From Parascardovia denticolens DSM 10105 = JCM 12538 (GTDB taxonomy: Bacteria > Actinomycetota > Actinomycetes > Actinomycetales > Bifidobacteriaceae), in assembly GCF_001042675.1 (NCBI RefSeq), contig NZ_AP012333.1, positions 930,001 through 994,000 on the forward strand: DNA of 64,000 nt, written 5' to 3'. How positions within the stretch are numbered: the first letter of the stretch is position 1; each line of letters begins with the position of its first letter. Below the pieces are notes generated by a model, which was given only the letters and a program-made list of their open reading frames with translations, was not told where the DNA came from and ran no database searches. Positions 1-64,000 of this stretch are shown here, piece by piece. Both the position numbers and the translations under genes were made by a program.

Positions 1-756
1 TTGGATGGCCTGTCCGCCGGCGAGGACACCACCTTCTCCAGCACCTTGGAAGGCGGCGAGCACGAAGGCGAGAAGGCCGAGGTCAAGCTGACCCTCAACT
101 CCGTCAAAGAAGAGCAGTTGCCTGAGCTGGACGACGAGTTCGCCAAGGACGCGTCCGAGTTCGACACTCTGGACGAGCTCAAGGCTGACATTCGCAAGCA
201 GTCCGAAGTGGACGCTCAGGCCCGTCAGGCCACCGAGGCCCGCGACGCCTTCATGGCCCAGATCGAAGAAGCCGAAGAGATCCCCATCCCCAAGGGCGTG
301 CTTGAGCGCACCGTGACCGAGCACCTGCGTTCCATGGGCGTGGAAGATCCCAAGAAGGCCACCAAGGAGCAGGAGAAAGAAGCCAAGGACAGCGCCGAGA
401 AAGAGCTGCGCGACCAGATCGTCCTCGACACCGTGGCTGAATCCCTCAATGTTCAGGTGACCCAAGCCGACGTGACCAACTTCCTGGCTTCCATCGCCCA
501 GCAGTATGGCATGGATCCGACCAACTTCATCACCTCCATCGTCCAGAACGGCCAACTCAACTCCGCAGTCCAGGAAGTGGCCCGTTCCAAGGGCATGATC
601 GAAGCCATGCGTCAGGTCACCTTCAAGGATCCCGCCGGCAAGGTCGTGGACCTGGGCCAATTCCTCGGCAGTGATGAGGAAGAGGAGGAGGCCAGCGTGG
701 CCGCCGCTTCCCAGGCCGCCGCCGTCGCGGACGAAGTCTCCAAGTCCGAAGAGTAA
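1..756 (+). CDS. tig: Trigger factor, C-terminal part (5' end outside window)
   Basis: Ribosome-associated peptidyl-prolyl isomerase and chaperone that binds nascent chains. The 251 visible residues cover part of the substrate-binding C-terminal region. This region is helical and rich in E, K and Q, and has the segment typical of the family around 'LPELDDEFAKDASEFD'. The protein ends in an acidic, alanine-rich tail (runs of E near residues 225-230). The first codon, TTG, is most likely an internal leucine rather than a start, because a full bifidobacterial trigger factor is about 450 residues and the ribosome-binding and PPIase domains are missing here. A strong terminator follows. The position upstream of clpP-clpX is the usual tig-clp arrangement. 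Confidence 0.93.
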   Translation: MDGLSAGEDTTFSSTLEGGEHEGEKAEVKLTLNSVKEEQLPELDDEFAKDASEFDTLDELKADIRKQSEVDAQARQATEARDAFMAQIEEAEEIPIPKGVLERTVTEHLRSMGVEDPKKATKEQEKEAKDSAEKELRDQIVLDTVAESLNVQVTQADVTNFLASIAQQYGMDPTNFITSIVQNGQLNSAVQEVARSKGMIEAMRQVTFKDPAGKVVDLGQFLGSDEEEEEASVAAASQAAAVADEVSKSEE

Positions 757-822
757 ATTCAAACCCTGAAAGTAGATTTCAGACCCTGGTCTCTGAGGCT
801 TCATGGCTTCTAGAGCCGCTCA

Positions 823-850
823 GAAAGCCCGAGGAATCGGGCTTTCTTCA
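823..850 (+). terminator. Rho-independent terminator of tig
   Basis: A perfect 10-bp stem (GAAAGCCCGA / TCGGGCTTTC) with a GGAA loop, ending in a T-rich stretch, lies about 65 bp after the tig stop codon. Confidence 0.85.
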
Positions 851-903
851 TTTCCATAAAAGAGACGCGCCGCTGAAGAGACTAGGTCAAGGAGGAATAA
901 GGC

Positions 904-2319
904 ATGGAAGGCGAAAACGAGAAAGACTTCTTCTCGGCCAGAAACTGGCCCTTGGCCCTGCTGGTCATCGTCGGGCTTGGCGTGGCCATCGGGGCCTGCT
1001 CGGCCGGCCTGACTTACCTCCTCGACTTCGTCCAGAAGGTCTGTCTGGGTTGGGCCGAAAGCCTGGACGATCCCACCCCCTTCATCACCCCTTGGCGGAG
1101 AAGGCTGGTCAGCATCGTCCTCGCCTCTTTCATCGCATCCCTCATCTGGTATCTGATCAGGAAGAGGGAGAAGCCGATCCCGTCCGTTTCCGGGGCGGTG
1201 ACCGGCAAGCCCATGCCTGTCTTGCGCAGCCTGACCCATATCATCCTGCAGATCGTCATCGTCGGGGCCGGTCTTCCCGTCGGCCGGGAGACCGCGCCCC
1301 GCGAATTGGGCGCTTTGTTCGGACAGAAGCTCTCTTCCACCCTCCGCCTGTCCAAGAAAGACATGCCTGTGGTCATCGCCGTGGCCGCAGGCGCCGGCTT
1401 CGCCGGGGTTTACAACGCGCCTTTGGCGGGGACTTTCTTCGCCTTGGAGATCCTCCTGTCCAGGATCGAACTGCCCGTGGTCGGCTTGGCCTTGGGGACC
1501 TCCCTGGTTTCCACCTTCACCGCCGGCTTCCTCAAGGGGATCAAGGTCTTCTATCGATTGCCGGTTTTGAAAGTCAGCATCCATCTGATGGTTTTCTCCT
1601 GCCTGATCGGGCCCCTCTGCGGTCTGGCCGCCTTTTTCTTCCGTATGTTCACCCAATGGGCGAACCGTCGGCAGGAGACCTCAAGGAAGACCTTATGGAT
1701 GTTGCCTCTGATGGGCTTGATGACCGGTCTGGTGGCCATCGTCTTCCCCCAGGTGATGGGGAATGGCCGTTCCCAGGCACAGATGGCTTACGGCTTGAGT
1801 CTGCTCGCCCAGGCTTCAGGCGGTCGGCAAGTGGCCGGATTCACGGGCCTGGATGCCTTGAAGGGTCTGGGGGACTTGAGCCTCGGGAGCCTCCGCCCAG
1901 GGAAGGCGGTCGGGATCGTCCTGTTGGTCTTGATGGTCCTGATCGTCGCCAAGACTTTGCTGGCCGGATTCACCATCCGGGCGGGGGCGGCCGGAGGAGT
2001 CCTGACCCCGGCCGTCGCGGTCGGTGCCTGCCTCGGGGCCATGCTGGCCCTGCTCATATCGCTCGCCTTTCCCAGTCTGGGCCTGAGCGTGGGGATCTGC
2101 GCCTATGTGGCCTCGGCCGCCTTCCTGGCCACCTCCCAGAAGGCCCCTTTGATGGCCACGGCTTTCATGCTGGAACTGACCCACGCCAGCATCTCTTTCG
2201 TCCTTCCCCTTGGCTTGGCGGCCGGCCTGTCGGTCCTCACTTCCTTCTGGCTGGAGCAAAGCCCTTGGGGGAAGGGGATGTCCAAGGCGGCCAGCCTTCC
2301 AGCAGGAATCAAAAGTTGA
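904..2319 (+). CDS. clcA: ClC-family chloride channel/transporter, divergent motifs
   Basis: Membrane protein of the voltage-gated chloride channel (ClC) family, 471 residues with about ten hydrophobic segments. The family's three anion-site regions can be placed. The first is GREGP, here GRETAP at residues 127-132, keeping the gating glutamate (E129). The second is the 'NAPLAGTFFALE' segment. The third is the glycine-rich 'AGAAGGVLTPAVAVGA' segment. The usual GSGIP motif is not recognisable, so transport mode and selectivity cannot be assigned. The start is well supported by AAGGAGG at 889-895. The gene stands alone between the tig terminator and the clpP promoter. Length is normal for a short bacterial ClC without CBS domains. 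Confidence 0.85.
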   Translation: MEGENEKDFFSARNWPLALLVIVGLGVAIGACSAGLTYLLDFVQKVCLGWAESLDDPTPFITPWRRRLVSIVLASFIASLIWYLIRKREKPIPSVSGAVTGKPMPVLRSLTHIILQIVIVGAGLPVGRETAPRELGALFGQKLSSTLRLSKKDMPVVIAVAAGAGFAGVYNAPLAGTFFALEILLSRIELPVVGLALGTSLVSTFTAGFLKGIKVFYRLPVLKVSIHLMVFSCLIGPLCGLAAFFFRMFTQWANRRQETSRKTLWMLPLMGLMTGLVAIVFPQVMGNGRSQAQMAYGLSLLAQASGGRQVAGFTGLDALKGLGDLSLGSLRPGKAVGIVLLVLMVLIVAKTLLAGFTIRAGAAGGVLTPAVAVGACLGAMLALLISLAFPSLGLSVGICAYVASAAFLATSQKAPLMATAFMLELTHASISFVLPLGLAAGLSVLTSFWLEQSPWGKGMSKAASLPAGIKS

Positions 2320-2345
2320 TATATACCGACTCAATTTTTTATGCT
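2316..2345 (+). promoter_or_regulatory. Candidate promoter of the clpP1-clpP2 operon
   Basis: TTGATA (2316-2321) is separated by 18 bp from TATGCT (2340-2345), in front of a leader of about 70 nt to the clpP1 start. A weak CGTT-N5-GCG motif at 2369-2382 resembles one half of an actinobacterial ClgR box but is imperfect. Confidence 0.35.
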
Positions 2346-2421
2346 TACTGCTCAAAGAAGGCTGACGGTCGTTTAGAGGCGGTAATCTAAGAGGCATAGT
2401 TTGATAGCTAAAGGAGACATA

Positions 2422-3042
2422 GTGACAGATAATCTGCCCGTTTCCCCCCGCATGGAAGGGGAGACCCCCATGGGAGGCGGAGACCCGATTTTCAGCCGTC
2501 TTCTCAAAGACCGCATCATTTGGTTGGGGTCCGAGGTGAAGGATGAGAACGCCAATGTGATTTGCGCCCAGATGCTCATGCTGGCGGCCGAAGATCCCAA
2601 GAAGGATATTTGGCTTTACATCAATTCGCCTGGTGGATCCATCACCGCAGGCATGGCCATTTACGACACCATGCAGTTGATCGAGCCGGACGTGGCCACC
2701 GTGGCCGTGGGCATGGCCGCCTCCATGGGCCAGTTCCTCCTGTCTTCCGGGACCAAAGGCAAGCGTTTCATCACCTCCCACGCCCGGGTGCTCATGCACC
2801 AGCCTTCCGGCGGGGTGGGCGGCACCGCCACGGATGTGAGGATCAACGCGGAGCTCATCATGGACATGAAGAAAACCTTGTCCGAGTTGACCGCGGAACA
2901 GACCGGGCATACGGTGGAGGAGATCTACCGGGACAACGAATACGACCATTGGTTCACTGCTCAGCAGGCTTTGGATTATGGCTTCGTCGATAAGATCGTG
3001 ACCACTCCGGGATCGATGACGACTCAAGGACAGGGGGAGTAA
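2422..3042 (+). CDS. clpP1: ATP-dependent Clp protease proteolytic subunit ClpP1
   Basis: Serine peptidase of the cytoplasmic ClpP1P2 tetradecamer that degrades proteins delivered by ClpX or ClpC. The catalytic serine is in 'GMAASMGQF', the histidine in 'MHQPSGG' and the aspartate in '[10 protein letters not shown]'. I chose the GTG at 2422 rather than the upstream TTG at 2401: AAGGAG (2411-2416) sits 5 nt before GTG, and this gives the usual 206 residues. The stop codon touches the clpP2 start, so the two subunits are translated as a pair, as is normal for actinobacteria. Confidence 0.95.
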
Positions 3043-3714
3043 ATGGCATCCGAAGAAGCGCGATTCGTCGCCCGGGCTCAGCGTTTGGCCGGACCGACCG
3101 GTTTGGCTCCTGGCATGCCCCAGGCTCGGTACGTCATGCCTCAATTCGAAGAGCGGACCTCTTTCGGTTTCAAGCGGTCCGATCCCTACAGCAAGCTTTT
3201 CGAAGACAGGATCATCTTCATGGGCGTGCAGGTGGATGATACTTCCGCAGACGACATCATGGCCCAGCTTTTGGTTTTGGAAAGCCAGGACCCTGACCGC
3301 GATGTGGTCCTGTACATCAATTCCCCCGGCGGGTCCATGACCGCCATGACCGCCATCTATGACACCATGCAGTACATCAAACCGGACGTGCAGACCGTCT
3401 GCCTGGGTCAGGCCGCATCGGCCGCCGCCATCCTGCTGGCTGCCGGCACCAAAGGTAAGAGGCTCATGCTGCCGAACGCCCGGGTGCTCATCCATCAGCC
3501 GGCCATGGGCCAGGATTTCGGCAAGGCGACCGAGATCGAGATCCAGGCCAAGGAACTCCTGCGTATGCGCGAATGGCTGGAGGAGACCTTGGCCAAGCAT
3601 ACCGGCCAGGAAGTGGACCGGATCCGTAAGGACATCGAGACGGACACCATCCTCACGGCCCAGCAGGCCTTGGAATACGGCATGGTCGACGCCGTCCTGG
3701 AACATCGCAAATAA
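3043..3714 (+). CDS. clpP2: ATP-dependent Clp protease proteolytic subunit ClpP2
   Basis: Second ClpP subunit (223 residues) of the mixed ClpP1P2 protease. The catalytic serine is in '[11 protein letters not shown]', the histidine in 'LIHQPAMG' and the aspartate in '[10 protein letters not shown]'. The ATG follows the clpP1 stop directly, with GGGGGAG just upstream inside clpP1. A terminator-like hairpin follows before clpX, so clpX probably also has its own promoter. Confidence 0.95.
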
Positions 3715-3735
3715 GGGGACTGACCGGTCCTCTTC

Positions 3736-3765
3736 AGGGTCGAGTGCTTTCGCCTCGGCCCTTTT
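3736..3765 (+). terminator. Terminator after clpP1-clpP2
   Basis: A 9-bp stem (AGGGTCGAG / CTCGGCCCT, one G-T pair) with a 9-nt loop is followed by TTT, between clpP2 and clpX. Confidence 0.6.
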
Positions 3766-3857
3766 GCCGTTTCAGGGCTTCAAACCAGCGGAAGGCTGAA
3801 ACCCGGAGCGGCATAGTAGAGTGGACGCATGGACACGGAAAGGATGGCGAAGGCGCC

Positions 3858-5132
3858 ATGGGGCAAGTGATCGACTACAATGACGACGTCCCCCGCTGCA
3901 GTTTCTGCGGCAAGACGGAACTCCAGGTGGCCAAGCTCGTCACCGGGGCCGGGGTGGCCATCTGCGACGAATGCATCGAACTCTGCGTGGACATCGTCTC
4001 CGATGAACGCCGGGCCGATGCCCAGGCCCATAAGCTCCAGCTGAAAAAACCCAGCCGGATCCGGCGCTTTCTCGATTCATACGTCATCGGTCAGGACGAA
4101 GCGAAGAAGGCCTTGTCCGTCGCCGTCTACAACCACTACAAGAGGATCAACCTGCGATGGGAGGACTCAGCCGACCGTTTAGAAAGGTCCTGGTCCCATC
4201 AAGGCTCCGACTTGGACGAGGTGGAGATCTCCAAATCCAACGTCCTTCTTCTGGGTCCCACCGGGACGGGCAAGACCTATCTGGCTTCCACTTTGGCTAG
4301 GATCATGGACGTCCCCTTCACCATCGTCGACGCGACCACTCTGACCGAAGCCGGCTATGTGGGCGATGACGTGGAGACCATCCTGCAAAGGCTCATCCAG
4401 GCCGCCGATGGGGACATCAGCCGGGCGCAGCAAGGCATCATCTACATCGACGAGATCGATAAGATAGCCCGGAAGAGCGGGGAGAACACATCCATCACCC
4501 GGGACGTGTCCGGGGAAGGGGTCCAGCAGGCCCTTCTGAAGATCATCGAAGGGACGGTCGCGTCGGTCCCCGTCAAAGGCAGCCGCAAACACGAAGAGCA
4601 GGAGATGGTCCAGATCAATACCTCCGACATCCTTTTCATCTGCGGCGGGGCCTTCGTCGGCCTCGAAGACATCATCAGGCACCGGCTGGGCAAGAGGGAG
4701 ACCGGGTTCGGGACGGATTGGTCCAGCCAGGAGAAAAGCTCCGATGAGATCCTCTCCTTGGTCACCCCGGATGACCTGACAGAATTCGGTCTCCTGCCCG
4801 AATTCATAGGCCGTATGCCCGTCCTGGCGACCATGTCTTCCCTGACCGTGGACGACCTGGTCTCCATCCTCACCGAGCCGGCCAACGCCCTGGTCAAACA
4901 ATTCGCCAAGATCCTGGCCGTGGATGGGGTGGAACTGGTTTTCACCGATCAGGCCTTGGAATCCATAGCCCAGCGGTCTTTGGACCGGGGGACGGGGGCT
5001 CGCGGCCTACGCTCAATCATGGAGAGGATTCTGGAAGACGCCATGTACCAGGTCCCCGATCGCGAGGACGTCAGTCAAGTCCGGGTGGACCTCCAGGAGG
5101 ATGGGACGGTTCACGCTGAACTCATGGCATGA
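3858..5132 (+). CDS. clpX: ATP-dependent Clp protease ATP-binding subunit ClpX
   Basis: AAA+ unfoldase that recognises, unfolds and threads substrates into ClpP1P2. The N-terminal C4 zinc-binding domain is visible ('CSFCGK' and 'CDEC'). It is followed by Walker A 'GPTGTGKT', Walker B 'IIYIDEIDK' and the arginine-containing sensor regions of the ClpX subfamily. The open frame extends upstream, but the ATG at 3858 gives the family-typical start '[14 protein letters not shown]' and a normal length of 424 residues. The ribosome-binding site here is weak (GGCGAAGG). It follows clpP1-clpP2 on the same strand. Confidence 0.95.
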
Positions 5133-5233
5133 TTCCGTGTCCTTTCGCCCCGGAATCTGTCTTGACCTGAGGGTAAAAATGAGACAACCGTGGGCGGTAT
5201 CCCACCGTTCACCCGAACCCAAAGGAGGGACAC

Positions 5234-5458
5234 ATGGCAGATGAGAAGAATCCACTCGAGAGCGTCGCTGATGCGGTCAAGGATGCAGCAAGCAAAGTAG
5301 ATGTGAGCGAATTGACCGAGAAGGCCGGCCATCTGGCTGACCAGGCGAAGGATGCTCTCAAGAACGTGGATGTTGACGGCATCGCCCAGAAGGCGAAGGA
5401 CGTGCTTCCCGATCAGGCCGATAAGGTCATCGATGATTTGTCGGAGAAGCTGAAGTAG
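5234..5458 (+). CDS. Small charged helical protein of unknown function
   Basis: A 74-residue protein with an excellent ribosome-binding site (AAAGGAGG, 5221-5228) and an ATG start. It has no cysteine, no membrane segment and no signal peptide. The sequence is almost entirely amphipathic helix with recurring K-D and A-K-D steps ('AKDALKNVD', 'QKAKDVLPDQ'). This resembles the small MT0933/Rv0909-type 'antitoxin' or CsbD-like proteins in style, but I cannot assign a family. A terminator hairpin follows, so it is probably monocistronic. Its position after clpX does not by itself indicate a link to proteolysis. Confidence 0.75.
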   Translation: MADEKNPLESVADAVKDAASKVDVSELTEKAGHLADQAKDALKNVDVDGIAQKAKDVLPDQADKVIDDLSEKLK

Positions 5459-5553
5459 CGATCTCCGTCGGAATCGTGGCGGAAGGAAAGCCTTCGCCGG
5501 GTATAGATGCAGTCATCAGTACGCATGACAGGCGTACGACGAATCGTGATATG

Positions 5554-5584
5554 GGGACAGGGCCTCAGGTCCTGTCCCTTTTCG
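5554..5584 (+). terminator. Terminator of the small protein gene
   Basis: The 8-bp stem GGGACAGG / CCTGTCCC with a 9-nt loop is followed by TTTT. Confidence 0.8.
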
Positions 5585-5756
5585 TATCCTTCCATGCTTT
5601 TCTCAAATCCTTCCTACCCTTTTTTACGCGTCCGTGTGTTCGGTTTTTCCGCAGGTCAGGTTTTGCGCTTCGACAGGTATAGGTTGGAGGGGGGTTGTAT
5701 GGGAAAATCCAATAGGGGGCGAGGTGATGGGAGATACAGGCGTAGATATGAAGATA

Positions 5757-5782
5757 TGAAAAGAGCCGGTCAATGACCGGCT
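5757..5782 (-). terminator. Terminator of tRNA-Asn
   Basis: On the minus strand the 8-bp stem AGCCGGTC / GACCGGCT with a 3-nt loop is followed by CTTTTC, 5 nt beyond the tRNA 3' end. Confidence 0.8.
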
Positions 5783-5787
5783 AGAAG

Positions 5788-5860
5788 CTCCCGCAGCTGG
5801 GCTTGAACCAGCGACATTCTGATTAACAGTCAGACGCTCTGCCAACTGAGCTATGCGGGA
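5788..5860 (-). tRNA. tRNA-Asn (GTT)
   Basis: 73 nt with a 7-bp acceptor stem (TCCCGCA / TGCGGGA) and discriminator G as expected for Asn. The T loop is intact (GTTCAAGCC) and the anticodon loop is CTGTTAA, giving anticodon GTT. The 3' CCA is not encoded. Confidence 0.96.
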
Positions 5861-5894
5861 ATGTTCCGTGCTGTTTGCACTGCACAAGACATAG

Positions 5895-5923
5895 ATTATA
5901 TGAGGGTGTCTAGAAAAGTTCAA
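5895..5923 (-). promoter_or_regulatory. Promoter of tRNA-Asn
   Basis: On the minus strand TTGAAC (5923-5918) is followed after exactly 17 bp by a perfect TATAAT (5900-5895), 35 nt before the tRNA 5' end. Confidence 0.8.
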
Positions 5924-5973
5924 GTTGATAACAGTCGGCGTGTCACACATTTGACCACATTCCCTTGGCGTAC

Positions 5974-6002
5974 TTGGAATCCCCTCCTGGGCGATCCATA
6001 CT
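5974..6002 (+). promoter_or_regulatory. Candidate promoter for a leaderless M23-like transcript
   Basis: TTGGAA (5974-5979) is followed after 17 bp by CATACT (5997-6002). The start codon ATG lies only 6 nt beyond the -10 box and has no ribosome-binding site, so transcription should begin at or next to the A of the ATG. Confidence 0.5.
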
Positions 6003-6008
6003 GAAATC

Positions 6009-6656
6009 ATGGATACTCAAGAATACGGACGCAACCGGGATAGGCGACTGAGAAATTTACGGAAGACCCAGGCGGAGAAACTGGGCCGGAGAACAAGGAA
6101 ACGCCAGGGCACATTGGCTTTGGCCCTCCTGGTGATCGCTCTCTGCGCCCTGATCATGGGTTCCCTGGGAGCCAAGGGGACGGTGGCTACCGCCTGCGCC
6201 AGCCAAACCTGCTCCAGCCTCTATATTTGGCCGGTGCGCGGGACTCAAGATCAAGCGTCTGCCGTCCTCGAGGGATTCCGTCCGCCGGCCCAAGACTGGA
6301 TGCCGGGGCATAGGGGGCTGGACCTATCAGCCGGACCTGGCACCCCCATCCTTTCCCCGGCCGACGGGACGATCGCCTTCGCTGGAGTGGTCGGTGGCAA
6401 GGACGTGGTGTCCATCAGACATCAGGGAGGAAGGACCAGCACTTTCGAGCCGGCCCGTACCAGCTTCAAGGTCGGGGACAAGGTCAGCCAGGGGCAGGTC
6501 ATAGGTCAGGTAGGCGGCCGCAGCGACCACTGCCGGGATTACTGTCTCCAATGGGGCGTCAAGATCGGGAAAAAGGCCTATCTCGACCCTCAAAGCCTGG
6601 TCAATCCTCATATGGTGACCCTCAAAGAGATGCTTGAGGAAGACAAGGGCCTATAA
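6009..6656 (+). CDS. Membrane-anchored LytM/M23-like protein with incomplete metal site
   Basis: A 215-residue protein with a basic N-terminus, one membrane segment (about residues 34-53) and an extracytoplasmic LytM (peptidase M23) fold. The first zinc-binding motif is present (H101-x3-D105 in 'GHRGLDLS'). The second, HxH, is replaced by 'CLQWG' (C179, Q181), so the usual third metal ligand is missing. Actinobacterial relatives commonly have CLHWG at this place. It may therefore be a non-catalytic cell-wall-binding or amidase-activating LytM protein. The gene overlaps the region upstream of the first acyl-CoA synthetase. No ribosome-binding site is visible, which agrees with a leaderless mRNA. 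Confidence 0.85.
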   Translation: MDTQEYGRNRDRRLRNLRKTQAEKLGRRTRKRQGTLALALLVIALCALIMGSLGAKGTVATACASQTCSSLYIWPVRGTQDQASAVLEGFRPPAQDWMPGHRGLDLSAGPGTPILSPADGTIAFAGVVGGKDVVSIRHQGGRTSTFEPARTSFKVGDKVSQGQVIGQVGGRSDHCRDYCLQWGVKIGKKAYLDPQSLVNPHMVTLKEMLEEDKGL

Positions 6657-6714
6657 TGGGGAGCATGGCTGCATGAGAGAACATGTGCAGCTGAGCTCAC
6701 CCCGAAGGAATGCC

Positions 6715-8595
6715 ATGCTCAAAGAATATAGGCGACCACTTAGCAAGCCGATCGATGACGATCATAATATCTTTTCCCTGCTTCAGGATCGGGCGGAACG
6801 CGACCCTGAAGGGGATCTGATCGGATACAAGAACGAATCGGGCGGATGGTCCTATTTCAGCGCCCAGGAATTTCTGGACCTGACCATGATGGTCGCTCGT
6901 GGCCTTCTTGCCCGCGGGGTGAAGAAGGGCGACTCCATCGCCATCCTCGCCCATACCCGGTGGGAGTGGACCTGCTTGGACAACGCCATCATGAGCATCG
7001 GGGCCGTCGTCGTGCCCATCTACGAGACCAATTCGGCCGCCCAAGTCAAGCAGATCATCAATGATTCCCGGGTCACCTATCTGATGGCGGAGGATGAAAG
7101 TCAACTCGCCAAAGTGAACGCCATCGCCGATGAATGCCCCACCCTGCGCGAGACCTTCCTCATGGATACGGCCGATAAGAGCGAATCGGTGGTCGCCGTC
7201 CTCAAGGAATTCGGCAAGAACAAGACGGAAGACGATTTCTGGGAGGCGGAGCAGGAAGTCCATGGACAGGACTTGGCGACGATCGTCTACACCTCCGGAT
7301 CGACCGGAGCCCCGAAGGGTATCGAACTGACCCATTCCAACTTCGTCTTCATCGCCCATTCCGGAGACCAGGCCATGTATGAAATCGGCCATGCACCGGG
7401 AGGATCCCGTCTTCTCCTCTTCCTGCCCCTGACCCACGTTTTCGCTCGTTTCATGCAGTATTTCAGCTTCTGCAACACGATCACCCTGGGTCTCTCCCAT
7501 AACTTCAAGACCATCATCACCGATTTCCGCGACTTCGAGCCCACCTTCATCCTGTCCGTCCCCCGGATCTTCGAGAAGGTTTATAACGCCGCCTCCCAGA
7601 AGGCCGGCCGCGGTTTTAAAGGGAAGGTTTTCAGCAACTCCGTCCGTCTAGCCAGGGAATGGTCCCAGGCTCAGCAGGAAGGCCGCCATCTGCCTTTGCC
7701 CAAACGGCTCCTGCACGCCTTCTATAACAAGGCCGTCTATCAGCAGATCATGGAGGTCTTCGGCGGACGGGTGCAATACGCCGTTTCGGGCGGCGCTCCT
7801 TTGGATCTTGACATCACCCACTTCTTCAACGGGATCGGCTTGCCCATCCTCGAAGGCTACGGGATGACCGAAACCTGCGCCCCCTCCAGCGTCAACCCCA
7901 CCAGCGGCTATAAGATCGGCACGGTGGGCTTACCTTTGGAAGGCATCAGCGTCGGGGTGACGACCGAACGCGAGCTCTGCCTCAAGGGTAGGAACATCTG
8001 CAGGGGCTATCACAACAATCCCGACCTGACCAGGCAGCAGATCATCGACGGCTGGCTCCATACCGGAGATTTGGGCGATGTCGATCAAGACGGCTTCATC
8101 ACCATCACCGGTCGCAAGAAGGATCTGATCATCACGGCCGGTGGCAAGAACGTCTCGCCGGAAGTCCTGGAAGCTTCGGTCATGGGGTCGCCTGTGGTCG
8201 ACCAGTGCGTCCTTGTCGGCGACCGCAAGCCGTTCATCGCCGCCATCATCACCCTCAACTTGGCCGACGCCAACGATTGGCTGAAGGCCCAAGGCGCCGC
8301 GTCCGTTTCCTCCTTGGATGAAGCGGTGAGGAACCCCATCATCCGAGCCGAAGTGAAAAGGGCGGTCGATAAGGCCAACGCCCTGGTTTCCCGAGCTGAG
8401 TCGATCCGCAAGTTCGAAATCGTCCCTGACGTGATCTCTTCCGAAAACGGCATGCTGACCGCCAGCCTGAAGATCAAGAGGGCCGTCATCACCCAGCATT
8501 ACCAGAAGTTGATCGACAAGGTAATCTACTCTCCGCAGGCCAAAAAGGAGATGCCCAAGAAGGAGCCTAGGAAAGAGACGGCAAAGAGGGGCTGA
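6715..8595 (+). CDS. fadD: Long-chain fatty-acid--CoA ligase (AMP-forming), copy 1
   Basis: ANL-superfamily enzyme activating long-chain fatty acids through an acyl-adenylate to acyl-CoA in the cytoplasm. The phosphate-binding loop is 'YTSGSTGAPKG', the A5 motif 'GYGMTETCAP', and the hinge and A8 motifs 'GWLHTGDLGDVD' and '[17 protein letters not shown]'. The open frame reaches back to 6634, but ATG 6715 has GAAGGA 6 nt upstream. It also gives 'MLKEYRRP', matching the 'MLREFTNP' start of the paralogue at 12263. Length is 626 residues with a short basic tail (PKKEPRKE). Since bifidobacteria do not use beta-oxidation, a role in activating exogenous fatty acids for membrane lipids is the likely one (inference). 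Confidence 0.93.
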   Translation: MLKEYRRPLSKPIDDDHNIFSLLQDRAERDPEGDLIGYKNESGGWSYFSAQEFLDLTMMVARGLLARGVKKGDSIAILAHTRWEWTCLDNAIMSIGAVVVPIYETNSAAQVKQIINDSRVTYLMAEDESQLAKVNAIADECPTLRETFLMDTADKSESVVAVLKEFGKNKTEDDFWEAEQEVHGQDLATIVYTSGSTGAPKGIELTHSNFVFIAHSGDQAMYEIGHAPGGSRLLLFLPLTHVFARFMQYFSFCNTITLGLSHNFKTIITDFRDFEPTFILSVPRIFEKVYNAASQKAGRGFKGKVFSNSVRLAREWSQAQQEGRHLPLPKRLLHAFYNKAVYQQIMEVFGGRVQYAVSGGAPLDLDITHFFNGIGLPILEGYGMTETCAPSSVNPTSGYKIGTVGLPLEGISVGVTTERELCLKGRNICRGYHNNPDLTRQQIIDGWLHTGDLGDVDQDGFITITGRKKDLIITAGGKNVSPEVLEASVMGSPVVDQCVLVGDRKPFIAAIITLNLADANDWLKAQGAASVSSLDEAVRNPIIRAEVKRAVDKANALVSRAESIRKFEIVPDVISSENGMLTASLKIKRAVITQHYQKLIDKVIYSPQAKKEMPKKEPRKETAKRG

Positions 8596-8610
8596 GTGGG
8601 CTGTCTGGCC

Positions 8611-8647
8611 TAAAGACCGGCTTAGGGAACTTAAAGACCGGCTTGGG
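8611..8647. repeat. Two-copy direct repeat, period 21 bp
   Basis: TAAAGACCGGCTTAGGG (8611-8627) recurs as TAAAGACCGGCTTGGG (8632-8647). The second copy includes part of the stop codon and the last codons of the lipoprotein gene. Confidence 0.6.
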
Positions 8648-10103
8648 AAGCGCTGAGATAACCGGCGTTGACCAGGCCGGTCTTGATATTGGAGGCGGAA
8701 ATGGTCAGCAAGGTGGGGGAGAAGAGCCGGGAGGAGGGAGAGACGGTTCCCCGGGCCAAGCCGAGGCAATAGGCGCTCAGACGGGCGATGAAGGCCTTGC
8801 GGTCCACCATGGCGGTCGACCATTGTTTCCCGTCTACTAGGTGAGGCAGGTTCAGGGGGTAAGTGCCGTAGCCGACGATCAGAGGCCAGTGGGGGTAATC
8901 GGCAACCTCGGTCCTTTCGTCCGCGCGGGTGGCTGGATCGGGAACCGGCTTGCGGCGGACGGTCGTTCCTCCGGACAAGTTGGTGATGACCCCGGAGATC
9001 GAAATCTGAGGATTGATGTCGGCGCTGGACCCGGTATATCCGGCCTCGTTCAATCCTTCGATGGCCCCTTGACACAAGAGGTCGTTCGCGGCCAGGACTC
9101 CGTTGATCCGGACATGGGCGGATGAGCCCGCAGCCGGTCGCAGCCGGTCCTTCAAAGCCTGGGCTATGGTCTGCTTGTTTCCCGCGTTCACCGTCACTGT
9201 CCGCCAGTCTTTCGCTCCGCTGGAGGCGGTCAGGAGGCCGGAGGGGCTGTAGATGGCCCCGGACCGGTAATAGGGCCCCAAGACGGACCAAATACCGGAG
9301 AAAAGGTCTCGGGTGAAACGGTTGTCTTCCAGAAGAGGCAGGAGGATCTCCACGCTTTGCCGATTCGTCCGGCTGGCTTTGGCCAACGCCAGTTTCGAAG
9401 CCAGGCCCCGGGCTTGGGCCCGGCCGATTTGATAGGCGGTCAGGAGAGTGACGGTCTGGTCCGCCTTGAATCCGGGCAGGGCCGAGGAATCCCCCAGCAG
9501 GAGGACGGTGAAGCCGTCCTTCCTGGCCTGACGGAGGCTGGATGTCAAAGCGGCGGCGGATTCCTTGTCCTCCTGGCTGTTTTCCGTTGTCTTGGCTGAA
9601 GAAACCCCGCTCGGGGCCAGGGCGGCCATCGGGCTGAATTGTTGGGCGACCTGATCGGGCCGATAGGCCGGCGACAGAATCAGGATCTTGCGGGCCGCGG
9701 AAGACGGAGCCTCCTTGGTCTTCGCCAGGTAGGAGTCCACTGAGGCTGACTGGTCCTTCAGATTGGAGGATCGATGGGTGCTGACTTCGACCTTTCTCCG
9801 GTCCTTTCCCCCATTTTCCTGGTTCAGGGCCTTGTCCAAGTCGGTCGTGAAATTATCCCAGTTGTTCAAAGGGCGATTGGAAGTCACCGCTTCCACGGAG
9901 ATGGGGGAGGAGGGGGTGAAGACGCCGATTTCGGCTGTGGTCGTCTTGGCTGGTGACGGGGCCTCGCATGCGGCGGAACCGATCAGGAGCATGAAGGCCC
10001 CGAAGGCGCACAAGGACCTGGTCCACAGGGACTTAGTCCATAAGGACCGGTTGAGCGCTCCGGAACGGTCAGCGGCTCTTCGCTGTGATGACTGACGTGG
10101 CAT
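8631..10103 (-). CDS. Putative lipoprotein with solute-binding (type 1 periplasmic-binding-like) fold
   Basis: 490 residues. A basic N-terminus and hydrophobic segment (about residues 31-45) end in GSAAC, so C46 is the likely lipidation site. The -3 residue is serine, so the lipobox is not ideal. The mature part alternates alpha/beta segments and 'ILILSPAYRP' and 'VLLLGDS' strands like sugar-binding type 1 periplasmic proteins. It has segments similar to ligand-dependent 'NGVLAANDLLCQGAIEGL' in that fold. The N-terminus contains a repeated S-L-W-T-K/R unit. No ABC permease or regulator is adjacent, so it is an orphan and a sensor or scavenging role is possible. The start is supported by AGGAGGG before ATG. 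No firm family assignment. Confidence 0.75.
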   Translation of the reverse strand: MPRQSSQRRAADRSGALNRSLWTKSLWTRSLCAFGAFMLLIGSAACEAPSPAKTTTAEIGVFTPSSPISVEAVTSNRPLNNWDNFTTDLDKALNQENGGKDRRKVEVSTHRSSNLKDQSASVDSYLAKTKEAPSSAARKILILSPAYRPDQVAQQFSPMAALAPSGVSSAKTTENSQEDKESAAALTSSLRQARKDGFTVLLLGDSSALPGFKADQTVTLLTAYQIGRAQARGLASKLALAKASRTNRQSVEILLPLLEDNRFTRDLFSGIWSVLGPYYRSGAIYSPSGLLTASSGAKDWRTVTVNAGNKQTIAQALKDRLRPAAGSSAHVRINGVLAANDLLCQGAIEGLNEAGYTGSSADINPQISISGVITNLSGGTTVRRKPVPDPATRADERTEVADYPHWPLIVGYGTYPLNLPHLVDGKQWSTAMVDRKAFIARLSAYCLGLARGTVSPSSRLFSPTLLTISASNIKTGLVNAGYLSASQAGL

Positions 10104-10121
10104 AGACCCTCCTCAAGTCTT

Positions 10122-10146
10122 CCTGCCATTTTAGGAAATGGACAGG
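10122..10146. other. Dyad in the divergent lipoprotein-guaB3 promoter region
   Basis: CCATTT (10126-10131) and AAATGG (10136-10141) form a perfect 6-bp inverted repeat with a 4-nt loop. It extends outward by CCTG / CAGG with one bulged A. It lies in the 77-bp gap between two divergent genes, so it could be a shared operator or a hairpin. Confidence 0.4.
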
Positions 10147-10180
10147 TCATCCGGTCTCAAGTCCTGCTTACCCTTGAAGC

Positions 10181-11305
10181 ATGACACAGGAAATTGAGAT
10201 CGGCATGGGCAAAACCGGCCGTTTATGCTATTCGTTGGACGATGTGGCGATCATTCCCAACCGCCGCACCCGCGACCCTCAGGATGTGAACACACACTGG
10301 CAGGTGGACGCTTACGAATTCGACATTCCTGTCATTGGCGCCCCTATGGATTCGATCATGAGCCCGCAGACCGTCATCGAACTGGGCAAGATGGGCGCCT
10401 TGGGCGTCCTGGATTTGGAAGGCCTGTGGACCCGGTACGAGGACCCCCAACCCCTGCTGGACAAGATCCCTTCCATCCCCGATGATCGCATCACCCCCTA
10501 CCTGCAGAAGATCTACGCGGAACCGATCAAGGCGGATTTGATCTTCAAGCGCCTCCATCAGATTCGCGACGCCGGGGTCACCGTGGCCGGCTCCCTGACC
10601 CCTCCCCGCATTCTCGATTTCTATTCGACCGTCTTGGAGGCCGGAGTGGACTTATTCGTCATCCGCGGCTCCGCCGTCTCCGCCGAGCATGTCTCCCGCA
10701 ACCATGAACCCCTGAACCTGAAAAAGTTCATCTACGAGTTGGATGTGCCGGTCATTGTGGGTGGGGCGGGATCCTACCAGGCAGCCATCCACCTCATGCG
10801 CACCGGAGCGGCCGGGGTCCTGGTCGGCCTCGGAGGCACGGCCGTTTCCTCAGCCCGGTCCATCACCGGCATGCATGTGCCCATGGCTACGGTCATCGCC
10901 GATGTGGCCGCAGCCCGGAAAGACTACATGGAAGAATCCGATGGCCGTTACGTGCAGGTGATCGCCGATGGTGGTTTGGGGACTTCGGGCAGTTTCGTCA
11001 AGACTTTCGCCCTGGGTGCCGACGCCGTCATGATGGGCGACCCCCTGGCCCACGCCAAAGAGGCCCCTGCCCATGGCTCCCACTGGGGACATGAGGCCAC
11101 TCATGCCGACCTTCCCCGGGGCCGTCGCACCCAGTTCGAAACCCCTTACAGCATGGAGGAAGTCCTTTTCGGGCCCAGTTATGTGGCCGATGGGAGCATG
11201 AATTATATCGGGGCTTTGAAAAGAGCCATGGCTTCGGCCGGCTACGTTGATTTGCGCGAATTCCAGAAATGCCCGATCGTGGCGGCCCCCTACGAAAACC
11301 GATGA
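10181..11305 (+). CDS. guaB3: GuaB3 family IMP dehydrogenase-related protein
   Basis: TIM-barrel protein of the actinobacterial IMP-dehydrogenase-related family (374 residues, no CBS domains). The flavin/phosphate-loop segment is 'VIADGGLGTSGSF'. The barrel start is 'CYSLDDVAIIPNRRTRDP'. The loop holding the catalytic cysteine in true IMP dehydrogenase reads 'GGTAVSS' and lacks cysteine, so conversion of IMP to XMP by the standard mechanism is not expected. The family's own reaction is uncertain; related proteins act near purine salvage. There is no clear ribosome-binding site. TACCCT (10169-10174) 6 nt before the ATG may be the -10 box of a leaderless mRNA. Confidence 0.9.
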   Translation: MTQEIEIGMGKTGRLCYSLDDVAIIPNRRTRDPQDVNTHWQVDAYEFDIPVIGAPMDSIMSPQTVIELGKMGALGVLDLEGLWTRYEDPQPLLDKIPSIPDDRITPYLQKIYAEPIKADLIFKRLHQIRDAGVTVAGSLTPPRILDFYSTVLEAGVDLFVIRGSAVSAEHVSRNHEPLNLKKFIYELDVPVIVGGAGSYQAAIHLMRTGAAGVLVGLGGTAVSSARSITGMHVPMATVIADVAAARKDYMEESDGRYVQVIADGGLGTSGSFVKTFALGADAVMMGDPLAHAKEAPAHGSHWGHEATHADLPRGRRTQFETPYSMEEVLFGPSYVADGSMNYIGALKRAMASAGYVDLREFQKCPIVAAPYENR

Positions 11306-11346
11306 GGCTGGGAGCCTAGGATTTCTGCGGATTATAAGCCGCAAAA

Positions 11347-11383
11347 TGTGGATAAGTGCGGATACCTTGTAAGGTTATCCACA
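11347..11383. other. Pair of inverted perfect DnaA-box sequences
   Basis: TGTGGATAA (11347-11355) and TTATCCACA (11375-11383) are both exact matches to the 9-bp DnaA-box consensus, in opposite orientations 19 bp apart. They overlap the terminator hairpin of guaB3. Confidence 0.6.
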
Positions 11384-11390
11384 CTTTTTT
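11354..11390 (+). terminator. Terminator of guaB3
   Basis: A long imperfect stem (AAGTG-GGATA-CCTT paired with AAGG-TATCC-CACTT, one mismatch and one bulge) with a short GTA-type loop is followed by TTTTTT. Confidence 0.75.
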
Positions 11391-11398
11391 CGTGTAAG

Positions 11399-11428
11399 TT
11401 GACAGAAGAAAAAATTTGAGAGGATAAT
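11399..11428 (+). promoter_or_regulatory. Strong promoter of the Rv3235-like gene
   Basis: A perfect TTGACA (11399-11404) is followed after 18 bp by GATAAT (11423-11428). It lies just downstream of the guaB3 terminator and predicts a leader of about 130 nt. Confidence 0.75.
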
Positions 11429-11525
11429 GAATAAATAATAGCTGCATGGGGCAGCATGGAGCTGAAGAAACCTTCCCTGAAACAAAGGAGTCAGGAGATC
11501 GTCGAGGAAGAGGCGCAGGAGGGAA

Positions 11526-11548
11526 ATCGATTCCATGGTGGAATCGAT
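11526..11548 (+). other. Perfect inverted repeat in the leader of the Rv3235-like gene
   Basis: ATCGATTCCA and TGGAATCGAT are perfect 10-bp arms with a 3-nt loop. The repeat ends 7 nt before the ribosome-binding site of the following gene, so it could act as an operator or as an RNA hairpin near the start. Confidence 0.6.
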
Positions 11549-11563
11549 GAAAGACGAGGAAAA

Positions 11564-12127
11564 ATGACGGAAACGTTTAGCAATCCCGATTACTCCCCTC
11601 AATCGCATGATTTGAGCAAGAAGCTAGGGAAGCATCACTTCGGCAAAAACAGTCGGAACAAGCAGGACCAGGAGCACGTCTTCGAAGTCATCCAGAAGGT
11701 GGGTATGTATGGGGGACGGACGAAATTCCATATCATGCGCTGCGTTCCGGACGATTTACCCAAACAGGAGAGCGTGCGCCTTTCGGTCCTTTCGTGCACC
11801 ATCGCCTGTCTGAGCGTGGACATCATGCGGGGCAGGCTCAGCCCCCGCCTCCTGGACAGATACATGCTGCCGGAAGTGGAGAAGAAGCTCCTGGTGACCG
11901 AGGCCTTCATGCAGAAGTACGCCGGCAAGGATAAGTTCGATCTGATCGACAGCCATGAGACCAAGAACTTCCCGGTGATACCCCGCTTGGTCAACACGAT
12001 GGTCGTCAACCCCAACAAGTGCGAATCCATCGTGATATTGGCCATCGGGAACGGCCTGTGTTGCGCGACCGTGGTCGTCTCCCGCTTCGAAGACCGGTGG
12101 ATGTGCACCCACTGCGACATCTCCTGA
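11564..12127 (+). CDS. Rv3235-like (DUF6459-type) protein
   Basis: 187 residues from the ATG at 11564, which has GAGG 6 nt upstream. The upstream extension of the frame (to 11456) has no ribosome-binding site. The C-terminal part follows the pattern of the actinobacterial Rv3235 family. A helical 'LSVLSCTIACLSVDIMRGR' region is followed by 'SPRLLDRYMLPEV', then beta strands ending in 'RFEDRWMCTHCDIS'. The family's 'GRRPPAQLRRWL' and 'RRGRWRC' signatures have the same layout. No enzymatic motif or membrane segment is visible, and the function of the family is unknown. It is transcribed from its own strong promoter. Family assignment is by pattern only. Confidence 0.7.
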   Translation: MTETFSNPDYSPQSHDLSKKLGKHHFGKNSRNKQDQEHVFEVIQKVGMYGGRTKFHIMRCVPDDLPKQESVRLSVLSCTIACLSVDIMRGRLSPRLLDRYMLPEVEKKLLVTEAFMQKYAGKDKFDLIDSHETKNFPVIPRLVNTMVVNPNKCESIVILAIGNGLCCATVVVSRFEDRWMCTHCDIS

Positions 12128-12155
12128 AGCCGACGAGTCCTTTTCCTCAGCGGAC

Positions 12156-12184
12156 GGAAGGACCGCGGAAGGACCGCGGAAAGG
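12156..12184. repeat. Short tandem repeat, 11-bp unit
   Basis: GGAAGGACCGC occurs twice in tandem (12156-12166, 12167-12177) followed by a partial third copy GGAAAGG, in the intergenic region before the second fadD. Confidence 0.7.
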
Positions 12185-12246
12185 GAGCGGGGGCGGCGAC
12201 GTCTTTGAAGAGGGGGCGATTCCCTCGAGTGGTCATACTTGCTATG

Positions 12247-12271
12247 GCGTAATATACGAAGTATGTTACGC
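12247..12271. promoter_or_regulatory. 25-bp near-perfect palindrome over the -10 box and start codon of fadD copy 2
   Basis: Arms GCGTAATATAC (12247-12257) and GTATGTTACGC (12261-12271) match at 10 of 11 positions around a 3-nt centre GAA. TAATAT (12250-12255) in the left arm is a good -10 box, and the ATG (12263-12265) lies in the right arm. The layout is that of a repressor operator, for example of a TetR-type fatty-acid regulator, that would block transcription initiation (inference). Confidence 0.6.
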
Positions 12272-14359
12272 GAGTTTACCAATCCAGACATAACAGTCAC
12301 CACTGAGGCCGACACCATCTTCTCCTTCCTTTCCCGTCGCGTGGCCAAGAACCCCGATGGACCATTGGCGGCCTACAAGGGGAAGAAGCATGAATGGGTG
12401 TACGTTTCGGCCCAGGAGATGATGGAGGCCGTCCGCAAGGCCGCGAAAGGTCTCATCGCCTTGGGCATCTCCAAAGGGGATACGGTCGTGATCTACGCTC
12501 CCACCTCGTACGCGTGGGGAGTGGCCGATTTCGCCTGCGCCGCCATCGGAGCCATCTCCGTGCCGATCTACGACACGGATTCCGCCGGTCAGGTGGCCAC
12601 CATCGTTTCGGAGACCAAGCCGGCCATCGCCTTCACGGCAGGGGATGAGCGGGCCCAGACTTTGGAGGCTTTGCGGGCGGACAGCGCCACCTCTGTCAAG
12701 TACGTCTTCAACGTGGACCGCGGAGGTCTGGAAGCTTTGGAGGACTGGGGATCCCAAGTGAGCGACGAGACCTTGAACAAGGCCATCGCCCTGGTCCAGG
12801 GGCATGACGTGGCCACCATCGTCTACACGTCCGGCTCCACCGGCAAGCCGAAAGGCGCCATGCTGACCAACACCAATTTCGCCCATATCGTCATCAATGG
12901 CCCCAACATCCTGCCCAACATGCTCAACGCCGACGTGACCCGGCTCCTGCTTTTCCTGCCGCTGGCCCACTGCTTCGCCCGGTACATCCAGTATTCCAAC
13001 ATGAACAGCGACAAGGGCGTGGTCGCTTATCAGGCCGACGTCAAGCACCTGCTCACCGACCTGCGCACTTTTCATCCCTCCTATCTTTTGGGCGTCCCCC
13101 GTGTCTTCGAGAAGGTCTACAACGCCGCCTCGCAGAAGGCCGGCGCTGGTCTGAACGGCCATATCTTCGCCAAGGCCTTCAAGCATTTCGTCGCCTGGGG
13201 CAAGGCCGAGCAGAACGGGCAAAAGCATACCTTCAAGGAGAAGGTGGAACATGCCTTCTACGAGCGGTCGGTCGGGGAGTCCATCCGGTCCGCCTTAGGC
13301 GGGCAACTGCATTTCCTGGCTTGCGGCGGAGCCCCCATCAACATCGACCTGGCCTTCTTCTTCCACGGGATCGACGGGATCACCTTCATCCAAGGCTATG
13401 GCATGACCGAAACGGCCGCCCCCTGCGTCATCAATTCGGAGAAGTTCAACCGGGTCGGATCCGTCGGACGCGTGGCCCCTGGCTTCTCCAGCCGTTTAGC
13501 CGAGGATGATGAGCTGGAAATCAAAGGCCCCAGCGTCTTCGCCGGCTACCTCAACAGTCCTCAGAAGACGGACGAGGCCTTCGACGGGGCCGACCATCAA
13601 TGGTTGCGCACCGGCGATTTGGCCGAGATCGACGACGACGGCTATATCTATATCGTGGGCCGCAAGAAGGACGTCATCATCACGGCAGGCGGTAAGAACG
13701 TGTCCCCTTCTCCCATGGAGGACATCATCAAGACCTGCCCCATCGTCTCCCAAGCCCTGGTTCTGGGCGATGGCAGGCCCTTCATCTCCGCCTTGGTCAC
13801 TCTGGACCCGGATATGGTGGAAACCTGGCTGGAAGGCCAAGGCCGGGCCGGAAGCCTGACCATGAAAGAGGCCTGTGAGGACGACGCCGTGCGCTCTTTG
13901 GTCCAGGAATACATAGACCGGGCCAACTACACCGTGTCCCGGGCAGAATCCGTCCGCAAGTTCATCATCATCCCCGACGATTTCAACCAAGAGGACAAGA
14001 CCCTCACCCCTAGCATGAAAGTGGTGCGCGGGGCGGTCCTGAAACAATACAAATCGCTCATAGATAGCCAAATGTATGCTCCTAAAGCATCGACCATGCC
14101 GAAGGCTCCCACGGCCAAACTCATGGAAGCGGCGGACTCCGTCTCCGAGACCACCCAAAGGTCCATCAAGCAGGCCCAGGAGAAGCTTGAACCCGCCCTG
14201 GCCAAGGCCAAGGATTCCATGGACACGATCAAGGATTCGGTCAGCAAATACGTCAAGGCTGATAAAGGCGTCAAGACCGATAAAGCCGACCAAAACCCGT
14301 CCGAAAAGGGAGACTCTGAGGCTGATGGCCCCGCTTTCGATCAGGAAAGGGAGGCTTAG
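12263..14359 (+). CDS. fadD: Long-chain fatty-acid--CoA ligase (AMP-forming), copy 2, with helical C-terminal tail
   Basis: 698-residue paralogue of the ligase at 6715. Motifs are '[11 protein letters not shown]', '[10 protein letters not shown]', '[10 protein letters not shown]' and '[17 protein letters not shown]'. After the enzyme domain ends ('QMYAPKAST') there is a lysine- and alanine-rich amphipathic tail of about 90 residues ('[19 protein letters not shown]'). This tail is absent from copy 1 and looks like a phasin or membrane-surface helix. The ATG at 12263 has no ribosome-binding site but lies 7 nt after TAATAT, so the mRNA is probably leaderless. The stop is 4 nt before def, so the two are likely co-transcribed. 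Confidence 0.93.
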
Positions 14360-14363
14360 GCCC

Positions 14364-14855
14364 GTGACCATCAGAGACATCCGGATCGTGCCGGACCCTG
14401 TTTTGCGCACCGTCTGCGACCCCATCACGACGATTACCCCGGCCGTGAGGAACCTAGTCCAGGACCTTCTGGACACGGTGGACGACCCCGGCCGGGCCGG
14501 TCTTTCGGCCAATCAGATCGGCGTCGCCCTCAGGGCCTTTTCCTACAACATCGACGGCAAGGTCGGCTATGTGCTCAACCCCAAGATCGTCGCCCGGTCA
14601 GGGGAACAGTACGGGGATGAAGGTTGCCTGTCCGTGCCCGGACTTTGGTACAAGACCCGCCGGGCTGATTACACCCGAGTCGAAGGGATCGACCTGGACG
14701 GCAAGAAGATCGTCCTGGAAGGCAAGGGGATCATGGGCCGCATGCTCCAACACGAATGCGATCACCTGGACGGGCACGTCTATCTGGATCGCTTGGAGAA
14801 GGAAGAGCGCCGCGAGGCCCTGCGGTACATGCGTCGCCAGCAGAAGGCGGCCTGA
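14364..14855 (+). CDS. def: Peptide deformylase
   Basis: Metalloenzyme that removes the N-formyl group from nascent proteins. The three motifs are all present: motif I 'GLSANQIG', motif II 'EGCLS' (metal-binding Cys), motif III 'QHECDHLDG' (HExxH with two His ligands and the catalytic Glu). The GTG at 14364 is chosen because GGGAGG lies upstream and the protein then begins '[12 protein letters not shown]', as usual. The longer open frame upstream is a shadow of fadD. Length is 163 residues. It lies 4 nt after fadD copy 2. Confidence 0.94.
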
Positions 14856-14905
14856 GACCGAGGAAGACCCACCAAAGTCCGTCGAAAACTGCCTAGATCC
14901 ATTTC

Positions 14906-14953
14906 AGGCCTGTAGGTCTTCATACGGGAACGCGTAAAACATACAGGCCTTTT
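14906..14953 (+). terminator. Candidate terminator of fadD-def
   Basis: AGGCCTGTA (14906-14914) pairs with TACAGGCCT (14942-14950) and is followed by TTT. The 27-nt loop makes it less certain. Confidence 0.5.
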
Positions 14954-14955
14954 CC

Positions 14956-14961
14956 TATAAT
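14956..14961 (+). promoter_or_regulatory. -10 box of the rpsB-tsf promoter
   Basis: A perfect TATAAT with no recognisable -35 element at the right distance. It predicts transcription from about 14968 and a leader of about 180 nt before rpsB. Confidence 0.5.
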
Positions 14962-14967
14962 GACTTC

Positions 14968-15149
14968 TTGCATGTCGATTTCCCGATCGGGAGGCGGTCG
15001 TCGCCTTTCCGATCGATCCCATCGTCCATGACATGCGAATTCGCGCTATGCAGGCGACGGCCTGTGTCGGTCGGTTCCCGAAGCCCTGCGGTCCCAGGAG
15101 CTGTACGCAGGTACGCATAGCCAGGCAATAACCGACAGAAAGGTATATC
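14968..15149 (+). promoter_or_regulatory. Structured 5' leader of rpsB
   Basis: An outer stem GCATGTC (14970-14976) / GACATGC (15030-15036) encloses a strong hairpin (14984-14996 with 15002-15015, inner pairing AGGCG / CGCCT, outer CGATCGG / CCGATCG). Further down GTCGGTT can pair with AACCGAC just before the ribosome-binding site. Such a leader suits autoregulation by ribosomal protein S2, which is known for rpsB in other bacteria. The match to a known leader family was not tested. Confidence 0.5.
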
Positions 15150-15986
15150 ATGGCACAAATCACCATGAGCCAGATGCTCAATGCTGGCGTTCATTTCGGT
15201 CATCAGACCAGCCGTTGGAATCCCAAGATGAAGCAGTACATCTTGATGGAACGCAACGGCATCCACATCATCGACCTGTTCAAGTCCATGGACTTGATCG
15301 ATCAGGCCTACACCTTCATCAAGGACACCGTCGCCCACAACGGCACCGTTCTTTTTGTCGGGACCAAGAAGCAGGCCCAGGAGACTATCACCGCCCAGGC
15401 GACCCGCGTGGGCATGCCTTACGTCTCCGAACGCTGGCTCGGTGGCATGCTGACCAATTTCCAGACCGTCTCCAAGCGGGTGGCCCGCATGAAGGAACTG
15501 GAAGAGATGGACTTCTCCGATGTCCATTCCAGCAACCTGACCAAGAAGGAACTCCTCCTGCTCGAGCGCGAAAAGGACAAGCTGGTCAAGCAGCTCGGCG
15601 GCATCCGCAATATGAACCGGACCCCTTCCGCCATGTTCGTCGTGGATATCAACAAGGAAGCCTTGGCCGTCGAAGAGGCCCACAAGCTGGGCATCCCCGT
15701 CGTCGCCCTGGTGGACACCAACTGCGACCCCGACTCCGTCGACTACGCCATCCCCGCCAACGATGACGCCATCCGCGGCGTTGAACTGCTCACTTCTCTG
15801 ATGGCCGACGCCGTCGCCGAAGGTCTGCTTGCTCGTTCCGACAAGGCCGCCAAGGCGACCAAGTCCAACGAGAAGGAAGCCGCCCAGCCTATGGCCGAGT
15901 GGGAGAAGGACCTTTTGACCAAGGACGCCGAAGCCGGGAAGGAAGAGCCGGCCGCGGAAGTCGAGGCCGAAGCCAAGGCTGAGTAG
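15150..15986 (+). CDS. rpsB: 30S ribosomal protein S2
   Basis: 278 residues with the S2 signature '[23 protein letters not shown]'-type start (shown by residues 5-25) and '[14 protein letters not shown]' in the middle. The acidic, lysine-rich C-terminal extension (about residues 230-278) is common in bifidobacteria. AGAAAGG precedes the ATG. Codon choice is strongly biased, as expected for a highly expressed gene. It is followed by tsf, as in nearly all bacteria. Confidence 0.97.
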
Positions 15987-16036
15987 TCTTTTCATTCGAC
16001 TCGTCCTCTTCATTGTTGACAAGGAGTAAAAAAACA

Positions 16037-16912
16037 ATGGCACAGAAAGTAACCGCCGCCCTCATCAAGCAGGTGCGTGATGAAACCGGCGCAGGCATGA
16101 TGGACGTCAAGAAGGCTTTGACAGAAGCCGAAGGCGACGTCGATCGCGCCAAGGAGATCATCCGCGCCCGTGGCATCAAGGCCGCCGGCGCCCGTGAAGG
16201 CCGCAAGGCCCAGGAAGGTCTGGTCGCCTCCCAGGTGGTCAAGTCCGACGCAGGGGAGGCCGGCTATGCGGTCGAGCTCAACTCAGAGACCGACTTCGTG
16301 GCCAAGACCCCTCAGTTCGTCCAGTTCGGCGATGAGGTGATCGCGGACGTGGTCAAGGCCGAGGCTTCCAACGAGGCCGAAGTCCTGGCCGCTCCTTCCC
16401 AGGCCGGTACCATCAAGGACACCATCGACGAGGCCGCGGCCCTCTTCCATGAGCACGTCAAGCTCGGTCAGGTGGCCAAGGTGGAAGGTCCCCATGTGGA
16501 GATCTACGCCCACCGCAAGTCGGTCGAGCTGCCCCCCTCCATCGTGGCCATGATTGCCACCGATGAAGCCGGCGCCCAGATCGCTCATGAAGTGGCCTTG
16601 CAGATCTCCGCCATGGCCCCCAAATGGCTCTCCCGCGACGACGTCCCCGCGGACGTGGCCGAGTCCGAGACCCGCGTGGCCACGGAGAAGTCCCTGGCCG
16701 AAGGCAAGCCCGAGAAGATCGTCCCCAAGATCGTGGAAGGCCGTCTCAACGCTTTCTACAAGGAAGTCTGCTTGCTGGATCAGGCCTATGTGAAGGACAC
16801 TTCCCGGTCCATCGCCGATCTCTTCAAGAGCGTTGGCGGCAAGGCCGTGGCCTTCGCCCGCGTGGAAGTGGGCAAGGGGCCCAAGGCCGAAGAGGCTGAG
16901 AAGGCTGAGTAA
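16037..16912 (+). CDS. tsf: Elongation factor Ts
   Basis: Guanine-nucleotide exchange factor that regenerates EF-Tu-GTP. The N-terminal UBA-like domain holds 'VRDETGAGMMDVKKAL' and the core has 'ELNSETDFVAK'. Translation should start at ATG 16037 ('MAQKVTAALIKQ', 291 residues), preceded by AAGGAG at 16021. The upstream in-frame TTG at 16013 is inside the leader. It forms a two-gene unit with rpsB, ended by a strong terminator. Confidence 0.97.
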   Translation: MAQKVTAALIKQVRDETGAGMMDVKKALTEAEGDVDRAKEIIRARGIKAAGAREGRKAQEGLVASQVVKSDAGEAGYAVELNSETDFVAKTPQFVQFGDEVIADVVKAEASNEAEVLAAPSQAGTIKDTIDEAAALFHEHVKLGQVAKVEGPHVEIYAHRKSVELPPSIVAMIATDEAGAQIAHEVALQISAMAPKWLSRDDVPADVAESETRVATEKSLAEGKPEKIVPKIVEGRLNAFYKEVCLLDQAYVKDTSRSIADLFKSVGGKAVAFARVEVGKGPKAEEAEKAE

Positions 16913-16958
16913 GCCAAGGAGCCGGCGGAAACCGCTGGACCCGCTGAAAAGCGAACAG

Positions 16959-16987
16959 GACCGGAGCCTTTCTGGCTCCGGTCTTTT
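16959..16987 (+). terminator. Terminator of rpsB-tsf
   Basis: A perfect 10-bp stem GACCGGAGCC / GGCTCCGGTC with a 5-nt loop is followed by TTTT. Confidence 0.9.
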
Positions 16988-17058
16988 CATGCCTGTCAAG
17001 GGTCGAAGGTGTCTGTTCATTCAGCTACCATGTAAAAGAATAAGCCTGGAGGTTAGAT

Positions 17059-17790
17059 ATGGTGAATGGCAAAGAAGCGCATCCTCGACGAGTCCTTCTG
17101 AAATTGTCCGGTGAGGCTTTCGGCGGCGGCTCCGTGGGCATCGACACCACCGTGATCCGCCGTATCGCCGGGGAAATCAAAGAGGCCAGGGACAAGGGCA
17201 ACCAGATCGCCGTCGTCGTCGGCGGAGGGAACTTCTTCCGTGGGGCCGAGCTCAGCCAGGCTGGTCTTGAGAGGGCCAGGGCCGACTACATGGGCATGCT
17301 GGGGACCGTCATGAACTGCCTGGCCTTGCAGGATTTCCTGGAGCAGGAAGGGCAGGCCACCCGGGTGCAGACGGCCATCGCCATGGGGCAGGTGGCCGAG
17401 GCCTACATCCCCTTGCGGGCCATCAGGCATCTGGAGAAGGGGAGGGTCGTCATCTTCGGCGCCGGAGCCGGCATGCCGTACTTCTCCACCGACACCGTCT
17501 CCATCCAAAGGGCCTTGGAAATCGGCTGCGATGAAGTCCTCATGGGCAAGAACGGGGTGGATGGCGTCTATTCGGCCGACCCTCGCAAGGACCCTACAGC
17601 CACCATGTTCACCACCCTCAGTTATAAGAAGGCCTTGGTGGACAACCTGGCCGTCATGGACGCCTCCGCCTTGTCCATGGCCAGGGACAACAAGATGCCC
17701 ATCCGGGTCTTCGGCCTGGAGACTCCGGGCAACATCACCAAAGTCATCAACGGGGAGCCCTTGGGAACCTTGGTGACGGATCACGATTAA
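17059..17790 (+). CDS. pyrH: Uridylate kinase (UMP kinase)
   Basis: Amino-acid-kinase-fold enzyme phosphorylating UMP to UDP. Characteristic segments are '[12 protein letters not shown]' at the N-terminus, '[11 protein letters not shown]', '[12 protein letters not shown]' and '[12 protein letters not shown]'. Length is 243 residues, as usual. GGAGG lies 7 nt before the ATG. It opens a run pyrH-frr-cdsA-rlmN-lgt that is conserved in bacteria. Confidence 0.96.
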
Positions 17791-17849
17791 GGGCGGATTC
17801 ACGATTTTTGAAGAAGAACCAACCGAACCACCGAACCATAGGAGAACAC

Positions 17850-18401
17850 ATGTCAGTAGTAGATGAGGCCAGCAGCCAGATGGACAAGACCATCGAAACC
17901 ACCAAAGAGAACTTCGTCGGGATCCGTACCGGCCGGGCCAACCCCGCGCTTTTCAACGGCCTGACCGTCGATTATTACGGAGCCCCCACCTCTTTGAAGG
18001 CTTTGGCTTCCATCGGCGTGGCCGATAATCGCACCCTGTCCGTCACTCCTTTCGACGTGACCCAGGCCGGATCGATCGAGAAGGCCATCCGCGATTCCGA
18101 TTTGGGGGTGAACCCCCGTCGCGACGGCAACGTCATCCACGTCACCCTGCCGGAGCTGACGGAGGAGCGCCGCAAGGACTATGTCAAGCTAGCCCACGAA
18201 ATCGCCGAAAGAGGCAAGGTGGCCGTCCGCAACATCCGCCGCAAGACCAAGGAGGGCATCGACAAGGCCACCAAAGACGGCGATTTCGGCGAAGATGAAG
18301 GCAAGAGGCTCCTGACCGACCTGGACAAGGCGACGAAGAAGGCGACCGAGGAGATCGATACCCTCTTGGAAACCAAGGAAAAGGAGATCCTCTCCGTCTG
18401 A
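17850..18401 (+). CDS. frr: Ribosome recycling factor
   Basis: 183-residue factor that splits post-termination ribosomes with EF-G. Features include 'IRTGRANPALFNGLTVDYYG', 'PELTEERRKDYVKLAHEIAE' and 'VAVRNIRR'. The ATG at 17850 is preceded by AGGAG (17840-17844). The frame's upstream TTG at 17808 has no ribosome-binding site. It lies 59 bp after pyrH. Confidence 0.96.
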   Translation: MSVVDEASSQMDKTIETTKENFVGIRTGRANPALFNGLTVDYYGAPTSLKALASIGVADNRTLSVTPFDVTQAGSIEKAIRDSDLGVNPRRDGNVIHVTLPELTEERRKDYVKLAHEIAERGKVAVRNIRRKTKEGIDKATKDGDFGEDEGKRLLTDLDKATKKATEEIDTLLETKEKEILSV

Positions 18402-18456
18402 TCGACCCGGGGATCATTTTTCTTTAACCGATATTCTTACGGAGTGACGGCGCAAC

Positions 18457-19470
18457 ATGGTTGAAAACGGACGAGCGGACCAGCGGATGGATGGGGTGAA
18501 GGCGGAGGCCAAGGACAAGGTCGACCAGATCAGCAAGAAGGCCGGCAGGAATATGCCCCAGGCCATCGCTACCGGGGCCCTCCTGGTCCTCTTGGTCCTG
18601 GCCTCCATGATTTTCAACCCGCAGCCTTTCATCTTCCTGGTGGTGATCTTCATGCTCATCGCCTTGTGGGAGCTGCGGGTCGATTTCGCCGTCGTCGGCA
18701 TCCGCATCCCGCTCGTGGCCTTGTGGATCTGCTCGGCCGCCCAGCTTCTGAGCGTCTATTACCTGCCGGCCAAAGACCATCTGGCCGTCGCCTTGGCCGG
18801 CATCACCGCCACTTTCCTAGTGACGGTCATCTTCGCCAGCATCAACCGGAAGGGGTCGGAGCGGGCGGCCGAAGCGGCCTTGGCCAAAGTCAATTCCGGC
18901 CTGGCTGGCGAGTTGGAGGGGCAGACCCCGCACAGCGCAGTCCTGCCGGATGGGCAGCCGGAACGGTACCGCAATATCCTAGCCACCTGCCTGGCCGTTT
19001 TCTATGTCCCCTTCCTGGCCAGTTTCATCGTCCTGCCCATGACCATGAAACATTATCTGGCCCACGCCATCATGGTCATCTTCGTCCCCGCTCTGGGGGA
19101 CACCGGTGGCCTGCTTTTCGGGACGTGGCTGGGCAAACACAAGCTGTCCCCCCGCATCTCCCCGAAAAAGTCCTGGGAGGGGCTCCTGGGGTCCGTCCTT
19201 TTCACCCTGGCCGGGACCCTGATCATCGGAGCCTGCACCTATGCCTCAGCCACCTGGCGCAGCAAGTGGTTCGTCCTCGTCATCCTGGGTCTGGTCATCG
19301 GACTCGTCGGCCTGTTCGGCGACCTGAGCGCCTCCATAATCAAACGGGACTTGGGGATCAAGGACATGGGGCATCTGCTCAAAGGCCACGGCGGCGTTTT
19401 GGATCGGGTGGATTCCATCCTCATGTGCGCCCCGGTGACCTTCTTCATCTTGGTCGCCGCCGGCCTCTAG
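18457..19470 (+). CDS. cdsA: Phosphatidate cytidylyltransferase (CDP-diglyceride synthase)
   Basis: Integral membrane enzyme making CDP-diacylglycerol from phosphatidate and CTP, the precursor used by the two CDP-alcohol transferases encoded in this window. 337 residues with about eight membrane segments after a charged 35-residue N-terminus. The C-terminal family signature is intact: 'SIIKRDLGIKDMGHLLKGHG' and then 'GVLDRVDS'. An extended internal loop (about residues 125-170) separates helices. The ribosome-binding site is weak (GGAG 16 nt upstream). Confidence 0.94.
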   Translation: MVENGRADQRMDGVKAEAKDKVDQISKKAGRNMPQAIATGALLVLLVLASMIFNPQPFIFLVVIFMLIALWELRVDFAVVGIRIPLVALWICSAAQLLSVYYLPAKDHLAVALAGITATFLVTVIFASINRKGSERAAEAALAKVNSGLAGELEGQTPHSAVLPDGQPERYRNILATCLAVFYVPFLASFIVLPMTMKHYLAHAIMVIFVPALGDTGGLLFGTWLGKHKLSPRISPKKSWEGLLGSVLFTLAGTLIIGACTYASATWRSKWFVLVILGLVIGLVGLFGDLSASIIKRDLGIKDMGHLLKGHGGVLDRVDSILMCAPVTFFILVAAGL

Positions 19471-19548
19471 ACATAATCTAGATATTTATGACTACTGGAA
19501 AATGACGAATCAACAAATCACGTGTTGTTGACTGCTGGATTTGGCGTA

Positions 19549-19595
19549 CCGCCAAGGACCCTTCCGATGGCCTTCCTAGGGACCTTGTTTGGCGG
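19549..19595 (+). other. Hairpin in the rlmN leader
   Basis: The arm at 19549-19561 (CCGCCAAGGACCC) pairs with 19579-19595 (GGGACCTTG, bulge, GGCGG): 12 pairs, one A-A mismatch and a 4-nt bulge. It lies 60 bp before rlmN, in a 184-bp gap. No T-run follows, so it is more likely a leader structure or operator than a terminator. Confidence 0.4.
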
Positions 19596-19654
19596 CTTCT
19601 CGCCAGGCCGCATGATAGGCTGATTTCGGCAGAACAGACCACAAAGGACAGCGA

Positions 19655-20869
19655 ATGATCGACGAAACAAGCGAACCGGAGACTGGCATCACCCCTGGGG
19701 GCACCAAAGGGGCCTTCCGGGATGTCCTCTCGAAGGACCACGCCCGCCGGGGGAAGCCGCCCCTCCACTTGGTCGACATGGACCAGGATCAGCGAGTGGA
19801 TCTGATGAAAGACCTGGGCTACCCCTCTTTCCGCCTGAAGCAGCTGGGGCAGCACTACTTCGCCCATGATGACGTCGATGTGGCTTCTTACAGCGATTTC
19901 CCTTCGGCCAAGGCCCAGGAAGTCAAAGAGGCCTTTTTCCCGACCCTGATCACCCCTCTTCTGGAACAAGAGGCCGACCATGGGACGACCATCAAGACCT
20001 TATGGAAGCTCTTCGACGGGTCCCGGATCGAATCGGTCCTGATGAAATACCCCAGTCGGACCACCTTGTGCATCTCCAGCCAGGTGGGATGCGGGATGGC
20101 CTGTCCTTTCTGCGCGACCGGTCAATTGGGGCTGACCCGGAACATGTCCGCGGGGGAGATTCTGGAACAAGTCCGCTACGCCAGCGCCCAGGCCCGGGAT
20201 GGGCGTTTGGGGGAGCCGACCCGGTTGAGCAACGTGGTCTTCATGGGGATGGGGGAGGCCTTGGGCAATTACCGGGCCATGATGAAGGCCATCAGGCGGA
20301 TTTCCGCCATGCCTCCGGAAGGCTTCGGCATCTCGGCCCGGAACATCACCATTTCCACGGTCGGCATCGTTCCCGGAATCCGCAGACTGATGGGGGAGGG
20401 GATCCCCGTCCGGCTGGCCGTCTCTTTGCACGCACCTGACGATGAGCTACGCGACGAACTGGTCCCCATGAACAAACGGTTCAACACGACCCAGGTCTTG
20501 GACGCCGCCCATGACTATTACCTGGCCACCCATCGGCGGGTGAGCATCGAATACGCCTTGATGAAGGGCATCAATGACCAGGCCGTCCATGCCCGCCTTC
20601 TAGCCAAACGACTCAACCGTTACGGGGACAATTGGGCCCATGTCAACCCCATCCCCCTCAATCCCATCGAAGGGTCCAAATGGACGGCTTCGAAGCCGGA
20701 AGACGAAGCCCGTTTTCTTGACATCCTCCACGAAGCCGGCATCACCGCCACTTTGCGCGATACCAGGGGATCGGACATCAACGGGGCCTGTGGTCAGCTG
20801 GCCGCCAAAGAACTGGTGACCCGCGCCGAAGAAGAACTCGCACAAAAGGAGGACGCCCTCTATGCATAG
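19655..20869 (+). CDS. rlmN: Dual-specificity RNA methyltransferase RlmN
   Basis: Radical-SAM enzyme that methylates C2 of adenosine 2503 in 23S rRNA and A37 in some tRNAs. The iron-sulphur cluster motif CxxxCxxC is present in 'GCGMACPFCATG'. The methyl-carrying and resolving cysteine regions are in the family positions ('FMGMGEALGNY', and 'GSDINGACGQL' near the C-terminus). 404 residues. AAAGGA precedes the ATG. Its last 8 bp overlap the start of lgt. Confidence 0.95.
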   Translation: MIDETSEPETGITPGGTKGAFRDVLSKDHARRGKPPLHLVDMDQDQRVDLMKDLGYPSFRLKQLGQHYFAHDDVDVASYSDFPSAKAQEVKEAFFPTLITPLLEQEADHGTTIKTLWKLFDGSRIESVLMKYPSRTTLCISSQVGCGMACPFCATGQLGLTRNMSAGEILEQVRYASAQARDGRLGEPTRLSNVVFMGMGEALGNYRAMMKAIRRISAMPPEGFGISARNITISTVGIVPGIRRLMGEGIPVRLAVSLHAPDDELRDELVPMNKRFNTTQVLDAAHDYYLATHRRVSIEYALMKGINDQAVHARLLAKRLNRYGDNWAHVNPIPLNPIEGSKWTASKPEDEARFLDILHEAGITATLRDTRGSDINGACGQLAAKELVTRAEEELAQKEDALYA

Positions 20870-21992
20870 CGTCGGCAGCATTCTCACCCATCCATCCGCG
20901 GCGGTGGAGGCCTACATCCAGTCTCCGACCGTTTCCAGCTTCCACATCGGGAACCTGACCATCCACTTTTACGCCATCATGATCCTCCTCGGCATCATCG
21001 TCGCCGTCTGGTTGACGGCCAAACGATGGAAAGCCCTGGGCGGAACCTTCGACCAAATCCTGGACCTGACCATCATCTCCGTGCCCTGCGGCATCGTCGG
21101 CGCCCGCCTCTACCACGTGATCACAACCCCGGACCGCTATTTCGGGCCGGATGGGAATTGGGTCGATATCTTCAAGATCTGGAACGGGGGCCTGGGCATC
21201 TGGGGGGCCGTCTTCCTTGGCGCTTTGGGAGCCTGGGCCTGGTGCCGCCACCGGCATTACCCCATGGCCCTCCTAGCCGATTGCTTGGCTCCGGCCCTTC
21301 TCATCGCCCAGGCGATCGGGCGTTGGGGCAACTGGTTCAACCAGGAGCTTCATGGATCCTGCACCACCTTGCCTTGGGGCCTGATCCTCAACGAATCCGC
21401 CCTTGAGCTGCCGATGGAGAACGCCGGCACCTGCCCAATCACCGGCCCTTACCATCCAACCTTCCTCTATGAGATGATCTGGAATCTGATCGGCGCCGCC
21501 CTCCTGCTGGGGATGACCTCTTTCATCCGCAAACGGTTCAAGGCCGGTTCCGCCTTCGCCTTCTACGTCATGTGGTACACTTTGGGCCGCACCTGGATCG
21601 AACTCTTACGAGTCGATCCGGCCGTTTGGGTCCTGGGTCTGCGCATCAACGTCTGGGTGTCCATCTGCGTCTTCGTGGCCGCCGCCGTGGTCTTCGTCAT
21701 CTTGCAACGTAAAGGGTCCACGACCAAACGCCTGTCCGCCCTCCTGACCAGGGTCACCGCTTACGAGGCCAAGATCGAGGCCGGGAAGATCAGCCATAAG
21801 GAGGTCTCCTCCCAGCTGGAGTCGGAGAGGAAGGCCCAGGCGGACGAAGAGAAGGCCATCCGTAAACAGAGGCATGAAGCCTTGGTCGCCGAGCGCCAGG
21901 CCTATGAAGATGCCAAAAAGCGGGTCCTGGCCAGGAAACATGAACAAAAGGCGGCTCACGAGGCCGAAGAAGATGAGGAAAAAGACGACTGA
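20862..21992 (+). CDS. lgt: Prolipoprotein diacylglyceryl transferase
   Basis: Membrane enzyme that transfers a diacylglyceryl group from phosphatidylglycerol to the lipobox cysteine. Seven membrane segments and the Lgt signature 'GRWGNWFNQELHG' are visible. The segment 'GARLYHVIT' is also typical. 376 residues because of a cytoplasmic C-terminal tail of about 90 residues, rich in E, K and R and probably coiled coil. The ATG overlaps the rlmN end by 8 bp and has AAAAGGAGG upstream. Candidate lipoprotein substrates include the protein encoded at 8631-10103. Confidence 0.95.
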   Translation: MHSVGSILTHPSAAVEAYIQSPTVSSFHIGNLTIHFYAIMILLGIIVAVWLTAKRWKALGGTFDQILDLTIISVPCGIVGARLYHVITTPDRYFGPDGNWVDIFKIWNGGLGIWGAVFLGALGAWAWCRHRHYPMALLADCLAPALLIAQAIGRWGNWFNQELHGSCTTLPWGLILNESALELPMENAGTCPITGPYHPTFLYEMIWNLIGAALLLGMTSFIRKRFKAGSAFAFYVMWYTLGRTWIELLRVDPAVWVLGLRINVWVSICVFVAAAVVFVILQRKGSTTKRLSALLTRVTAYEAKIEAGKISHKEVSSQLESERKAQADEEKAIRKQRHEALVAERQAYEDAKKRVLARKHEQKAAHEAEEDEEKDD

Positions 21993-22021
21993 GGACGGTC
22001 GGATTCGTCTTTCATCTTACC

Positions 22022-22027
22022 TAGAAT
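22022..22027 (+). promoter_or_regulatory. -10 box for a probable leaderless rpe transcript
   Basis: TAGAAT lies 7 nt before ATG 22035, and no ribosome-binding site is present. A convincing -35 is not visible. Confidence 0.4.
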
Positions 22028-22034
22028 GAAGCTT

Positions 22035-22700
22035 ATGACTATTAAGATTGCACCGAGCATTTTGTCCGCCGACTTCGTGAATCTGCAAAGCGAGCTTGAA
22101 GCCATCAAGACCGCCGACCTGGTCCACGTGGATGTCATGGATCATCATTTCGTCCCGAACCTGACCATGGGGGAGCCCATCGTCAAAAGGATCTGCGAGG
22201 TTTCCCCCATTCCGGTGGACGCTCATCTGATGATCGAAGACCCGGACAGGTGGGCCCCCGAGTTCGCCCGTTGCGGCGCTCGATCCGTCACCTTCCATAT
22301 GGGAGCCGCCCACGCCCCCGTCCGTCTGGCCCGTCAGCTGCACGACATGGGGGCCAAAGCCTGCTTCGCCGTCCGTCCGGCGGAACCGGTGGAGTCCATT
22401 TTCGATATCTTGGATGAGTTCGACATGATCCTCATCATGACGGTGGAGCCCGGTTTCGGCGGTCAGAAATTCCTGTCCAACCAGATGGGCAAGGTCCGCC
22501 GTCTGCGCGACGAAATCACCCGGAGGGGACTGTCCACCAGCATCCAGGTGGATGGGGGAGTCAGCCCCACCACCGCCCCCATCGTGGCTGAGGCCGGGGC
22601 CGACGTCTTGGTCGCTGGTTCCGCCGTCTACGGGGTCAAGAATCCCGCGGACGCCATCGCCGCGATCCGTCAGAAAGCCGAGGCTGCCTTCCGCAGGTAG
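22035..22700 (+). CDS. rpe: Ribulose-phosphate 3-epimerase
   Basis: TIM-barrel enzyme interconverting ribulose 5-phosphate and xylulose 5-phosphate, a step that feeds the bifid shunt together with tkt and tal. Motifs are 'APSILSADF', 'VHVDVMDHHFVPNLTMG' with metal-binding residues, 'DAHLMIEDP', 'MTVEPGFGGQKF' and 'IQVDGGV'. Usual D-to-H change in 'DVMDHHFV' compared with the commoner DVMDGHFV. Either ATG 22026 or ATG 22035 could be used. I prefer 22035 because it lies 7 nt after TAGAAT and gives 'MTIKIAPS' (221 residues). Confidence 0.94.
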   Translation: MTIKIAPSILSADFVNLQSELEAIKTADLVHVDVMDHHFVPNLTMGEPIVKRICEVSPIPVDAHLMIEDPDRWAPEFARCGARSVTFHMGAAHAPVRLARQLHDMGAKACFAVRPAEPVESIFDILDEFDMILIMTVEPGFGGQKFLSNQMGKVRRLRDEITRRGLSTSIQVDGGVSPTTAPIVAEAGADVLVAGSAVYGVKNPADAIAAIRQKAEAAFRR

Positions 22701-22714
22701 GGAGGTTCATTCCG

Positions 22715-23350
22715 ATGACGATCATGACAGACGAAGAGTCCAGGCTGGACGCTCAGAAGGAAGAGGAGCTGAAACCGAAGAACGTCGTCTTCACCATACC
22801 GAATTTCGTCAGTCTCCTCAGACTCATCTCCATTCCCGTCATTTCCTATCTGATTTATCGGGAGCAGATGTGGGCGGCCCTTGTCGTCCTCGCCTTCTCC
22901 GGACTCACCGACGGCTTGGATGGCTTCCTGGCCAGGCGGCTTCACCAAGTATCCAAGTTTGGGCAACTTTTGGACCCCATCGCCGACAGGCTTCTCATCC
23001 TGTGCACGGTATTGGCTTTCGGCCTCGCCGGCCTCCTGCCATGGTGGCTTTTAGGGGCCATCGCCTTGCGTGACTTCATCATGGCCATCGAAGTGGTCAT
23101 CATAGCCCAATACGACTATGGCCCTTTGCCTGTGAATTTCGTCGGCAAGGTCGGCACGGCCTTGCTCATGATCGCCATCCCCTGCCTGATCGTCGCCGAC
23201 ATCAGCAAGGGGGACTTCTTCACCGCCCTCCATCTTCTGGCCGTCGCCGGGGTGATCTGGGGGGTCGTCTGTTATTGGGTGGCCGGAGGGGTTTACCTGA
23301 AACAGGGGTATGACATCCTGCGTCTGGAACGCACGAAGAAGGCCGCATGA
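22715..23350 (+). CDS. pgsA: CDP-diacylglycerol--glycerol-3-phosphate 3-phosphatidyltransferase
   Basis: Membrane CDP-alcohol phosphatidyltransferase making phosphatidylglycerol phosphate. The complete signature D-x2-DG-x2-AR-x8-G-x3-D-x3-D is present in 'DGLDGFLARRLHQVSKFG' followed by 'QLLDPIADR'. 211 residues with five or six membrane segments. GGGAGG precedes the ATG by 9 nt. The stop overlaps the next start as ATGA. Gene order matches mycobacterial pgsA2-DUF881-sbp-DUF881. Confidence 0.9.
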   Translation: MTIMTDEESRLDAQKEEELKPKNVVFTIPNFVSLLRLISIPVISYLIYREQMWAALVVLAFSGLTDGLDGFLARRLHQVSKFGQLLDPIADRLLILCTVLAFGLAGLLPWWLLGAIALRDFIMAIEVVIIAQYDYGPLPVNFVGKVGTALLMIAIPCLIVADISKGDFFTALHLLAVAGVIWGVVCYWVAGGVYLKQGYDILRLERTKKAA

Positions 23351-24561
23351 GCCGAGAATCCGCCTCCGGCCTGAATCAGGATCCCGCAGGCCCTACAGAC
23401 TCAAAAGAAGGCCGGATGGCTTCGGGGACGACGACCTCGGAAACAGCGACTTCGGAGATGAAGAAACCAGGCCGTGGATCGTGGGGGAGCAGGTCCCGGC
23501 TCTTCTCCGACAGGGACCGCCTCTCATCCGACCCCTGGTCAGACGCCTCCACCCCGGTCCCCATCCTCTCCCGGGAATCCCGGGACCCCTCCATCTACTT
23601 GAAAGACCCCATCCAGGATCCAGACGACTTGGAGACTTTCGTCCCTACGGCTGGAGCCATCCAGCAAAGGGCGATCTTCTCTTCGGACGTCCGCCGCCTC
23701 CTGCGTTACGAGGCCGTGGAGGACCGCTCCGGTCAAGAGACCAGACGAGGGCATCGAGGGAGTCGGTCCTCCTCCCGGCTTTTGGACGACCTGATCAACC
23801 GTCCTATGGACCAGATGTACGAAGATTCGACCTTGACCGCGCATTGGGAGACCCCGATCCAGAAATGGATCCAAAAGGCCATCTCCTTCATCCTCTGCGT
23901 GGCCATCGGGATCAGCGGCATGCAGGCCATCCGCCTCCTGCAGAAGGACACCAGGGCCAAGGTGCGGGCCACTTTGAGCCAGCAAGTGACGACGGCGGTC
24001 AAACGGCAGAGGACGGTGGAAGACCAGGTATCCAAACTCCAAAGCCAGCGGGACTCCCAGATCTCCTCCATCCGGAAGATGAACCTGACCCCCCAACAGA
24101 AATCGGACAACCTCGCCGATGCTCTGACCCCGGTTTCCGGCCCCGGAATCAAGATCGTCATCACCAATCCGACCAGAGAAGCCCAGAACGATTCCAACCG
24201 GGTCTCCGCCGGCCTGCAGAAGCAGACTCTGACCGACTCCCATATGCAGATCATCGTTGCCCGCCTGTGGTATTACGGGGCGGAAGCCATCTCCATCAAC
24301 GGGATTCGGCTCGGCGCCCAAAGCTCCATCCGTCTGGCCGGCAACAACATCCTCATCGGGACGGTTCCCATCTCGTCCCCCTATACCATCGAAGCCATAG
24401 GGGATTCGAATAACTTGACATCGGCCATAGATGAAACGCATAATCCACAGTTGCGTCAGGCCTTGCAGTCCTATGGGATTCAGGTCTCTTTTTCCCGGCA
24501 AGGGGACTTGAAGCTCCCGGCCGTCACCAGCGTCACCGTGGAGAAAGCAAAGGAGAAATAA
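23347..24561 (+). CDS. DUF881 membrane protein, first copy
   Basis: 404 residues. A long, charged, probably disordered cytoplasmic N-terminus (about 175 residues) is followed by one membrane helix ('ISFILCVAIGISGMQAI', near 180-196). A coiled-coil stretch ('VSKLQSQRDSQISS') follows, then the extracytoplasmic DUF881 domain ('VSGPGIKIVITNP', 'WYYGAEAISINGIRL'). The function of DUF881 is not established. Its constant pairing with sbp and a second DUF881 gene suggests a membrane complex, possibly linked to cell division or the envelope. Start overlaps pgsA by ATGA. Confidence 0.88.
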   Translation: MSRESASGLNQDPAGPTDSKEGRMASGTTTSETATSEMKKPGRGSWGSRSRLFSDRDRLSSDPWSDASTPVPILSRESRDPSIYLKDPIQDPDDLETFVPTAGAIQQRAIFSSDVRRLLRYEAVEDRSGQETRRGHRGSRSSSRLLDDLINRPMDQMYEDSTLTAHWETPIQKWIQKAISFILCVAIGISGMQAIRLLQKDTRAKVRATLSQQVTTAVKRQRTVEDQVSKLQSQRDSQISSIRKMNLTPQQKSDNLADALTPVSGPGIKIVITNPTREAQNDSNRVSAGLQKQTLTDSHMQIIVARLWYYGAEAISINGIRLGAQSSIRLAGNNILIGTVPISSPYTIEAIGDSNNLTSAIDETHNPQLRQALQSYGIQVSFSRQGDLKLPAVTSVTVEKAKEK

Positions 24562-24562
24562 G

Positions 24563-24895
24563 ATGGCAGCAATCATCGGCCTTATCGTAGGAGTCGTGGC
24601 GGGGATCTTCTTCCAGCCCAGCGTCCCCATCTGGCTCCAACCGTACCTGCCCATCATGGTGGTCGCCGCCTTGGACGCTCTTCTGGGAGCCGCCCGGTCC
24701 TACTTCGAACGGAACTTCAGCGACCGGGTCTTCATCATCTCCTTCATCGCCAACGTGGTCACCGCGGCCTTGCTGGTCCTCATCGGCTCCCAACTAGGGG
24801 TCGGTTCCCAGCTGACGACCGCCGTGATCGTGGTCCTAGGCATCCGCATCTTCTCGAACGTGTCGGCCATCCGCCGGTACATCTTCCGGGCATGA
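24563..24895 (+). CDS. sbp: Small basic protein (Sbp, DUF1290)
   Basis: 110 residues with three membrane segments. The conserved family core is 'YLPIMVVAALDALLGAARS' and 'GIRIFSNVSAIRR'. It is a predicted membrane partner of the two flanking DUF881 proteins. In Bacillus the homologous gene lies in the division operon next to ftsA. AAAGGAG precedes the ATG, 1 bp after the previous stop. Confidence 0.92.
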   Translation: MAAIIGLIVGVVAGIFFQPSVPIWLQPYLPIMVVAALDALLGAARSYFERNFSDRVFIISFIANVVTAALLVLIGSQLGVGSQLTTAVIVVLGIRIFSNVSAIRRYIFRA

Positions 24896-24907
24896 GGGGG
24901 AGAAGCG

Positions 24908-25843
24908 ATGACCAAGGATGATATGACGGAAGCCAGGGAAAACGTCGAGGATGAAGCCACGGTGGACAGGTCCGACGACCCAGCCGGAGCGGAAGAAAGC
25001 AACGCACTGTCCGAAGGCAAGGTCGGCGATAAAAAAGGGGACAAGGGGACGAAGAAAGGGAAAGCGAAAGAGGAAAAGGAGGAGGACGAAGAGGAACAGA
25101 CCGGAGCCTTCCCCGTCATTCCCCGCAAGAAGGTCAAACGGATCCCTCGGATTTCGCCCATGGTCCGCAACAAGGCCCTGGCCAGCGTCCTCATCTTCGT
25201 CCTGTGCCTGGCCTTGGGTTTCGGCTACATGTGGCAATCCCGGAACGTCGATACCACCTACAGCAACTTGAGCGAAGACGAGTTGGTCCGCCTCCTGGAC
25301 GAGACCAATTCCCAGATCAGCAAGCTGGAGACGCAGAAAGCCAACCTGAATTCCCAGCTTTCCTCCATCAAGAGCGCCGCCAACAAACAGGAGGAGATCA
25401 TCAAGATCGCCAAGGAGAACGAGCAGATCAACGGGATCCTTTCCGGACGACTGCAGGCCCAAGGCCAAGGGGCGGTCATCACCATCACCCAGAAGAGGAC
25501 CCCCATCTCATCCACCGTCCTCTTCAGCGTCCTGGAGGAATTGCGAAACGCCGGGGCGGAAGTGATCGAGCTCAACCATGTGCGCATCATCACCTCCTCC
25601 TACATCGTCGACACAGCCAACGGGGTGGAATGCGACGGCCAGCTCATCTCTTCACCCTACGTTTTCCGGGCCATCGGCTCCTCTTCCGCCTTGGATAACG
25701 CCATCAACATCGCCGGCGGGGTCGGTTCCAAGCTGAGGGTAACGTACGGGGCGACGGTTAAAGTAGAGGAATCGGATAAGGTTTTGATTAGCGCTACGGT
25801 GCAATCCAGAGAAAACAAATATGCGAAAGCGGTAGGTGACTAA
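24908..25843 (+). CDS. DUF881 membrane protein, second copy
   Basis: 311 residues. A highly charged cytoplasmic N-terminus (runs of K and E, about residues 35-65) is followed by one membrane helix ('LASVLIFVLCLALGFGYMW') and a coiled coil ('SQISKLETQKANLNSQLSS'). The DUF881 domain follows ('GAVITITQKRTPI', 'LRNAGAEVIELNHVRI'). It forms a pair with the copy at 23347. GGGAGAAGCG precedes the ATG. The same operon continues into garA. Confidence 0.88.
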   Translation: MTKDDMTEARENVEDEATVDRSDDPAGAEESNALSEGKVGDKKGDKGTKKGKAKEEKEEDEEEQTGAFPVIPRKKVKRIPRISPMVRNKALASVLIFVLCLALGFGYMWQSRNVDTTYSNLSEDELVRLLDETNSQISKLETQKANLNSQLSSIKSAANKQEEIIKIAKENEQINGILSGRLQAQGQGAVITITQKRTPISSTVLFSVLEELRNAGAEVIELNHVRIITSSYIVDTANGVECDGQLISSPYVFRAIGSSSALDNAINIAGGVGSKLRVTYGATVKVEESDKVLISATVQSRENKYAKAVGD

Positions 25844-25849
25844 GATAAG

Positions 25850-26290
25850 ATGACGGATCCTATACCATCTGCAGGTGAGACGACCAGCATTGGCTTGCCC
25901 GCTATCAATATTCCCGTGACGCAGACGGGGGAGAGGCCCCTGACTGCCGACGATCTGGACACCATCTCCAAGCTGGGCCCCCAGGACGCCCTGCTCATCT
26001 CCACCCGGGGACCCTTGTCCGGCTCCCGCTACCTTCTTGACGAAGACGAGCTCACCGTCGGCCGCGATCCTCATGAGGACATCATGCTTGACGACGGCAC
26101 GGTCTCGAGGTCCCATGCGGTCTTCAAGCGGATCGAAGGGCGCTATCATGTGGAAGACCGGGGGAGCCTCAACGGCACCTACGTGAACCGGGAGCGGGTG
26201 GAAGACACAGTCCTGCGCAACGGCGATGAGATCATGATAGGGAAGTACCGCTTCGTTTTCTTCACAAAGTCTGCCGTCGTTGCTCAATAA
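25850..26290 (+). CDS. garA: FHA-domain regulator of the GarA/OdhI type
   Basis: 146 residues. The N-terminus carries the phospho-switch ETTS at residues 10-13. In GarA and OdhI these threonines are phosphorylated by PknG or PknB and then bind the protein's own FHA domain. The FHA domain (about 58-135) has the phosphothreonine-binding residues in 'TVGRDPHEDIML', 'VSRSHAVF' and 'GSLNGTYVN'. Known targets elsewhere are 2-oxoglutarate dehydrogenase and glutamate enzymes. Since bifidobacteria have an incomplete TCA cycle, a glutamate enzyme is the likelier target (inference). It is the last gene before merR, as in Rv1827. The ribosome-binding site is weak and translation may be coupled to the upstream gene. 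Confidence 0.92.
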   Translation: MTDPIPSAGETTSIGLPAINIPVTQTGERPLTADDLDTISKLGPQDALLISTRGPLSGSRYLLDEDELTVGRDPHEDIMLDDGTVSRSHAVFKRIEGRYHVEDRGSLNGTYVNRERVEDTVLRNGDEIMIGKYRFVFFTKSAVVAQ

Positions 26291-26309
26291 TTCTCCACAC
26301 TTCCATGCT

Positions 26310-26331
26310 TAAACTACATATTAGTAGTTTA
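26310..26331. promoter_or_regulatory. Dyad upstream of the merR-type gene
   Basis: TAAACTAC (26310-26317) and GTAGTTTA (26324-26331) form a perfect 8-bp inverted repeat around ATATTA. It ends 18 bp before the start codon of a MerR-family regulator, so autoregulation is a reasonable guess. Confidence 0.55.
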
Positions 26332-26349
26332 GGATTTGAGGATGGTCAC

Positions 26350-27033
26350 ATGATGAAAGACATGAAGACAGAGACTCAAGCTCAAGGCAGGCCGCAGCTT
26401 TCCCTGCACGTCCGCTTGTCCGACAGGACAGAGCTGAAGGCTCAGGACGCCGTTCAGGGGGAGCTTTTCGAGACCTCGGACAGCAAGGACCTCAAGCGGG
26501 GCTATAAAGGACCGGTCGCCGCCAAAGTCGCGGGGATCACTTACCGTCAGCTTGATTACTGGGCCCGCAAGCAAATCGTGGAGCCGTCCATCACACCTTC
26601 GCATGGTTCCGGGTCCCGCCGGCTGTATTCCTTCAAGGACGTTGTCATCCTGGCCGTATCCAAGCGGCTCTTGGACGCAGGGGTGAACCTGCAGAACGTG
26701 AACAAGGCCATTTCCTTCCTCATGAACCATGAAAGCAAGGATCTAGAGCAGATGACCATCCTGTGCGATGGTCAGCGGGTGGTCGATTGCCAGTCCGACC
26801 GGCAGATGATGGAATTGATGAGTTCCGGACAAGCCATTTTCGGCGTCTCCGTGAGCGTCATCTGGCATAAGGTCGAGGCCAGCCTGGACCAGACCGATTA
26901 CGTGGACCTGACCGACAGCCAAGTCAAGGCGCATCCTGGACGTGTGATTGATGAATTGGCTGAACGTCGTTTGCGCAAACGGATCGAGCTGCAGAAGGCC
27001 CAGCGACAGGAGCATCGGGCTCGAGTGATTTGA
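26350..27033 (+). CDS. MerR-family regulator similar to Rv1830 (McdR)
   Basis: 227 residues with a winged-helix MerR DNA-binding domain: 'ITYRQLDYWARKQIVEPSI' (about residues 61-79) followed by 'GSGSRRLYSFKDVVILAV'. The rest matches the pattern of mycobacterial Rv1830 ('LLDAGVNLQNVNKAI', 'CDGQRVVDCQSDRQMMELM', 'GQAIFGVSV') rather than Rv1828. There are no metal-binding cysteines typical of metal sensors. The start at ATG 26350 has GAGG 8 nt upstream; the frame begins earlier at 26305 but inside the dyad region. Rv1830 has been linked to cell-division control. No second MerR gene follows. Confidence 0.88.
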   Translation: MMKDMKTETQAQGRPQLSLHVRLSDRTELKAQDAVQGELFETSDSKDLKRGYKGPVAAKVAGITYRQLDYWARKQIVEPSITPSHGSGSRRLYSFKDVVILAVSKRLLDAGVNLQNVNKAISFLMNHESKDLEQMTILCDGQRVVDCQSDRQMMELMSSGQAIFGVSVSVIWHKVEASLDQTDYVDLTDSQVKAHPGRVIDELAERRLRKRIELQKAQRQEHRARVI

Positions 27034-27173
27034 TTTGTCTTCATTGAGAAAAACCATTGCGAGAGTCTTACCTGGTATCCGTCGGGGATCGAGTCAATCA
27101 TTAAATCAATATGACTAATCTGACATAACGTACATTATCGGCTAAAGCTATATCCCATGACCTTTATCGTCCA

Positions 27174-27521
27174 TCACTCGTAATCCGGAATCCACCCATC
27201 CTCATGCATCTTCAGGCGCTTCTTGAGCAATTCAGACAACTCTTCTTCCGTCCGCCTTTCCATGAGCATGTCCCAATGGGTCCGTTGCGGCTTCGAGCCG
27301 TTTTCGTCGGCGACGTCATCGACATCCTCCCGATGAGCGATCTGACCGCACCGGCATTCCCAAGATTCCGGAGCCTCCACGTCGGCGGACAGAGGAAGGA
27401 TCGTCCTGTGGCCTTGCGGGCACACATAAGTCACATCCTTGCGGGCCGCGAAATCGACGTTGTCGTCCGACTCCAAGGATTTCGCCCCGATACTCATGCC
27501 TCGAAGAGAACGTTCTGCCAT
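27174..27521 (-). CDS. rbpA: RNA polymerase-binding protein RbpA
   Basis: 115-residue actinobacterial transcription activator that binds the principal sigma factor and stabilises the open promoter complex. The N-terminal tail 'LRGMSIGAKSLESD' is as expected. A core domain has C/H residues ('CPQGH', 'CRCG') that could bind zinc. A basic linker leads to the sigma-interaction segment 'RTHWDMLMERR'. Start at ATG 27521 is set by GGAGG (27527-27531); the longer frame is upstream sequence. It faces the merR gene, with a 140-bp gap holding no obvious terminator. Confidence 0.93.
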   Translation of the reverse strand: MAERSLRGMSIGAKSLESDDNVDFAARKDVTYVCPQGHRTILPLSADVEAPESWECRCGQIAHREDVDDVADENGSKPQRTHWDMLMERRTEEELSELLKKRLKMHEDGWIPDYE

Positions 27522-27554
27522 GTTTACCTCCTGAAGTATCTTTCCCACTTTACT

Positions 27555-27580
27555 AAAGGAAGAAGACGGCTCCTTATTCC
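27555..27580 (-). promoter_or_regulatory. Candidate SigR-like promoter of rbpA
   Basis: On the minus strand GGAAT (27580-27576) is followed after 18 bp by TTT, where the SigR consensus is GGAAT-N18-GTT. rbpA is SigR-dependent in Streptomyces coelicolor. One of the eight consensus bases differs. Confidence 0.3.
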
Positions 27581-27715
27581 GTCGACCCCCTTCAAGCAGT
27601 CATTTCGCTTAGGATCACCTCGTATCGCCCAGGCTTATCCCTTTTCGCCAATTCAACCGTTATCGACCATTATTATGCATTATGGTTTATAAAGCCGTCA
27701 TTGCCGTCATTCCGA

Positions 27716-30616
27716 TCATTCCTCATCGATTCCGCTATAGGCCACGATCCCTTTATTCACTAGGGCCGCAGCCTCATGGGCGACCTCCGCTGTACGGGAA
27801 TCCGGGAGGAAATCGCCCACGGTGGAGATCTGAGTGAGGATATCGACCGTCCGTTTGCAATTCCGTACGAAATCCCCACCAGTCAGATCGGAATCCCGAA
27901 GGATGTTGGTCAAAGGCTTGTCGGTCACCCAGTTGAACATGATTTCGCTTAGGCCGAAATCGATGTCAGGCAAGGAGTCGGTCCCATAATCCTCACACAG
28001 TCCGTTGATTTCCTGGAAAGTTCGCAGGACCTGGTAGGCGGTCTGGGCCAGTCTCCCCTTTTCCCCTCCGGGGAAATGCCGAGGCATGCCGGTAGAGGAC
28101 CCGCGCCGGGGTTCATAGACGAAGGCGGAAGCCACCGAAGCCATCTCTTCGGCGGTCAAGGAGTCCAGGGTCCCCTCATGCAGGACCTGGGCCAAAACGA
28201 TATCCTTCTCGCTGTAAATCCGGCGCAGGAGCTGCCCTGATTCGGTCAAACGGTAGCTCGGCTGGTCGGAATGACCGGCTCTGGCCCTATTTTCCGCTTC
28301 GCTTGTCTCGTTTTCCTCGCTTGTCGCATTCACCTCGTCCGTGATGTTCATCTCGTTCACATCCTCAATGTAATCAAGCATGCTCAAGATGGAACAGAGA
28401 CGGTCGAACTGCCGGGAGACGGTTCCGGTGCGGGAATTGTACCGTTCTTCCAAACGGTCCAGCTCTTTGAGCAGACGGCCCCATTTATAACCGATCCGCA
28501 GATGGGAGTCGAGGTCCGGGCAGGAACGGCAGGGATGCTCTTTCTCCTGTTTCTTCAAATCAGCGATGCGGGCGTCCAGGTCGGCGAAGGCGCGCTTCCT
28601 GGCCTTCTCATTCGCGAACCGCTGGTGTTTCAGCTGCCTTCTACCCGACCGCTCCAAGTCGGTCAGAGCCAGGCGGATCCGCATGAAGTCGGCGAAATCC
28701 CCATAATCGCAGGCGAAGTCCTTCTCATACCCCTCCAAGGTCTGGCGCGAGGTCTGAATCTGCGCATCCAGGTTCTTAGCGGAAAGGGTGGCCTCCCACT
28801 GGGCGAAGGAATGGTCCAAGGTCCGTCGGGCGGTCTGCAGATCATAGCGGTTCAGGAGGTTGACGGCCATGTTGAAGGTGGGAGCGAAGCTGGAATGCAA
28901 GGGATAGACGCGCTTGGAGGCCAGGGCCAAGGCGGTCTGAGGCAGGAAGCCAGGATGATCCACGATGACCGAATAGCCCACCGGATCGATTCCCCTGCGA
29001 CCGGCCCGGCCCGTCAACTGGGTGAACTCCCCCGGAGACAAAGTCTCGTGACTGACCCCGTTGAATTTTTCCAGCTTCTCCACGACCACGCTTCTGGCCG
29101 GCATATTGATCCCCAAGGCCAAGGTCTCGGTGGCGAAGACGACCTTCAAAAGGCCTTGTTCGAAGAGCTTTTCGACGATCTGGCGGTAGAGGGTGATCAT
29201 CCCGGCATGGTGTGGGGCTATCCCCTCTTCCAAGGCATGGCGGAAATCAGCGAAACGAAGGGCTTTCTTATCGTCGGCAGTCAGCTGCCCATAAGCCATG
29301 GAATCGACGATCTGGCGGATCTCTTGGGCTTCCTCGCGGGAGGTAAGGGACAATCCAGCCTGCATGCATTGGGAGACGGCCTGGTCGCAACCGTTACGGG
29401 AGAAGATGAAATAGATGCCGGGCAAGAGGCCGAGGAAGTCCAGCTCATCGACCACGGCCCACCACCGAGGTGTATGGTGACCGGCGTCTGCGGAAGATGT
29501 CGGCATCTTCCCTCCACCTCTGTTCCCATGTCGGCCTTTCAAACCTTTGCGGCCATAAGCCCCGACTTTGTTCTTTCCCCGGCCAGGGGCCTGATGGGAG
29601 AAAGTCTGGCGCTGGGCCTTCCGTTCAAGCTGGTCCAAGGCGACGATGAGCTGGGGATTGACTTTGGCCCCCTTCCCCACTTCCTGATCGTCCTGGTAGA
29701 GGTCGAAAAGCCGGGGCTCCTTCCTATCGGACTCCTGTAGCATGACTTCCTGGATGAGGGGGACCGGGCGTTTCTCTGAGACGATCAGGCTGGTCTTCCC
29801 CCTGACCGATTGGATCCAATTCGCGAAGTCCTCGACGTTGGAGACGGTTGCGGACAGGCCCACGACCTTCACGTCCTTGGGCAGGTGGATGATCACCTCT
29901 TCCCAGACCTGGCCCCGCATGCGGTCGGCCAGGTAATGCACCTCATCCAGGATGACGTAACGCAAGGCCGTCAGGGTGGTTGACCCTTCGTAAAGCATGT
30001 TCCGCAGGACTTCCGTCGTCATGACCACGATGTCCGCTTCCGAGTTGATGGACATGTCCCCGGTCAGAAGCCCCACCTTGTCCGGTCCGTAGATCCTGAC
30101 CAGGTCATGGTATTTCTGGTTGCTCAAAGCCTTAATGGGAGTTGTGTAGAAGGCTTTGACGTTGCCTTGCCGGGCCAGGTAGATGGCGAAATCGGCGATG
30201 ATCGTCTTGCCCGCCCCGGTGGGAGCGGCCACCAGGACGTTATTGCCGGCTTCGAGTTCGGTCAGGGCCCGCCGTTGGAACTTATCCAGGTCGAAATCCA
30301 AAGACTCTTCATACAGGTGGGCCAGGTACCCGGTTCCTGATGAAGTGGGTGAACTGGCAGAATCGGATGAACTTGTAGACGAACCGGCCTGTGAGTCCTT
30401 TCGTGAGACTCTTCCTAAGCCTGTCTGCCGGTCTTGGTCAGAGACCTGGGATTTTGAGGTCCGTCGGGATTTCCCCCTGCTATAGGCCTGGAAACGCTGG
30501 GCCGGAGTCAATTGATCCCTGTCTTCGGATTCCCATCGGTATTCGATCAAGGCCTCGTTTTCGGACGCCTCTTTTGCCCGGTCGGCGGCTTGCCTATGAC
30601 GCCAATGTTTACTCAT
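27716..30616 (-). CDS. helY: DEAD/DEAH-box (Ski2/Mtr4-like) helicase HelY
   Basis: 966-residue superfamily 2 RNA helicase. A disordered serine-rich N-terminus (to about residue 100) precedes Walker A 'APTGAGKT' (about 129-136), the 'TTPIKALSNQKY' motif Ia, the DEVH box in 'VILDEVHYLADR' and 'GLSATVSN' motif III. The C-terminal helicase half ends with 'QLTGRAGRRGIDPVG' (motif VI). Accessory helical regions follow, as in actinobacterial HelY. It is the last gene of the pafBC operon and overlaps the preceding stop as ATGA. AGGACAGG precedes the ATG. Confidence 0.94.
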   Translation of the reverse strand: MSKHWRHRQAADRAKEASENEALIEYRWESEDRDQLTPAQRFQAYSRGKSRRTSKSQVSDQDRQTGLGRVSRKDSQAGSSTSSSDSASSPTSSGTGYLAHLYEESLDFDLDKFQRRALTELEAGNNVLVAAPTGAGKTIIADFAIYLARQGNVKAFYTTPIKALSNQKYHDLVRIYGPDKVGLLTGDMSINSEADIVVMTTEVLRNMLYEGSTTLTALRYVILDEVHYLADRMRGQVWEEVIIHLPKDVKVVGLSATVSNVEDFANWIQSVRGKTSLIVSEKRPVPLIQEVMLQESDRKEPRLFDLYQDDQEVGKGAKVNPQLIVALDQLERKAQRQTFSHQAPGRGKNKVGAYGRKGLKGRHGNRGGGKMPTSSADAGHHTPRWWAVVDELDFLGLLPGIYFIFSRNGCDQAVSQCMQAGLSLTSREEAQEIRQIVDSMAYGQLTADDKKALRFADFRHALEEGIAPHHAGMITLYRQIVEKLFEQGLLKVVFATETLALGINMPARSVVVEKLEKFNGVSHETLSPGEFTQLTGRAGRRGIDPVGYSVIVDHPGFLPQTALALASKRVYPLHSSFAPTFNMAVNLLNRYDLQTARRTLDHSFAQWEATLSAKNLDAQIQTSRQTLEGYEKDFACDYGDFADFMRIRLALTDLERSGRRQLKHQRFANEKARKRAFADLDARIADLKKQEKEHPCRSCPDLDSHLRIGYKWGRLLKELDRLEERYNSRTGTVSRQFDRLCSILSMLDYIEDVNEMNITDEVNATSEENETSEAENRARAGHSDQPSYRLTESGQLLRRIYSEKDIVLAQVLHEGTLDSLTAEEMASVASAFVYEPRRGSSTGMPRHFPGGEKGRLAQTAYQVLRTFQEINGLCEDYGTDSLPDIDFGLSEIMFNWVTDKPLTNILRDSDLTGGDFVRNCKRTVDILTQISTVGDFLPDSRTAEVAHEAAALVNKGIVAYSGIDEE

Positions 30617-31752
30617 ATCCTGTCCTTATGGCGGCCGTCGGTCTGGACGCCGTCCTTTTGATTCTTTTCGGGGTCATCAAGACCAAGAGGAAAAAGGATA
30701 CGCACGGCTCTCGGCCGGCAGCTGACTCTGACGGGCAGACGGCCTATCATCTCCCCATCCCCCATGAGATCAGGGGGTTCGGTCCCGCGACCGCTGGCCG
30801 CTATCGTCACCGCCTTCACCCGCTTCCAGCCGATCAACCGGTCCTGGATGTGCAGTCCCTTGTAGCCTCTGAGCAAGGTCCTGATGGCCTGCAGGGGGCT
30901 GGGCGTCCATTTGGTCAAAACCAGATCCAGGTGGCCGTCTTGCAAGGAGGAATAAGGCGAAATCCTGATTCCGCTGCTTATACACTGTGCGTTGGAAATC
31001 AAAAGGAGGGGGGTCTCCGGGGAAAGGGTCGCCGGCTTATCCGGCCCGTCCTCGGTCCCGCCCGCGTCCAGACCAAGGCGGAAACCGTAAGCCAGGGGAT
31101 GGCTGGCTTCCGAGACCCCCGCTTGGACGTAACGCAAAGGCCCCCACGGCAGGGGTGAACGATTGGCCCTTTGATTGATGGCGGCGTCGATGGAGCAGCT
31201 CAGGGAGCCAGCCACGTAGACGGTTCGTTGGCCGCCCACTCGCTCGGTGGAAGCGGTGGATACGTTGGAAGCTTTGGAAGCGCCGAAAGCGTCTGAAGCG
31301 CCCGAGTCGGAAGGAAGGGGATCGACGGCGAGCAGGTCCACGGGGAGGATGGACCGCTGCATCCAGGCCTCCAAAAGGAGGTCGACGCTGGTTTCGATTT
31401 CGTGGATGGGTAGGCCCAATCCGCGGGCGAAATCGTTATCGGACCCGCAAGCGATGATGCCCACAGGCAGGTCGCTGCCGGACAAGGCGTTGGCAGCTAT
31501 ATGGACGATCCCGTCTCCCCCGGCCACGAGGAGAAGATCGAGGTCAGGCAGGGCGGAACGGACCAGATCTAAAGAGGTGGCCGCATCAGGGGCTGAGAGG
31601 ACCCGCAGACGATAGCCCAGCTCTTTGGTCTTTTTCCGGAGGAGAGTGATGATGCGCTCGTCGGCCTTGCGTCCTTTTCCCAAGTCCGAGGCAGGGTTAG
31701 TCAGCAGCCCGAGGCGGACTCCCCCCGGCTTTTTCGTTCTGGCCTGCCTCAC
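30613..31752 (-). CDS. Diacylglycerol kinase-like lipid kinase
   Basis: 379-residue member of the DAG/sphingosine lipid-kinase family (DagK/YegS-like). The catalytic-domain elements are 'NPASDLGKGR' (residues 19-28), the nucleotide-binding 'VAGGDGIVHIAANAL' and 'GIIACGSDNDFARGLGLP'. The second domain has an insertion rich in S and A (about 150-185). Likely role: phosphorylating diacylglycerol or a related lipid so that it re-enters phospholipid synthesis. The start is GTG at 31752, sharing one base with the preceding stop; its own stop overlaps the helicase start. This gene sits where tatC is found in the mycobacterial pafB-pafC-tatA-tatC-helY locus. Confidence 0.85.
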   Translation of the reverse strand: MRQARTKKPGGVRLGLLTNPASDLGKGRKADERIITLLRKKTKELGYRLRVLSAPDAATSLDLVRSALPDLDLLLVAGGDGIVHIAANALSGSDLPVGIIACGSDNDFARGLGLPIHEIETSVDLLLEAWMQRSILPVDLLAVDPLPSDSGASDAFGASKASNVSTASTERVGGQRTVYVAGSLSCSIDAAINQRANRSPLPWGPLRYVQAGVSEASHPLAYGFRLGLDAGGTEDGPDKPATLSPETPLLLISNAQCISSGIRISPYSSLQDGHLDLVLTKWTPSPLQAIRTLLRGYKGLHIQDRLIGWKRVKAVTIAASGRGTEPPDLMGDGEMIGRLPVRVSCRPRAVRILFPLGLDDPEKNQKDGVQTDGRHKDRI

Positions 31753-32135
31753 TAGTCGTTCTCGTCAAGGAGGTCTTCGGCCGGAATTCCCAGCTTTTGC
31801 CCGAGCCCGTTGATGGTCTTCTTATCCGTCTCGGCCCAGCTGTCCCAGGTGGCGCGGTGACGCTGGGAGCGGCGCCGTTTGCCTTCCAAGACCTCTTCGT
31901 GGGCTTTGGAATAAACGTCGGCGCTCGCTTTGATCGGTTTGGCAAAAGCGGGGACCCGGTCCCTGTCCAGGAGCTCCCCCTTCTCCGTCATCTTGGCGAC
32001 CCGTACCTGGATGTCGTCGGCCGTCTTTGAAATCCCCGTCATGGCTTTTTTGGCATGGAGGAAGGCGTAAATCAATCCCAGGATGAAGACGATCAAGGCC
32101 GCGACGATCAGGATGGCCCATCCCCAGCCCGGCAT
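31752..32135 (-). CDS. Small single-span membrane protein of unknown family
   Basis: 127 residues: 'MPGWGWAILIVAALIVFILG' begins a single membrane helix (about residues 5-27). A helical, charged cytoplasmic region ('KTADDIQVRVAKMTEKGELL') follows, with a lysine/arginine-rich patch ('GKRRRSQRHRATWDSW') and an acidic end. It occupies the tatA position of the locus and shares the short N-terminal helix plus amphipathic layout. However, it lacks the F-G hinge and other TatA residues, so I do not call it TatA. The start overlaps the pafBC stop (TGATG) and the stop overlaps the next GTG, so it is translationally coupled on both sides. Confidence 0.8.
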   Translation of the reverse strand: MPGWGWAILIVAALIVFILGLIYAFLHAKKAMTGISKTADDIQVRVAKMTEKGELLDRDRVPAFAKPIKASADVYSKAHEEVLEGKRRRSQRHRATWDSWAETDKKTINGLGQKLGIPAEDLLDEND

Positions 32136-34102
32136 CAGCGCCTCCTCCGATGACCTTCGGACCGCTTGGAATCGGCCTCTTCCTGTTGATTGATATGGGT
32201 GAGCTCCCGATCGGCTCGGGCCGTGATCATGGACCGCAGAGTCTCCGGCCCCACAGCGCTGATATGGCGGGCGTGGGCGATGCAGAAGGCCACGAACCAG
32301 GAGTCGGACGAGATGATCAGATGGACCTTTTGGCCGTGATCGGTGTCTTCGACCGTGGCCCCCGGAAGGCTCTTGATAAAAGGCATCCCCTTCTGATTGG
32401 TCAGGAAGACGGCTTCGGTCCCGTTCTCGAAGTTCCATTCGCGCAAGTCGGACAGGGGGACTTCCGGAACGTCGATGTGATGGCTGGGCTCGACCGTCTC
32501 CACCTTGCCGATGCGGGAAAGACGGAGGGTCTGCCAGTTCTGTGACTTGGAATTGCGGCGTTTGCGGACAGGGGCCTGATCCTCTTCATCGATGGGGTCC
32601 TCGGCCGGGACCTTCCGGTCCTTCTCCCCCACCCCGGTCCAGGCGGCCAGGTAGTAGACACCTTCATCCACGAAGACTTTCGCCGGGGCGACCAGACGGC
32701 GGCGGGTGCGGCCGGACCCATCGGTATATTCCATGTCCAGCAGCTGGTCGTGTTCAATGGCGTGCTTGATGATTGGGAAGCAGGCGGGGGCCAGCTCGAA
32801 ACCGGTCAGGCTCAGCCAGGGGGTCTGACCGGGTTTGGAATACTCATAGAGCCGATTATAGAGATCCATGGCCTGCTTGCGGTCGATGTCCGGCATGAGG
32901 GGGGAATGGGCCAGGTAGCTGACGGAAGCGGTCAGCATGCTCATATATTGGGGTGAAACCCCTGCCAGGCGTTCCAGACCCAAAGAATTGGTGGCGCTGA
33001 CGATGCCTTCGTCTTCCAGCAGGGGCCAGTCGATCTCGAAGAACTGGCTTCCGGCCACTTCCCCATCGTCGGAGACGGTGGTCAAAGTGCCGATGTCCTT
33101 GCGCAGGGTGTTGACGTTGCGCCGTTCCTCTTCCGGGGTGCGGGCGGGGCCGATGAAGCGGTCCGCCAGCTCGGTCAGGGAATACTCCTCCCCCAGATGG
33201 GCGGAAAGGAAAAGCATGAGGTGGAGGCGGCGATCAACTTCGCTCCCGGTCTGGACCGTCGGTTGCTTCTTCGGCAGCTCGTCATCGGTCTGAAGGAGTT
33301 CGGAGACGGAGATCACCGGAACGTCGGAAGCGGGGATGGCCTTGTCGGAGACGGACAAGTCGGCCAATTCGAATGCTTTAGCGGCATTCAAACGACGTTT
33401 GTATGCCTCACGGGCTTCGACTGGTTCCAGAATTCGGGAGCCGGGATGATCCAAGACATAGGAAGCCAGGTCATCCGAGTCAGTATAGGCCACATTGATG
33501 TTCTCGCCTTCGAATTCCACGGTGGCGGCGAACCGACGGGAGTCCACGATATTGGTGAGGACTTCGGGGATCTTCTGGGTCCCCAGGCCGGGGGCGATGG
33601 AATCCAAGCCCAATCCCGGGGTCGGGGTCTGGGCCAGGCGTGGGGTGCTCCGGCTCTTGTGCTGGCTGTCTTTCGCCCGCTGGATGTTCTCCTGCTCATT
33701 GGCCGCGATGGACCGGGCCAGATAGTTGGCGGCCGCCAAGAGGGGCATGTCTTCCGTCTGGAATTGGGTCATGACCCGGGGCTCATCCCCCAGCTGGAGA
33801 CGATAGGAAGCGAAATCCTGGCCTTCCGACTTGGAGGAATATTCCGGCTGCCGGGATTCGATGGCGATGCCCATGGCCGTCAGCTTGGCCCGGTCACGTT
33901 GGAATTGCTTGGCGAAGGCAGCCTTAGCCGCCTGATCCGCCAGCTCGCCGTATGAATCGGCATAAGCCTTCACTCGCTGGGCGATTTGCCGCGAGGTAAG
34001 CCACTGGGGAAAAGCAGATGACAGGACGGCCAGTACGTCGAGCTCGTGCTTCCCCCACTTATCGGAAAATCGACGCCTACCGTTCGTAGATCCTTCAGCC
34101 AT
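32135..34102 (-). CDS. pafBC: Fused PafB-PafC transcriptional regulator (two WYL modules)
   Basis: 655 residues containing two tandem copies of helix-turn-helix plus WYL domain, which in mycobacteria are separate proteins PafB and PafC. The first winged helix ('LTSRQIAQRVKAYADSYG') is near residues 35-55. The second ('EYSLTELADRFIGPARTPEE') is at about 300-320. The second WYL core has 'GVYYLAAWTG' near 484. PafBC activates the LexA-independent DNA-damage regulon. The start chosen is ATG 34102 (GAGG 4 nt upstream). GTG 34219 would add 39 residues but lies immediately after the AAGGA. It heads the operon pafBC-membrane protein-DAG kinase-helY. Confidence 0.88.
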   Translation of the reverse strand: MAEGSTNGRRRFSDKWGKHELDVLAVLSSAFPQWLTSRQIAQRVKAYADSYGELADQAAKAAFAKQFQRDRAKLTAMGIAIESRQPEYSSKSEGQDFASYRLQLGDEPRVMTQFQTEDMPLLAAANYLARSIAANEQENIQRAKDSQHKSRSTPRLAQTPTPGLGLDSIAPGLGTQKIPEVLTNIVDSRRFAATVEFEGENINVAYTDSDDLASYVLDHPGSRILEPVEAREAYKRRLNAAKAFELADLSVSDKAIPASDVPVISVSELLQTDDELPKKQPTVQTGSEVDRRLHLMLFLSAHLGEEYSLTELADRFIGPARTPEEERRNVNTLRKDIGTLTTVSDDGEVAGSQFFEIDWPLLEDEGIVSATNSLGLERLAGVSPQYMSMLTASVSYLAHSPLMPDIDRKQAMDLYNRLYEYSKPGQTPWLSLTGFELAPACFPIIKHAIEHDQLLDMEYTDGSGRTRRRLVAPAKVFVDEGVYYLAAWTGVGEKDRKVPAEDPIDEEDQAPVRKRRNSKSQNWQTLRLSRIGKVETVEPSHHIDVPEVPLSDLREWNFENGTEAVFLTNQKGMPFIKSLPGATVEDTDHGQKVHLIISSDSWFVAFCIAHARHISAVGPETLRSMITARADRELTHINQQEEADSKRSEGHRRRR

Positions 34103-34149
34103 ATATCCTCTTGTACCTGTTTCTGACCGCATCGGGCGCGGTCGTTCAT

Positions 34150-34215
34150 TTATCGGGGCCCGGACCCCTGAAGAAACTCCCGCAAAAAGGGAAGCCACGG
34201 ACTTGTCCAGGGCAT
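34150..34215 (-). CDS. Possible 21-residue leader peptide upstream of pafBC
   Basis: On the minus strand AAGGAG (34224-34219) and ATG (34215) open a 21-codon frame, MPWTSPWLPFLREFLQGSGPR, in a different frame from pafBC. It ends 47 nt before the preferred pafBC start. It begins just 10 nt after a -10-like TAGAAT. The spacing of the ribosome-binding site is short (3 nt), so it may be chance. Confidence 0.3.
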   Translation of the reverse strand: MPWTSPWLPFLREFLQGSGPR

Positions 34216-34225
34216 ACACTCCTTC

Positions 34226-34231
34226 ATTCTA
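34226..34231 (-). promoter_or_regulatory. -10 box of the pafBC-helY operon
   Basis: TAGAAT on the minus strand, in an AT-rich stretch (34220-34260) that contrasts with the surrounding G+C-rich DNA. No good -35 is seen at 17 bp (GTGTGT). Confidence 0.4.
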
Positions 34232-34354
34232 ATATGTATTTTCACAAAACACACATTTTCCGCAAAATTCGTGATAAGAGCTGAGAAAAGGGTCGAAACC
34301 CTCACCTATGGCCTCATCCGGATCGCTATTGGAATCCTTCGCGGTCTTTTTCGC

Positions 34355-35782
34355 TTATTGCCAGGAATCCGATTCGATTCCTTGCGGCCCCACGAAAGAC
34401 CCATTGGGGACGTAGGAAGGCCGTCCCATGTCGGATAGGTGGGCGTCGGCGAAACAACGCACATCCCGTCCGAAAGTCCAATCCCCCTCGACCGTGAAGG
34501 AATTCGCAGCCGCCAAGGAAGGGACCGAGTAGGGGAAACGCTCGTCGAAATCATCGATGTTCTTGTAGAAGCGGGGGTCCAGATTGATGTCGGGAAAGAT
34601 GTAGTTGCCGTCCTCCATCTCGAAGGCGTCGGTCAGATGGAAGCGGTCGGAGCGGAGGATGACCAGGTCGTTGGTCGTCTTGACGGGGAGGAAACGGGAC
34701 CGGCTCACTTCCACGCAGACGGCGTCATCGAACAAAGAGATGGCCGCTGCCATGGCCGTCTCCAGCTGGATCACATGCTGGGTGGACGAATCGGTCGGGT
34801 CGACCGTCTTCGAATTGCGGATGACCGGCAAAGGAAGGACTCCCTTGTGCTTCTTCAGGAGCTTCTTCAGGGCGCTGATGCGGACCCAGAGGTTGTTGGT
34901 GTTGAAATAAGGATGCACGTTGACATCGGTGGCCACATCCTTATCGTCCGGGTGTACCTGGGTCATCTCCCGCAGCATGAGGCGGCCGCTCTTCTTATCG
35001 CGGACCAGCTGACCGCCTTTGCGGTCGGCGTCGGTCTTCTTTGCCACCTCGATCATGAAGGAGGCCCCGGATTGGGCGAAGGCCCCGGAGACGGTGCTGG
35101 ACGGCCGGGCCCCCAGGTTGTCGGAATTGGAGATGAAAAGATACTCCATCCCCTCGTTCTGCAGGACGTCCAAAAGGCCGGATTCCCATAAGGAGCTGAA
35201 AACGCTGCCATGCCCGGGGGGGCACCATTCCAGGTCGGGGTTCTTCACGAAAGAGACCGGCATACCGGAGGCGTTGACGATCTTGGGCTCGCGGCTTTGA
35301 AGGATCTCCACGGGGATCTCGTCCTGATGGAAATTGCGGTTCCGCCGGATACGGGCCAGGGAGTCCTTGGAAGTCCGATAGGAGTCCATGAAGGTCAGGG
35401 GGAGCTTCACCCCCTGCTGCTGGCGGACGGTGGTTACCTGTCCTAGGATGATGTCCAGGAAATTCATCTGCCGGGCTTTGTGCCGACGGACGGGCAGAAG
35501 GGATTTGGCCCCTTGCAGGCCCATGGAGGTCCCCAATCCCCCATTCAATTTGAGCATGGCCGTCTTGGCTAAGGCCTTGCTGGCCGTCTTCGCGTTGATG
35601 GTGTCGTGAATCTCACCGATATGACGGATATGATCGACCGGTTCGACATCCGATTCGCGAATCCACTCTGATTCGTCTTCCTGCCAGATGTCATAGAGCC
35701 TCTTGAACTGTTCGATGGCGAAATCGCTCATATCGTTGTCGCGCATTTTCTGCGCCGAGGCTTCAAAGGCGTTGTTGTCCAT
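34355..35782 (-). CDS. UTP--glucose-1-phosphate uridylyltransferase (UGP2 type)
   Basis: 475-residue eukaryote-like UDP-glucose pyrophosphorylase (PF01704 type), the form used by bifidobacteria in galactose and lacto-N-biose metabolism. It makes UDP-glucose from UTP and glucose 1-phosphate. The nucleotide-binding loop 'LNGGLGTSMGLQGAK' starts at residue 79. 'FISNSDNLGA' and the sugar-binding 'NNLWVRISAL' region follow. The start at ATG 35782 is preceded by AAAGG and lies 38 nt after the predicted transcription start. It is monocistronic, with promoter at 35828-35856. Confidence 0.94.
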   Translation of the reverse strand: MDNNAFEASAQKMRDNDMSDFAIEQFKRLYDIWQEDESEWIRESDVEPVDHIRHIGEIHDTINAKTASKALAKTAMLKLNGGLGTSMGLQGAKSLLPVRRHKARQMNFLDIILGQVTTVRQQQGVKLPLTFMDSYRTSKDSLARIRRNRNFHQDEIPVEILQSREPKIVNASGMPVSFVKNPDLEWCPPGHGSVFSSLWESGLLDVLQNEGMEYLFISNSDNLGARPSSTVSGAFAQSGASFMIEVAKKTDADRKGGQLVRDKKSGRLMLREMTQVHPDDKDVATDVNVHPYFNTNNLWVRISALKKLLKKHKGVLPLPVIRNSKTVDPTDSSTQHVIQLETAMAAAISLFDDAVCVEVSRSRFLPVKTTNDLVILRSDRFHLTDAFEMEDGNYIFPDINLDPRFYKNIDDFDERFPYSVPSLAAANSFTVEGDWTFGRDVRCFADAHLSDMGRPSYVPNGSFVGPQGIESDSWQ

Positions 35783-36052
35783 GAAAGAACCTTTCGTGGC
35801 TGGGAGCTTCCCGGCCAAACCGTCATCATTCTAGCGGAAAAACAAGCTGAAGGCAAAAAACAACACCGCTTTTGTCCGTTTTCCCTCTCTGCTTTTGCCC
35901 CGCCCGGTCCGCATGACCCTGCAGGCGCCTGACGCTCCGCTATGAGGAGCGCTGAGAACACTCAGGAAAACCACTCAGAGGCTGCCAAGGGCCGCAGGGG
36001 GCGCCAAGGAAGGCTTGGCGAATCAAGCAGGAGGGGAGAATAAGGGAGAAAA
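35783..36052. other. Gene-free stretch upstream of the uridylyltransferase gene
   Basis: Contains the minus-strand promoter described below and a 7-bp hairpin (CGCCAAG / CTTGGCG, 36002-36020) with no T-run. I see nothing else in it. Confidence 0.5.
35828..35856 (-). promoter_or_regulatory. Promoter of the uridylyltransferase gene
   Basis: On the minus strand TTGCCT (35856-35851) is followed after exactly 17 bp by TAGAAT (35833-35828), 45 nt before the start codon. Confidence 0.65.
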
Positions 36053-36082
36053 ACAAAAAGCCTGGCGGAAAACCACCAGGCT
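36053..36082 (-). terminator. Terminator of tRNA-Pro
   Basis: On the minus strand a 10-bp stem AGCCTGGTGG / CCGCCAGGCT (one G-T pair) with a TTTT loop is followed by TTTTTG. Confidence 0.85.
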
Positions 36083-36088
36083 CATTCG

Positions 36089-36162
<74 letters not shown>

Positions 36163-36223
36163 TCGACTCGCTCAGACCTCAGGCCTTTCGCAAGCACGTC
36201 TCATAGATTAACACACCCTCCTA

Positions 36224-38428
36224 CTAAGTGCGGCCCGGGGTGTTTCGTCGTGTCGCGCCTGACTTCCCCTTCTTTTTCTTCTCCCGGATATGAACGGAAA
36301 TCTGGATGGGGGAACCCTCGAAACCGAAGCGTTCACGCATGCTCCGCTCGATGTAACGCCGGTAGCCATGTTCCAGGAAGCCGGTGGCGAAAATGACGAA
36401 ACGTGGGGGTTTGGTGGCCGCTTGGGTCGCAAAGAGGATGCGGGGCTGTTTCCCTCCCCTCAAAGGATGAGGGTGGGCGGCCTGCAGCTGTCCTAAGAAG
36501 GAGTTGAGCTTGCCGGTGGGGATGCGCTTGTCCCATGAATCCAGGGCGATATGCATGGCCCCCAGCAGGCGGTTGGTATGCCAGCCGGTCTTGGCCGAAA
36601 GGTTGACCCTCTGGGCCCAGGCGACGCGGTTGAATTCGGTCTCCCACAGGCGTTCCAGACGCAGACGGTCGAATTCGTCCAAAGCGTCCCACTTGTTGAA
36701 GACGAGGACGATGGCTCTGCCGGCTTCGACGGCCGAGCTCATGATTTTCAGGTCTTGGTCAGAGATGGGCTGGGAAGCGTCGAAAAGGACCAGAGCCAGT
36801 TCGGAGCGTTCGATCGCGGCCTGGGTGCGCAGGCTGGAGTAATAGTCGGCCCCGCTTTGTTTGTGGAGACGGCGTTTGATTCCGGCCGTATCGATGAAGA
36901 GCCATTTCTCGTCGCCTATGGTGATGACCTCGTCCACCGGGTCCCGGGTGGTCCCGGCCAGGTCGTTGACCACGGACCTGTTTTCGTGGGCCAATTGATT
37001 GAGCAAGGAGGATTTGCCCACGTTGGGACGACCGATGAGGGCCACGCGCCGCAGATCGCTGGCGGCCAGGGACCCGGTCAGTTTTTCCACCGTGCTCAGG
37101 GAATTCACGGCCGCGTCGAGCAGGTCGCCCACCCCCCTGCCATGCAAGGCGGAGATGGGCAAAGGCTCGCCCAGGCCCAGCTTCCAAAATTCGGCAGCCG
37201 CGTACTCGGCCGCCTGGGAATCGGCCTTGTTGACGGCCACGGTGACAGGTTTGCCCGAGGAACGCAGCAAAGAGGCGATGCGGTCGTCGGTTTGGGTCAG
37301 ACCAACGGTCCCATCGACCACGAAGATGATGGCGTCGGCCATATTCATGGCGATGGAGGCTTGGTCGGCGATGGCGGAATCGATTCCTTCCACGTCGGCC
37401 TCCCAGCCCCCGGTGTCGACCAATTTGAAATCATGCCCGGCCCATTCCGCCTCATAGGAGACCCGGTCCCGGGTGACCCCCGGGGTGTCCTCCACAATGG
37501 CGGCCCTGTGCCCTAAGACGCGGTTGACCAAGGTGGATTTGCCCACATTGGGCCGGCCGATGACAGCGATGACCCCGACCTTCTCGTCGGTGGCCTCCTG
37601 GCCGCCGACTGGCCCTTCGGACTCAGCCAGGAGGGCCCGGTCCTCTTCGTCCAGATCGTAGCCTTCCAGCTGGGAGAGGTAGTTATCGTACAGGTCCTGG
37701 TCGATGGCCTCGTTCACCAGGCCGATGAGGACATCAAGGGTCTGGTCGAAGGTCAGGTCGGAGTTGTCGACCGTGGTCACCCCTTCGGCCGCCGTGGTGA
37801 AAGAGGTCACTTTGGCGTCTTTGGCGTCGCGGGCGGCCACATCATCCCCGGAACGAGGCGCTGCGCCGGCGGCGGGGGCCGCAGATGAAGCGGCGGCGCT
37901 CTGGGCGTTCCGTCTGGCCTGCCTGACCTCTTCCCGGGCCGTCAACAAGACCCGGACTTGGGCGTAAGGGGCCACGACGGTGGTGATGTCCCTGCCTTCC
38001 ACCACGATTCCGGCTCCCCCCGAGAAGGAATCGGGATCGTTCTCCTGGTCTATGTAGGCCCTTTGGGCGGCGATGAGCAGGTGGCGGACCGGGATGATGG
38101 AAGATACGGCCGAGACATGAGTGGAGACCCGGACCTGTCGGATGGCCTCTTTGATGCTGACCCCGTCGCTGCTGATGTCGAAAGCGGATGGGTCAAGGGA
38201 GATCCGACAATGATCCTCGGTGAAGAAGGCGGCGACCATCCGGGTGATTCGCTCTTCATCGGCCTCGGTCACCTGGTCCAGATCGACCCCTTGGCTCATG
38301 ACCCACCAAGCGGCCGCCCGGTACATGGCCCCGGTGTCCAGATAAGCGTAACCGAAATGTTGGGCCAAGGCTCGGGAAGTCGATGATTTCCCAACCCCGG
38401 AAGGGCCATCAATAGCGACTGTGATCAT
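36224..38428 (-). CDS. cmk-der: Bifunctional cytidylate kinase / GTPase Der
   Basis: 734-residue fusion. Residues 1 to about 250 are cytidylate kinase (P-loop 'GPSGVGKSS' at 8-16, '[10 protein letters not shown]', '[12 protein letters not shown]'), phosphorylating CMP and dCMP. A linker rich in A, S and D (about 180-285) leads to Der, the ribosome-assembly GTPase with two G domains ('GRPNVGKS' from residue 291 and again near 468, 'NKAD' and 'NKWD') and a C-terminal KH-like domain. The two genes are adjacent but separate in many bacteria. The fused form is known in bifidobacteria. The start overlaps the rluB stop as ATGA. Confidence 0.95.
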
Positions 38429-39198
38429 AGCCCCACCGCCTTATGAAGAGCGTTGACTTCAGCCCCGGTCAGGACTCGGTAAGAGCCGGATTTGAGCTCC
38501 CCCAGTTTGATTGGGCCTATCTGGGTGCGGATCAGTTTGACCACGGGGAAGCCGATGGCGCCGAAGACACGGCGGACGATGCGGTTGCGACCGGAATGGA
38601 TGACCACTTTGACCACGGACCTATCCCGGTTCTGGTCGATGATGGAGCACTGGTCCAATTTGATCCAGCCGTCATCCAGCTGGACCCCCGTACGGACCAG
38701 GCGATGGCAGACGCTACCGCCGATGTGGCCTTCCACCGTGGCGATGTAGGTCTTGTCCACCTCATATTTAGGATGCATGACGTGTTGGGCCAGCTCCCCG
38801 TCATCGGTCATGAGGATGAGCCCTTCGGTGTCGTAATCGAGGCGGCCCATGTGGAAGATCCGTTCATACCGGTCTCCGACGATGTCCCTCAAAGTCCATC
38901 GGCCTTTGGGATCGTCCATGGTGGATAGGACCTTCCGAGGCTTGTTGAGGGCCAAGGTGACATGGCGGTTGGAAATATGGATGCGGGAACCGTCGACCCG
39001 GATCTCCTGGTGAAGGGGATCCACCCGGACGCCGAGCTCGGTGACCAGGTCCCCATCGACCTCGACCCGGCCGTCGGTGATCATGGTCTCGCATTTACGA
39101 CGGGAACCAAAGCCGGCTTGGGCGAGTACTTTTTGAAGGCGAACGCCTTCCTGAGAATCTTCATGCGCTTTGGCGGCGCGACTGTATTGATGCGGCAT
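38425..39198 (-). CDS. rluB: 23S rRNA pseudouridine synthase (RluB/RsuA family)
   Basis: 257 residues. An N-terminal S4 RNA-binding domain ('[20 protein letters not shown]', about 21-40) is followed by the pseudouridine synthase domain with catalytic Asp121 in '[17 protein letters not shown]'. Members modify 23S uridine 2605 (RluB) or nearby sites; gene position before cmk-der supports RluB. It is the first gene of this minus-strand pair. Confidence 0.93.
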
Positions 39199-39389
39199 CG
39201 TTCTCCCAACGTGACCAAGCCAGCGGGACTGGCTGCGACAGGTGTCGTCTTTCCTTTGAGCTTTCTCAAAATATAGTCAAAGTATACCGGAAAGACCGCC
39301 CAAAATCCTGATTTGTGTGACTTCGATGGTAGGATATGAGCGTATGAAACTCACCATCCTTTGAAGGATTCTCAAATTGAAGGGAAGTC

Positions 39390-40532
39390 ATGTCAGATAT
39401 CGCCGATAACACCTTGGACCGGTCGGTTTCCAAAGAACCGGTCCCTTTCACCCTCTTCGCCCGCGCCGGGGCTGAATTCCTCGGCTCCTTCATGGTCTTC
39501 ACGGCCATCTTCGTCGTTACCGCCATCCTTCCCGCCGCCTCCACTTCCGTGGTGGCGCTCCTCCTGATCATATCCCTCATGGCGGCGATGGCCTACGGGG
39601 CCGTCTCCGCCCTCTTCGGCCGCATCTCCGGAGGCCAGATCAATCCCGCCGTCACCTTCGCCGCAGCCTTGGCATCCCGCATCGGTTGGCTGGACGCCCT
39701 CGTCTACATCATCGCCCAGCTTCTCGGAGGCCTCGCCTCGGCCGCCGCCGTCGCTTTCACCCTGCCTGAATCCTCCGCCGACAAAAGCGCGATCAATCTC
39801 CTCCTCAGCTACATGACCAACATCTACGACCAGGGATCGAAGAGCTCATTGGCGATTCCGACCGCCTACGCGAACTTCCGGATGACTTTCGGCATGGGCT
39901 GGAGCATCCTGCTTGAATGCATGTCTTTGGTCTTGATCATCGGCGTCTACATGGCCAACAGCGACGAGCGGGGGCTAGGCAAACGCTGGTACCCCCTGGG
40001 CATGGGACTGGCTTATGGCTTCGGCACCATGCTCACCTTCGGCTTCGACCATGCCAGCCTCAACCCCGCCAAGGCGACCGGCATCGCCATCATGGCCAAG
40101 CTGCGTGGCCTGACCGACCCCAACCCCCTCCCCCAGCTTTGGGTTTTCTGGCTGGTCCCCCTGCTGGCCGCGGCTCTGGTAGCCTTCGTCGTCATCGTCT
40201 ATAGCTCGGTCCACGCCAATGACGCCGCCATCTATGCGGAAATCAGCCAGGAACCCTTTGACCAGGAGGATGAAGACTCCTCCTTTGAAGGCGATCAGGA
40301 CCAGGATGGGCGGAAAGACCAGGCCGCGACCACCGCAAAAGCTGATAAGAACGCAGATTCCGATAGCGTGGAGACGAAGCCTACCTTCGACTCCATCGTC
40401 GTGGAAGCCGGCAAACCCCAAGCCGATGACCAGGCGGAAGGCCGATCTGACGCATCCGACGAATCCAGCGGGCCTGTCTCTTCCGCTTCCGATTCGGCTG
40501 GGGACCCCTCCTCCGACGGATTGGCTTTCTAA
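39390..40532 (+). CDS. MIP-family aquaporin/glycerol-channel-like protein with NPAK motif and acidic tail
   Basis: 380 residues with six membrane segments and two half-helix motifs: NPA at 85-87 ('GGQINPAVTF') and N225-P226-A227. The latter is followed by K228 instead of the arginine that normally forms the selectivity filter. A cytoplasmic tail of about 105 residues is strongly acidic (D, E, S, with A and K). Which solute passes is not clear: water, glycerol and gases are options in this family. GAAGGGAAG precedes the ATG. It has its own terminator. It runs opposite to both flanking operons. Confidence 0.9.
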   Translation: MSDIADNTLDRSVSKEPVPFTLFARAGAEFLGSFMVFTAIFVVTAILPAASTSVVALLLIISLMAAMAYGAVSALFGRISGGQINPAVTFAAALASRIGWLDALVYIIAQLLGGLASAAAVAFTLPESSADKSAINLLLSYMTNIYDQGSKSSLAIPTAYANFRMTFGMGWSILLECMSLVLIIGVYMANSDERGLGKRWYPLGMGLAYGFGTMLTFGFDHASLNPAKATGIAIMAKLRGLTDPNPLPQLWVFWLVPLLAAALVAFVVIVYSSVHANDAAIYAEISQEPFDQEDEDSSFEGDQDQDGRKDQAATTAKADKNADSDSVETKPTFDSIVVEAGKPQADDQAEGRSDASDESSGPVSSASDSAGDPSSDGLAF

Positions 40533-40554
40533 GCCGGCTTCAACCCTCTTTCTC

Positions 40555-40582
40555 GGGTCGGACGCAGGTCCGACCCTTTTTT
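40555..40582 (+). terminator. Terminator of the aquaporin gene
   Basis: A perfect 9-bp stem GGGTCGGAC / GTCCGACCC with a 4-nt loop is followed by six Ts. Confidence 0.9.
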
Positions 40583-40614
40583 CATGCCTGTTTCATTCGA
40601 TTCACCGACCGATT

Positions 40615-40640
40615 TTATGCTTGGATCTTATGCTTGGATT
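40615..40640. repeat. Two-copy 13-bp tandem repeat
   Basis: TTATGCTTGGATC is followed directly by TTATGCTTGGATT, between the aquaporin terminator and the end of the DUF3017 gene. Confidence 0.7.
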
Positions 40641-40687
40641 TCTTGCATAGCTCAAAGGCATGATAAGACATGAATCAGTCAAATCAG

Positions 40688-40981
40688 TCAGGAGATGGCC
40701 AGGATGGACAAGTAGGTGACGATCAACCCCAGGCCCAAAGCCAGACCGATGAAGGAATCGAAGGGGACGGAGCGGACCTTCCAGGGGCTGCGTTCCCGAA
40801 GGATCAGGCGGATCAGGGCGGTGACGATGGCGGTGACCGCAAGGATGCCGGTGCCCCAGCCGGGTTGGTGGAAGGCGAGGGCGAGAACGGAAAGAAGCAC
40901 CATCCCCGCGACTATCCATTCGAACCAAGGTTTGCCTTCCTGGCTTTCGGATACGTAAGGACGATGCTTCCTATCTGTCAT
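40688..40981 (-). CDS. DUF3017 small membrane protein
   Basis: 97 residues from ATG 40981 (a GTG at 41020 would add 13 residues; neither has a clear ribosome-binding site). Three membrane segments are visible ('WIVAGMVLLSVLALAF', 'ILAVTAIVTALIRLIL', 'FIGLALGLGLIVTYLSIL'). Length, hydrophobic pattern and position next to purH match the actinobacterial DUF3017 family, whose role is unknown. It ends the purH transcription unit. Confidence 0.8.
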   Translation of the reverse strand: MTDRKHRPYVSESQEGKPWFEWIVAGMVLLSVLALAFHQPGWGTGILAVTAIVTALIRLILRERSPWKVRSVPFDSFIGLALGLGLIVTYLSILAIS

Positions 40982-41039
40982 AGGGCCATCATACACCCGC
41001 ACGGCAGATGGCCCTGCCACAAGTCGGTCCCGCCAAGTC

Positions 41040-42644
41040 TCAATGGAAGAAGTGGCGGGTCCCGGTCACGTACATGGTGATCCCGGCCTTCTTGGCCGCT
41101 TCGAAGACCTCTTCGTCGCGGATGGATCCGCCGGGGTGGACGATGGCTTTCACCCCCGCTTCGGCCAAGATCTGCATGCCGTCAGGAAAGGGGAAAAAGG
41201 CGTCGGAGGCCGCGACGGCTCCCTGGGTGCGGTTTTGGCCATCTGCCAAGGTGTTGGCCCTGGTCACGGCCAAGTGACTGGAATCCACCCGGTTGACCTG
41301 GCCCATGCCGATCCCGACCGTCGCCCCTTCGTGGGCGATGAGGATGGCGTTGGACTTGACCGACCTGACGGCCCTCCAAGCGAAAACCAGGTCCTGGAAA
41401 GTCTCTTTGTCCGCGGCCGCTCCAGCGACCAGGGTCCAGGTGGAAGGGTCATCCCCGGAAGCGTTGATCTGATCTTCATCCTGGATGAGCAGGCCTCCGT
41501 CGATGGCCCTTAGTTGCGGCTGAGGATGAGGGCGGGATGAAACATGGAGGATGCGGAGGTTCTTCTTGGTGCGCAGGAGTTCCAAGGCCTCCGGCTCATA
41601 GGATGGGGCCACGATCACTTCGGTGAAGATCGGCTTGACCTGCTGGGCCATCTCCAGGGAGACGGTGGCGTTTGCGGCGATGACCCCGCCGTAGGCGCTC
41701 ATAGGGTCGCAGGCATGGGCCTTGCGATGGGCCTCGGCCACCGTGTCCCCAATCGCCAAGCCGCAAGGGTTGGAATGCTTGACCACAGCCACGGCCGTCT
41801 GACCGGGGAAATCCCAGACGCTGCGCCAAGCGGAATCGGCATCCACGAAATTGTTGTAGCTCATGGGCTTGCCGCCGAGCTGCTGGGCATGGGCGAAATC
41901 GTCCTTGCCCAAAGGATCCAGGTAGAGGGCGGCGCTTTGATGAGGGTTCTCGCCGTAGCGGAGGGTATGGGACAGATCCCAGCTTTTGGTGAAAGTCGGC
42001 TGATAGGCCTCTTCTTCGCCTGTCGTCAAGGATTCGGGCTTGGTCCAGCGGGAAGCGGACCATTCGGCGATCGTAGCGTCGTAAGTCGCCGTGTGGGCGA
42101 AGGCCTTGGCGGCCAGGTACCGGCGTTCTTCCAGGTTGAAACCTTGCCTGTTCTCGATGCGCTCAGCCACCAGACGGTAATCGGCCGGGTCGGTGATGAC
42201 GGCCACCGAGGCGTGGTTCTTGGCCGCTCCCCGGACCATGGAGGGGCCTCCGATGTCGATCTTCTCGATGGACTCCGCCTCGCCAGCCCCGGAACGGACG
42301 GTGTCGGCGAAGGGGTAAAGGTTGACGATGACGGCGTCGAAAGGCTTGATCCCCAATTCCTTCAACTGCCTGGCGTGCTCGGGATTCGTCAGATCAGCCA
42401 GGATGCCGGCGTGGATGTGCGGGTCCAGGGTCTTGACGCGGCCCTCGAAGCTTTCGGGGAATCCTGTCACCTGGGAGACGGGGATCACCTGAACCCCCAA
42501 TTCTTCCAAGCGGGCCGCGGTGGACCCCGTGGATACGACTTCCGTCCCGGCCTTCCGGAAGGCTTGGGCGAGCGTGTCCAGGCCATCCTTATGGAAAACG
42601 GAAACGAGGACGCGGTTCAAAGGGCGAGATGATTGGGTCATCAT
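41040..42644 (-). CDS. purH: Bifunctional AICAR formyltransferase / IMP cyclohydrolase
   Basis: 534 residues performing the last two steps of de novo purine synthesis: AICAR to FAICAR and then IMP. The N-terminal MGS-like cyclohydrolase domain ('LVSVFHKDGLDTLAQ', 'STGSTAARLEELGV', 'KTLDPHIHAGIL') is followed by the transformylase domain ('LRYGENPHQSAALYL', 'VVKHSNPCGLAIGD'). The start is one of two adjacent ATGs after AAGCAGG (42644 or 42641). It follows perM by 52 bp, as in mycobacteria, where purN lies between. Confidence 0.96.
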   Translation of the reverse strand: MMTQSSRPLNRVLVSVFHKDGLDTLAQAFRKAGTEVVSTGSTAARLEELGVQVIPVSQVTGFPESFEGRVKTLDPHIHAGILADLTNPEHARQLKELGIKPFDAVIVNLYPFADTVRSGAGEAESIEKIDIGGPSMVRGAAKNHASVAVITDPADYRLVAERIENRQGFNLEERRYLAAKAFAHTATYDATIAEWSASRWTKPESLTTGEEEAYQPTFTKSWDLSHTLRYGENPHQSAALYLDPLGKDDFAHAQQLGGKPMSYNNFVDADSAWRSVWDFPGQTAVAVVKHSNPCGLAIGDTVAEAHRKAHACDPMSAYGGVIAANATVSLEMAQQVKPIFTEVIVAPSYEPEALELLRTKKNLRILHVSSRPHPQPQLRAIDGGLLIQDEDQINASGDDPSTWTLVAGAAADKETFQDLVFAWRAVRSVKSNAILIAHEGATVGIGMGQVNRVDSSHLAVTRANTLADGQNRTQGAVAASDAFFPFPDGMQILAEAGVKAIVHPGGSIRDEEVFEAAKKAGITMYVTGTRHFFH

Positions 42645-42696
42645 ACCTGCTTTCTTCTATCTGGTTGACGGAATCCAGCTTAGCGGGGATGAAGGC

Positions 42697-44256
42697 CTAG
42701 TCTTGGTCAGAGCGCTCACTATGTGATAACGGAGCCCTCAGGTGGGCGATCGTCAGACGGATGACGACCAGGGCCAGGGAAAGGAGCCAGGCGGCGAAGA
42801 ACCCCCATGTCACTGGTCTGCCGGTGACGCTTAAGGAAGCCGAAAGATCGACCCCCACTTGGCTGAGGGAATGGGTGCCCAAGGAGGCGGAGGCCAGACT
42901 GTAAAGGCAGGTGGCCAGGGCGATGGTGACTATGATGGCCACGATGAAGGTGGCGGCGACGTAAGCGAAGGAGATGAGGACGGAGAGGATGGTCTTCCAG
43001 AAGGGTTCCTCTTCTTGGTCCAGCTCGTCCTGCCTGGTCCCCTTTTCACCTTCCTCTTCTGTCTTCTCCCTTTCCCCGGATTTCTCCACTTTGCGTTTCT
43101 CCTGCTGACCCCGCCCATCAGCGGACTGAGGATCGAGGATTCCGGGCAGGGTCAAGTCCGACTCGGCTGCATCCTCCTGACGCCCCCAGCTGGCGGAAAA
43201 GAGATTATAAGTGGAGGACGAGGCGATGGTATGGACCCCTAAAAGGAAGAAGAGGATGATAGGTAGGATAAGGATCAGGAGGATGACGGTCCGGTTCGAC
43301 ACCGATGAGGGGAAGAGGCCGAAGACAGGCAGGATCGGCAGGCTGCTGGACCTGCTCTGCCAGAGGGTGAAGACGGCCGTGGTCCCGATGGCGAAGCCGG
43401 AGCCGAGAATCCAAGACAGGGCCCACAAAAGGAAGGTGGGCAGCCAGAAAAGGGAGACCAGGCAGAAAATGGCCAAAGACACCGGCCCCATCCCGCTGTA
43501 GGAGGCGACCGTGCGGACGGTAGCGAAATTCCGAAAAATCCAGATCAGGAGGGTCACGACAGACAGGGCTAGGAAGACCAGAGCGACCTTACCGGCCAGA
43601 CGGAAACCGAGCTTGATGGCTTTCCGGATGGGGCCGCTCACGTGGGCTCGGACGAAGAGGCGCAGGCGGAAGATCAGCGGGGATTCCTCGGATACCGACA
43701 AGAGGGCCCCGAGGGTGAGGACGAGCCAGCTGCGGCCCAGGGCCTGAGGAAGGCCACCAACCAGGTAAGGGCGCATCGGACGTAGGAGGAGGGCGGTGAG
43801 AATGAGCCAGGAAAGGCTGGCGGCCAGATAGCCGCTCAGACTGAGTTTGAACCGTTTGGCCGCCGCCCGGATCAGGATGATGAAGACCAGGGGCAGGCCG
43901 AGAGGCAACAGGGAGACGGTGATCCCCTGATAAGTGACGGCGCTGCCTTGGGCGAAAAGGAGGAAGACCCCGGTCAGGGGAAGGATGCTGTCGTTGAGGC
44001 TGGTTTTCGTCTCCAAACCGACGAGCATGGTGAACAGGGCGGTCAGGAGGAAAAGGCTGAGGGCGAAAAGCCCATAGGAAATGAGAGTGACGGCCACTCC
44101 CCTGGCAATGTGTCCCGGCAGGGAGGACCCGGATGAGGAACCGGAACGGATCAATCTGGGGGACTGCCCGGATGCCCCGGAGTCAGACGAAGGGTCGTCC
44201 TTCCCAGCTTGATCTTCCCCTGGAACAGGACGAGATGAGATTTTTCGAGCTGGCAT
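42697..44256 (-). CDS. perM: PerM-like integral membrane protein (DUF6350)
   Basis: 519 residues from ATG 44256, set by AAAGGGG 6 nt upstream. About ten membrane segments with an internal charged loop (residues about 355-400: 'GREKTEEEGEKGTRQDE'). Family segments include 'GVAVTLISYGLFALSLFLL', 'GQGSAVTYQGITVSLLP'-type region (as 'FAQGSAVTYQGITVSLLP') and 'LPTFLLWALSWILGSGFAIG'. Rv0955 (PerM) of M. tuberculosis, which helps cell division under stress, has the same location before purN-purH. The function in this organism is inferred from that synteny. Confidence 0.85.
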   Translation of the reverse strand: MPARKISSRPVPGEDQAGKDDPSSDSGASGQSPRLIRSGSSSGSSLPGHIARGVAVTLISYGLFALSLFLLTALFTMLVGLETKTSLNDSILPLTGVFLLFAQGSAVTYQGITVSLLPLGLPLVFIILIRAAAKRFKLSLSGYLAASLSWLILTALLLRPMRPYLVGGLPQALGRSWLVLTLGALLSVSEESPLIFRLRLFVRAHVSGPIRKAIKLGFRLAGKVALVFLALSVVTLLIWIFRNFATVRTVASYSGMGPVSLAIFCLVSLFWLPTFLLWALSWILGSGFAIGTTAVFTLWQSRSSSLPILPVFGLFPSSVSNRTVILLILILPIILFFLLGVHTIASSSTYNLFSASWGRQEDAAESDLTLPGILDPQSADGRGQQEKRKVEKSGEREKTEEEGEKGTRQDELDQEEEPFWKTILSVLISFAYVAATFIVAIIVTIALATCLYSLASASLGTHSLSQVGVDLSASLSVTGRPVTWGFFAAWLLSLALVVIRLTIAHLRAPLSHSERSDQD

Positions 44257-44308
44257 TGACGACCCCTTTTCTTGTCTTCCGAATCGAACGGACGCTGAGC
44301 GAGAAAGC

Positions 44309-44890
44309 TCAGGCTGGCATGCTGAAAAGCGAGGAGATCGGATGGCCGGAGATCCGGTCGAATCCGTCGAGCCCATCCAGTCTCATGACGAAACTGAAGC
44401 CGACGACCGAGCAATCGATGGATTCGAAGAGTTTCATGGCCGCCCAGGCGGTGCCGCCGGTGGCGACCAGGTCGTCCAGAATCAGCACCCGGGAGTTGGG
44501 CTTGATGATGTCACGCTCGATCTCCATGGTGGCCTTGCCGTACTCCAAGGTGTAGGACTGGCGGATGACCGGAGGGGGAAGCTTGCCGGCCTTGCGGACG
44601 GCGATGAACCCCTTGCCCAGTTTCTGCGCCAGGAGGGTACCCAAAAGGAAGCCCCGGGCCTCCAATCCTGCCACATAGTCGAAATCGTCCGGATCCACAG
44701 GCAGGGAGGCGACGGTGGCATCAACCAGGATGTTGAGCCCGCAGGCGTCGGCGAAAACCGGCATGAAATCGCGGAAAAGCACCCCTTCCGTCGGGAATCC
44801 GGGGATAGTGCGGATCAAGGATCCCAGATATTTGGCATCCTCCTGGGAGACGCCTTTCACATCATCGAGATTGATGTCGTTGGTGGTCAT
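44309..44890 (-). CDS. apt: Adenine phosphoribosyltransferase
   Basis: 193-residue purine salvage enzyme making AMP from adenine and PRPP. The PRPP-binding motif is 'VLILDDLVATGGTAWA' (135-150). 'GLEARGFLLG' and 'RKAGKLPPPV' are typical of Apt. AAGGA precedes the ATG. It lies between yajC and perM on the same strand. Confidence 0.95.
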   Translation of the reverse strand: MTTNDINLDDVKGVSQEDAKYLGSLIRTIPGFPTEGVLFRDFMPVFADACGLNILVDATVASLPVDPDDFDYVAGLEARGFLLGTLLAQKLGKGFIAVRKAGKLPPPVIRQSYTLEYGKATMEIERDIIKPNSRVLILDDLVATGGTAWAAMKLFESIDCSVVGFSFVMRLDGLDGFDRISGHPISSLFSMPA

Positions 44891-44944
44891 GTTCGTCCTT
44901 GTCTATCTCTGTCTTCGATTATGTCCGTGTCTGTGGCCGTACCG

Positions 44945-45493
44945 TTAATTTTCCTGGGCTGGCCGCTCATAAGGGACCTGCTCCGCTCCGGACCCGGCCA
45001 GGTCGGCTGAATCAAAAGAGCCGGCGGCGGGAGCTGGAGAGGCGGCCGCACCGGTCTGTTCGGAGGAAGCGACGTTTTCAGGGGTTTCAGGAGTGACGCT
45101 CTCGGAAGAATCGGAAGAATCGGCGGTCTCGGACTGGTCAGCCAAAGGATTGCCGTTTTCATCCACCTCGTCGTCGGAAACATAAGCCGGACGGATCGGG
45201 GGCTCGGTGATGGCCTGGATGCGCCACTTGGACAGGGAACCTTCGGAGTCGATGACGACCTCATCATGTTCCAAATCCACGGAATGCACGGTGCCCAGCA
45301 GGCCGCCGACAGTGGCGACGGGGTCCCCTTCCTTCAAAGTCTGGCGGAAATCCTGCACTTGGGACTGCTGTTTCTTCTGTTTGCGGGAGGTCCATACCAT
45401 CAGGCCGATCATGGCTATCAGGAGGATAATCATGAAGAGCATGGACGAGCCCGCTCCGGAATTGGACGCTTTGGCGGCGGAGAGAATAATCAT
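44945..45493 (-). CDS. yajC: Preprotein translocase subunit YajC
   Basis: 182 residues. An N-terminal membrane helix (about 18-34) is followed by the YajC domain ('LKEGDPVATVGGLLGTVHSV') and a long acidic, serine/proline-rich tail (about 100-182). It is an accessory subunit of the SecDF-YajC complex; secD and secF are not in this window. Start at ATG 45493 is set by AAGGAG 6 nt upstream; the longer frame is upstream sequence. Located next to ruvB as in many bacteria. Confidence 0.93.
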   Translation of the reverse strand: MIILSAAKASNSGAGSSMLFMIILLIAMIGLMVWTSRKQKKQQSQVQDFRQTLKEGDPVATVGGLLGTVHSVDLEHDEVVIDSEGSLSKWRIQAITEPPIRPAYVSDDEVDENGNPLADQSETADSSDSSESVTPETPENVASSEQTGAAASPAPAAGSFDSADLAGSGAEQVPYERPAQEN

Positions 45494-45607
45494 GAAAAGC
45501 TCCTTAGCTAATCCTTGTTTTTTCCATCTATGACAGGCCACTGAGGCCCGGAAGCCTTGAAAGCCATGATTTGCAAGGGCTTTCAGCTTGTCGGCCGGTT
45601 TATAAGT

Positions 45608-46708
45608 CTAGAACAGACTTGTGACATCCCCCGCTGTCTGTTCCGGGGGCTGCAGGCCGAGATGCTTCCAGGCCCGGTCCGTGGCGGCGCGGCCACGGGG
45701 GGTCCTCACCAGGAAGCCTTCACGGACCAAGTAAGGCTCGCAGACCGTTTCCACGGTCTCGGCCTCTTCCCCCACCATGGCCGACAGGTTGTTGAGGCCG
45801 ACCGGTCCGCCTTTGAACTGCTTGCACAGGGCGGTGAGCACGGCGATATCCAGCCGGTCCAGGCCTTCCTTGTCGATCTGATAAAGTTCCAGAGCATCGA
45901 TGACGGCCTCGGCGTCGATGGTCTCCAGACCATGGACGATCCCCCAGTCCCTGACCCGTCGTAGGAGACGGTTGGCCACCCGGGGGGTGCCCCGGGAGCG
46001 GAGGGCCAGCTCGCGGGTCGCCTGGTCGTCGATCGTCATATTGAGGACAAGGGCCGACCTCTTGATCAGACGTTCCAACTCCGATTTGGGGTAATAATCC
46101 AGGTGGGCGGTGAAGCCGAACCGGGCCCGCAGAGGGGAAGGAAGCATGCCTTCCCTGGTCGTGGCTCCGATGGCCGTGAACCGGGGCAGGGTCAGAGGGA
46201 TGGAAGAGGCCCCTGGCCCCTTCCCGACCATGACATCCACCCGGAAATCCTCCATGGCTATGTACAGAAGCTCTTCGGCCGCCCGAGGCAGGCGATGGAT
46301 CTCATCGATGAAGAGGACCTCCCCTTCATCCAAGGAACTGAGGATGGAAGCCAGGTCCCCGGCATGCTGGATGGCCGGGCCCGAAGTGACGCGGATGGGG
46401 ACGCCGAGCTCTTTGGCGACGATCATGGACAGGGTGGTCTTTCCCAAGCCGGGAGGACCGGCCAGAAGGATATGATCCGGCGGCACCCCCCTCTTCTGGG
46501 CCGCCTGTAGGAAAAGACCCAGCTGGGCCTTCAGCTGCGGCTGTCCGATGAAAGTATCGAGGGTCGCCGGACGCAACTCCTCATCGCTGACCCGGTCTTC
46601 CTCTTGGGGTTGGGCGGAAATGACCCGCAGGGACTCTTCCTGGGCGTCCGCGTTGTCAGCTCTCGAAGCCCAAGGGTCCGCCTGAGCCTGTGGAAAATCG
46701 TCATTCAT
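45608..46708 (-). CDS. ruvB: Holliday junction branch migration helicase RuvB
   Basis: 366-residue AAA+ motor that drives branch migration with RuvA. Walker A 'GPPGLGKT' is at 84-91, Walker B 'LFIDEIHR', the 'GATTREGML' sensor region, and the C-terminal winged helix ('[18 protein letters not shown]'). The order ruvC-ruvA-ruvB on the minus strand is conventional. The ATG is 21 bp after ruvA. Confidence 0.96.
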
Positions 46709-46729
46709 GTTATCACTGGTCTCCTCGCT

Positions 46730-47353
46730 TTATCGGCCCCGGTCCAAATCGCTCAAAGCCTTGCGGAGCACCTGGGGAATCTGCCCGGCGGTCAAAGGAG
46801 CCGTCAGACTCAACTGGCCCAGGGCCTCCATCGTGGCCTGGTAGGCGTCCCGCCGTTGCCATCCCAAAGAAGACAAGCCTTGGATGACCTGGTCCACCGA
46901 AGAGTCCAGCCCGCCTTCCTCTACCCGGGAGGCCGGAGCCTCATCCAGAGAGGAGAAATCGACCGAGCCATGAAGCTCCAGAATGATCTTCTGGGCCCCC
47001 TTCTTCCCGACCCCTGGGGCCCGGGTCAAAGCGGTCACGTCGTTGTCATGGATGGCCTTCCCCAACTCTTCCGGGGAAAGGGTGGATAGGATGGCCATGG
47101 CGGCCTTGGGCCCTACCCCGCTCACCTTCTGCAACTGGGTGAACAAGGTCTTCGATGAAGCGGACAGGAAACCATACAAGGCGATGGCGTCCTGGGAAAC
47201 GGTCATGACTGTGAGGATCCGCTCATGCCCTCCGGCGTGCAGACCGGCCAGATCCCGGGCGGGCATGCGAAGGCTGAAACCGATCCCGTTGACGTCCAGC
47301 AGAAGGCCGTCCGCGCTGACGGAAAGCACGTCGCCTTCAAGGCTTCCGATCAT
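46730..47353 (-). CDS. ruvA: Holliday junction branch migration protein RuvA
   Basis: 207 residues. Domain I ('MIGSLEGDVLSVSADGLLL') binds DNA. Domain II has the two helix-hairpin-helix motifs ('VSGVGPKAAMAIL', 'APGVGKKGAQKIILEL'). Domain III ('VIQGLSSLGWQRRDAYQAT') contacts RuvB. GAGG lies 5 nt before the ATG. A perfect LexA-type palindrome lies 15 bp upstream. Confidence 0.95.
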   Translation of the reverse strand: MIGSLEGDVLSVSADGLLLDVNGIGFSLRMPARDLAGLHAGGHERILTVMTVSQDAIALYGFLSASSKTLFTQLQKVSGVGPKAAMAILSTLSPEELGKAIHDNDVTALTRAPGVGKKGAQKIILELHGSVDFSSLDEAPASRVEEGGLDSSVDQVIQGLSSLGWQRRDAYQATMEALGQLSLTAPLTAGQIPQVLRKALSDLDRGR

Positions 47354-47368
47354 GATATCCTCACTTTA

Positions 47369-47384
47369 TCGAACGTATGTTCGA
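47369..47384. promoter_or_regulatory. LexA (SOS) box upstream of ruvAB
   Basis: A perfect 16-bp palindrome TCGAAC-GTAT-GTTCGA, an exact match to the Gram-positive and actinobacterial SOS core CGAAC-N4-GTTCG. It fits exactly into the 36-bp gap between the ruvC stop and the ruvA start, so it would control ruvA-ruvB from an internal promoter. Confidence 0.75.
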
Positions 47385-47389
47385 ATATC

Positions 47390-47968
47390 TTACATATCGC
47401 GGCGGACACCGCGCTTGCCGCTCTTTTGCAAGGCTTGGACCCATTGTTTCTGAGCCGCGGTCAGGTGCCCCTCCCTTTCCCCGCCTTGGATGGCCCCTTC
47501 AGGGCGTAAGGCGTGGCAGATGGCCAAGGCCAGGGAATCGGCGGCGTCGGGAGGGGACGGAGGGGCGTTGAGGGAAAGGATCTTGGCCACCATGGTCTGC
47601 ACTTGGGCCTTATCCGCCTTACCGTTGCCGGTTACCGCCAGCTTGGCCTCGGTCGGGGTGTGCAGGGAGACCGGAATCCCCCTTTGGGCGGCCGCCACCA
47701 TGGCCAGGCCAGCGGCTTGGGCCGTTCCCAGGACCGTGTTGCGGTTCTCCTGGGCGAAGACGCGCTCGATGGAGACCACGTCCGGCAGATACGCGTCCAT
47801 ATGGGCGCATAGGCCATTGAAGATGGTCAGCAGACGGGCGTCCTGAGGCTGGTGAGGGTCGGATCGGACCACATCCACATGAATGAAAGAAAGCCGGCGA
47901 GAAGGGCCGGCTTCGATGATGCCGACCCCGCAGCGCGTCAGCCCGGGGTCAACTCCACAAATGATCAT
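47390..47968 (-). CDS. ruvC: Crossover junction endodeoxyribonuclease RuvC
   Basis: 192-residue Holliday-junction resolvase. Catalytic acidic residues are visible: D7 in '[12 protein letters not shown]', E68 in 'VSIERVF', and D141/D144 in 'PPDAADSLA'. The ribosome-binding site is weak (GGAGAG about 16 nt upstream). It follows yebC by 29 bp and may be expressed separately from ruvAB, given the SOS box after it. Confidence 0.95.
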
Positions 47969-47997
47969 AAGCGGGAAAGGCTCTCCGTCTTATCGGT

Positions 47998-48756
47998 TCA
48001 CTCGTCCTCTTCCAGCTGCTGCATCACTTCGTCCGAAGCGGTCCAAGCGGCGGAGATGTCCTGGACGTCATCCAGGTCGTCCAAGGCGTCGATCAGGCGG
48101 GTCACCTTTTTGGCCCCTTCCAAGTCCAGCTCGACGGAGTTGAGGGGAACCAAGGTGGTTTCAGCGGAATCGTAGTCGAAACCGGCATCCTGGATGGCCT
48201 TGCGCACATCGACCACCGTGGAGGGGTCGGTGGTGACCAGATAGAAGTCGCCCTTATCTTCCACATCATCGGCCCCGGCCTCTGCCGCGGTCTCGAAGAG
48301 GGAGTCGAAGTCCACGTCTTTGGCCGGGACTTCGATCTGACCTTGACGGTGGAAGTTGAAGCTGACGGAACCGTTTTCGGCCAAAGACCCGCCGTTCTTG
48401 GACAGGGTGGAGCGCACGTCGGCGGCAGCCCGGTTCCGGTTGTCGGTCAGGCACTGGATGATCAGGCCGATGCCGCCGGGGGCGTAACCTTCGTAAACGA
48501 TCTCCTCGTAGTTGGCGCCGCCGGCCTCTTCGCCAGAGCCACGCTTGACCGCACGGGTGATGTTGTCCGCGGGGACGGAGCTCTTCTTGGCCTTGACGAT
48601 GGCGTCGTAGAGGGTCGGATTGCCATTGGGGTCCCCGCCGCCAGTACGGGCGGCGATTTCGATGTTCTTGATCAGCTTGGCGAAGAGCTTGCCACGCTTG
48701 GCATCGATGGCGGCCTTCTTATTCTTGGTGGTAGCCCACTTGGAATGTCCTGACAT
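47998..48756 (-). CDS. yebC: YebC/PmpR-family protein
   Basis: 252 residues from ATG 48756, preceded by AGGAG. The family start 'MSGHSKWATTKNKKAAID' is unmistakable, and 'NPTLYDAIVKAKKSSVPADN' follows. Members were long annotated as transcriptional regulators; recent work ties some to easing ribosome stalling at proline stretches. It sits upstream of ruvC, the common arrangement. Confidence 0.95.
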   Translation of the reverse strand: MSGHSKWATTKNKKAAIDAKRGKLFAKLIKNIEIAARTGGGDPNGNPTLYDAIVKAKKSSVPADNITRAVKRGSGEEAGGANYEEIVYEGYAPGGIGLIIQCLTDNRNRAAADVRSTLSKNGGSLAENGSVSFNFHRQGQIEVPAKDVDFDSLFETAAEAGADDVEDKGDFYLVTTDPSTVVDVRKAIQDAGFDYDSAETTLVPLNSVELDLEGAKKVTRLIDALDDLDDVQDISAAWTASDEVMQQLEEDE

Positions 48757-48836
48757 AATTCTCCTGACGATTGCTCGGCATGTCATTAAACGTCTCGATT
48801 TTATGCGCCAGTTCAGACATCAAGCCTTCGGTAAAA

Positions 48837-50048
48837 TCAACAATACCGCCGATAAATGCCTTCTATCCGGTCTGCGATGGTCGACCAGTCGAAGTCCTGG
48901 GACCGGGTCTTCTCCCGGGCCACCAAGCCCTGACGCAGGTCCTGGTCGGCAAGGAGGGTGAGGATTTCCCCGCCTAGGCTGCCGGCGTCCTCGTTGGTGA
49001 AAAGACGGGCGGAGCGGCCCTCCTGACTTACATCCCGGAAGGCCTCCAAGTCCGAAGCGACGAGGGGACAACCGGCCGCCATGGCCTCGGCCAGGACGAT
49101 CCCGAAGCTCTCCCCTCCCCTTTGCGGGGCCACATAGACGGAGAGGCTGCGGTAGAAACGGGCCTTGTCCTCATCGCTGATCCGCCCCAGGAATTCCACA
49201 TGGGGGGTCAGATCGACCCCCGCTTCTTTGCCCACTTGACGCAGGACCTTCTCAGCCGCCTCTCGCCCGTCCCCGGCGCAAAGGAAGCGGGCCTGGGGGT
49301 AAAGGGCCAGAACGCCAGGCATGCTGCGGGCGAAGACGTCGAACCCCTTTCTGTTTTCGTTCATCCGTCCCAAAAAGCCGATCGTCGGCGCCTGAGCGGT
49401 CCCCTCCCACTCCGGTCGGGCTTGGGCCTGGGAGTAGAAGGAGCAGTGAATCCCGTTGGGGATGACGACTCGCTCGATGGAGGGGTCCAAGTAGTGGGTG
49501 GCGATTCTCTGGGCCGAGGGGGAAACGAAGATGGCCTCCTTCACGGAAAGGAGCCATCGGCGCAGGTACCTTTCGCAGACCTTGAGGGCCACCGGGTATT
49601 CCTCGAAGGAGGTGTGGAAGGTCGCGACGACGGGAGGATGGCGGTAGCCTTTGAAGAAGACCTTGTGGGAGAGGCTGGGGATTTCCGGCTCATGCAGGTG
49701 GAGGATGTCGAAATGCCCTTGGTCCACCCAGCGACGGACCGTATTCCCAATGAAGCCGAAGTAGGAGATATGGGCAACGGAACCGTTGTAGGGGAAGGCG
49801 AAAGAGGTATTGGTGGTCTCCACCCACAGGGGCATGTCCTTGGTCCGGCGGCCGGGGGCCAGGACGGACACCTGATGCCCCCGCGAACGCAGTTCTTCGG
49901 AGAACTCCTTCACATGGGCCTGCACCCCGCCCGGGGTCTCGAAGGAGTATGGGCAGATGATCCCTATGCGCAAAGGGCGCTGATCGGTGGTCATAGGGGT
50001 CCCGGGGATCTTCCCCTCATCGCGCCCAGTTTGAGGAAGTACGGTCAT
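48837..50048 (-). CDS. pimA: Phosphatidylinositol alpha-mannosyltransferase PimA-like (GT4)
   Basis: 403 residues from ATG 50048, which has AAAGGA 6 nt upstream (ATG 49994 is a second possibility). GT-B glycosyltransferase: 'ICPYSFETPGGVQAHV' N-terminal loop, 'HLHEPEIPSLS' and the GT4 E-x7-E motif in 'RGGESFGIVLAEAMAAG'. With the upstream acyltransferase and PIP synthase it reproduces the mycobacterial pgsA1-Rv2611c-pimA order. It probably adds the first mannose to phosphatidylinositol at the inner leaflet. Confidence 0.9.
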   Translation of the reverse strand: MTVLPQTGRDEGKIPGTPMTTDQRPLRIGIICPYSFETPGGVQAHVKEFSEELRSRGHQVSVLAPGRRTKDMPLWVETTNTSFAFPYNGSVAHISYFGFIGNTVRRWVDQGHFDILHLHEPEIPSLSHKVFFKGYRHPPVVATFHTSFEEYPVALKVCERYLRRWLLSVKEAIFVSPSAQRIATHYLDPSIERVVIPNGIHCSFYSQAQARPEWEGTAQAPTIGFLGRMNENRKGFDVFARSMPGVLALYPQARFLCAGDGREAAEKVLRQVGKEAGVDLTPHVEFLGRISDEDKARFYRSLSVYVAPQRGGESFGIVLAEAMAAGCPLVASDLEAFRDVSQEGRSARLFTNEDAGSLGGEILTLLADQDLRQGLVAREKTRSQDFDWSTIADRIEGIYRRYC

Positions 50049-50135
50049 GGAAGGTCCTTTCCACCGTGAGGAAGCCGGTTTCATCCGGGATGATCCGCGC
50101 CTTCGCCGGTTCGGGCGCTTCCCCGGTCGCATTCT

Positions 50136-51125
50136 TCATTCATTGTAAGGCTTTTTCGGGATTCCCGAGAGGCGGGAGTGGTCGAGGTCTTCCCAGAAGA
50201 TGGGCTGGAGCATATGCCAGTCCTGAGGATGTCGGGCCAGATCTGCCGAATAGATACGGGCCCATTCCCGACTGACGGCGACGATGGCCTGCTGCCGCTC
50301 TTCCGGGTCTTCCAGACGGAAGCCCCTCCAGAAGGAGGGGTCGATCTTCCCCGAAATCAGCAGGACGTAACCCCAACGGCTATGGGCGGCCGCCTTGCGC
50401 CGACCGGTCAGCCTTTCCCGGTAGATGTTGACCACATAGAGGGGAAGGCCGCAATCGATGGCCAAGGTCGCGGGGCCGCGGGCGATGCGGATGCGGGAAT
50501 CGAAGAAGTCGACGAAGATCCCATGATGGGAAAGGTCCCTATCGGCCAGCAGGGGGACAAGGATATGCCTGCCAGACATCTCATCCTTCAACTTATTTAT
50601 CAAATGAGTATCCCCGCTCGTGTAGAGGGTCATCCCCAGCTCTCGCCGGATGGAGACGAAAGTCTCCAAAAGCCGGGGATTGGAGAGCTTCTCCGCAACC
50701 GTCGCCACCGGGGCCACATGCTTCTTGCACCAGACCGCGGCGTAATCCCAATTCCCTTCATGCCCCAAAGCCCCGGGGAAAGACGAAAGGACCGGCTGCC
50801 GCATGATGTCGTCGGCGTACGGTCCGGCTATCCGCACCCGGGCGTCCAACTCTTCCTGGGACCGGGCCCTGATGGTCATGGCTTCGGCGAAATAGGCGAA
50901 ATACGACTGCAAGCCTTGAAAGGACAGGGGGCGGATACGGCGCCGGGACCGTTCCCTCTCCCCTAGTCCCGCCTGGGTATGGGCCAGGTTCCTCTCCAAC
51001 TGCCTGGCCTGGGGCAGGTCGAAAAGCCAGAGGAAGAAGGCGATGACAGCGAAGAGGGAACGGACCAGGCCCTCCGGCAACCGATGAGCGTTGGCGGCGA
51101 TGAAAAGAAGGAATCGATCCTGCAT
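50136..51125 (-). CDS. Phosphatidylinositol mannoside acyltransferase (LpxL/HtrB-like)
   Basis: 329-residue lysophospholipid-acyltransferase-type enzyme. One N-terminal hydrophobic segment ('LFAVIAFFLWLFDLP') and the catalytic H-x4-D motif in 'GHEGNWD' (H122, D127) are visible, followed by the 'MSGRHILVPLLADRDLS' region. By synteny with Rv2611c (PatA) it should acylate the mannose of PIM1 or PIM2. The start ATG 51125 has no evident ribosome-binding site but is 22 bp after the pgsA stop. Confidence 0.88.
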   Translation of the reverse strand: MQDRFLLFIAANAHRLPEGLVRSLFAVIAFFLWLFDLPQARQLERNLAHTQAGLGERERSRRRIRPLSFQGLQSYFAYFAEAMTIRARSQEELDARVRIAGPYADDIMRQPVLSSFPGALGHEGNWDYAAVWCKKHVAPVATVAEKLSNPRLLETFVSIRRELGMTLYTSGDTHLINKLKDEMSGRHILVPLLADRDLSHHGIFVDFFDSRIRIARGPATLAIDCGLPLYVVNIYRERLTGRRKAAAHSRWGYVLLISGKIDPSFWRGFRLEDPEERQQAIVAVSREWARIYSADLARHPQDWHMLQPIFWEDLDHSRLSGIPKKPYNE

Positions 51126-51147
51126 GGCTGACCCGTGCCGAGAAATC

Positions 51148-51786
51148 CTACATATGCTTGGTCAGGCCGGCCTCGCGGGCCTGCAGGTAGACGGTCCGCA
51201 GCCTTTGCCAGACGGTGATCAGGCCGAGGAGGGCCAACAAGGCCAGGAAAAGGGCCATGACGGCCACCGGCAGACCCAGGCCGGTCAAGCCCATCCCCAC
51301 CAGGATGATGACCAGGCGGTCCGAGCGGGTGGCGATGCCGTTCTTGGCGTCTAAACCGATGGATTGGGCCCGGGCCCGGACATAGGAAGTGACGAAGGAG
51401 GTCATCATGGCGACCAGGCTGGACCAAAAACCGATCTGGGGCCAGACGGTCCAGAAATCCGGGCGGCGGATCAGGTAGATGATGGCTCCCAAGAGGACGG
51501 CCCAGTCCGCGATGCGGTCCAAGGAGGAATCGAGGAAGGCACCGAAAGCGGTGGCCCCGGTGGTCAAGGCCGCGACGGACCCATCCAGGGAATCGAAGAC
51601 GACCATGATTGTCATCAGGACCACCCCGGGGAAAAGCCAGCCGGTGAAACCGGTCAACAAGGCGAAGACGGTGGTGCCCACCGCCCCGGCGACAGTCACC
51701 ATGTTGGCGGTCACCCCCAAGGCCACCAGCCCCTTGGCGATGGGGCCGATGAGCTTCTTCCACGGGGCTCGAAGCTTTTCAAACAT
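51148..51786 (-). CDS. Phosphatidylinositol phosphate synthase-like CDP-alcohol transferase
   Basis: 212-residue membrane enzyme with about six helices, expected to join CDP-diacylglycerol and inositol phosphate. The CDP-alcohol signature is D65-x2-D68-G69-x2-A72-A73-x8-G82-x3-D86-x3-D90. All four aspartates are kept, but the usual AR dipeptide is AA, unlike the other copy at 22715. AAGGA precedes the ATG. First of the three PIM genes after thrS, as in Rv2612c. Confidence 0.88.
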   Translation of the reverse strand: MFEKLRAPWKKLIGPIAKGLVALGVTANMVTVAGAVGTTVFALLTGFTGWLFPGVVLMTIMVVFDSLDGSVAALTTGATAFGAFLDSSLDRIADWAVLLGAIIYLIRRPDFWTVWPQIGFWSSLVAMMTSFVTSYVRARAQSIGLDAKNGIATRSDRLVIILVGMGLTGLGLPVAVMALFLALLALLGLITVWQRLRTVYLQAREAGLTKHM

Positions 51787-51850
51787 TCTTTTTCCTTGTC
51801 TTCGCTGGCCTATCCTGATTTGGCTCGTCCACCGGGAACCGCGGCAGGGC

Positions 51851-53914
51851 CTAAGCCTGGGCCTTCCGGGCGTCCGTCAGGCCAAGGGTGGAGCGGAAAT
51901 CGTAGGCGCCGTTGACCTGGGCATGGGAGTCGATCGCCTCTGTGATCCAGGCGATGGCCTGGTCGGCGGGGACTCCGTTCAGCTGGCTTCCGTCGCGGAA
52001 ACGGAAGCTGACCGCTCCCTTCTCCCGGTCTTCATCGCCCACGATGAGGATGAAGGGGACCTTGGACTTGGAAGCGTTGCGGATCTTCTTGCCGAAGCGG
52101 TCGTCGGAGGCGTCGAGCTCGGTACGGACCAGATTCTCATCCAACCGGTCCAAGACCTCCTTGAGGTAATCAAGGCTGGAATCGGCCACGGGGACTCCCA
52201 ACACCTGGGTCGGGGCCAGCCAGGCGGGGAAGGCGCCGGCGTAATGCTCAAGCAGGATGGCGAAGAAGCGTTCGATGGAACCGAACAGGGCGCGGTGGAT
52301 CATCACCGGACGCTGGCGGGAGCCATCAGCCGCGATGTATTCCAGCTGGAAGCGCTCAGGCAGGTTGAAATCGAGCTGAATAGTCGAGACCTGCCAGGTG
52401 CGGCCCAAGGCGTCGCGGGCTTGGACGGAGATCTTGGGACCGTAGAAGGCGGCCCCGCCCGGGTCGTCCACCAGTTCCAGACCGGATTCCTTGGCCACAT
52501 CGGCCAAAGTCTTCGTCGCCTCTTCCCAGATTTCGTCCGAACCGACGAACTTGTGCTCGTCCTTGGTGGACAGCTCCAGGTAGAAGTCGTTGAGGCCGAA
52601 ATCCTTGAGCAGCTGGAGGACGAAGTTCAGCAAGGACTTGAGCTCGTCGCGCATCTGCTCGCGGGTGCAGTAGATGTGGGAATCGTCCTGGGTCAAGCCA
52701 CGCACGCGGGTCAGGCCATGGACGACCCCGGACTTCTCATACCGGTAGACGGTCCCGAACTCGAACAGGCGCAAGGGCAGTTCGCGGTAGGACCTCTGGC
52801 GGGACTTGAAGATCAGGTTATGCATGGGGCAGTTCATGGGCTTCAGGTAATAATCGAAACCTTCGCGAATCACATTGCCATTCTCGTCGCGCTCCTCATC
52901 CAAGCGCATGGGAGGATACATGCCGTCCTTGTACCACTGCAGGTGGCCGGAAGTCTCATACAAGCCGCCCTTGGTGATGTGCGGGGTCTGGACGAAGGAA
53001 TAATGGTTCTTCCTGTGTTGCAGGCGGGAATATTCCTTCATGGCGTTGATGACGGCGGCTCCCTTGGGATGGAAGACGGCCAGACCAGGGCCGATCTCAT
53101 CGGGGAAGGAGAAGAGGTCCATCTCGGCCCCCAGCTTGCGGTGGTCGCGTTTGGCGGCCTCTTCCAGCCGGGCCAGATAGGCCTTCATATCCTCCTTGGA
53201 AGCCCAGGCGGTCCCGTAGATGCGCTGGAGCATGGGGTTCTTCTCACTCCCCCTCCAATAGGCCCCGGCTGTGCGTTCCAGCTTGAAAGCCTTGATATAG
53301 CGGGTATTGGGCAAGTGTGGACCATGGCAGAGGTCGGTCCAGACGACCTTCCCTTCCCGATCCATATTGTCGTACATGGACAATTGTCCTTGGGAGACGC
53401 CGGTGTCTTTGCCCTGATCGATGGCGTTTTCAGCCGAGCAAATCAGTTCCAGTTTATAAGGCTGGTCCGCCTCTTCCTGGCGGGCGGCCTCCTCGGAAAC
53501 GACACGGCGGCGGAAGCTTTGGGAGGACTTGATGATGCGCTGCATGCGCTTTTCGATCTCTTTCAGGTCTTCCGGGGTGAAAGGCCGTTCGACGTCGAAA
53601 TCATAATAGAAACCATTATCGATGACCGGTCCGATGCCCAGCTTGGCGTCAGGATAGATCTCCTGAACGGCCTGAGCCATGACGTGGGTGGCGGAATGCC
53701 TCATAATGGCCAGCCCGTCCTCGGAATCCAGAGCGATGGATTCGACCTTGTCCCCGGCGTGGAGGGGGGCGTAGAGGTCGCGCGGATGACCGTTGATCCG
53801 AACGGCGATGATGTTCTTATCCGATTCGAAGAGTTCGACGCCGGTGGTGGTGTCTTCCACTTCCCTATGCTCTCCATTGACGGTGATGGGAATAAGCGAA
53901 GGTGCCTGTGACAT
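51851..53914 (-). CDS. thrS: Threonyl-tRNA synthetase
   Basis: 687-residue class II synthetase. TGS domain at the N-terminus (about 1-65), editing domain with '[17 protein letters not shown]' (HxxxH), catalytic core with motif 2 '[18 protein letters not shown]' and motif 3 '[16 protein letters not shown]'. The zinc-binding Cys lies in 'PMNCPMHNL'. A C-terminal anticodon-binding domain follows. AAGGA precedes the ATG. It heads the PIM cluster, separated by 64 bp. No T-box leader is evident. Confidence 0.96.
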
Positions 53915-54058
53915 CTCTTGTCCTTTTCTTTCAGGGTACCGCGTTACTGGTGCGGACCATGGACTTGTTGACCTCTACAGGTTAAAGGCGCATAAGGACA
54001 CCCCGGCCCTGAAGCGAGGACGGGATCGAGTGGTGAAAGCCAAAAGGCAGGCGGTTAC

Positions 54059-54157
54059 GGGATGAGGTGGGATGAGGAAGGAGGATGAAAGATTGGACAG
54101 ATACAGATACAAACGGAAAAAGAAAGAAGAGGAAAGAGAAAAGGGAATCCAAGAAAG
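54059..54157. other. Purine-rich (plus strand) tract between thrS and tRNA-Val
   Basis: About 100 bp strongly biased to A and G on the plus strand, with an uninterrupted homopurine run at 54115-54147 (33 nt). On the minus strand this is the polypyrimidine trailer directly downstream of the tRNA-Val 3' end and lies in the thrS leader region. Confidence 0.6.
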
Positions 54158-54230
54158 TGGGCGATATAGGAATCGAACCTATGGCCTCTTCCGTGTGAAG
54201 GAAGCGCGCTAGCCGCTGCGCCAATCGCCC
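54158..54230 (-). tRNA. tRNA-Val (CAC)
   Basis: 73 nt; acceptor stem GGGCGAT / ATCGCCC with discriminator A. Anticodon arm CTTCC-TTCACAC-GGAAG gives CAC. Nearly identical in sequence to the neighbouring tRNA-Val, with changes in the anticodon loop and T stem. CCA is not encoded. Confidence 0.95.
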
Positions 54231-54278
54231 AAGACTATCATTCGTTTATGATCATTCATTTATCTTCGCGCAGAAGGG

Positions 54279-54351
54279 TGGGCGATACAGGAATCGAACC
54301 TGTGACCTCTTCCGTGTCAGGGAAGCGCGCTAGCCGCTGCGCCAATCGCCC
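54279..54351 (-). tRNA. tRNA-Val (GAC)
   Basis: 73 nt; same acceptor stem as the CAC copy. Anticodon arm CTTCC-CTGACAC-GGAAG gives GAC. Probable tandem duplicate that diverged in anticodon, 48 bp upstream of the CAC gene on the minus strand. Confidence 0.95.
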
Positions 54352-54371
54352 CAAAGGATCTCATAGTGTGG

Positions 54372-54442
54372 AGGTGGGCACGAGAGTCGAACTCGCCTAT
54401 ACGGCTTTGCAGGCCGCTGCCTAACCGCTTGGCTAACCCACC
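54372..54442 (-). tRNA. tRNA-Cys (GCA)
   Basis: 71 nt, acceptor stem GGTGGGT with GCCCACC (one G-T pair), discriminator T as required for Cys. Anticodon loop CTGCAAA gives GCA. Confidence 0.95.
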
Positions 54443-54463
54443 GCGCCGGTCACATATGACCCG

Positions 54464-54536
54464 AGCGGGCAACGGGACTCGGACCCGCGGTCTCGACCTT
54501 GGCAAGGTCGCGCTTTACCAACTAAGCTATGCCCGC
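54464..54536 (-). tRNA. tRNA-Gly (GCC)
   Basis: 73 nt, acceptor stem GCGGGCA / TGCCCGC, discriminator T as for Gly. Anticodon loop TTGCCAA gives GCC. First gene of the four-tRNA unit. Confidence 0.95.
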
Positions 54537-54590
54537 GATCGGTGTTCATCAGAGCCGCTCTTGAGAGCATTCATCTGAACACAAGAGATA

Positions 54591-54619
54591 AATATAGAGG
54601 CAGGCGTCTACTTTGGCAA
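54591..54619 (-). promoter_or_regulatory. Promoter of the Gly-Cys-Val-Val tRNA cluster
   Basis: On the minus strand TTGCCA (54619-54614) is followed after exactly 17 bp by TATATT (54596-54591), about 55 nt before tRNA-Gly. Confidence 0.75.
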
Positions 54620-54679
54620 GTCCCGGCGTGTTCCCTCTCGCTTATGGCTGACTCTCCCTTATTTATCAACGATGAAGGC

Positions 54680-54712
54680 TAATCTTGGGTTACACGCCGG
54701 TCTGCGGACCGG
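54680..54712 (+). promoter_or_regulatory. Candidate -10 box and leader hairpin of the PAC2 gene
   Basis: TAATCT (54680-54685) is followed by a perfect 6-bp inverted repeat CCGGTC-TGCG-GACCGG (54697-54712), about 85 bp before the PAC2 start. No clear -35 is seen. Confidence 0.35.
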
Positions 54713-54795
54713 GCCGGAAAACCATTCCGAAGACAGTGAGAGCCCTCCTTCGCCTCTTGGATGGGAGGACGGGTGGACGCATAGGAGACGCATCC

Positions 54796-55698
54796 ATGGA
54801 TGACTCAAAGCACAGGACGGTCCTGATCGCGGCTTTCGAAGGCTGGAACGACGCGGGCCAAGCCGCCAGCGGAGCCATCCGCCACCTCCTCAAGGCCCTG
54901 GAAGTCGAGTCCCGGCAGGTCGACCGGATCAGCTGCTCCCCCTTCTTCGACTATCAATTCACTCGCCCCATGATGTGCACGGTGGACGGGCGGCGCCAGA
55001 TCATGTGGCCGCAAGTCACTTTCTCCTCCATCGACCTCTCCCCCTCTTTGACCCTGCTGACCGAGTTGGGGCCGGAACCGAATTTCCAATGGATGGAATT
55101 CGCCCAGAAATCCCTGCGTATAGCGGACGCTTACGAGGTCGACGAAATCATCACTTTAGGGTCCATGTTCAACGACGTCCCTCATACCCGGCCTCTGCCG
55201 GTCAGCCAGGTGGACTCCCACGCCGTCTTGGATCCCGACGACGCTTATAACGGCCCGGTGGGAATCCCCTCCATCATCAATTTCACGGCCGCCGAACAGG
55301 GATACAAAACCTTGAGCATGTGGGTCTCCATCCCCCAATACGTCGGGGCCGACGACTGCCCCTTCGGCGTGCAGACCTTGATCGACGCCCTGGGGGCGCA
55401 TTTGGGGGTGGACCTGCCACAGGGAGACCTGCCTTTCCGGACCCGGCAGTGGAAGGCGTCCGCCGACGCCCTTGTGTCGTACAACGACGACCTGAACCAT
55501 TACGTGAAACAGTTGGAGGAAGACCAAGACCAGGAGAGCATGGAAGACGCCATGGGGGTGCAAGGCGATTACATCCCGCAAAAAGTCACCAACCAGCTGA
55601 TCGACGAGACCGAGGCCTTCCTCAGTTCCTTGAACGGGGAGGGAAAGGGCCAGGATGGCCGGGACCCCATGCCTGACGGACCTTCCGAGGGCGAATGA
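54796..55698 (+). CDS. PAC2-family protein
   Basis: 300 residues from ATG 54796, which has AGGAG 8 nt upstream; the frame is open back to 54685 but without a ribosome-binding site. The PAC2 (proteasome assembly chaperone-like) core is visible: 'VLIAAFEGWNDAGQAASGAI', 'GSMFNDVPHTRPLPV' and 'GYKTLSMWVSIPQYVG'. An acidic C-terminal tail (about 250-300) follows. In actinobacteria the role of PAC2 proteins is not settled. No proteasome or pup genes are in this window. It probably precedes the kinase-like gene without overlap. Confidence 0.87.
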   Translation: MDDSKHRTVLIAAFEGWNDAGQAASGAIRHLLKALEVESRQVDRISCSPFFDYQFTRPMMCTVDGRRQIMWPQVTFSSIDLSPSLTLLTELGPEPNFQWMEFAQKSLRIADAYEVDEIITLGSMFNDVPHTRPLPVSQVDSHAVLDPDDAYNGPVGIPSIINFTAAEQGYKTLSMWVSIPQYVGADDCPFGVQTLIDALGAHLGVDLPQGDLPFRTRQWKASADALVSYNDDLNHYVKQLEEDQDQESMEDAMGVQGDYIPQKVTNQLIDETEAFLSSLNGEGKGQDGRDPMPDGPSEGE

Positions 55699-55858
55699 AA
55701 ATCGCCGGGATATTCTGAGCGGAAAGCCGAGGAGGAATGCCGATAAGGAAAAACAGACGAGGAAAGCAGCGGAGGCGGAAAACCCCGCATGACTCAGGCA
55801 AGTGAAGGGGCCTCGGCTAGAATGGTCTTGTCCCCGGCTTCGGATTGGGAGGTTCGTC

Positions 55859-56677
55859 ATGGGTTCTCGAAGGTTGCATCGCAAATCGCGGGCTTACGCT
55901 CCGGAAGGTTTCTTCGAATGCGAAGCCAAAGGTCTGCTTTGGCTGAAAGAGGCTGAAAAGGCAGGCGGCCCCCGGGTCGTGGGGGTCGATTCCTGGGCGG
56001 GCGACCATCTGGACATCGAACGGATAGAACCGGCCTACCCAACCATAGACGCCGCCTATAGATTTGGCAGATCATTAGCTCATATGCATGATTCCGGAGC
56101 CTCCGCCTTCGGGGTCGGACCGGCGGATTATCAAGGAACCTGCTACTTCGGTCCCTTGCAGGACCCGGTCCCCATGGATGTCGGCGATTGGTCGGACCCA
56201 GTCTCTTATCTGGCGGAAGGCCGTCTGCTGCCCATGGTCCGCCTGGGAATGGAAAGAAGGGCCCTGACCAAGAACGACCTGGCCATGACCGAAGACCTCA
56301 TCGCGGCCTTGCCCAAGCTTCTGGGACCTGCCGCCCAGGACAAGCCAGCCCGGGTCCATGGAGACCTGTGGTCCGGAAACGTCATGTGGACCACGACCGC
56401 CGCTGATGGATCCCGGCTGGATCAGCCGGAAGCGGTCCTCATCGACCCCGCCGCCCACGGAGGTCACCGGGAGGAAGACCTGGCCATGTTGGCCCTTTTC
56501 GGCATCTCCTACCTGGGGGACATCCTGGATGGCTATCAAAGCGTCCACCCCCTGAAAAGCGGATACGATCAAAGGGTGACGATCTGGCAACTCTACCCCA
56601 TCGCCGGGCATTGCGTCTTCTTCGGCGGCGGTTACGTCAGCCAATACCGGGCCATGTGCCGGTCTTTATTGGGCTGA
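55859..56677 (+). CDS. Fructosamine kinase family protein
   Basis: 272 residues from ATG 55859, with GGGAGG 6 nt upstream. Protein-kinase-like (aminoglycoside phosphotransferase) fold: 'FFECEAKGLLWLKEAE' nucleotide-lobe helix, 'AHMHDSGASAFGV' and the catalytic-loop/metal segments 'VHGDLWSGNVMW' and 'LIDPAAHGGHREEDLAML', typical of the fructosamine-3-kinase family. Likely acts on ketoamines from glycated proteins or on a related small amine sugar. It runs towards dnaJ, with only 31 bp between the two stop codons. Confidence 0.88.
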   Translation: MGSRRLHRKSRAYAPEGFFECEAKGLLWLKEAEKAGGPRVVGVDSWAGDHLDIERIEPAYPTIDAAYRFGRSLAHMHDSGASAFGVGPADYQGTCYFGPLQDPVPMDVGDWSDPVSYLAEGRLLPMVRLGMERRALTKNDLAMTEDLIAALPKLLGPAAQDKPARVHGDLWSGNVMWTTTAADGSRLDQPEAVLIDPAAHGGHREEDLAMLALFGISYLGDILDGYQSVHPLKSGYDQRVTIWQLYPIAGHCVFFGGGYVSQYRAMCRSLLG

Positions 56678-56708
56678 AAGGACACCTGCCCCCGCGCCCC
56701 TGTCCACT

Positions 56709-57851
56709 CTACGAAAAGGCGTGCCTCAGACGCTCGAAAAACCCGCGGGGAGCCTGCAAAGGTTGGGAGCTCTGCTCGGGCGAGAATTCATCGTCCCTGC
56801 GTTTGGCGGCGAAATCCTCCAGCAGTTTCCTCTCCTGCTGATTGACCTTGTCAGGGATGGAAACCAGAAGATGGACCACCAATTTGCCCCTGCGGCTGTT
56901 GTCCCGCACATTGGTGACCCCCAGACCCTCCAAAGAGACGGTTGATTCATACTGGCTGCCGGCGGGGATGTCGATATCCTGGTCGCCGTCGAAACTGGAG
57001 ACCGTGGTCCTATGACCCAGGACCGCCCAGGTCATGGGAATGGTGATCCAGCAATGCAGGTCATCCCCTTGCCGGGTGAACTGCTTGTCCTGTTTGACGG
57101 TCACGTCGACGAAAAGGTCCCCGGCGGGGCCGCCGCCTTCCCCGACTTCGCCCTGACCGCTCAAACGCAGCCGGGTGTCGTCCTCGATTCCAGCCGGGAT
57201 GTTGACTCCGATGGTACGGTCGGTTTGCACGCGGCCATGGCCCGAACATGTGGGGCAGGGATGCTCGATGATATTGCCGAATCCCTGGCAGCGGGCGCAG
57301 GGCAGGCTGGAGACCATCTGGCCCAGGAGCGTACGTCGGACGGTCTGCACGCTGCCGCTGCCGTGGCATTCGGGGCAGGTGACCGGGGGCTTCCCATCGG
57401 CGCTGCCATTGCCGGAGCAGTCAGGGCAAACGGCGAAAGTATGAATGGTCACGTTGTGGACGCCCCCGAAAACGATGGTCTTCAGGTCCACGCTGGTGGA
57501 GGCGAGGCTGTCCCGGCCGGGCTGCACCCGCGGAAGAGGGCCGGAAGAGGCCCCACCGGAGAAAGCGCCTCCGAAGAAGGTGGAGAAGATGTCCGACATG
57601 TCCGTGAACCCGGTTGGCCCGGCTGAACCGCTGGAACTCAGCGGGTCTACCCCCTGGTCGTACATGCGACGCTTGTCGCTGTCCGACAGGACCTCATAGG
57701 CCGTGTTCACTTCCTTGAACTTTTCCTCATACTCCTGCCCGGCTATGTCGGGGTGATATTTCCGGCTCATCTTCCGGTAAGCCTTTTTGATCTCCTCCTG
57801 GCTGGCGTTCCTCTCCACCCCTAGCACTTGGTAATAATCAGTTTCTGCCAC
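56709..57851 (-). CDS. dnaJ: Chaperone protein DnaJ (DnaJ2, hrcA-linked)
   Basis: 380-residue type I DnaJ, co-chaperone of DnaK. J domain with HPD at 33-35, a G/F-S-rich linker (about 68-110), four zinc-binding CxxCxGxG repeats ('CPDCSGNG', 'CPECHGSG', 'CARCQGFG', 'CPTCSGHG') and the C-terminal substrate-binding domains. The start is GTG 57851 with GAGGAG 6 nt upstream. It follows hrcA by 27 bp and is presumably under the CIRCE operator. Confidence 0.95.
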
Positions 57852-57878
57852 AATGAGCTCCTCGTTTCGCGATGCCTT

Positions 57879-59138
57879 TCATTCTGCCATGAAGGCCCTA
57901 TCAGCCCCGCCGGCCTCCAGATCCGGCCCATCCCCCTGGGAACGCACGAAATCGGTCAGATATTGGGCGACCGCCTGGACGGCTGCCATGGTGGTGCGGT
58001 AATCCATATGGGTGGGGCCGATCGAACCAACGAAGGCCAAGGAATCGTCGGCTGCCGGCGCCACCTCCCCCTGGTCCTCCTCCCCTGTCTGGGAGCGGCC
58101 TTCGTCCATGGACCCGTAGCCGGAAGTGACTACGGCCGCGTTCAAGAGGCTGGGGGTGTGGGTCTCCGACCCGATGGCTACGCCGACCGGACGATGCTGG
58201 ACGACGGCCGTATGAGCCAGGTTGTCCATCAAATGCATGATGACCACCTGCTCCTCCAAAGCGTCCAGAAGGGAGGCGATCCCTTCCCCCGGGGCCTGTT
58301 GACGATGGGCCATCCGGGCGGCTCCGGTGGCGTACAAATCGTAGGAATCCTGAGGCGATGCGACGGAATCGAAGCAGGCGGCGAGGGTGGTGACCAAGGA
58401 AGAGACCAGGTCCATCCGCCTCTTCCAGGGAATCGTTTGTTGGGCCGGTCCGGCCACAGGCAGGGCGGACAAGGCGGAAGTCAAGGCTGACAGGCGGCCC
58501 GGCCCGCCTTCTTGGACGGACTCCTCCCGGGCCAAGGTCCGCAGTTTCTCCCCCAGCCGGTTCATGGGCAGACCGGAACAGAAGCGGTTGATGGTCGAAG
58601 ACAGGGGGTGAAAAGCGTCTTGGCTAAGCCCGTCCCATTCGGGCGGAAGGGGGAAGGTCCTTTGCTCGACCCGACCCGTGTCGGTGATGAGGATGACCAG
58701 GAGCATCCTCGGCCCCATGGCGACCAGCTCGCAATGCTTCAGCCGGGAGCGTAGGACCGAGGGGGTGGCCACGACGGCGATTTGGCCGGTGATCTGGGCC
58801 AAGAGGCGGGCCGAACGATGAAGGGCGTCGTCCATGCTGACGGACCCTTGCAGGAAATCCTGGATGGCGTGCCTTTGGACCGCGGACAAGGGGATGAGGG
58901 AGCTGAGCTGGTCCACGAAATACCGGTAGCCTTTCTCCGAGGGGATACGGCCGGCGGAGGTGTGCGGCTGCATCAGGTAGCCCTCTTCTTCCAGCTGGGC
59001 CATCTCATGACGGACCGTGGCGGGACTGACCCCGATCTTATGGCGCGAGGTCACGCTGGAGGAGGAAATCGGCTCCTGGGTGCGGATATAGTCTTCGACC
59101 ACCACCCTCAGGATCTCCATTCGTCTGTTCTGTGCCAT
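57879..59138 (-). CDS. hrcA: Heat-inducible transcription repressor HrcA
   Basis: 419 residues. The N-terminal winged helix ('SSSSVTSRHKIGVSPATVRH', 'MAQLEEEGYLMQPHTSAGRI') is followed by the GAF-like and dimerisation regions. It is longer than the usual 340 because of insertions rich in A, S and Q (about 205-225, 345-375). HrcA binds CIRCE and represses chaperone genes; GroEL is needed for its activity. AAGGAG lies before the ATG. A CIRCE element sits 28 bp upstream, so autoregulation is expected. Confidence 0.95.
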   Translation of the reverse strand: MAQNRRMEILRVVVEDYIRTQEPISSSSVTSRHKIGVSPATVRHEMAQLEEEGYLMQPHTSAGRIPSEKGYRYFVDQLSSLIPLSAVQRHAIQDFLQGSVSMDDALHRSARLLAQITGQIAVVATPSVLRSRLKHCELVAMGPRMLLVILITDTGRVEQRTFPLPPEWDGLSQDAFHPLSSTINRFCSGLPMNRLGEKLRTLAREESVQEGGPGRLSALTSALSALPVAGPAQQTIPWKRRMDLVSSLVTTLAACFDSVASPQDSYDLYATGAARMAHRQQAPGEGIASLLDALEEQVVIMHLMDNLAHTAVVQHRPVGVAIGSETHTPSLLNAAVVTSGYGSMDEGRSQTGEEDQGEVAPAADDSLAFVGSIGPTHMDYRTTMAAVQAVAQYLTDFVRSQGDGPDLEAGGADRAFMAE

Positions 59139-59166
59139 AGCGCTCCTTAAAGTCTTATCTCAAGTT

Positions 59167-59193
59167 CTAGCACTCTTTGCGGCCGAGTGCTAA
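59167..59193. promoter_or_regulatory. CIRCE operator of hrcA-dnaJ
   Basis: Arms CTAGCACTC and GAGTGCTAA are separated by 9 bp. Only the first base departs from the consensus TTAGCACTC-N9-GAGTGCTAA. Confidence 0.93.
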
Positions 59194-59218
59194 TTTCGTC
59201 TGCGGACGAAATTGTCAA
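59192..59218 (-). promoter_or_regulatory. hrcA promoter with a second dyad in the spacer
   Basis: On the minus strand a perfect TTGACA (59218-59213) is the -35 box. Immediately after it lies a perfect 9-bp inverted repeat, AATTTCGTC / GACGAAATT (59192-59213, 4-nt centre), which runs into the CIRCE element. The -10 box would be AATTAG or nearby, overlapping CIRCE. Confidence 0.55.
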
Positions 59219-59376
59219 ACGCTTGAAAATCCGAGGAAATGACTGGCAAAAGCCGACAAGTGAATCCAACACCGGATGGGGTCAATCGTCTTTCTCGGCT
59301 TATAGACTGGAGGGGTCAACGGCATGGACGGTGAAATGTCGATGCCATCACCAATTGGAAGGAAAGTTGATCAGAT

Positions 59377-61467
59377 ATGGTCGATTTCAATGAATTGGAC
59401 GGGCGTGCAATCAAGAACGCTAAGGTCCTGGCGGCGGACGCCGTGGAGAAGGCCGGTTCCGGCCACCCCGGCTCCCCTATCTCCTTGGCTCCTATTGCTT
59501 ACACTCTCTATCAGAAGTTCATGAAGCATGATCCGAACGATCCAAAGTGGGAAGGTCGCGATCGCTTCATTCTCTCCGGTGGTCACGCTTCTTTGACCCA
59601 GTATATTCAGCTCTTCTACTCCGGTTACGGTCTGACCCTGGACGACCTTGAGCACTTCCGTACCATGGACAGCATCACCCCCGGTCATCCCGAGTACGGC
59701 CTGACCCCTGGCATCGAAGTCACCACCGGTCCTCTGGGCCAAGGCGTGGCGACCGCCGTCGGTTTCGCCTATGGCCAGCGTTTTCAGCGGAACCTGCTGG
59801 ATCCCGAAGCCCCCGCCGGCGAGTCCCCCTTCGATCACAAGATCTGGGTCATCTGCGGTGAAGGCGACGTCGAGGAAGGCGTCTCCAGCGAGGCCAGCTC
59901 CCTGGCCGGAAACCAGGAACTGGGCAACCTGACCGTCATTTTCGACGCCAACCACATCCAGATCGAAGGCGACACCAAGATCTCCTTCGCCGAGGACGTG
60001 CTTGAGCGTTACAAGGCTTATGGCTGGTACACCGACGAGTTCAGCTTCATCCAGCCTGACGGCTCCTACAAGGAGGACGTGGAAGGTTTCGCCAAGGTCC
60101 TGGAGAAGGCCGAACAGGTCACCGACCGGCCCAAGTTCATCAAGGTCGACACCCTCATAGCCTGGCCGACCCCCGGCAAGACCAACAACGAGTCCGCTCA
60201 CGGCTCCAAGTTGGGCGCCGAGGCCGTCGCCGGTCTGAAGGAAGCCCTGGGCTTCGATCCGGCCAAGTCCTTCGAGATCGACGAAGAGGCCCTGGCTCAC
60301 GCCCGCGAGGTCGCTCAGCGTGGTCTGGAAGCCCATAAGGAATGGGATCAGAAGTACGAGGCCTGGAAGAAGGCCAACCCCGCCAAGGCGGCCCTGCACG
60401 ACCGCATTCACGAAGGCAGGCTTCCCGAAGAGTTCGACAAGGCCATCGATGAGCTCGAGGCCTCCTTCGAAGTCGGTTCCAGCGTCGCCACCCGTAAGGC
60501 TTCCGGCGCCGTGATCAACGCCCTGGCTCCTGTCATGCCTGAACTCTGGGGCGGTTCCGCCGATCTGGGCGGTTCCAACAACACCGTCATCAAGGGCGCC
60601 GATTCCTTCGCTCCCGCCAAGTTCGCCACCTCCACCTGGCCTGACGTGTCCGAAGGCGGACGCATCATCCACTTCGGCGTGCGCGAATTCGCCATGGGCG
60701 CCATCACCAACGGCATCCTGCTGGATTCCGATACCCGCGTCTTCAACGGCACCTTCTTCCAGTTCGCCGATTACGAGCGTCCCGCGGTCCGTCTGGCCGC
60801 CCTCATGAATGTTCCCAACGTTTATGTGTGGACCCATGACTCCGTGGCTTTGGGCGAAGATGGTCCTACCCACCAGCCGATCGAACATCTTGCCTCCATG
60901 CGCGCCATCCCTCAGCTGGATGTGGTGCGTCCTGCCGACCAGTTCGAGACCGCCGAGGCCTACCGCTACACCTTCGAGAAGGAAGATTCCCATCCTACCG
61001 CCCTCATCCTGACCCGTCAGGGCGTCCCGACCCTGGCCGAGACCAAGGAAAAGGCCAAGGATGGCGTCCGTCGCGGCGCTTACGTCCTGGTGGACACCGA
61101 AGGCAAGCCTGACGTGATCATCATGGCCACCGGTTCCGAAGTGCAGCACGCCGTCAAGGCCGCCGCCACTTTGGCCGAAGAGGGCGTCAAGGCCCGCGTG
61201 GTCTCCTTCCCCTCCATGGAGTGGTTCGAGGCTCAGGACGAGGAATACAAGGAATCCGTCCTCCCCACCGACGTGCAGGCCCGCGTCTCCATCGAAGCCG
61301 GTCTGGCCATGCCTTGGTACAAGTACCTGGGCTCTTATGGCAAGGCCATTTCCATCGAGCAGTTCGGTCTGCAAGGCGATGGCCAGGAGAACATGCGCGT
61401 CCTGGGCATCACCCCCGAGCACGTGGTGGATGCCGCCAAGGCTTCCATCGAAGCTGCTCGTCGATAA
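59377..61467 (+). CDS. tkt: Transketolase
   Basis: 696-residue thiamine-diphosphate enzyme of the non-oxidative pentose phosphate pathway, which in bifidobacteria supplies xylulose 5-phosphate and erythrose 4-phosphate to the bifid shunt. 'GSGHPGSPISLAPIAY', the ThDP-binding 'CGEGDVEEGVSSEASSLAGN' (GEG in place of GDG), 'GPLGQGVATAVGFA' and the catalytic-Glu region 'VREFAMGAITNG' are present. Codon use is strongly biased, pointing to high expression. The ribosome-binding site is distant (AAGGA 16 nt upstream). Confidence 0.96.
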   Translation: MVDFNELDGRAIKNAKVLAADAVEKAGSGHPGSPISLAPIAYTLYQKFMKHDPNDPKWEGRDRFILSGGHASLTQYIQLFYSGYGLTLDDLEHFRTMDSITPGHPEYGLTPGIEVTTGPLGQGVATAVGFAYGQRFQRNLLDPEAPAGESPFDHKIWVICGEGDVEEGVSSEASSLAGNQELGNLTVIFDANHIQIEGDTKISFAEDVLERYKAYGWYTDEFSFIQPDGSYKEDVEGFAKVLEKAEQVTDRPKFIKVDTLIAWPTPGKTNNESAHGSKLGAEAVAGLKEALGFDPAKSFEIDEEALAHAREVAQRGLEAHKEWDQKYEAWKKANPAKAALHDRIHEGRLPEEFDKAIDELEASFEVGSSVATRKASGAVINALAPVMPELWGGSADLGGSNNTVIKGADSFAPAKFATSTWPDVSEGGRIIHFGVREFAMGAITNGILLDSDTRVFNGTFFQFADYERPAVRLAALMNVPNVYVWTHDSVALGEDGPTHQPIEHLASMRAIPQLDVVRPADQFETAEAYRYTFEKEDSHPTALILTRQGVPTLAETKEKAKDGVRRGAYVLVDTEGKPDVIIMATGSEVQHAVKAAATLAEEGVKARVVSFPSMEWFEAQDEEYKESVLPTDVQARVSIEAGLAMPWYKYLGSYGKAISIEQFGLQGDGQENMRVLGITPEHVVDAAKASIEAARR

Positions 61468-61480
61468 ATCAAACAAACTT

Positions 61481-61526
61481 GAAGCACGATGCTTCGAAAG
61501 TGGCGGGTGGCGAATCCGCCCGCCAC
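61481..61526 (+). other. Two intercistronic hairpins between tkt and tal
   Basis: GAAGCA-CGA-TGCTTC (61481-61495) is followed by an 11-bp stem GTGGCGGGTGG / CCGCCCGCCAC with a 5-nt loop (61500-61526, one G-T pair). No T-run follows, so these are more likely processing or mRNA-stability elements than a terminator. Confidence 0.55.
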
Positions 61527-61552
61527 TGCTTAAATAACCAAAGGAGTTATGA

Positions 61553-62665
61553 ATGGCAGAAAATGAACACACCCAAAAGACCAGCGACTCTGGCGTTTCC
61601 ATCTGGCTCGATGATTTGAGCCGGTCCCGCATTGAGTCCGGCAGCCTGCAGGAGCTCATCGCCAGCAAGAACGTCGTCGGCGTGACCACCAACCCTTCCA
61701 TCTTCGCCAAGGCCCTGCATGAAGTGGGACCTTACGATGAGCAGTTGAAGGAATTGGGCAAGGACGTGAACGTCGAGGACGCCGTACGCGAGCTCACCAC
61801 CACCGATGTGCGCAATGCCACCGATATCTTCCGCGAGATCGCCGAATCCACCGACTATGTGGATGGCCGCGTGTCCATCGAAGTGGACCCCCGTCTGGCC
61901 CATGAGACCGAGAAGACCGAAGTCCAGGCCGTCGAGCTGTGGGAGAAGGTCAATCGTCCCAACGCCATGATCAAGATTCCCGCCACTCTGGAAGGCCTGC
62001 CGGCCATCACCGCCACCCTGGCCAAGGGCATCTCCGTGAACGTCACCCTGATCTTCTCTCTGGAACGCTATGAGCAGGTCATCGACGCCTTCATTGAAGG
62101 CATCGCCCAGGCTGACGCCAACGGCCATGACCTGAGCCACATCGGCTCCGTCGCCTCCTTCTTCGTCTCCCGCGTGGACACCGCTGTTGACAAGCTGCTC
62201 GAAGCCAATGGCTCCGAAGAGGCCAAGGCTCTGGAAGGCAAGGCCGCTGTGGCCAACGCCCGCCTGGCTTATGAGCTCTTCGAGAAGAAGTTCGCCGAGG
62301 ATTCCCGCTGGGCCGCCCTCGAAGCCAAGGGCGCCAAGAAGCAGCGTCCTCTCTGGGCCTCCACCGGCACCAAGAACCCGGCCTACTCCCCTTGCAAGTA
62401 TGTGGATGAGCTGGTCGCTCCGAACGTGGTCAACACCATGCCCGAGAAGACTCTCAACGCTCTCGCCAAGCAGGGCAACGGCGCTCCTTCCATCGAAGGC
62501 ACCTACGAGGAAAGCCACGAAGTCATGAACAAGCTGGCCGAGCTGGGCATCAACATCAAGGACGTCACCGACAAGCTCGAAGCTGACGGCGTCGCTTCCT
62601 TCATTGATTCCTGGAGCTCCGTCCTGGCTGATGTCCAGGCCGGCATCGACCGCGTGAACGCCTAA
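61553..62665 (+). CDS. tal: Transaldolase
   Basis: 370-residue class I aldolase-type enzyme exchanging dihydroxyacetone units between sugar phosphates. The Schiff-base lysine is K141 in 'NAMIKIPATLEGLPAI'. The family segments 'GVTTNPSIFAKAL' and 'LWASTGTKNPAYS' are present. AAAGGAG lies 7 nt before the ATG. Codon bias is high as in tkt, with which it is probably co-transcribed. Confidence 0.96.
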   Translation: MAENEHTQKTSDSGVSIWLDDLSRSRIESGSLQELIASKNVVGVTTNPSIFAKALHEVGPYDEQLKELGKDVNVEDAVRELTTTDVRNATDIFREIAESTDYVDGRVSIEVDPRLAHETEKTEVQAVELWEKVNRPNAMIKIPATLEGLPAITATLAKGISVNVTLIFSLERYEQVIDAFIEGIAQADANGHDLSHIGSVASFFVSRVDTAVDKLLEANGSEEAKALEGKAAVANARLAYELFEKKFAEDSRWAALEAKGAKKQRPLWASTGTKNPAYSPCKYVDELVAPNVVNTMPEKTLNALAKQGNGAPSIEGTYEESHEVMNKLAELGINIKDVTDKLEADGVASFIDSWSSVLADVQAGIDRVNA

Positions 62666-62723
62666 GGGCTTCGCTCTGAGCGTTTATCAGGCCTGATGAG
62701 CGTCTGGTAAACGCCCGATCAAG

Positions 62724-62767
62724 AAAGTTGGTCCCGACCGCATCTTCGCGGTCGGGACCAACTTTTT
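62724..62767 (+). terminator. Strong terminator of tkt-tal
   Basis: A perfect 18-bp stem (62724-62741 with 62748-62765, loop ATCTTC) ends in TTTTT. Confidence 0.95.
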
Positions 62768-62779
62768 ATCCGTTGCTAT

Positions 62780-62869
62780 ATGTACCGAATGTACAGAACG
62801 TACCGAATGCATCGAACGTATCAAATGCGACTCAATGCGGCTAAACGCAATGAACGCAATGAACATAAA
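62780..62869. repeat. Degenerate minisatellite, 9-bp period
   Basis: About ten units, starting ATGTACCGA, ATGTACAGA, ACGTACCGA, ATGCATCGA, ACGTATCAA, and ending with ACGCAATGA twice. It lies between two terminators in the gap between tal and secG. Confidence 0.8.
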
Positions 62870-62897
62870 AACGGGCCAGCCGCGAACGGCCGGACCG
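62866..62897 (-). terminator. Terminator of secG
   Basis: On the minus strand a stem of about 11 bp (CGGTCCGGCCG / CGGCTGGCCCG, one mismatch and one G-T pair) with a TTCG loop is followed by TTTTTAT. A further hairpin GGCATCCC / GGGATGCC (62908-62930) lies between it and secG. Confidence 0.8.
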
Positions 62898-62946
62898 TCA
62901 TCTCAGAGGCATCCCTCGGACGGGGATGCCGTAAAAAGCCTAAAAA

Positions 62947-63195
62947 TCAGCCGACATTGAACTTGGACATGAAGTCAAGAGCGATGATGAGGGTGACCCA
63001 AATCAAAGCGACCACCACGGTGATGCGGTTCAGGTTCTTCTCCGCAACCCCTGAAGTACCGGCGTTCTGGGTGATGCCGCCGCCGAACATGTCGGACAGA
63101 CCGCCGCCTTTACCCTTGTGCATGAGGATAAGCATGGTCAGCAAAAGGCTGAGGATGACGACGACGATTTCAAGAGTGATCTTCAGGGCGTGCAT
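62947..63195 (-). CDS. secG: Preprotein translocase subunit SecG
   Basis: 82 residues with two membrane helices ('LEIVVVILSLLLTMLILMHK' and 'RITVVVALIWVTLIIAL') and the conserved loop 'GKGGGLSDMFGG'. Member of the SecYEG translocon. AAAGGA precedes the ATG. It lies downstream of tpiA, as in most bacteria. Confidence 0.95.
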   Translation of the reverse strand: MHALKITLEIVVVILSLLLTMLILMHKGKGGGLSDMFGGGITQNAGTSGVAEKNLNRITVVVALIWVTLIIALDFMSKFNVG

Positions 63196-63339
63196 ACACG
63201 ATTCCTTTCATGGGTACAGATGCTAATATACACGAGCGCACGGAAAACCCGGTGCCGCAGCCATTCAAAGCAAGCCGGAAAATCTGGACAATCACGAGCA
63301 TCACAGACGGTCACAAGCGTTTCAGACGATCAAGGATGA

Positions 63340-64000
63340 TTACGAGCGGCTGGAGCTGCGTTGATGGGCCGCCTTCTGGGTCAGGCGGATGATGGTGGCG
63401 AATTCCTCCGGATCCAAGGAGGCCCCTCCCACCAGGAAACCATCCACATCGTGGGCTTGGTTCATCAGATCGGTCGCGTTTTTCGAGCTGACCGACCCAC
63501 CGTAGAGAATAGGGACCTTCTGCCCCGTCTGGGCCCCATAGACCGACGTGAAGTGCTGGCGGATGGCGTGGGCGGCGTCCTGGGCCGACTGAGGCGTCGC
63601 CACCAGGCCGGTCCCGATGGCCCAGACAGGTTCATAGGCCACAATCACTTGTTCGGCCTCCTCTTTGCCCAGGTCCCGGGTGATGTCATCCACCTGACCG
63701 ACGGCGTAATTCAGCTCGATGCCGCGGCGGCGTTCGGTGATTCCCTCCCCCACGCAGAGGATCGGTCGCATGCCGGCGGCCAAGACGGCCCTGACCTGAT
63801 CGACCAGATTGGCGTCATCATCAGGATGGTATTTGCGCCGTTCCGAATGGCCGACGATGACGTATTTGCAGCCCATCTCGGACAACATGTCGGCGGAGAT
63901 ATCCCCGGTGAAAGCCCCTTGCGAAGTGACGGAGACTGTCTGCGCCCCATATTGGATCCGCAAATCATCGGCTTTCACTAGGACCTGGACGCTGCGGATG
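63340..64000 (-). CDS. tpiA: Triosephosphate isomerase (5' end outside window)
   Basis: The C-terminal 220 residues of the glycolytic enzyme converting dihydroxyacetone phosphate to glyceraldehyde 3-phosphate. The catalytic His is in 'IVGHSERRKYH', the catalytic Glu in 'VAYEPVWAIGTGLVATP', and the phosphate-binding 'ILYGGSVSSKN' follows. The frame stays open to the window edge (…IRSVQVLVKADDL), so the GTG at 63978 is an internal valine. About 40 N-terminal residues are missing. Confidence 0.95.
   Translation of the reverse strand, partial: IRSVQVLVKADDLRIQYGAQTVSVTSQGAFTGDISADMLSEMGCKYVIVGHSERRKYHPDDDANLVDQVRAVLAAGMRPILCVGEGITERRRGIELNYAVGQVDDITRDLGKEEAEQVIVAYEPVWAIGTGLVATPQSAQDAAHAIRQHFTSVYGAQTGQKVPILYGGSVSSKNATDLMNQAHDVDGFLVGGASLDPEEFATIIRLTQKAAHQRSSSRS

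Follow-up and report, generated by a model that had tools for sequence, protein, structure and literature searches.

The Bifidobacteriaceae, a family of commensals of humans and animals, have as a whole kept the DNA-binding end of the regulator PafBC almost intact and dropped its sensor domain and known target sites. As judged from profiles and alignments, the PafB WYL domain (WYL-B) and part of the WCX domain are missing from PafBC throughout the Bifidobacteriaceae tested. In mycobacteria, PafBC is the principal DNA-damage activator and serves as a sensor of single-stranded DNA (ssDNA). We consider it probable (about 0.6) that the bifidobacterial protein has been rewired to another signal and another class of promoter, and that control of repair through ssDNA at WYL-B has been given up. 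The family offers a natural experiment for assigning functions to the parts of PafBC, and points to a new PafBC regulon.

The window analyzed is a stretch of 64,000 nucleotides from the genome of Parascardovia denticolens DSM 10105, a single contig of 1.89 Mb. Comparisons draw on a survey of 122 loci, taken as HelY- or X-centered regions of up to 18 kb (X being the 127-residue protein encoded next to pafBC) from bifidobacteria and a wide range of other families within the order and class, oriented by HelY and then searched with profiles. The 42 bifidobacterial loci count two species twice (Alloscardovia L061/L062 are the same as L098/L099), and a HelY search of one contig set contributed only two useful loci, both from Alloscardovia.

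Domain architecture of the fused PafBC

The first-pass annotation had described four overlapping genes, headed by a fusion of PafB and PafC in one 655-residue protein, and both descriptions hold. All four lie on the reverse strand, where pafBC (32135..34102) overlaps X by 1 bp, X overlaps the kinase gene by 1 bp, and the latter overlaps helY by 4 bp. The ATG start of pafBC at 34102 is backed by a conserved MAEG...GRRRFSDKW, although a longer GTG open reading frame is also present. In HHalign comparisons the N-terminal half matched PafB (E=1e-9) and the C-terminal half PafC (E=5.9e-21), with both types of helix-turn-helix (HTH) region in order and the PafB HTH at approximately residues 9-110; Pfam recognized WYL (5.4e-8), WCX just below cut-off and, weakly, HTH_PafC. 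Upstream of pafBC lies a gene of UTP-glucose-1-phosphate uridylyltransferase type (34355-35818), as it does in the small genomes examined.

PafBC is syntenic with helY in the gene-order survey, and both its profile and its position (beside X, dagK, and helY in relatives) identify it as the ortholog of mycobacterial PafBC and of the fused Arthrobacter protein (6SJ9), with which it shares two HTH regions, the PafC WYL-WCX unit and part of the PafB WCX. The fusion is recurrent and already published, having been described in Arthrobacter, Kocuria, and Thermobifida (PMC6789036); it also occurs in several other families of the survey, from which 17 fused loci were examined. One part that sets the bifidobacterial proteins apart from mycobacterial PafBC and 6SJ9, and that the first-pass annotation did not pick up, is the PafB half. 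Aligned with the fused PafBC of relatives, they have no counterpart to the PafB WYL domain, and when their N-terminal halves were compared with PafB by HHalign, the HTH and the end of WCX were covered and columns ~160-275 were bridged. In place of the missing WYL domain stands a short stretch peculiar to the family, GLGLDSIAPGLGTQ (residues 163-176), and the site from which this domain and the first half of WCX are lacking maps to 33539..33631 (reverse strand). Only the second half of the PafB WCX aligns, by HHalign and weakly to residues 276-328 of 6SJ9; this remnant covers approximately residues 201-245 (33368..33502, reverse strand).

A profile of the WYL domain was trained on unfused PafB and PafC alone, so that fused proteins and bifidobacterial C-halves lay outside its training set; it matched none of 42 bifidobacterial N-halves and all 42 C-halves. 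Its controls, 45/45 separate PafB and 35/35 PafC, were mostly training sequences. Fused PafBC from outside the family carried two WYL domains in 17/17 cases, whereas bifidobacterial fused PafBC carried one in 42 of 43 proteins and none in the other. Five loci of another family (f50) in the same taxonomic order still encode the PafB WYL domain. The bifidobacterial protein with no WYL match (L102:5533-7443), in which the PafC WYL domain is degenerate too, is encoded beside a deleted helY.

With a pLDDT of 39.8, the AlphaFold prediction for PafBC (AF2 from three sequences) is of too low a quality for folds to be compared, so the case for domain loss is one of sequence comparison. A phmmer search of PafBC against the PDB gave no match, and a profile from the three sequences retrieved 6SJ9 at E=0.54 only, on the HTH and the WCX remnant.

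Constraint on PafBC and loss of its promoter motif

PafBC is present in 41/41 good bifidobacterial genomes, including those of 0.6-0.9 Mb. Across 41 bifidobacterial proteins its residues 9-110 are 98% identical, compared with 34-83% elsewhere. Constraint on synonymous sites was considered as a cause and ruled out by codon entropy, which in the conserved N-terminus is 1.84 bits against 1.58-1.76 elsewhere, and thus not lower; since synonymous codons are free, the constraint acts on the protein. The recognition helix reads FAKQFQRDR in 42/42 bifidobacteria and mostly F.RMFERDK in relatives; with it, the PafC HTH region also differs from that of mycobacterial PafBC and 6SJ9.

A further difference from those systems is that the canonical promoter motif has gone from bifidobacterial genomes and from recA. 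We take this motif to be the RecA-NDp consensus TGTCRGTG-N8-TANNNT (Gamulin et al. 2004; Muller et al. 2018); its enrichment in relatives validates the letters. Counted exactly in whole genomes against the reversed pattern as control, it was 19-fold enriched in 20 relatives (285 versus 15) and not enriched in 20 bifidobacteria (9 versus 21). Upstream of recA it occurred, with up to two mismatches, in 26/29 relatives versus 0/30 bifidobacteria (Fisher 9e-14), while a LexA box at the same tolerance was found there in 27/29 relatives and 26/30 bifidobacteria, which implies that bifidobacteria depend on LexA for recA. A loose two-mismatch promoter scan of the window's own genome (121 versus 123 in the control) is uninformative alone, and footprinting of the regions upstream of pafBC revealed no common motif. 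Loss of the consensus could reflect drift of the site and not loss of repair control.

In mycobacteria, ssDNA is the activating signal of PafBC and the PafB WYL domain is essential for binding it: PafB WYL mutants lose ssDNA binding entirely and PafC WYL mutants do not (PMC11804915). The rewiring that we propose would date to the stem of Bifidobacteriaceae. PafBC would still serve RNA polymerase as a sigma adaptor, yet ssDNA bound at WYL-B would no longer make it switch on DNA repair; the protein may be constitutive, or driven through its one remaining WYL domain. Its changed DNA-reading helix would direct it to a different class of promoter, another regulon would hold the HTH nearly constant, and recA would be left to LexA. 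In its most specific form, to which we give somewhat less than an even chance, bifidobacterial PafBC is a sigma adaptor that does not report DNA damage, responds to some other signal or to none, and serves a new class of promoters whose importance would account for the near-invariant first 110 residues and for survival in genomes of 0.6-0.9 Mb. A literature search found no paper tying Bifidobacterium to PafBC function.

The strongest competing explanation, though we regard it as unlikely, is that PafBC remains an ssDNA-activated damage activator in which the PafC WYL domain senses and the promoter site has drifted along with the altered recognition helix. The sole WYL domain kept (approximately residues 441-535; 32498..32782, reverse strand) has both arginines, within LRLSRI, in most bifidobacterial members and could bind ssDNA alone, and both the very strong constraint on the HTH and the alteration of the recognition helix in every bifidobacterial member would fit this account. 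The Caulobacter regulator DriD, a homodimeric WYL activator that binds one ssDNA per WYL domain (PMC11804915), demonstrates that ssDNA can be used in another way by regulators of the WYL type; it is, however, not a fused PafBC, and in bifidobacteria one WYL domain per fused chain would be available to bind ssDNA. The mycobacterial mutants speak against such an account, as those of the PafC WYL domain bind ssDNA normally, and so does the retained domain itself, which at 59% ranks low in conservation among the folded parts of bifidobacterial PafBC and gave no match in L102.

The membrane protein X

X (31752..32135, reverse strand; 127 residues) has an N-terminal single span and a basic helical tail. 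It had been reported as a single-span protein without a recognized family, and this description stands: neither Pfam nor NCBIfam assigned it to a family (best match DUF948, E=0.011), TatA profiles did not match it, and it adjoins pafC in all bifidobacterial loci surveyed. AF2 predicted for X alone, from a three-sequence alignment (pLDDT 70.7), two helices at residues 4-51 and 66-115. In homologs, too, a hydrophobic helix at the N-terminus is followed by a second helix and then a basic tail. An alignment of 30 members conserves W and L in the transmembrane segment, along with an RR-rich region that has a W after it. Bifidobacterial X and the X of relatives were joined by HHalign at 98% probability; a phylum-wide search with X alone, in a sample mostly of other classes, found nothing beyond its own genome. 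At six further loci (L168, L173, L174, L176, L179, and L184) single-span open reading frames of 57-108 aa lie between pafC and tatA, and these are probably X orthologs missed by the profile.

That X might be a strongly diverged TatA or TatB left behind after the loss of TatC is very improbable. The two share an N-terminal transmembrane segment followed by a helix and a charged tail, an X profile weakly matched TatA in the PDB (E=2e-4), and HHalign related bifidobacterial X to actinobacterial TatA at 59% over 46 columns. Against this, X stands beside a genuine TatA in 32 relatives, no open reading frame was matched by both the X and the TatA profiles, the X of relatives reached only 8% with actinobacterial TatA in HHalign, none of the 30 X members matched TatA in Pfam, and these members have no Pfam family in common. 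X also lacks the FG hinge and has no TatC partner in its own genome. In three genomes of 0.6-0.9 Mb (L306, L308 at 8993-9241, and L309) the tail of X persists as a soluble protein without the transmembrane segment, so that at least these three contradict the idea that X had been lost from the smallest genomes. We infer that X was inherited and that it is an accessory protein, in most cases anchored in the membrane, for which no specific role is supported; it would at most be an accessory of the neighboring regulator or polymerase machinery. It represents an overlooked family beside pafC in many actinobacteria, independent of Tat.

Gene order and the loss of tatA-tatC

The cluster had been read as remodeled, with X in the tatA slot and a lipid kinase in the tatC slot. 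This placement is contradicted by the survey, in which X lies 5' of tatA and the kinase gene 3' of tatC. The order pafB-pafC-X-tatA-tatC-dagK-helY was found in 17 relatives, and others lacked X, the kinase or both. Because X and the kinase flank tatA-tatC in these 17 relatives, both are ancestral neighbors that were inherited, and it is tatA-tatC that was lost: the bifidobacterial cluster is the ancestral actinobacterial pafBC-X-(tatA-tatC)-dagK-helY, like it in gene content and order except that tatA-tatC has been deleted and rbpA adjoins helY or X. Profile searches found neither TatA nor TatC in the window's own genome, and TatC was also missing from 14 other bifidobacteria searched. Published surveys likewise report Bifidobacteriaceae, except B. 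longum, to be without tatC (PMC3827258, PMC4472781). Three other families have the cluster without tatA-tatC, with tatC elsewhere or missing and X mostly kept.

Bifidobacterial loci were arranged as pafBC-X-helY-rbpA (n=30) or pafBC-X-dagK-helY-rbpA (n=12). The first-pass annotation had gone on to suggest a tightly coupled functional module, and the proposal of a dedicated new unit in place of Tat, made up of the regulator, the membrane protein, the lipid kinase and the helicase, can be given next to no weight, because the overlaps and the constant place of X beside pafC are outweighed by the ancestral proximity of X and the kinase to tatA-tatC, the absence of the kinase from 30/42 bifidobacterial loci, the loss of HelY in some cases where PafBC persists in the genome, and the other families in which tatC moved or vanished while X stayed.

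The kinase gene, dagK (30613..31752, reverse strand, GTG start), encodes a lipid kinase of YegS/Rv2252 type whose retention is patchy. Its annotation as a diacylglycerol-kinase-like enzyme is borne out by the DAGK_cat (3.9e-19) and YegS_C (7.1e-23) domains of Pfam, which it shares with the Rv2252/YegS lipid kinases; unlike them, it falls below the NCBIfam cut-offs and has GGDGI in place of GGDGT, a motif that is also varied in one relative (GGDGM in L164). HelY (27716..30616, reverse strand) has the DEAD helicase core and the DSHCT domain in Pfam, and helY was not found in some bifidobacterial genomes of 0.6-0.9 Mb that keep PafBC.

The mycobacterial complex of PafBC with RNA polymerase contains RbpA. 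Immediately 3' of helY in Bifidobacteriaceae lies a gene (27174..27548, reverse strand), passed over in the first-pass annotation, that we presume from its sequence to be rbpA, with homologs recovered by profile, and where helY has been deleted rbpA directly follows X (L102:7806-8156; L308:9295-9642). At one locus of the survey (L106), a 120-aa cysteine-rich, zinc-ribbon-like protein is encoded between pafC and X, approximately 1.7 kb upstream of helY; gaps of ~500 bp in other relatives suggest that such a protein is common at this position.
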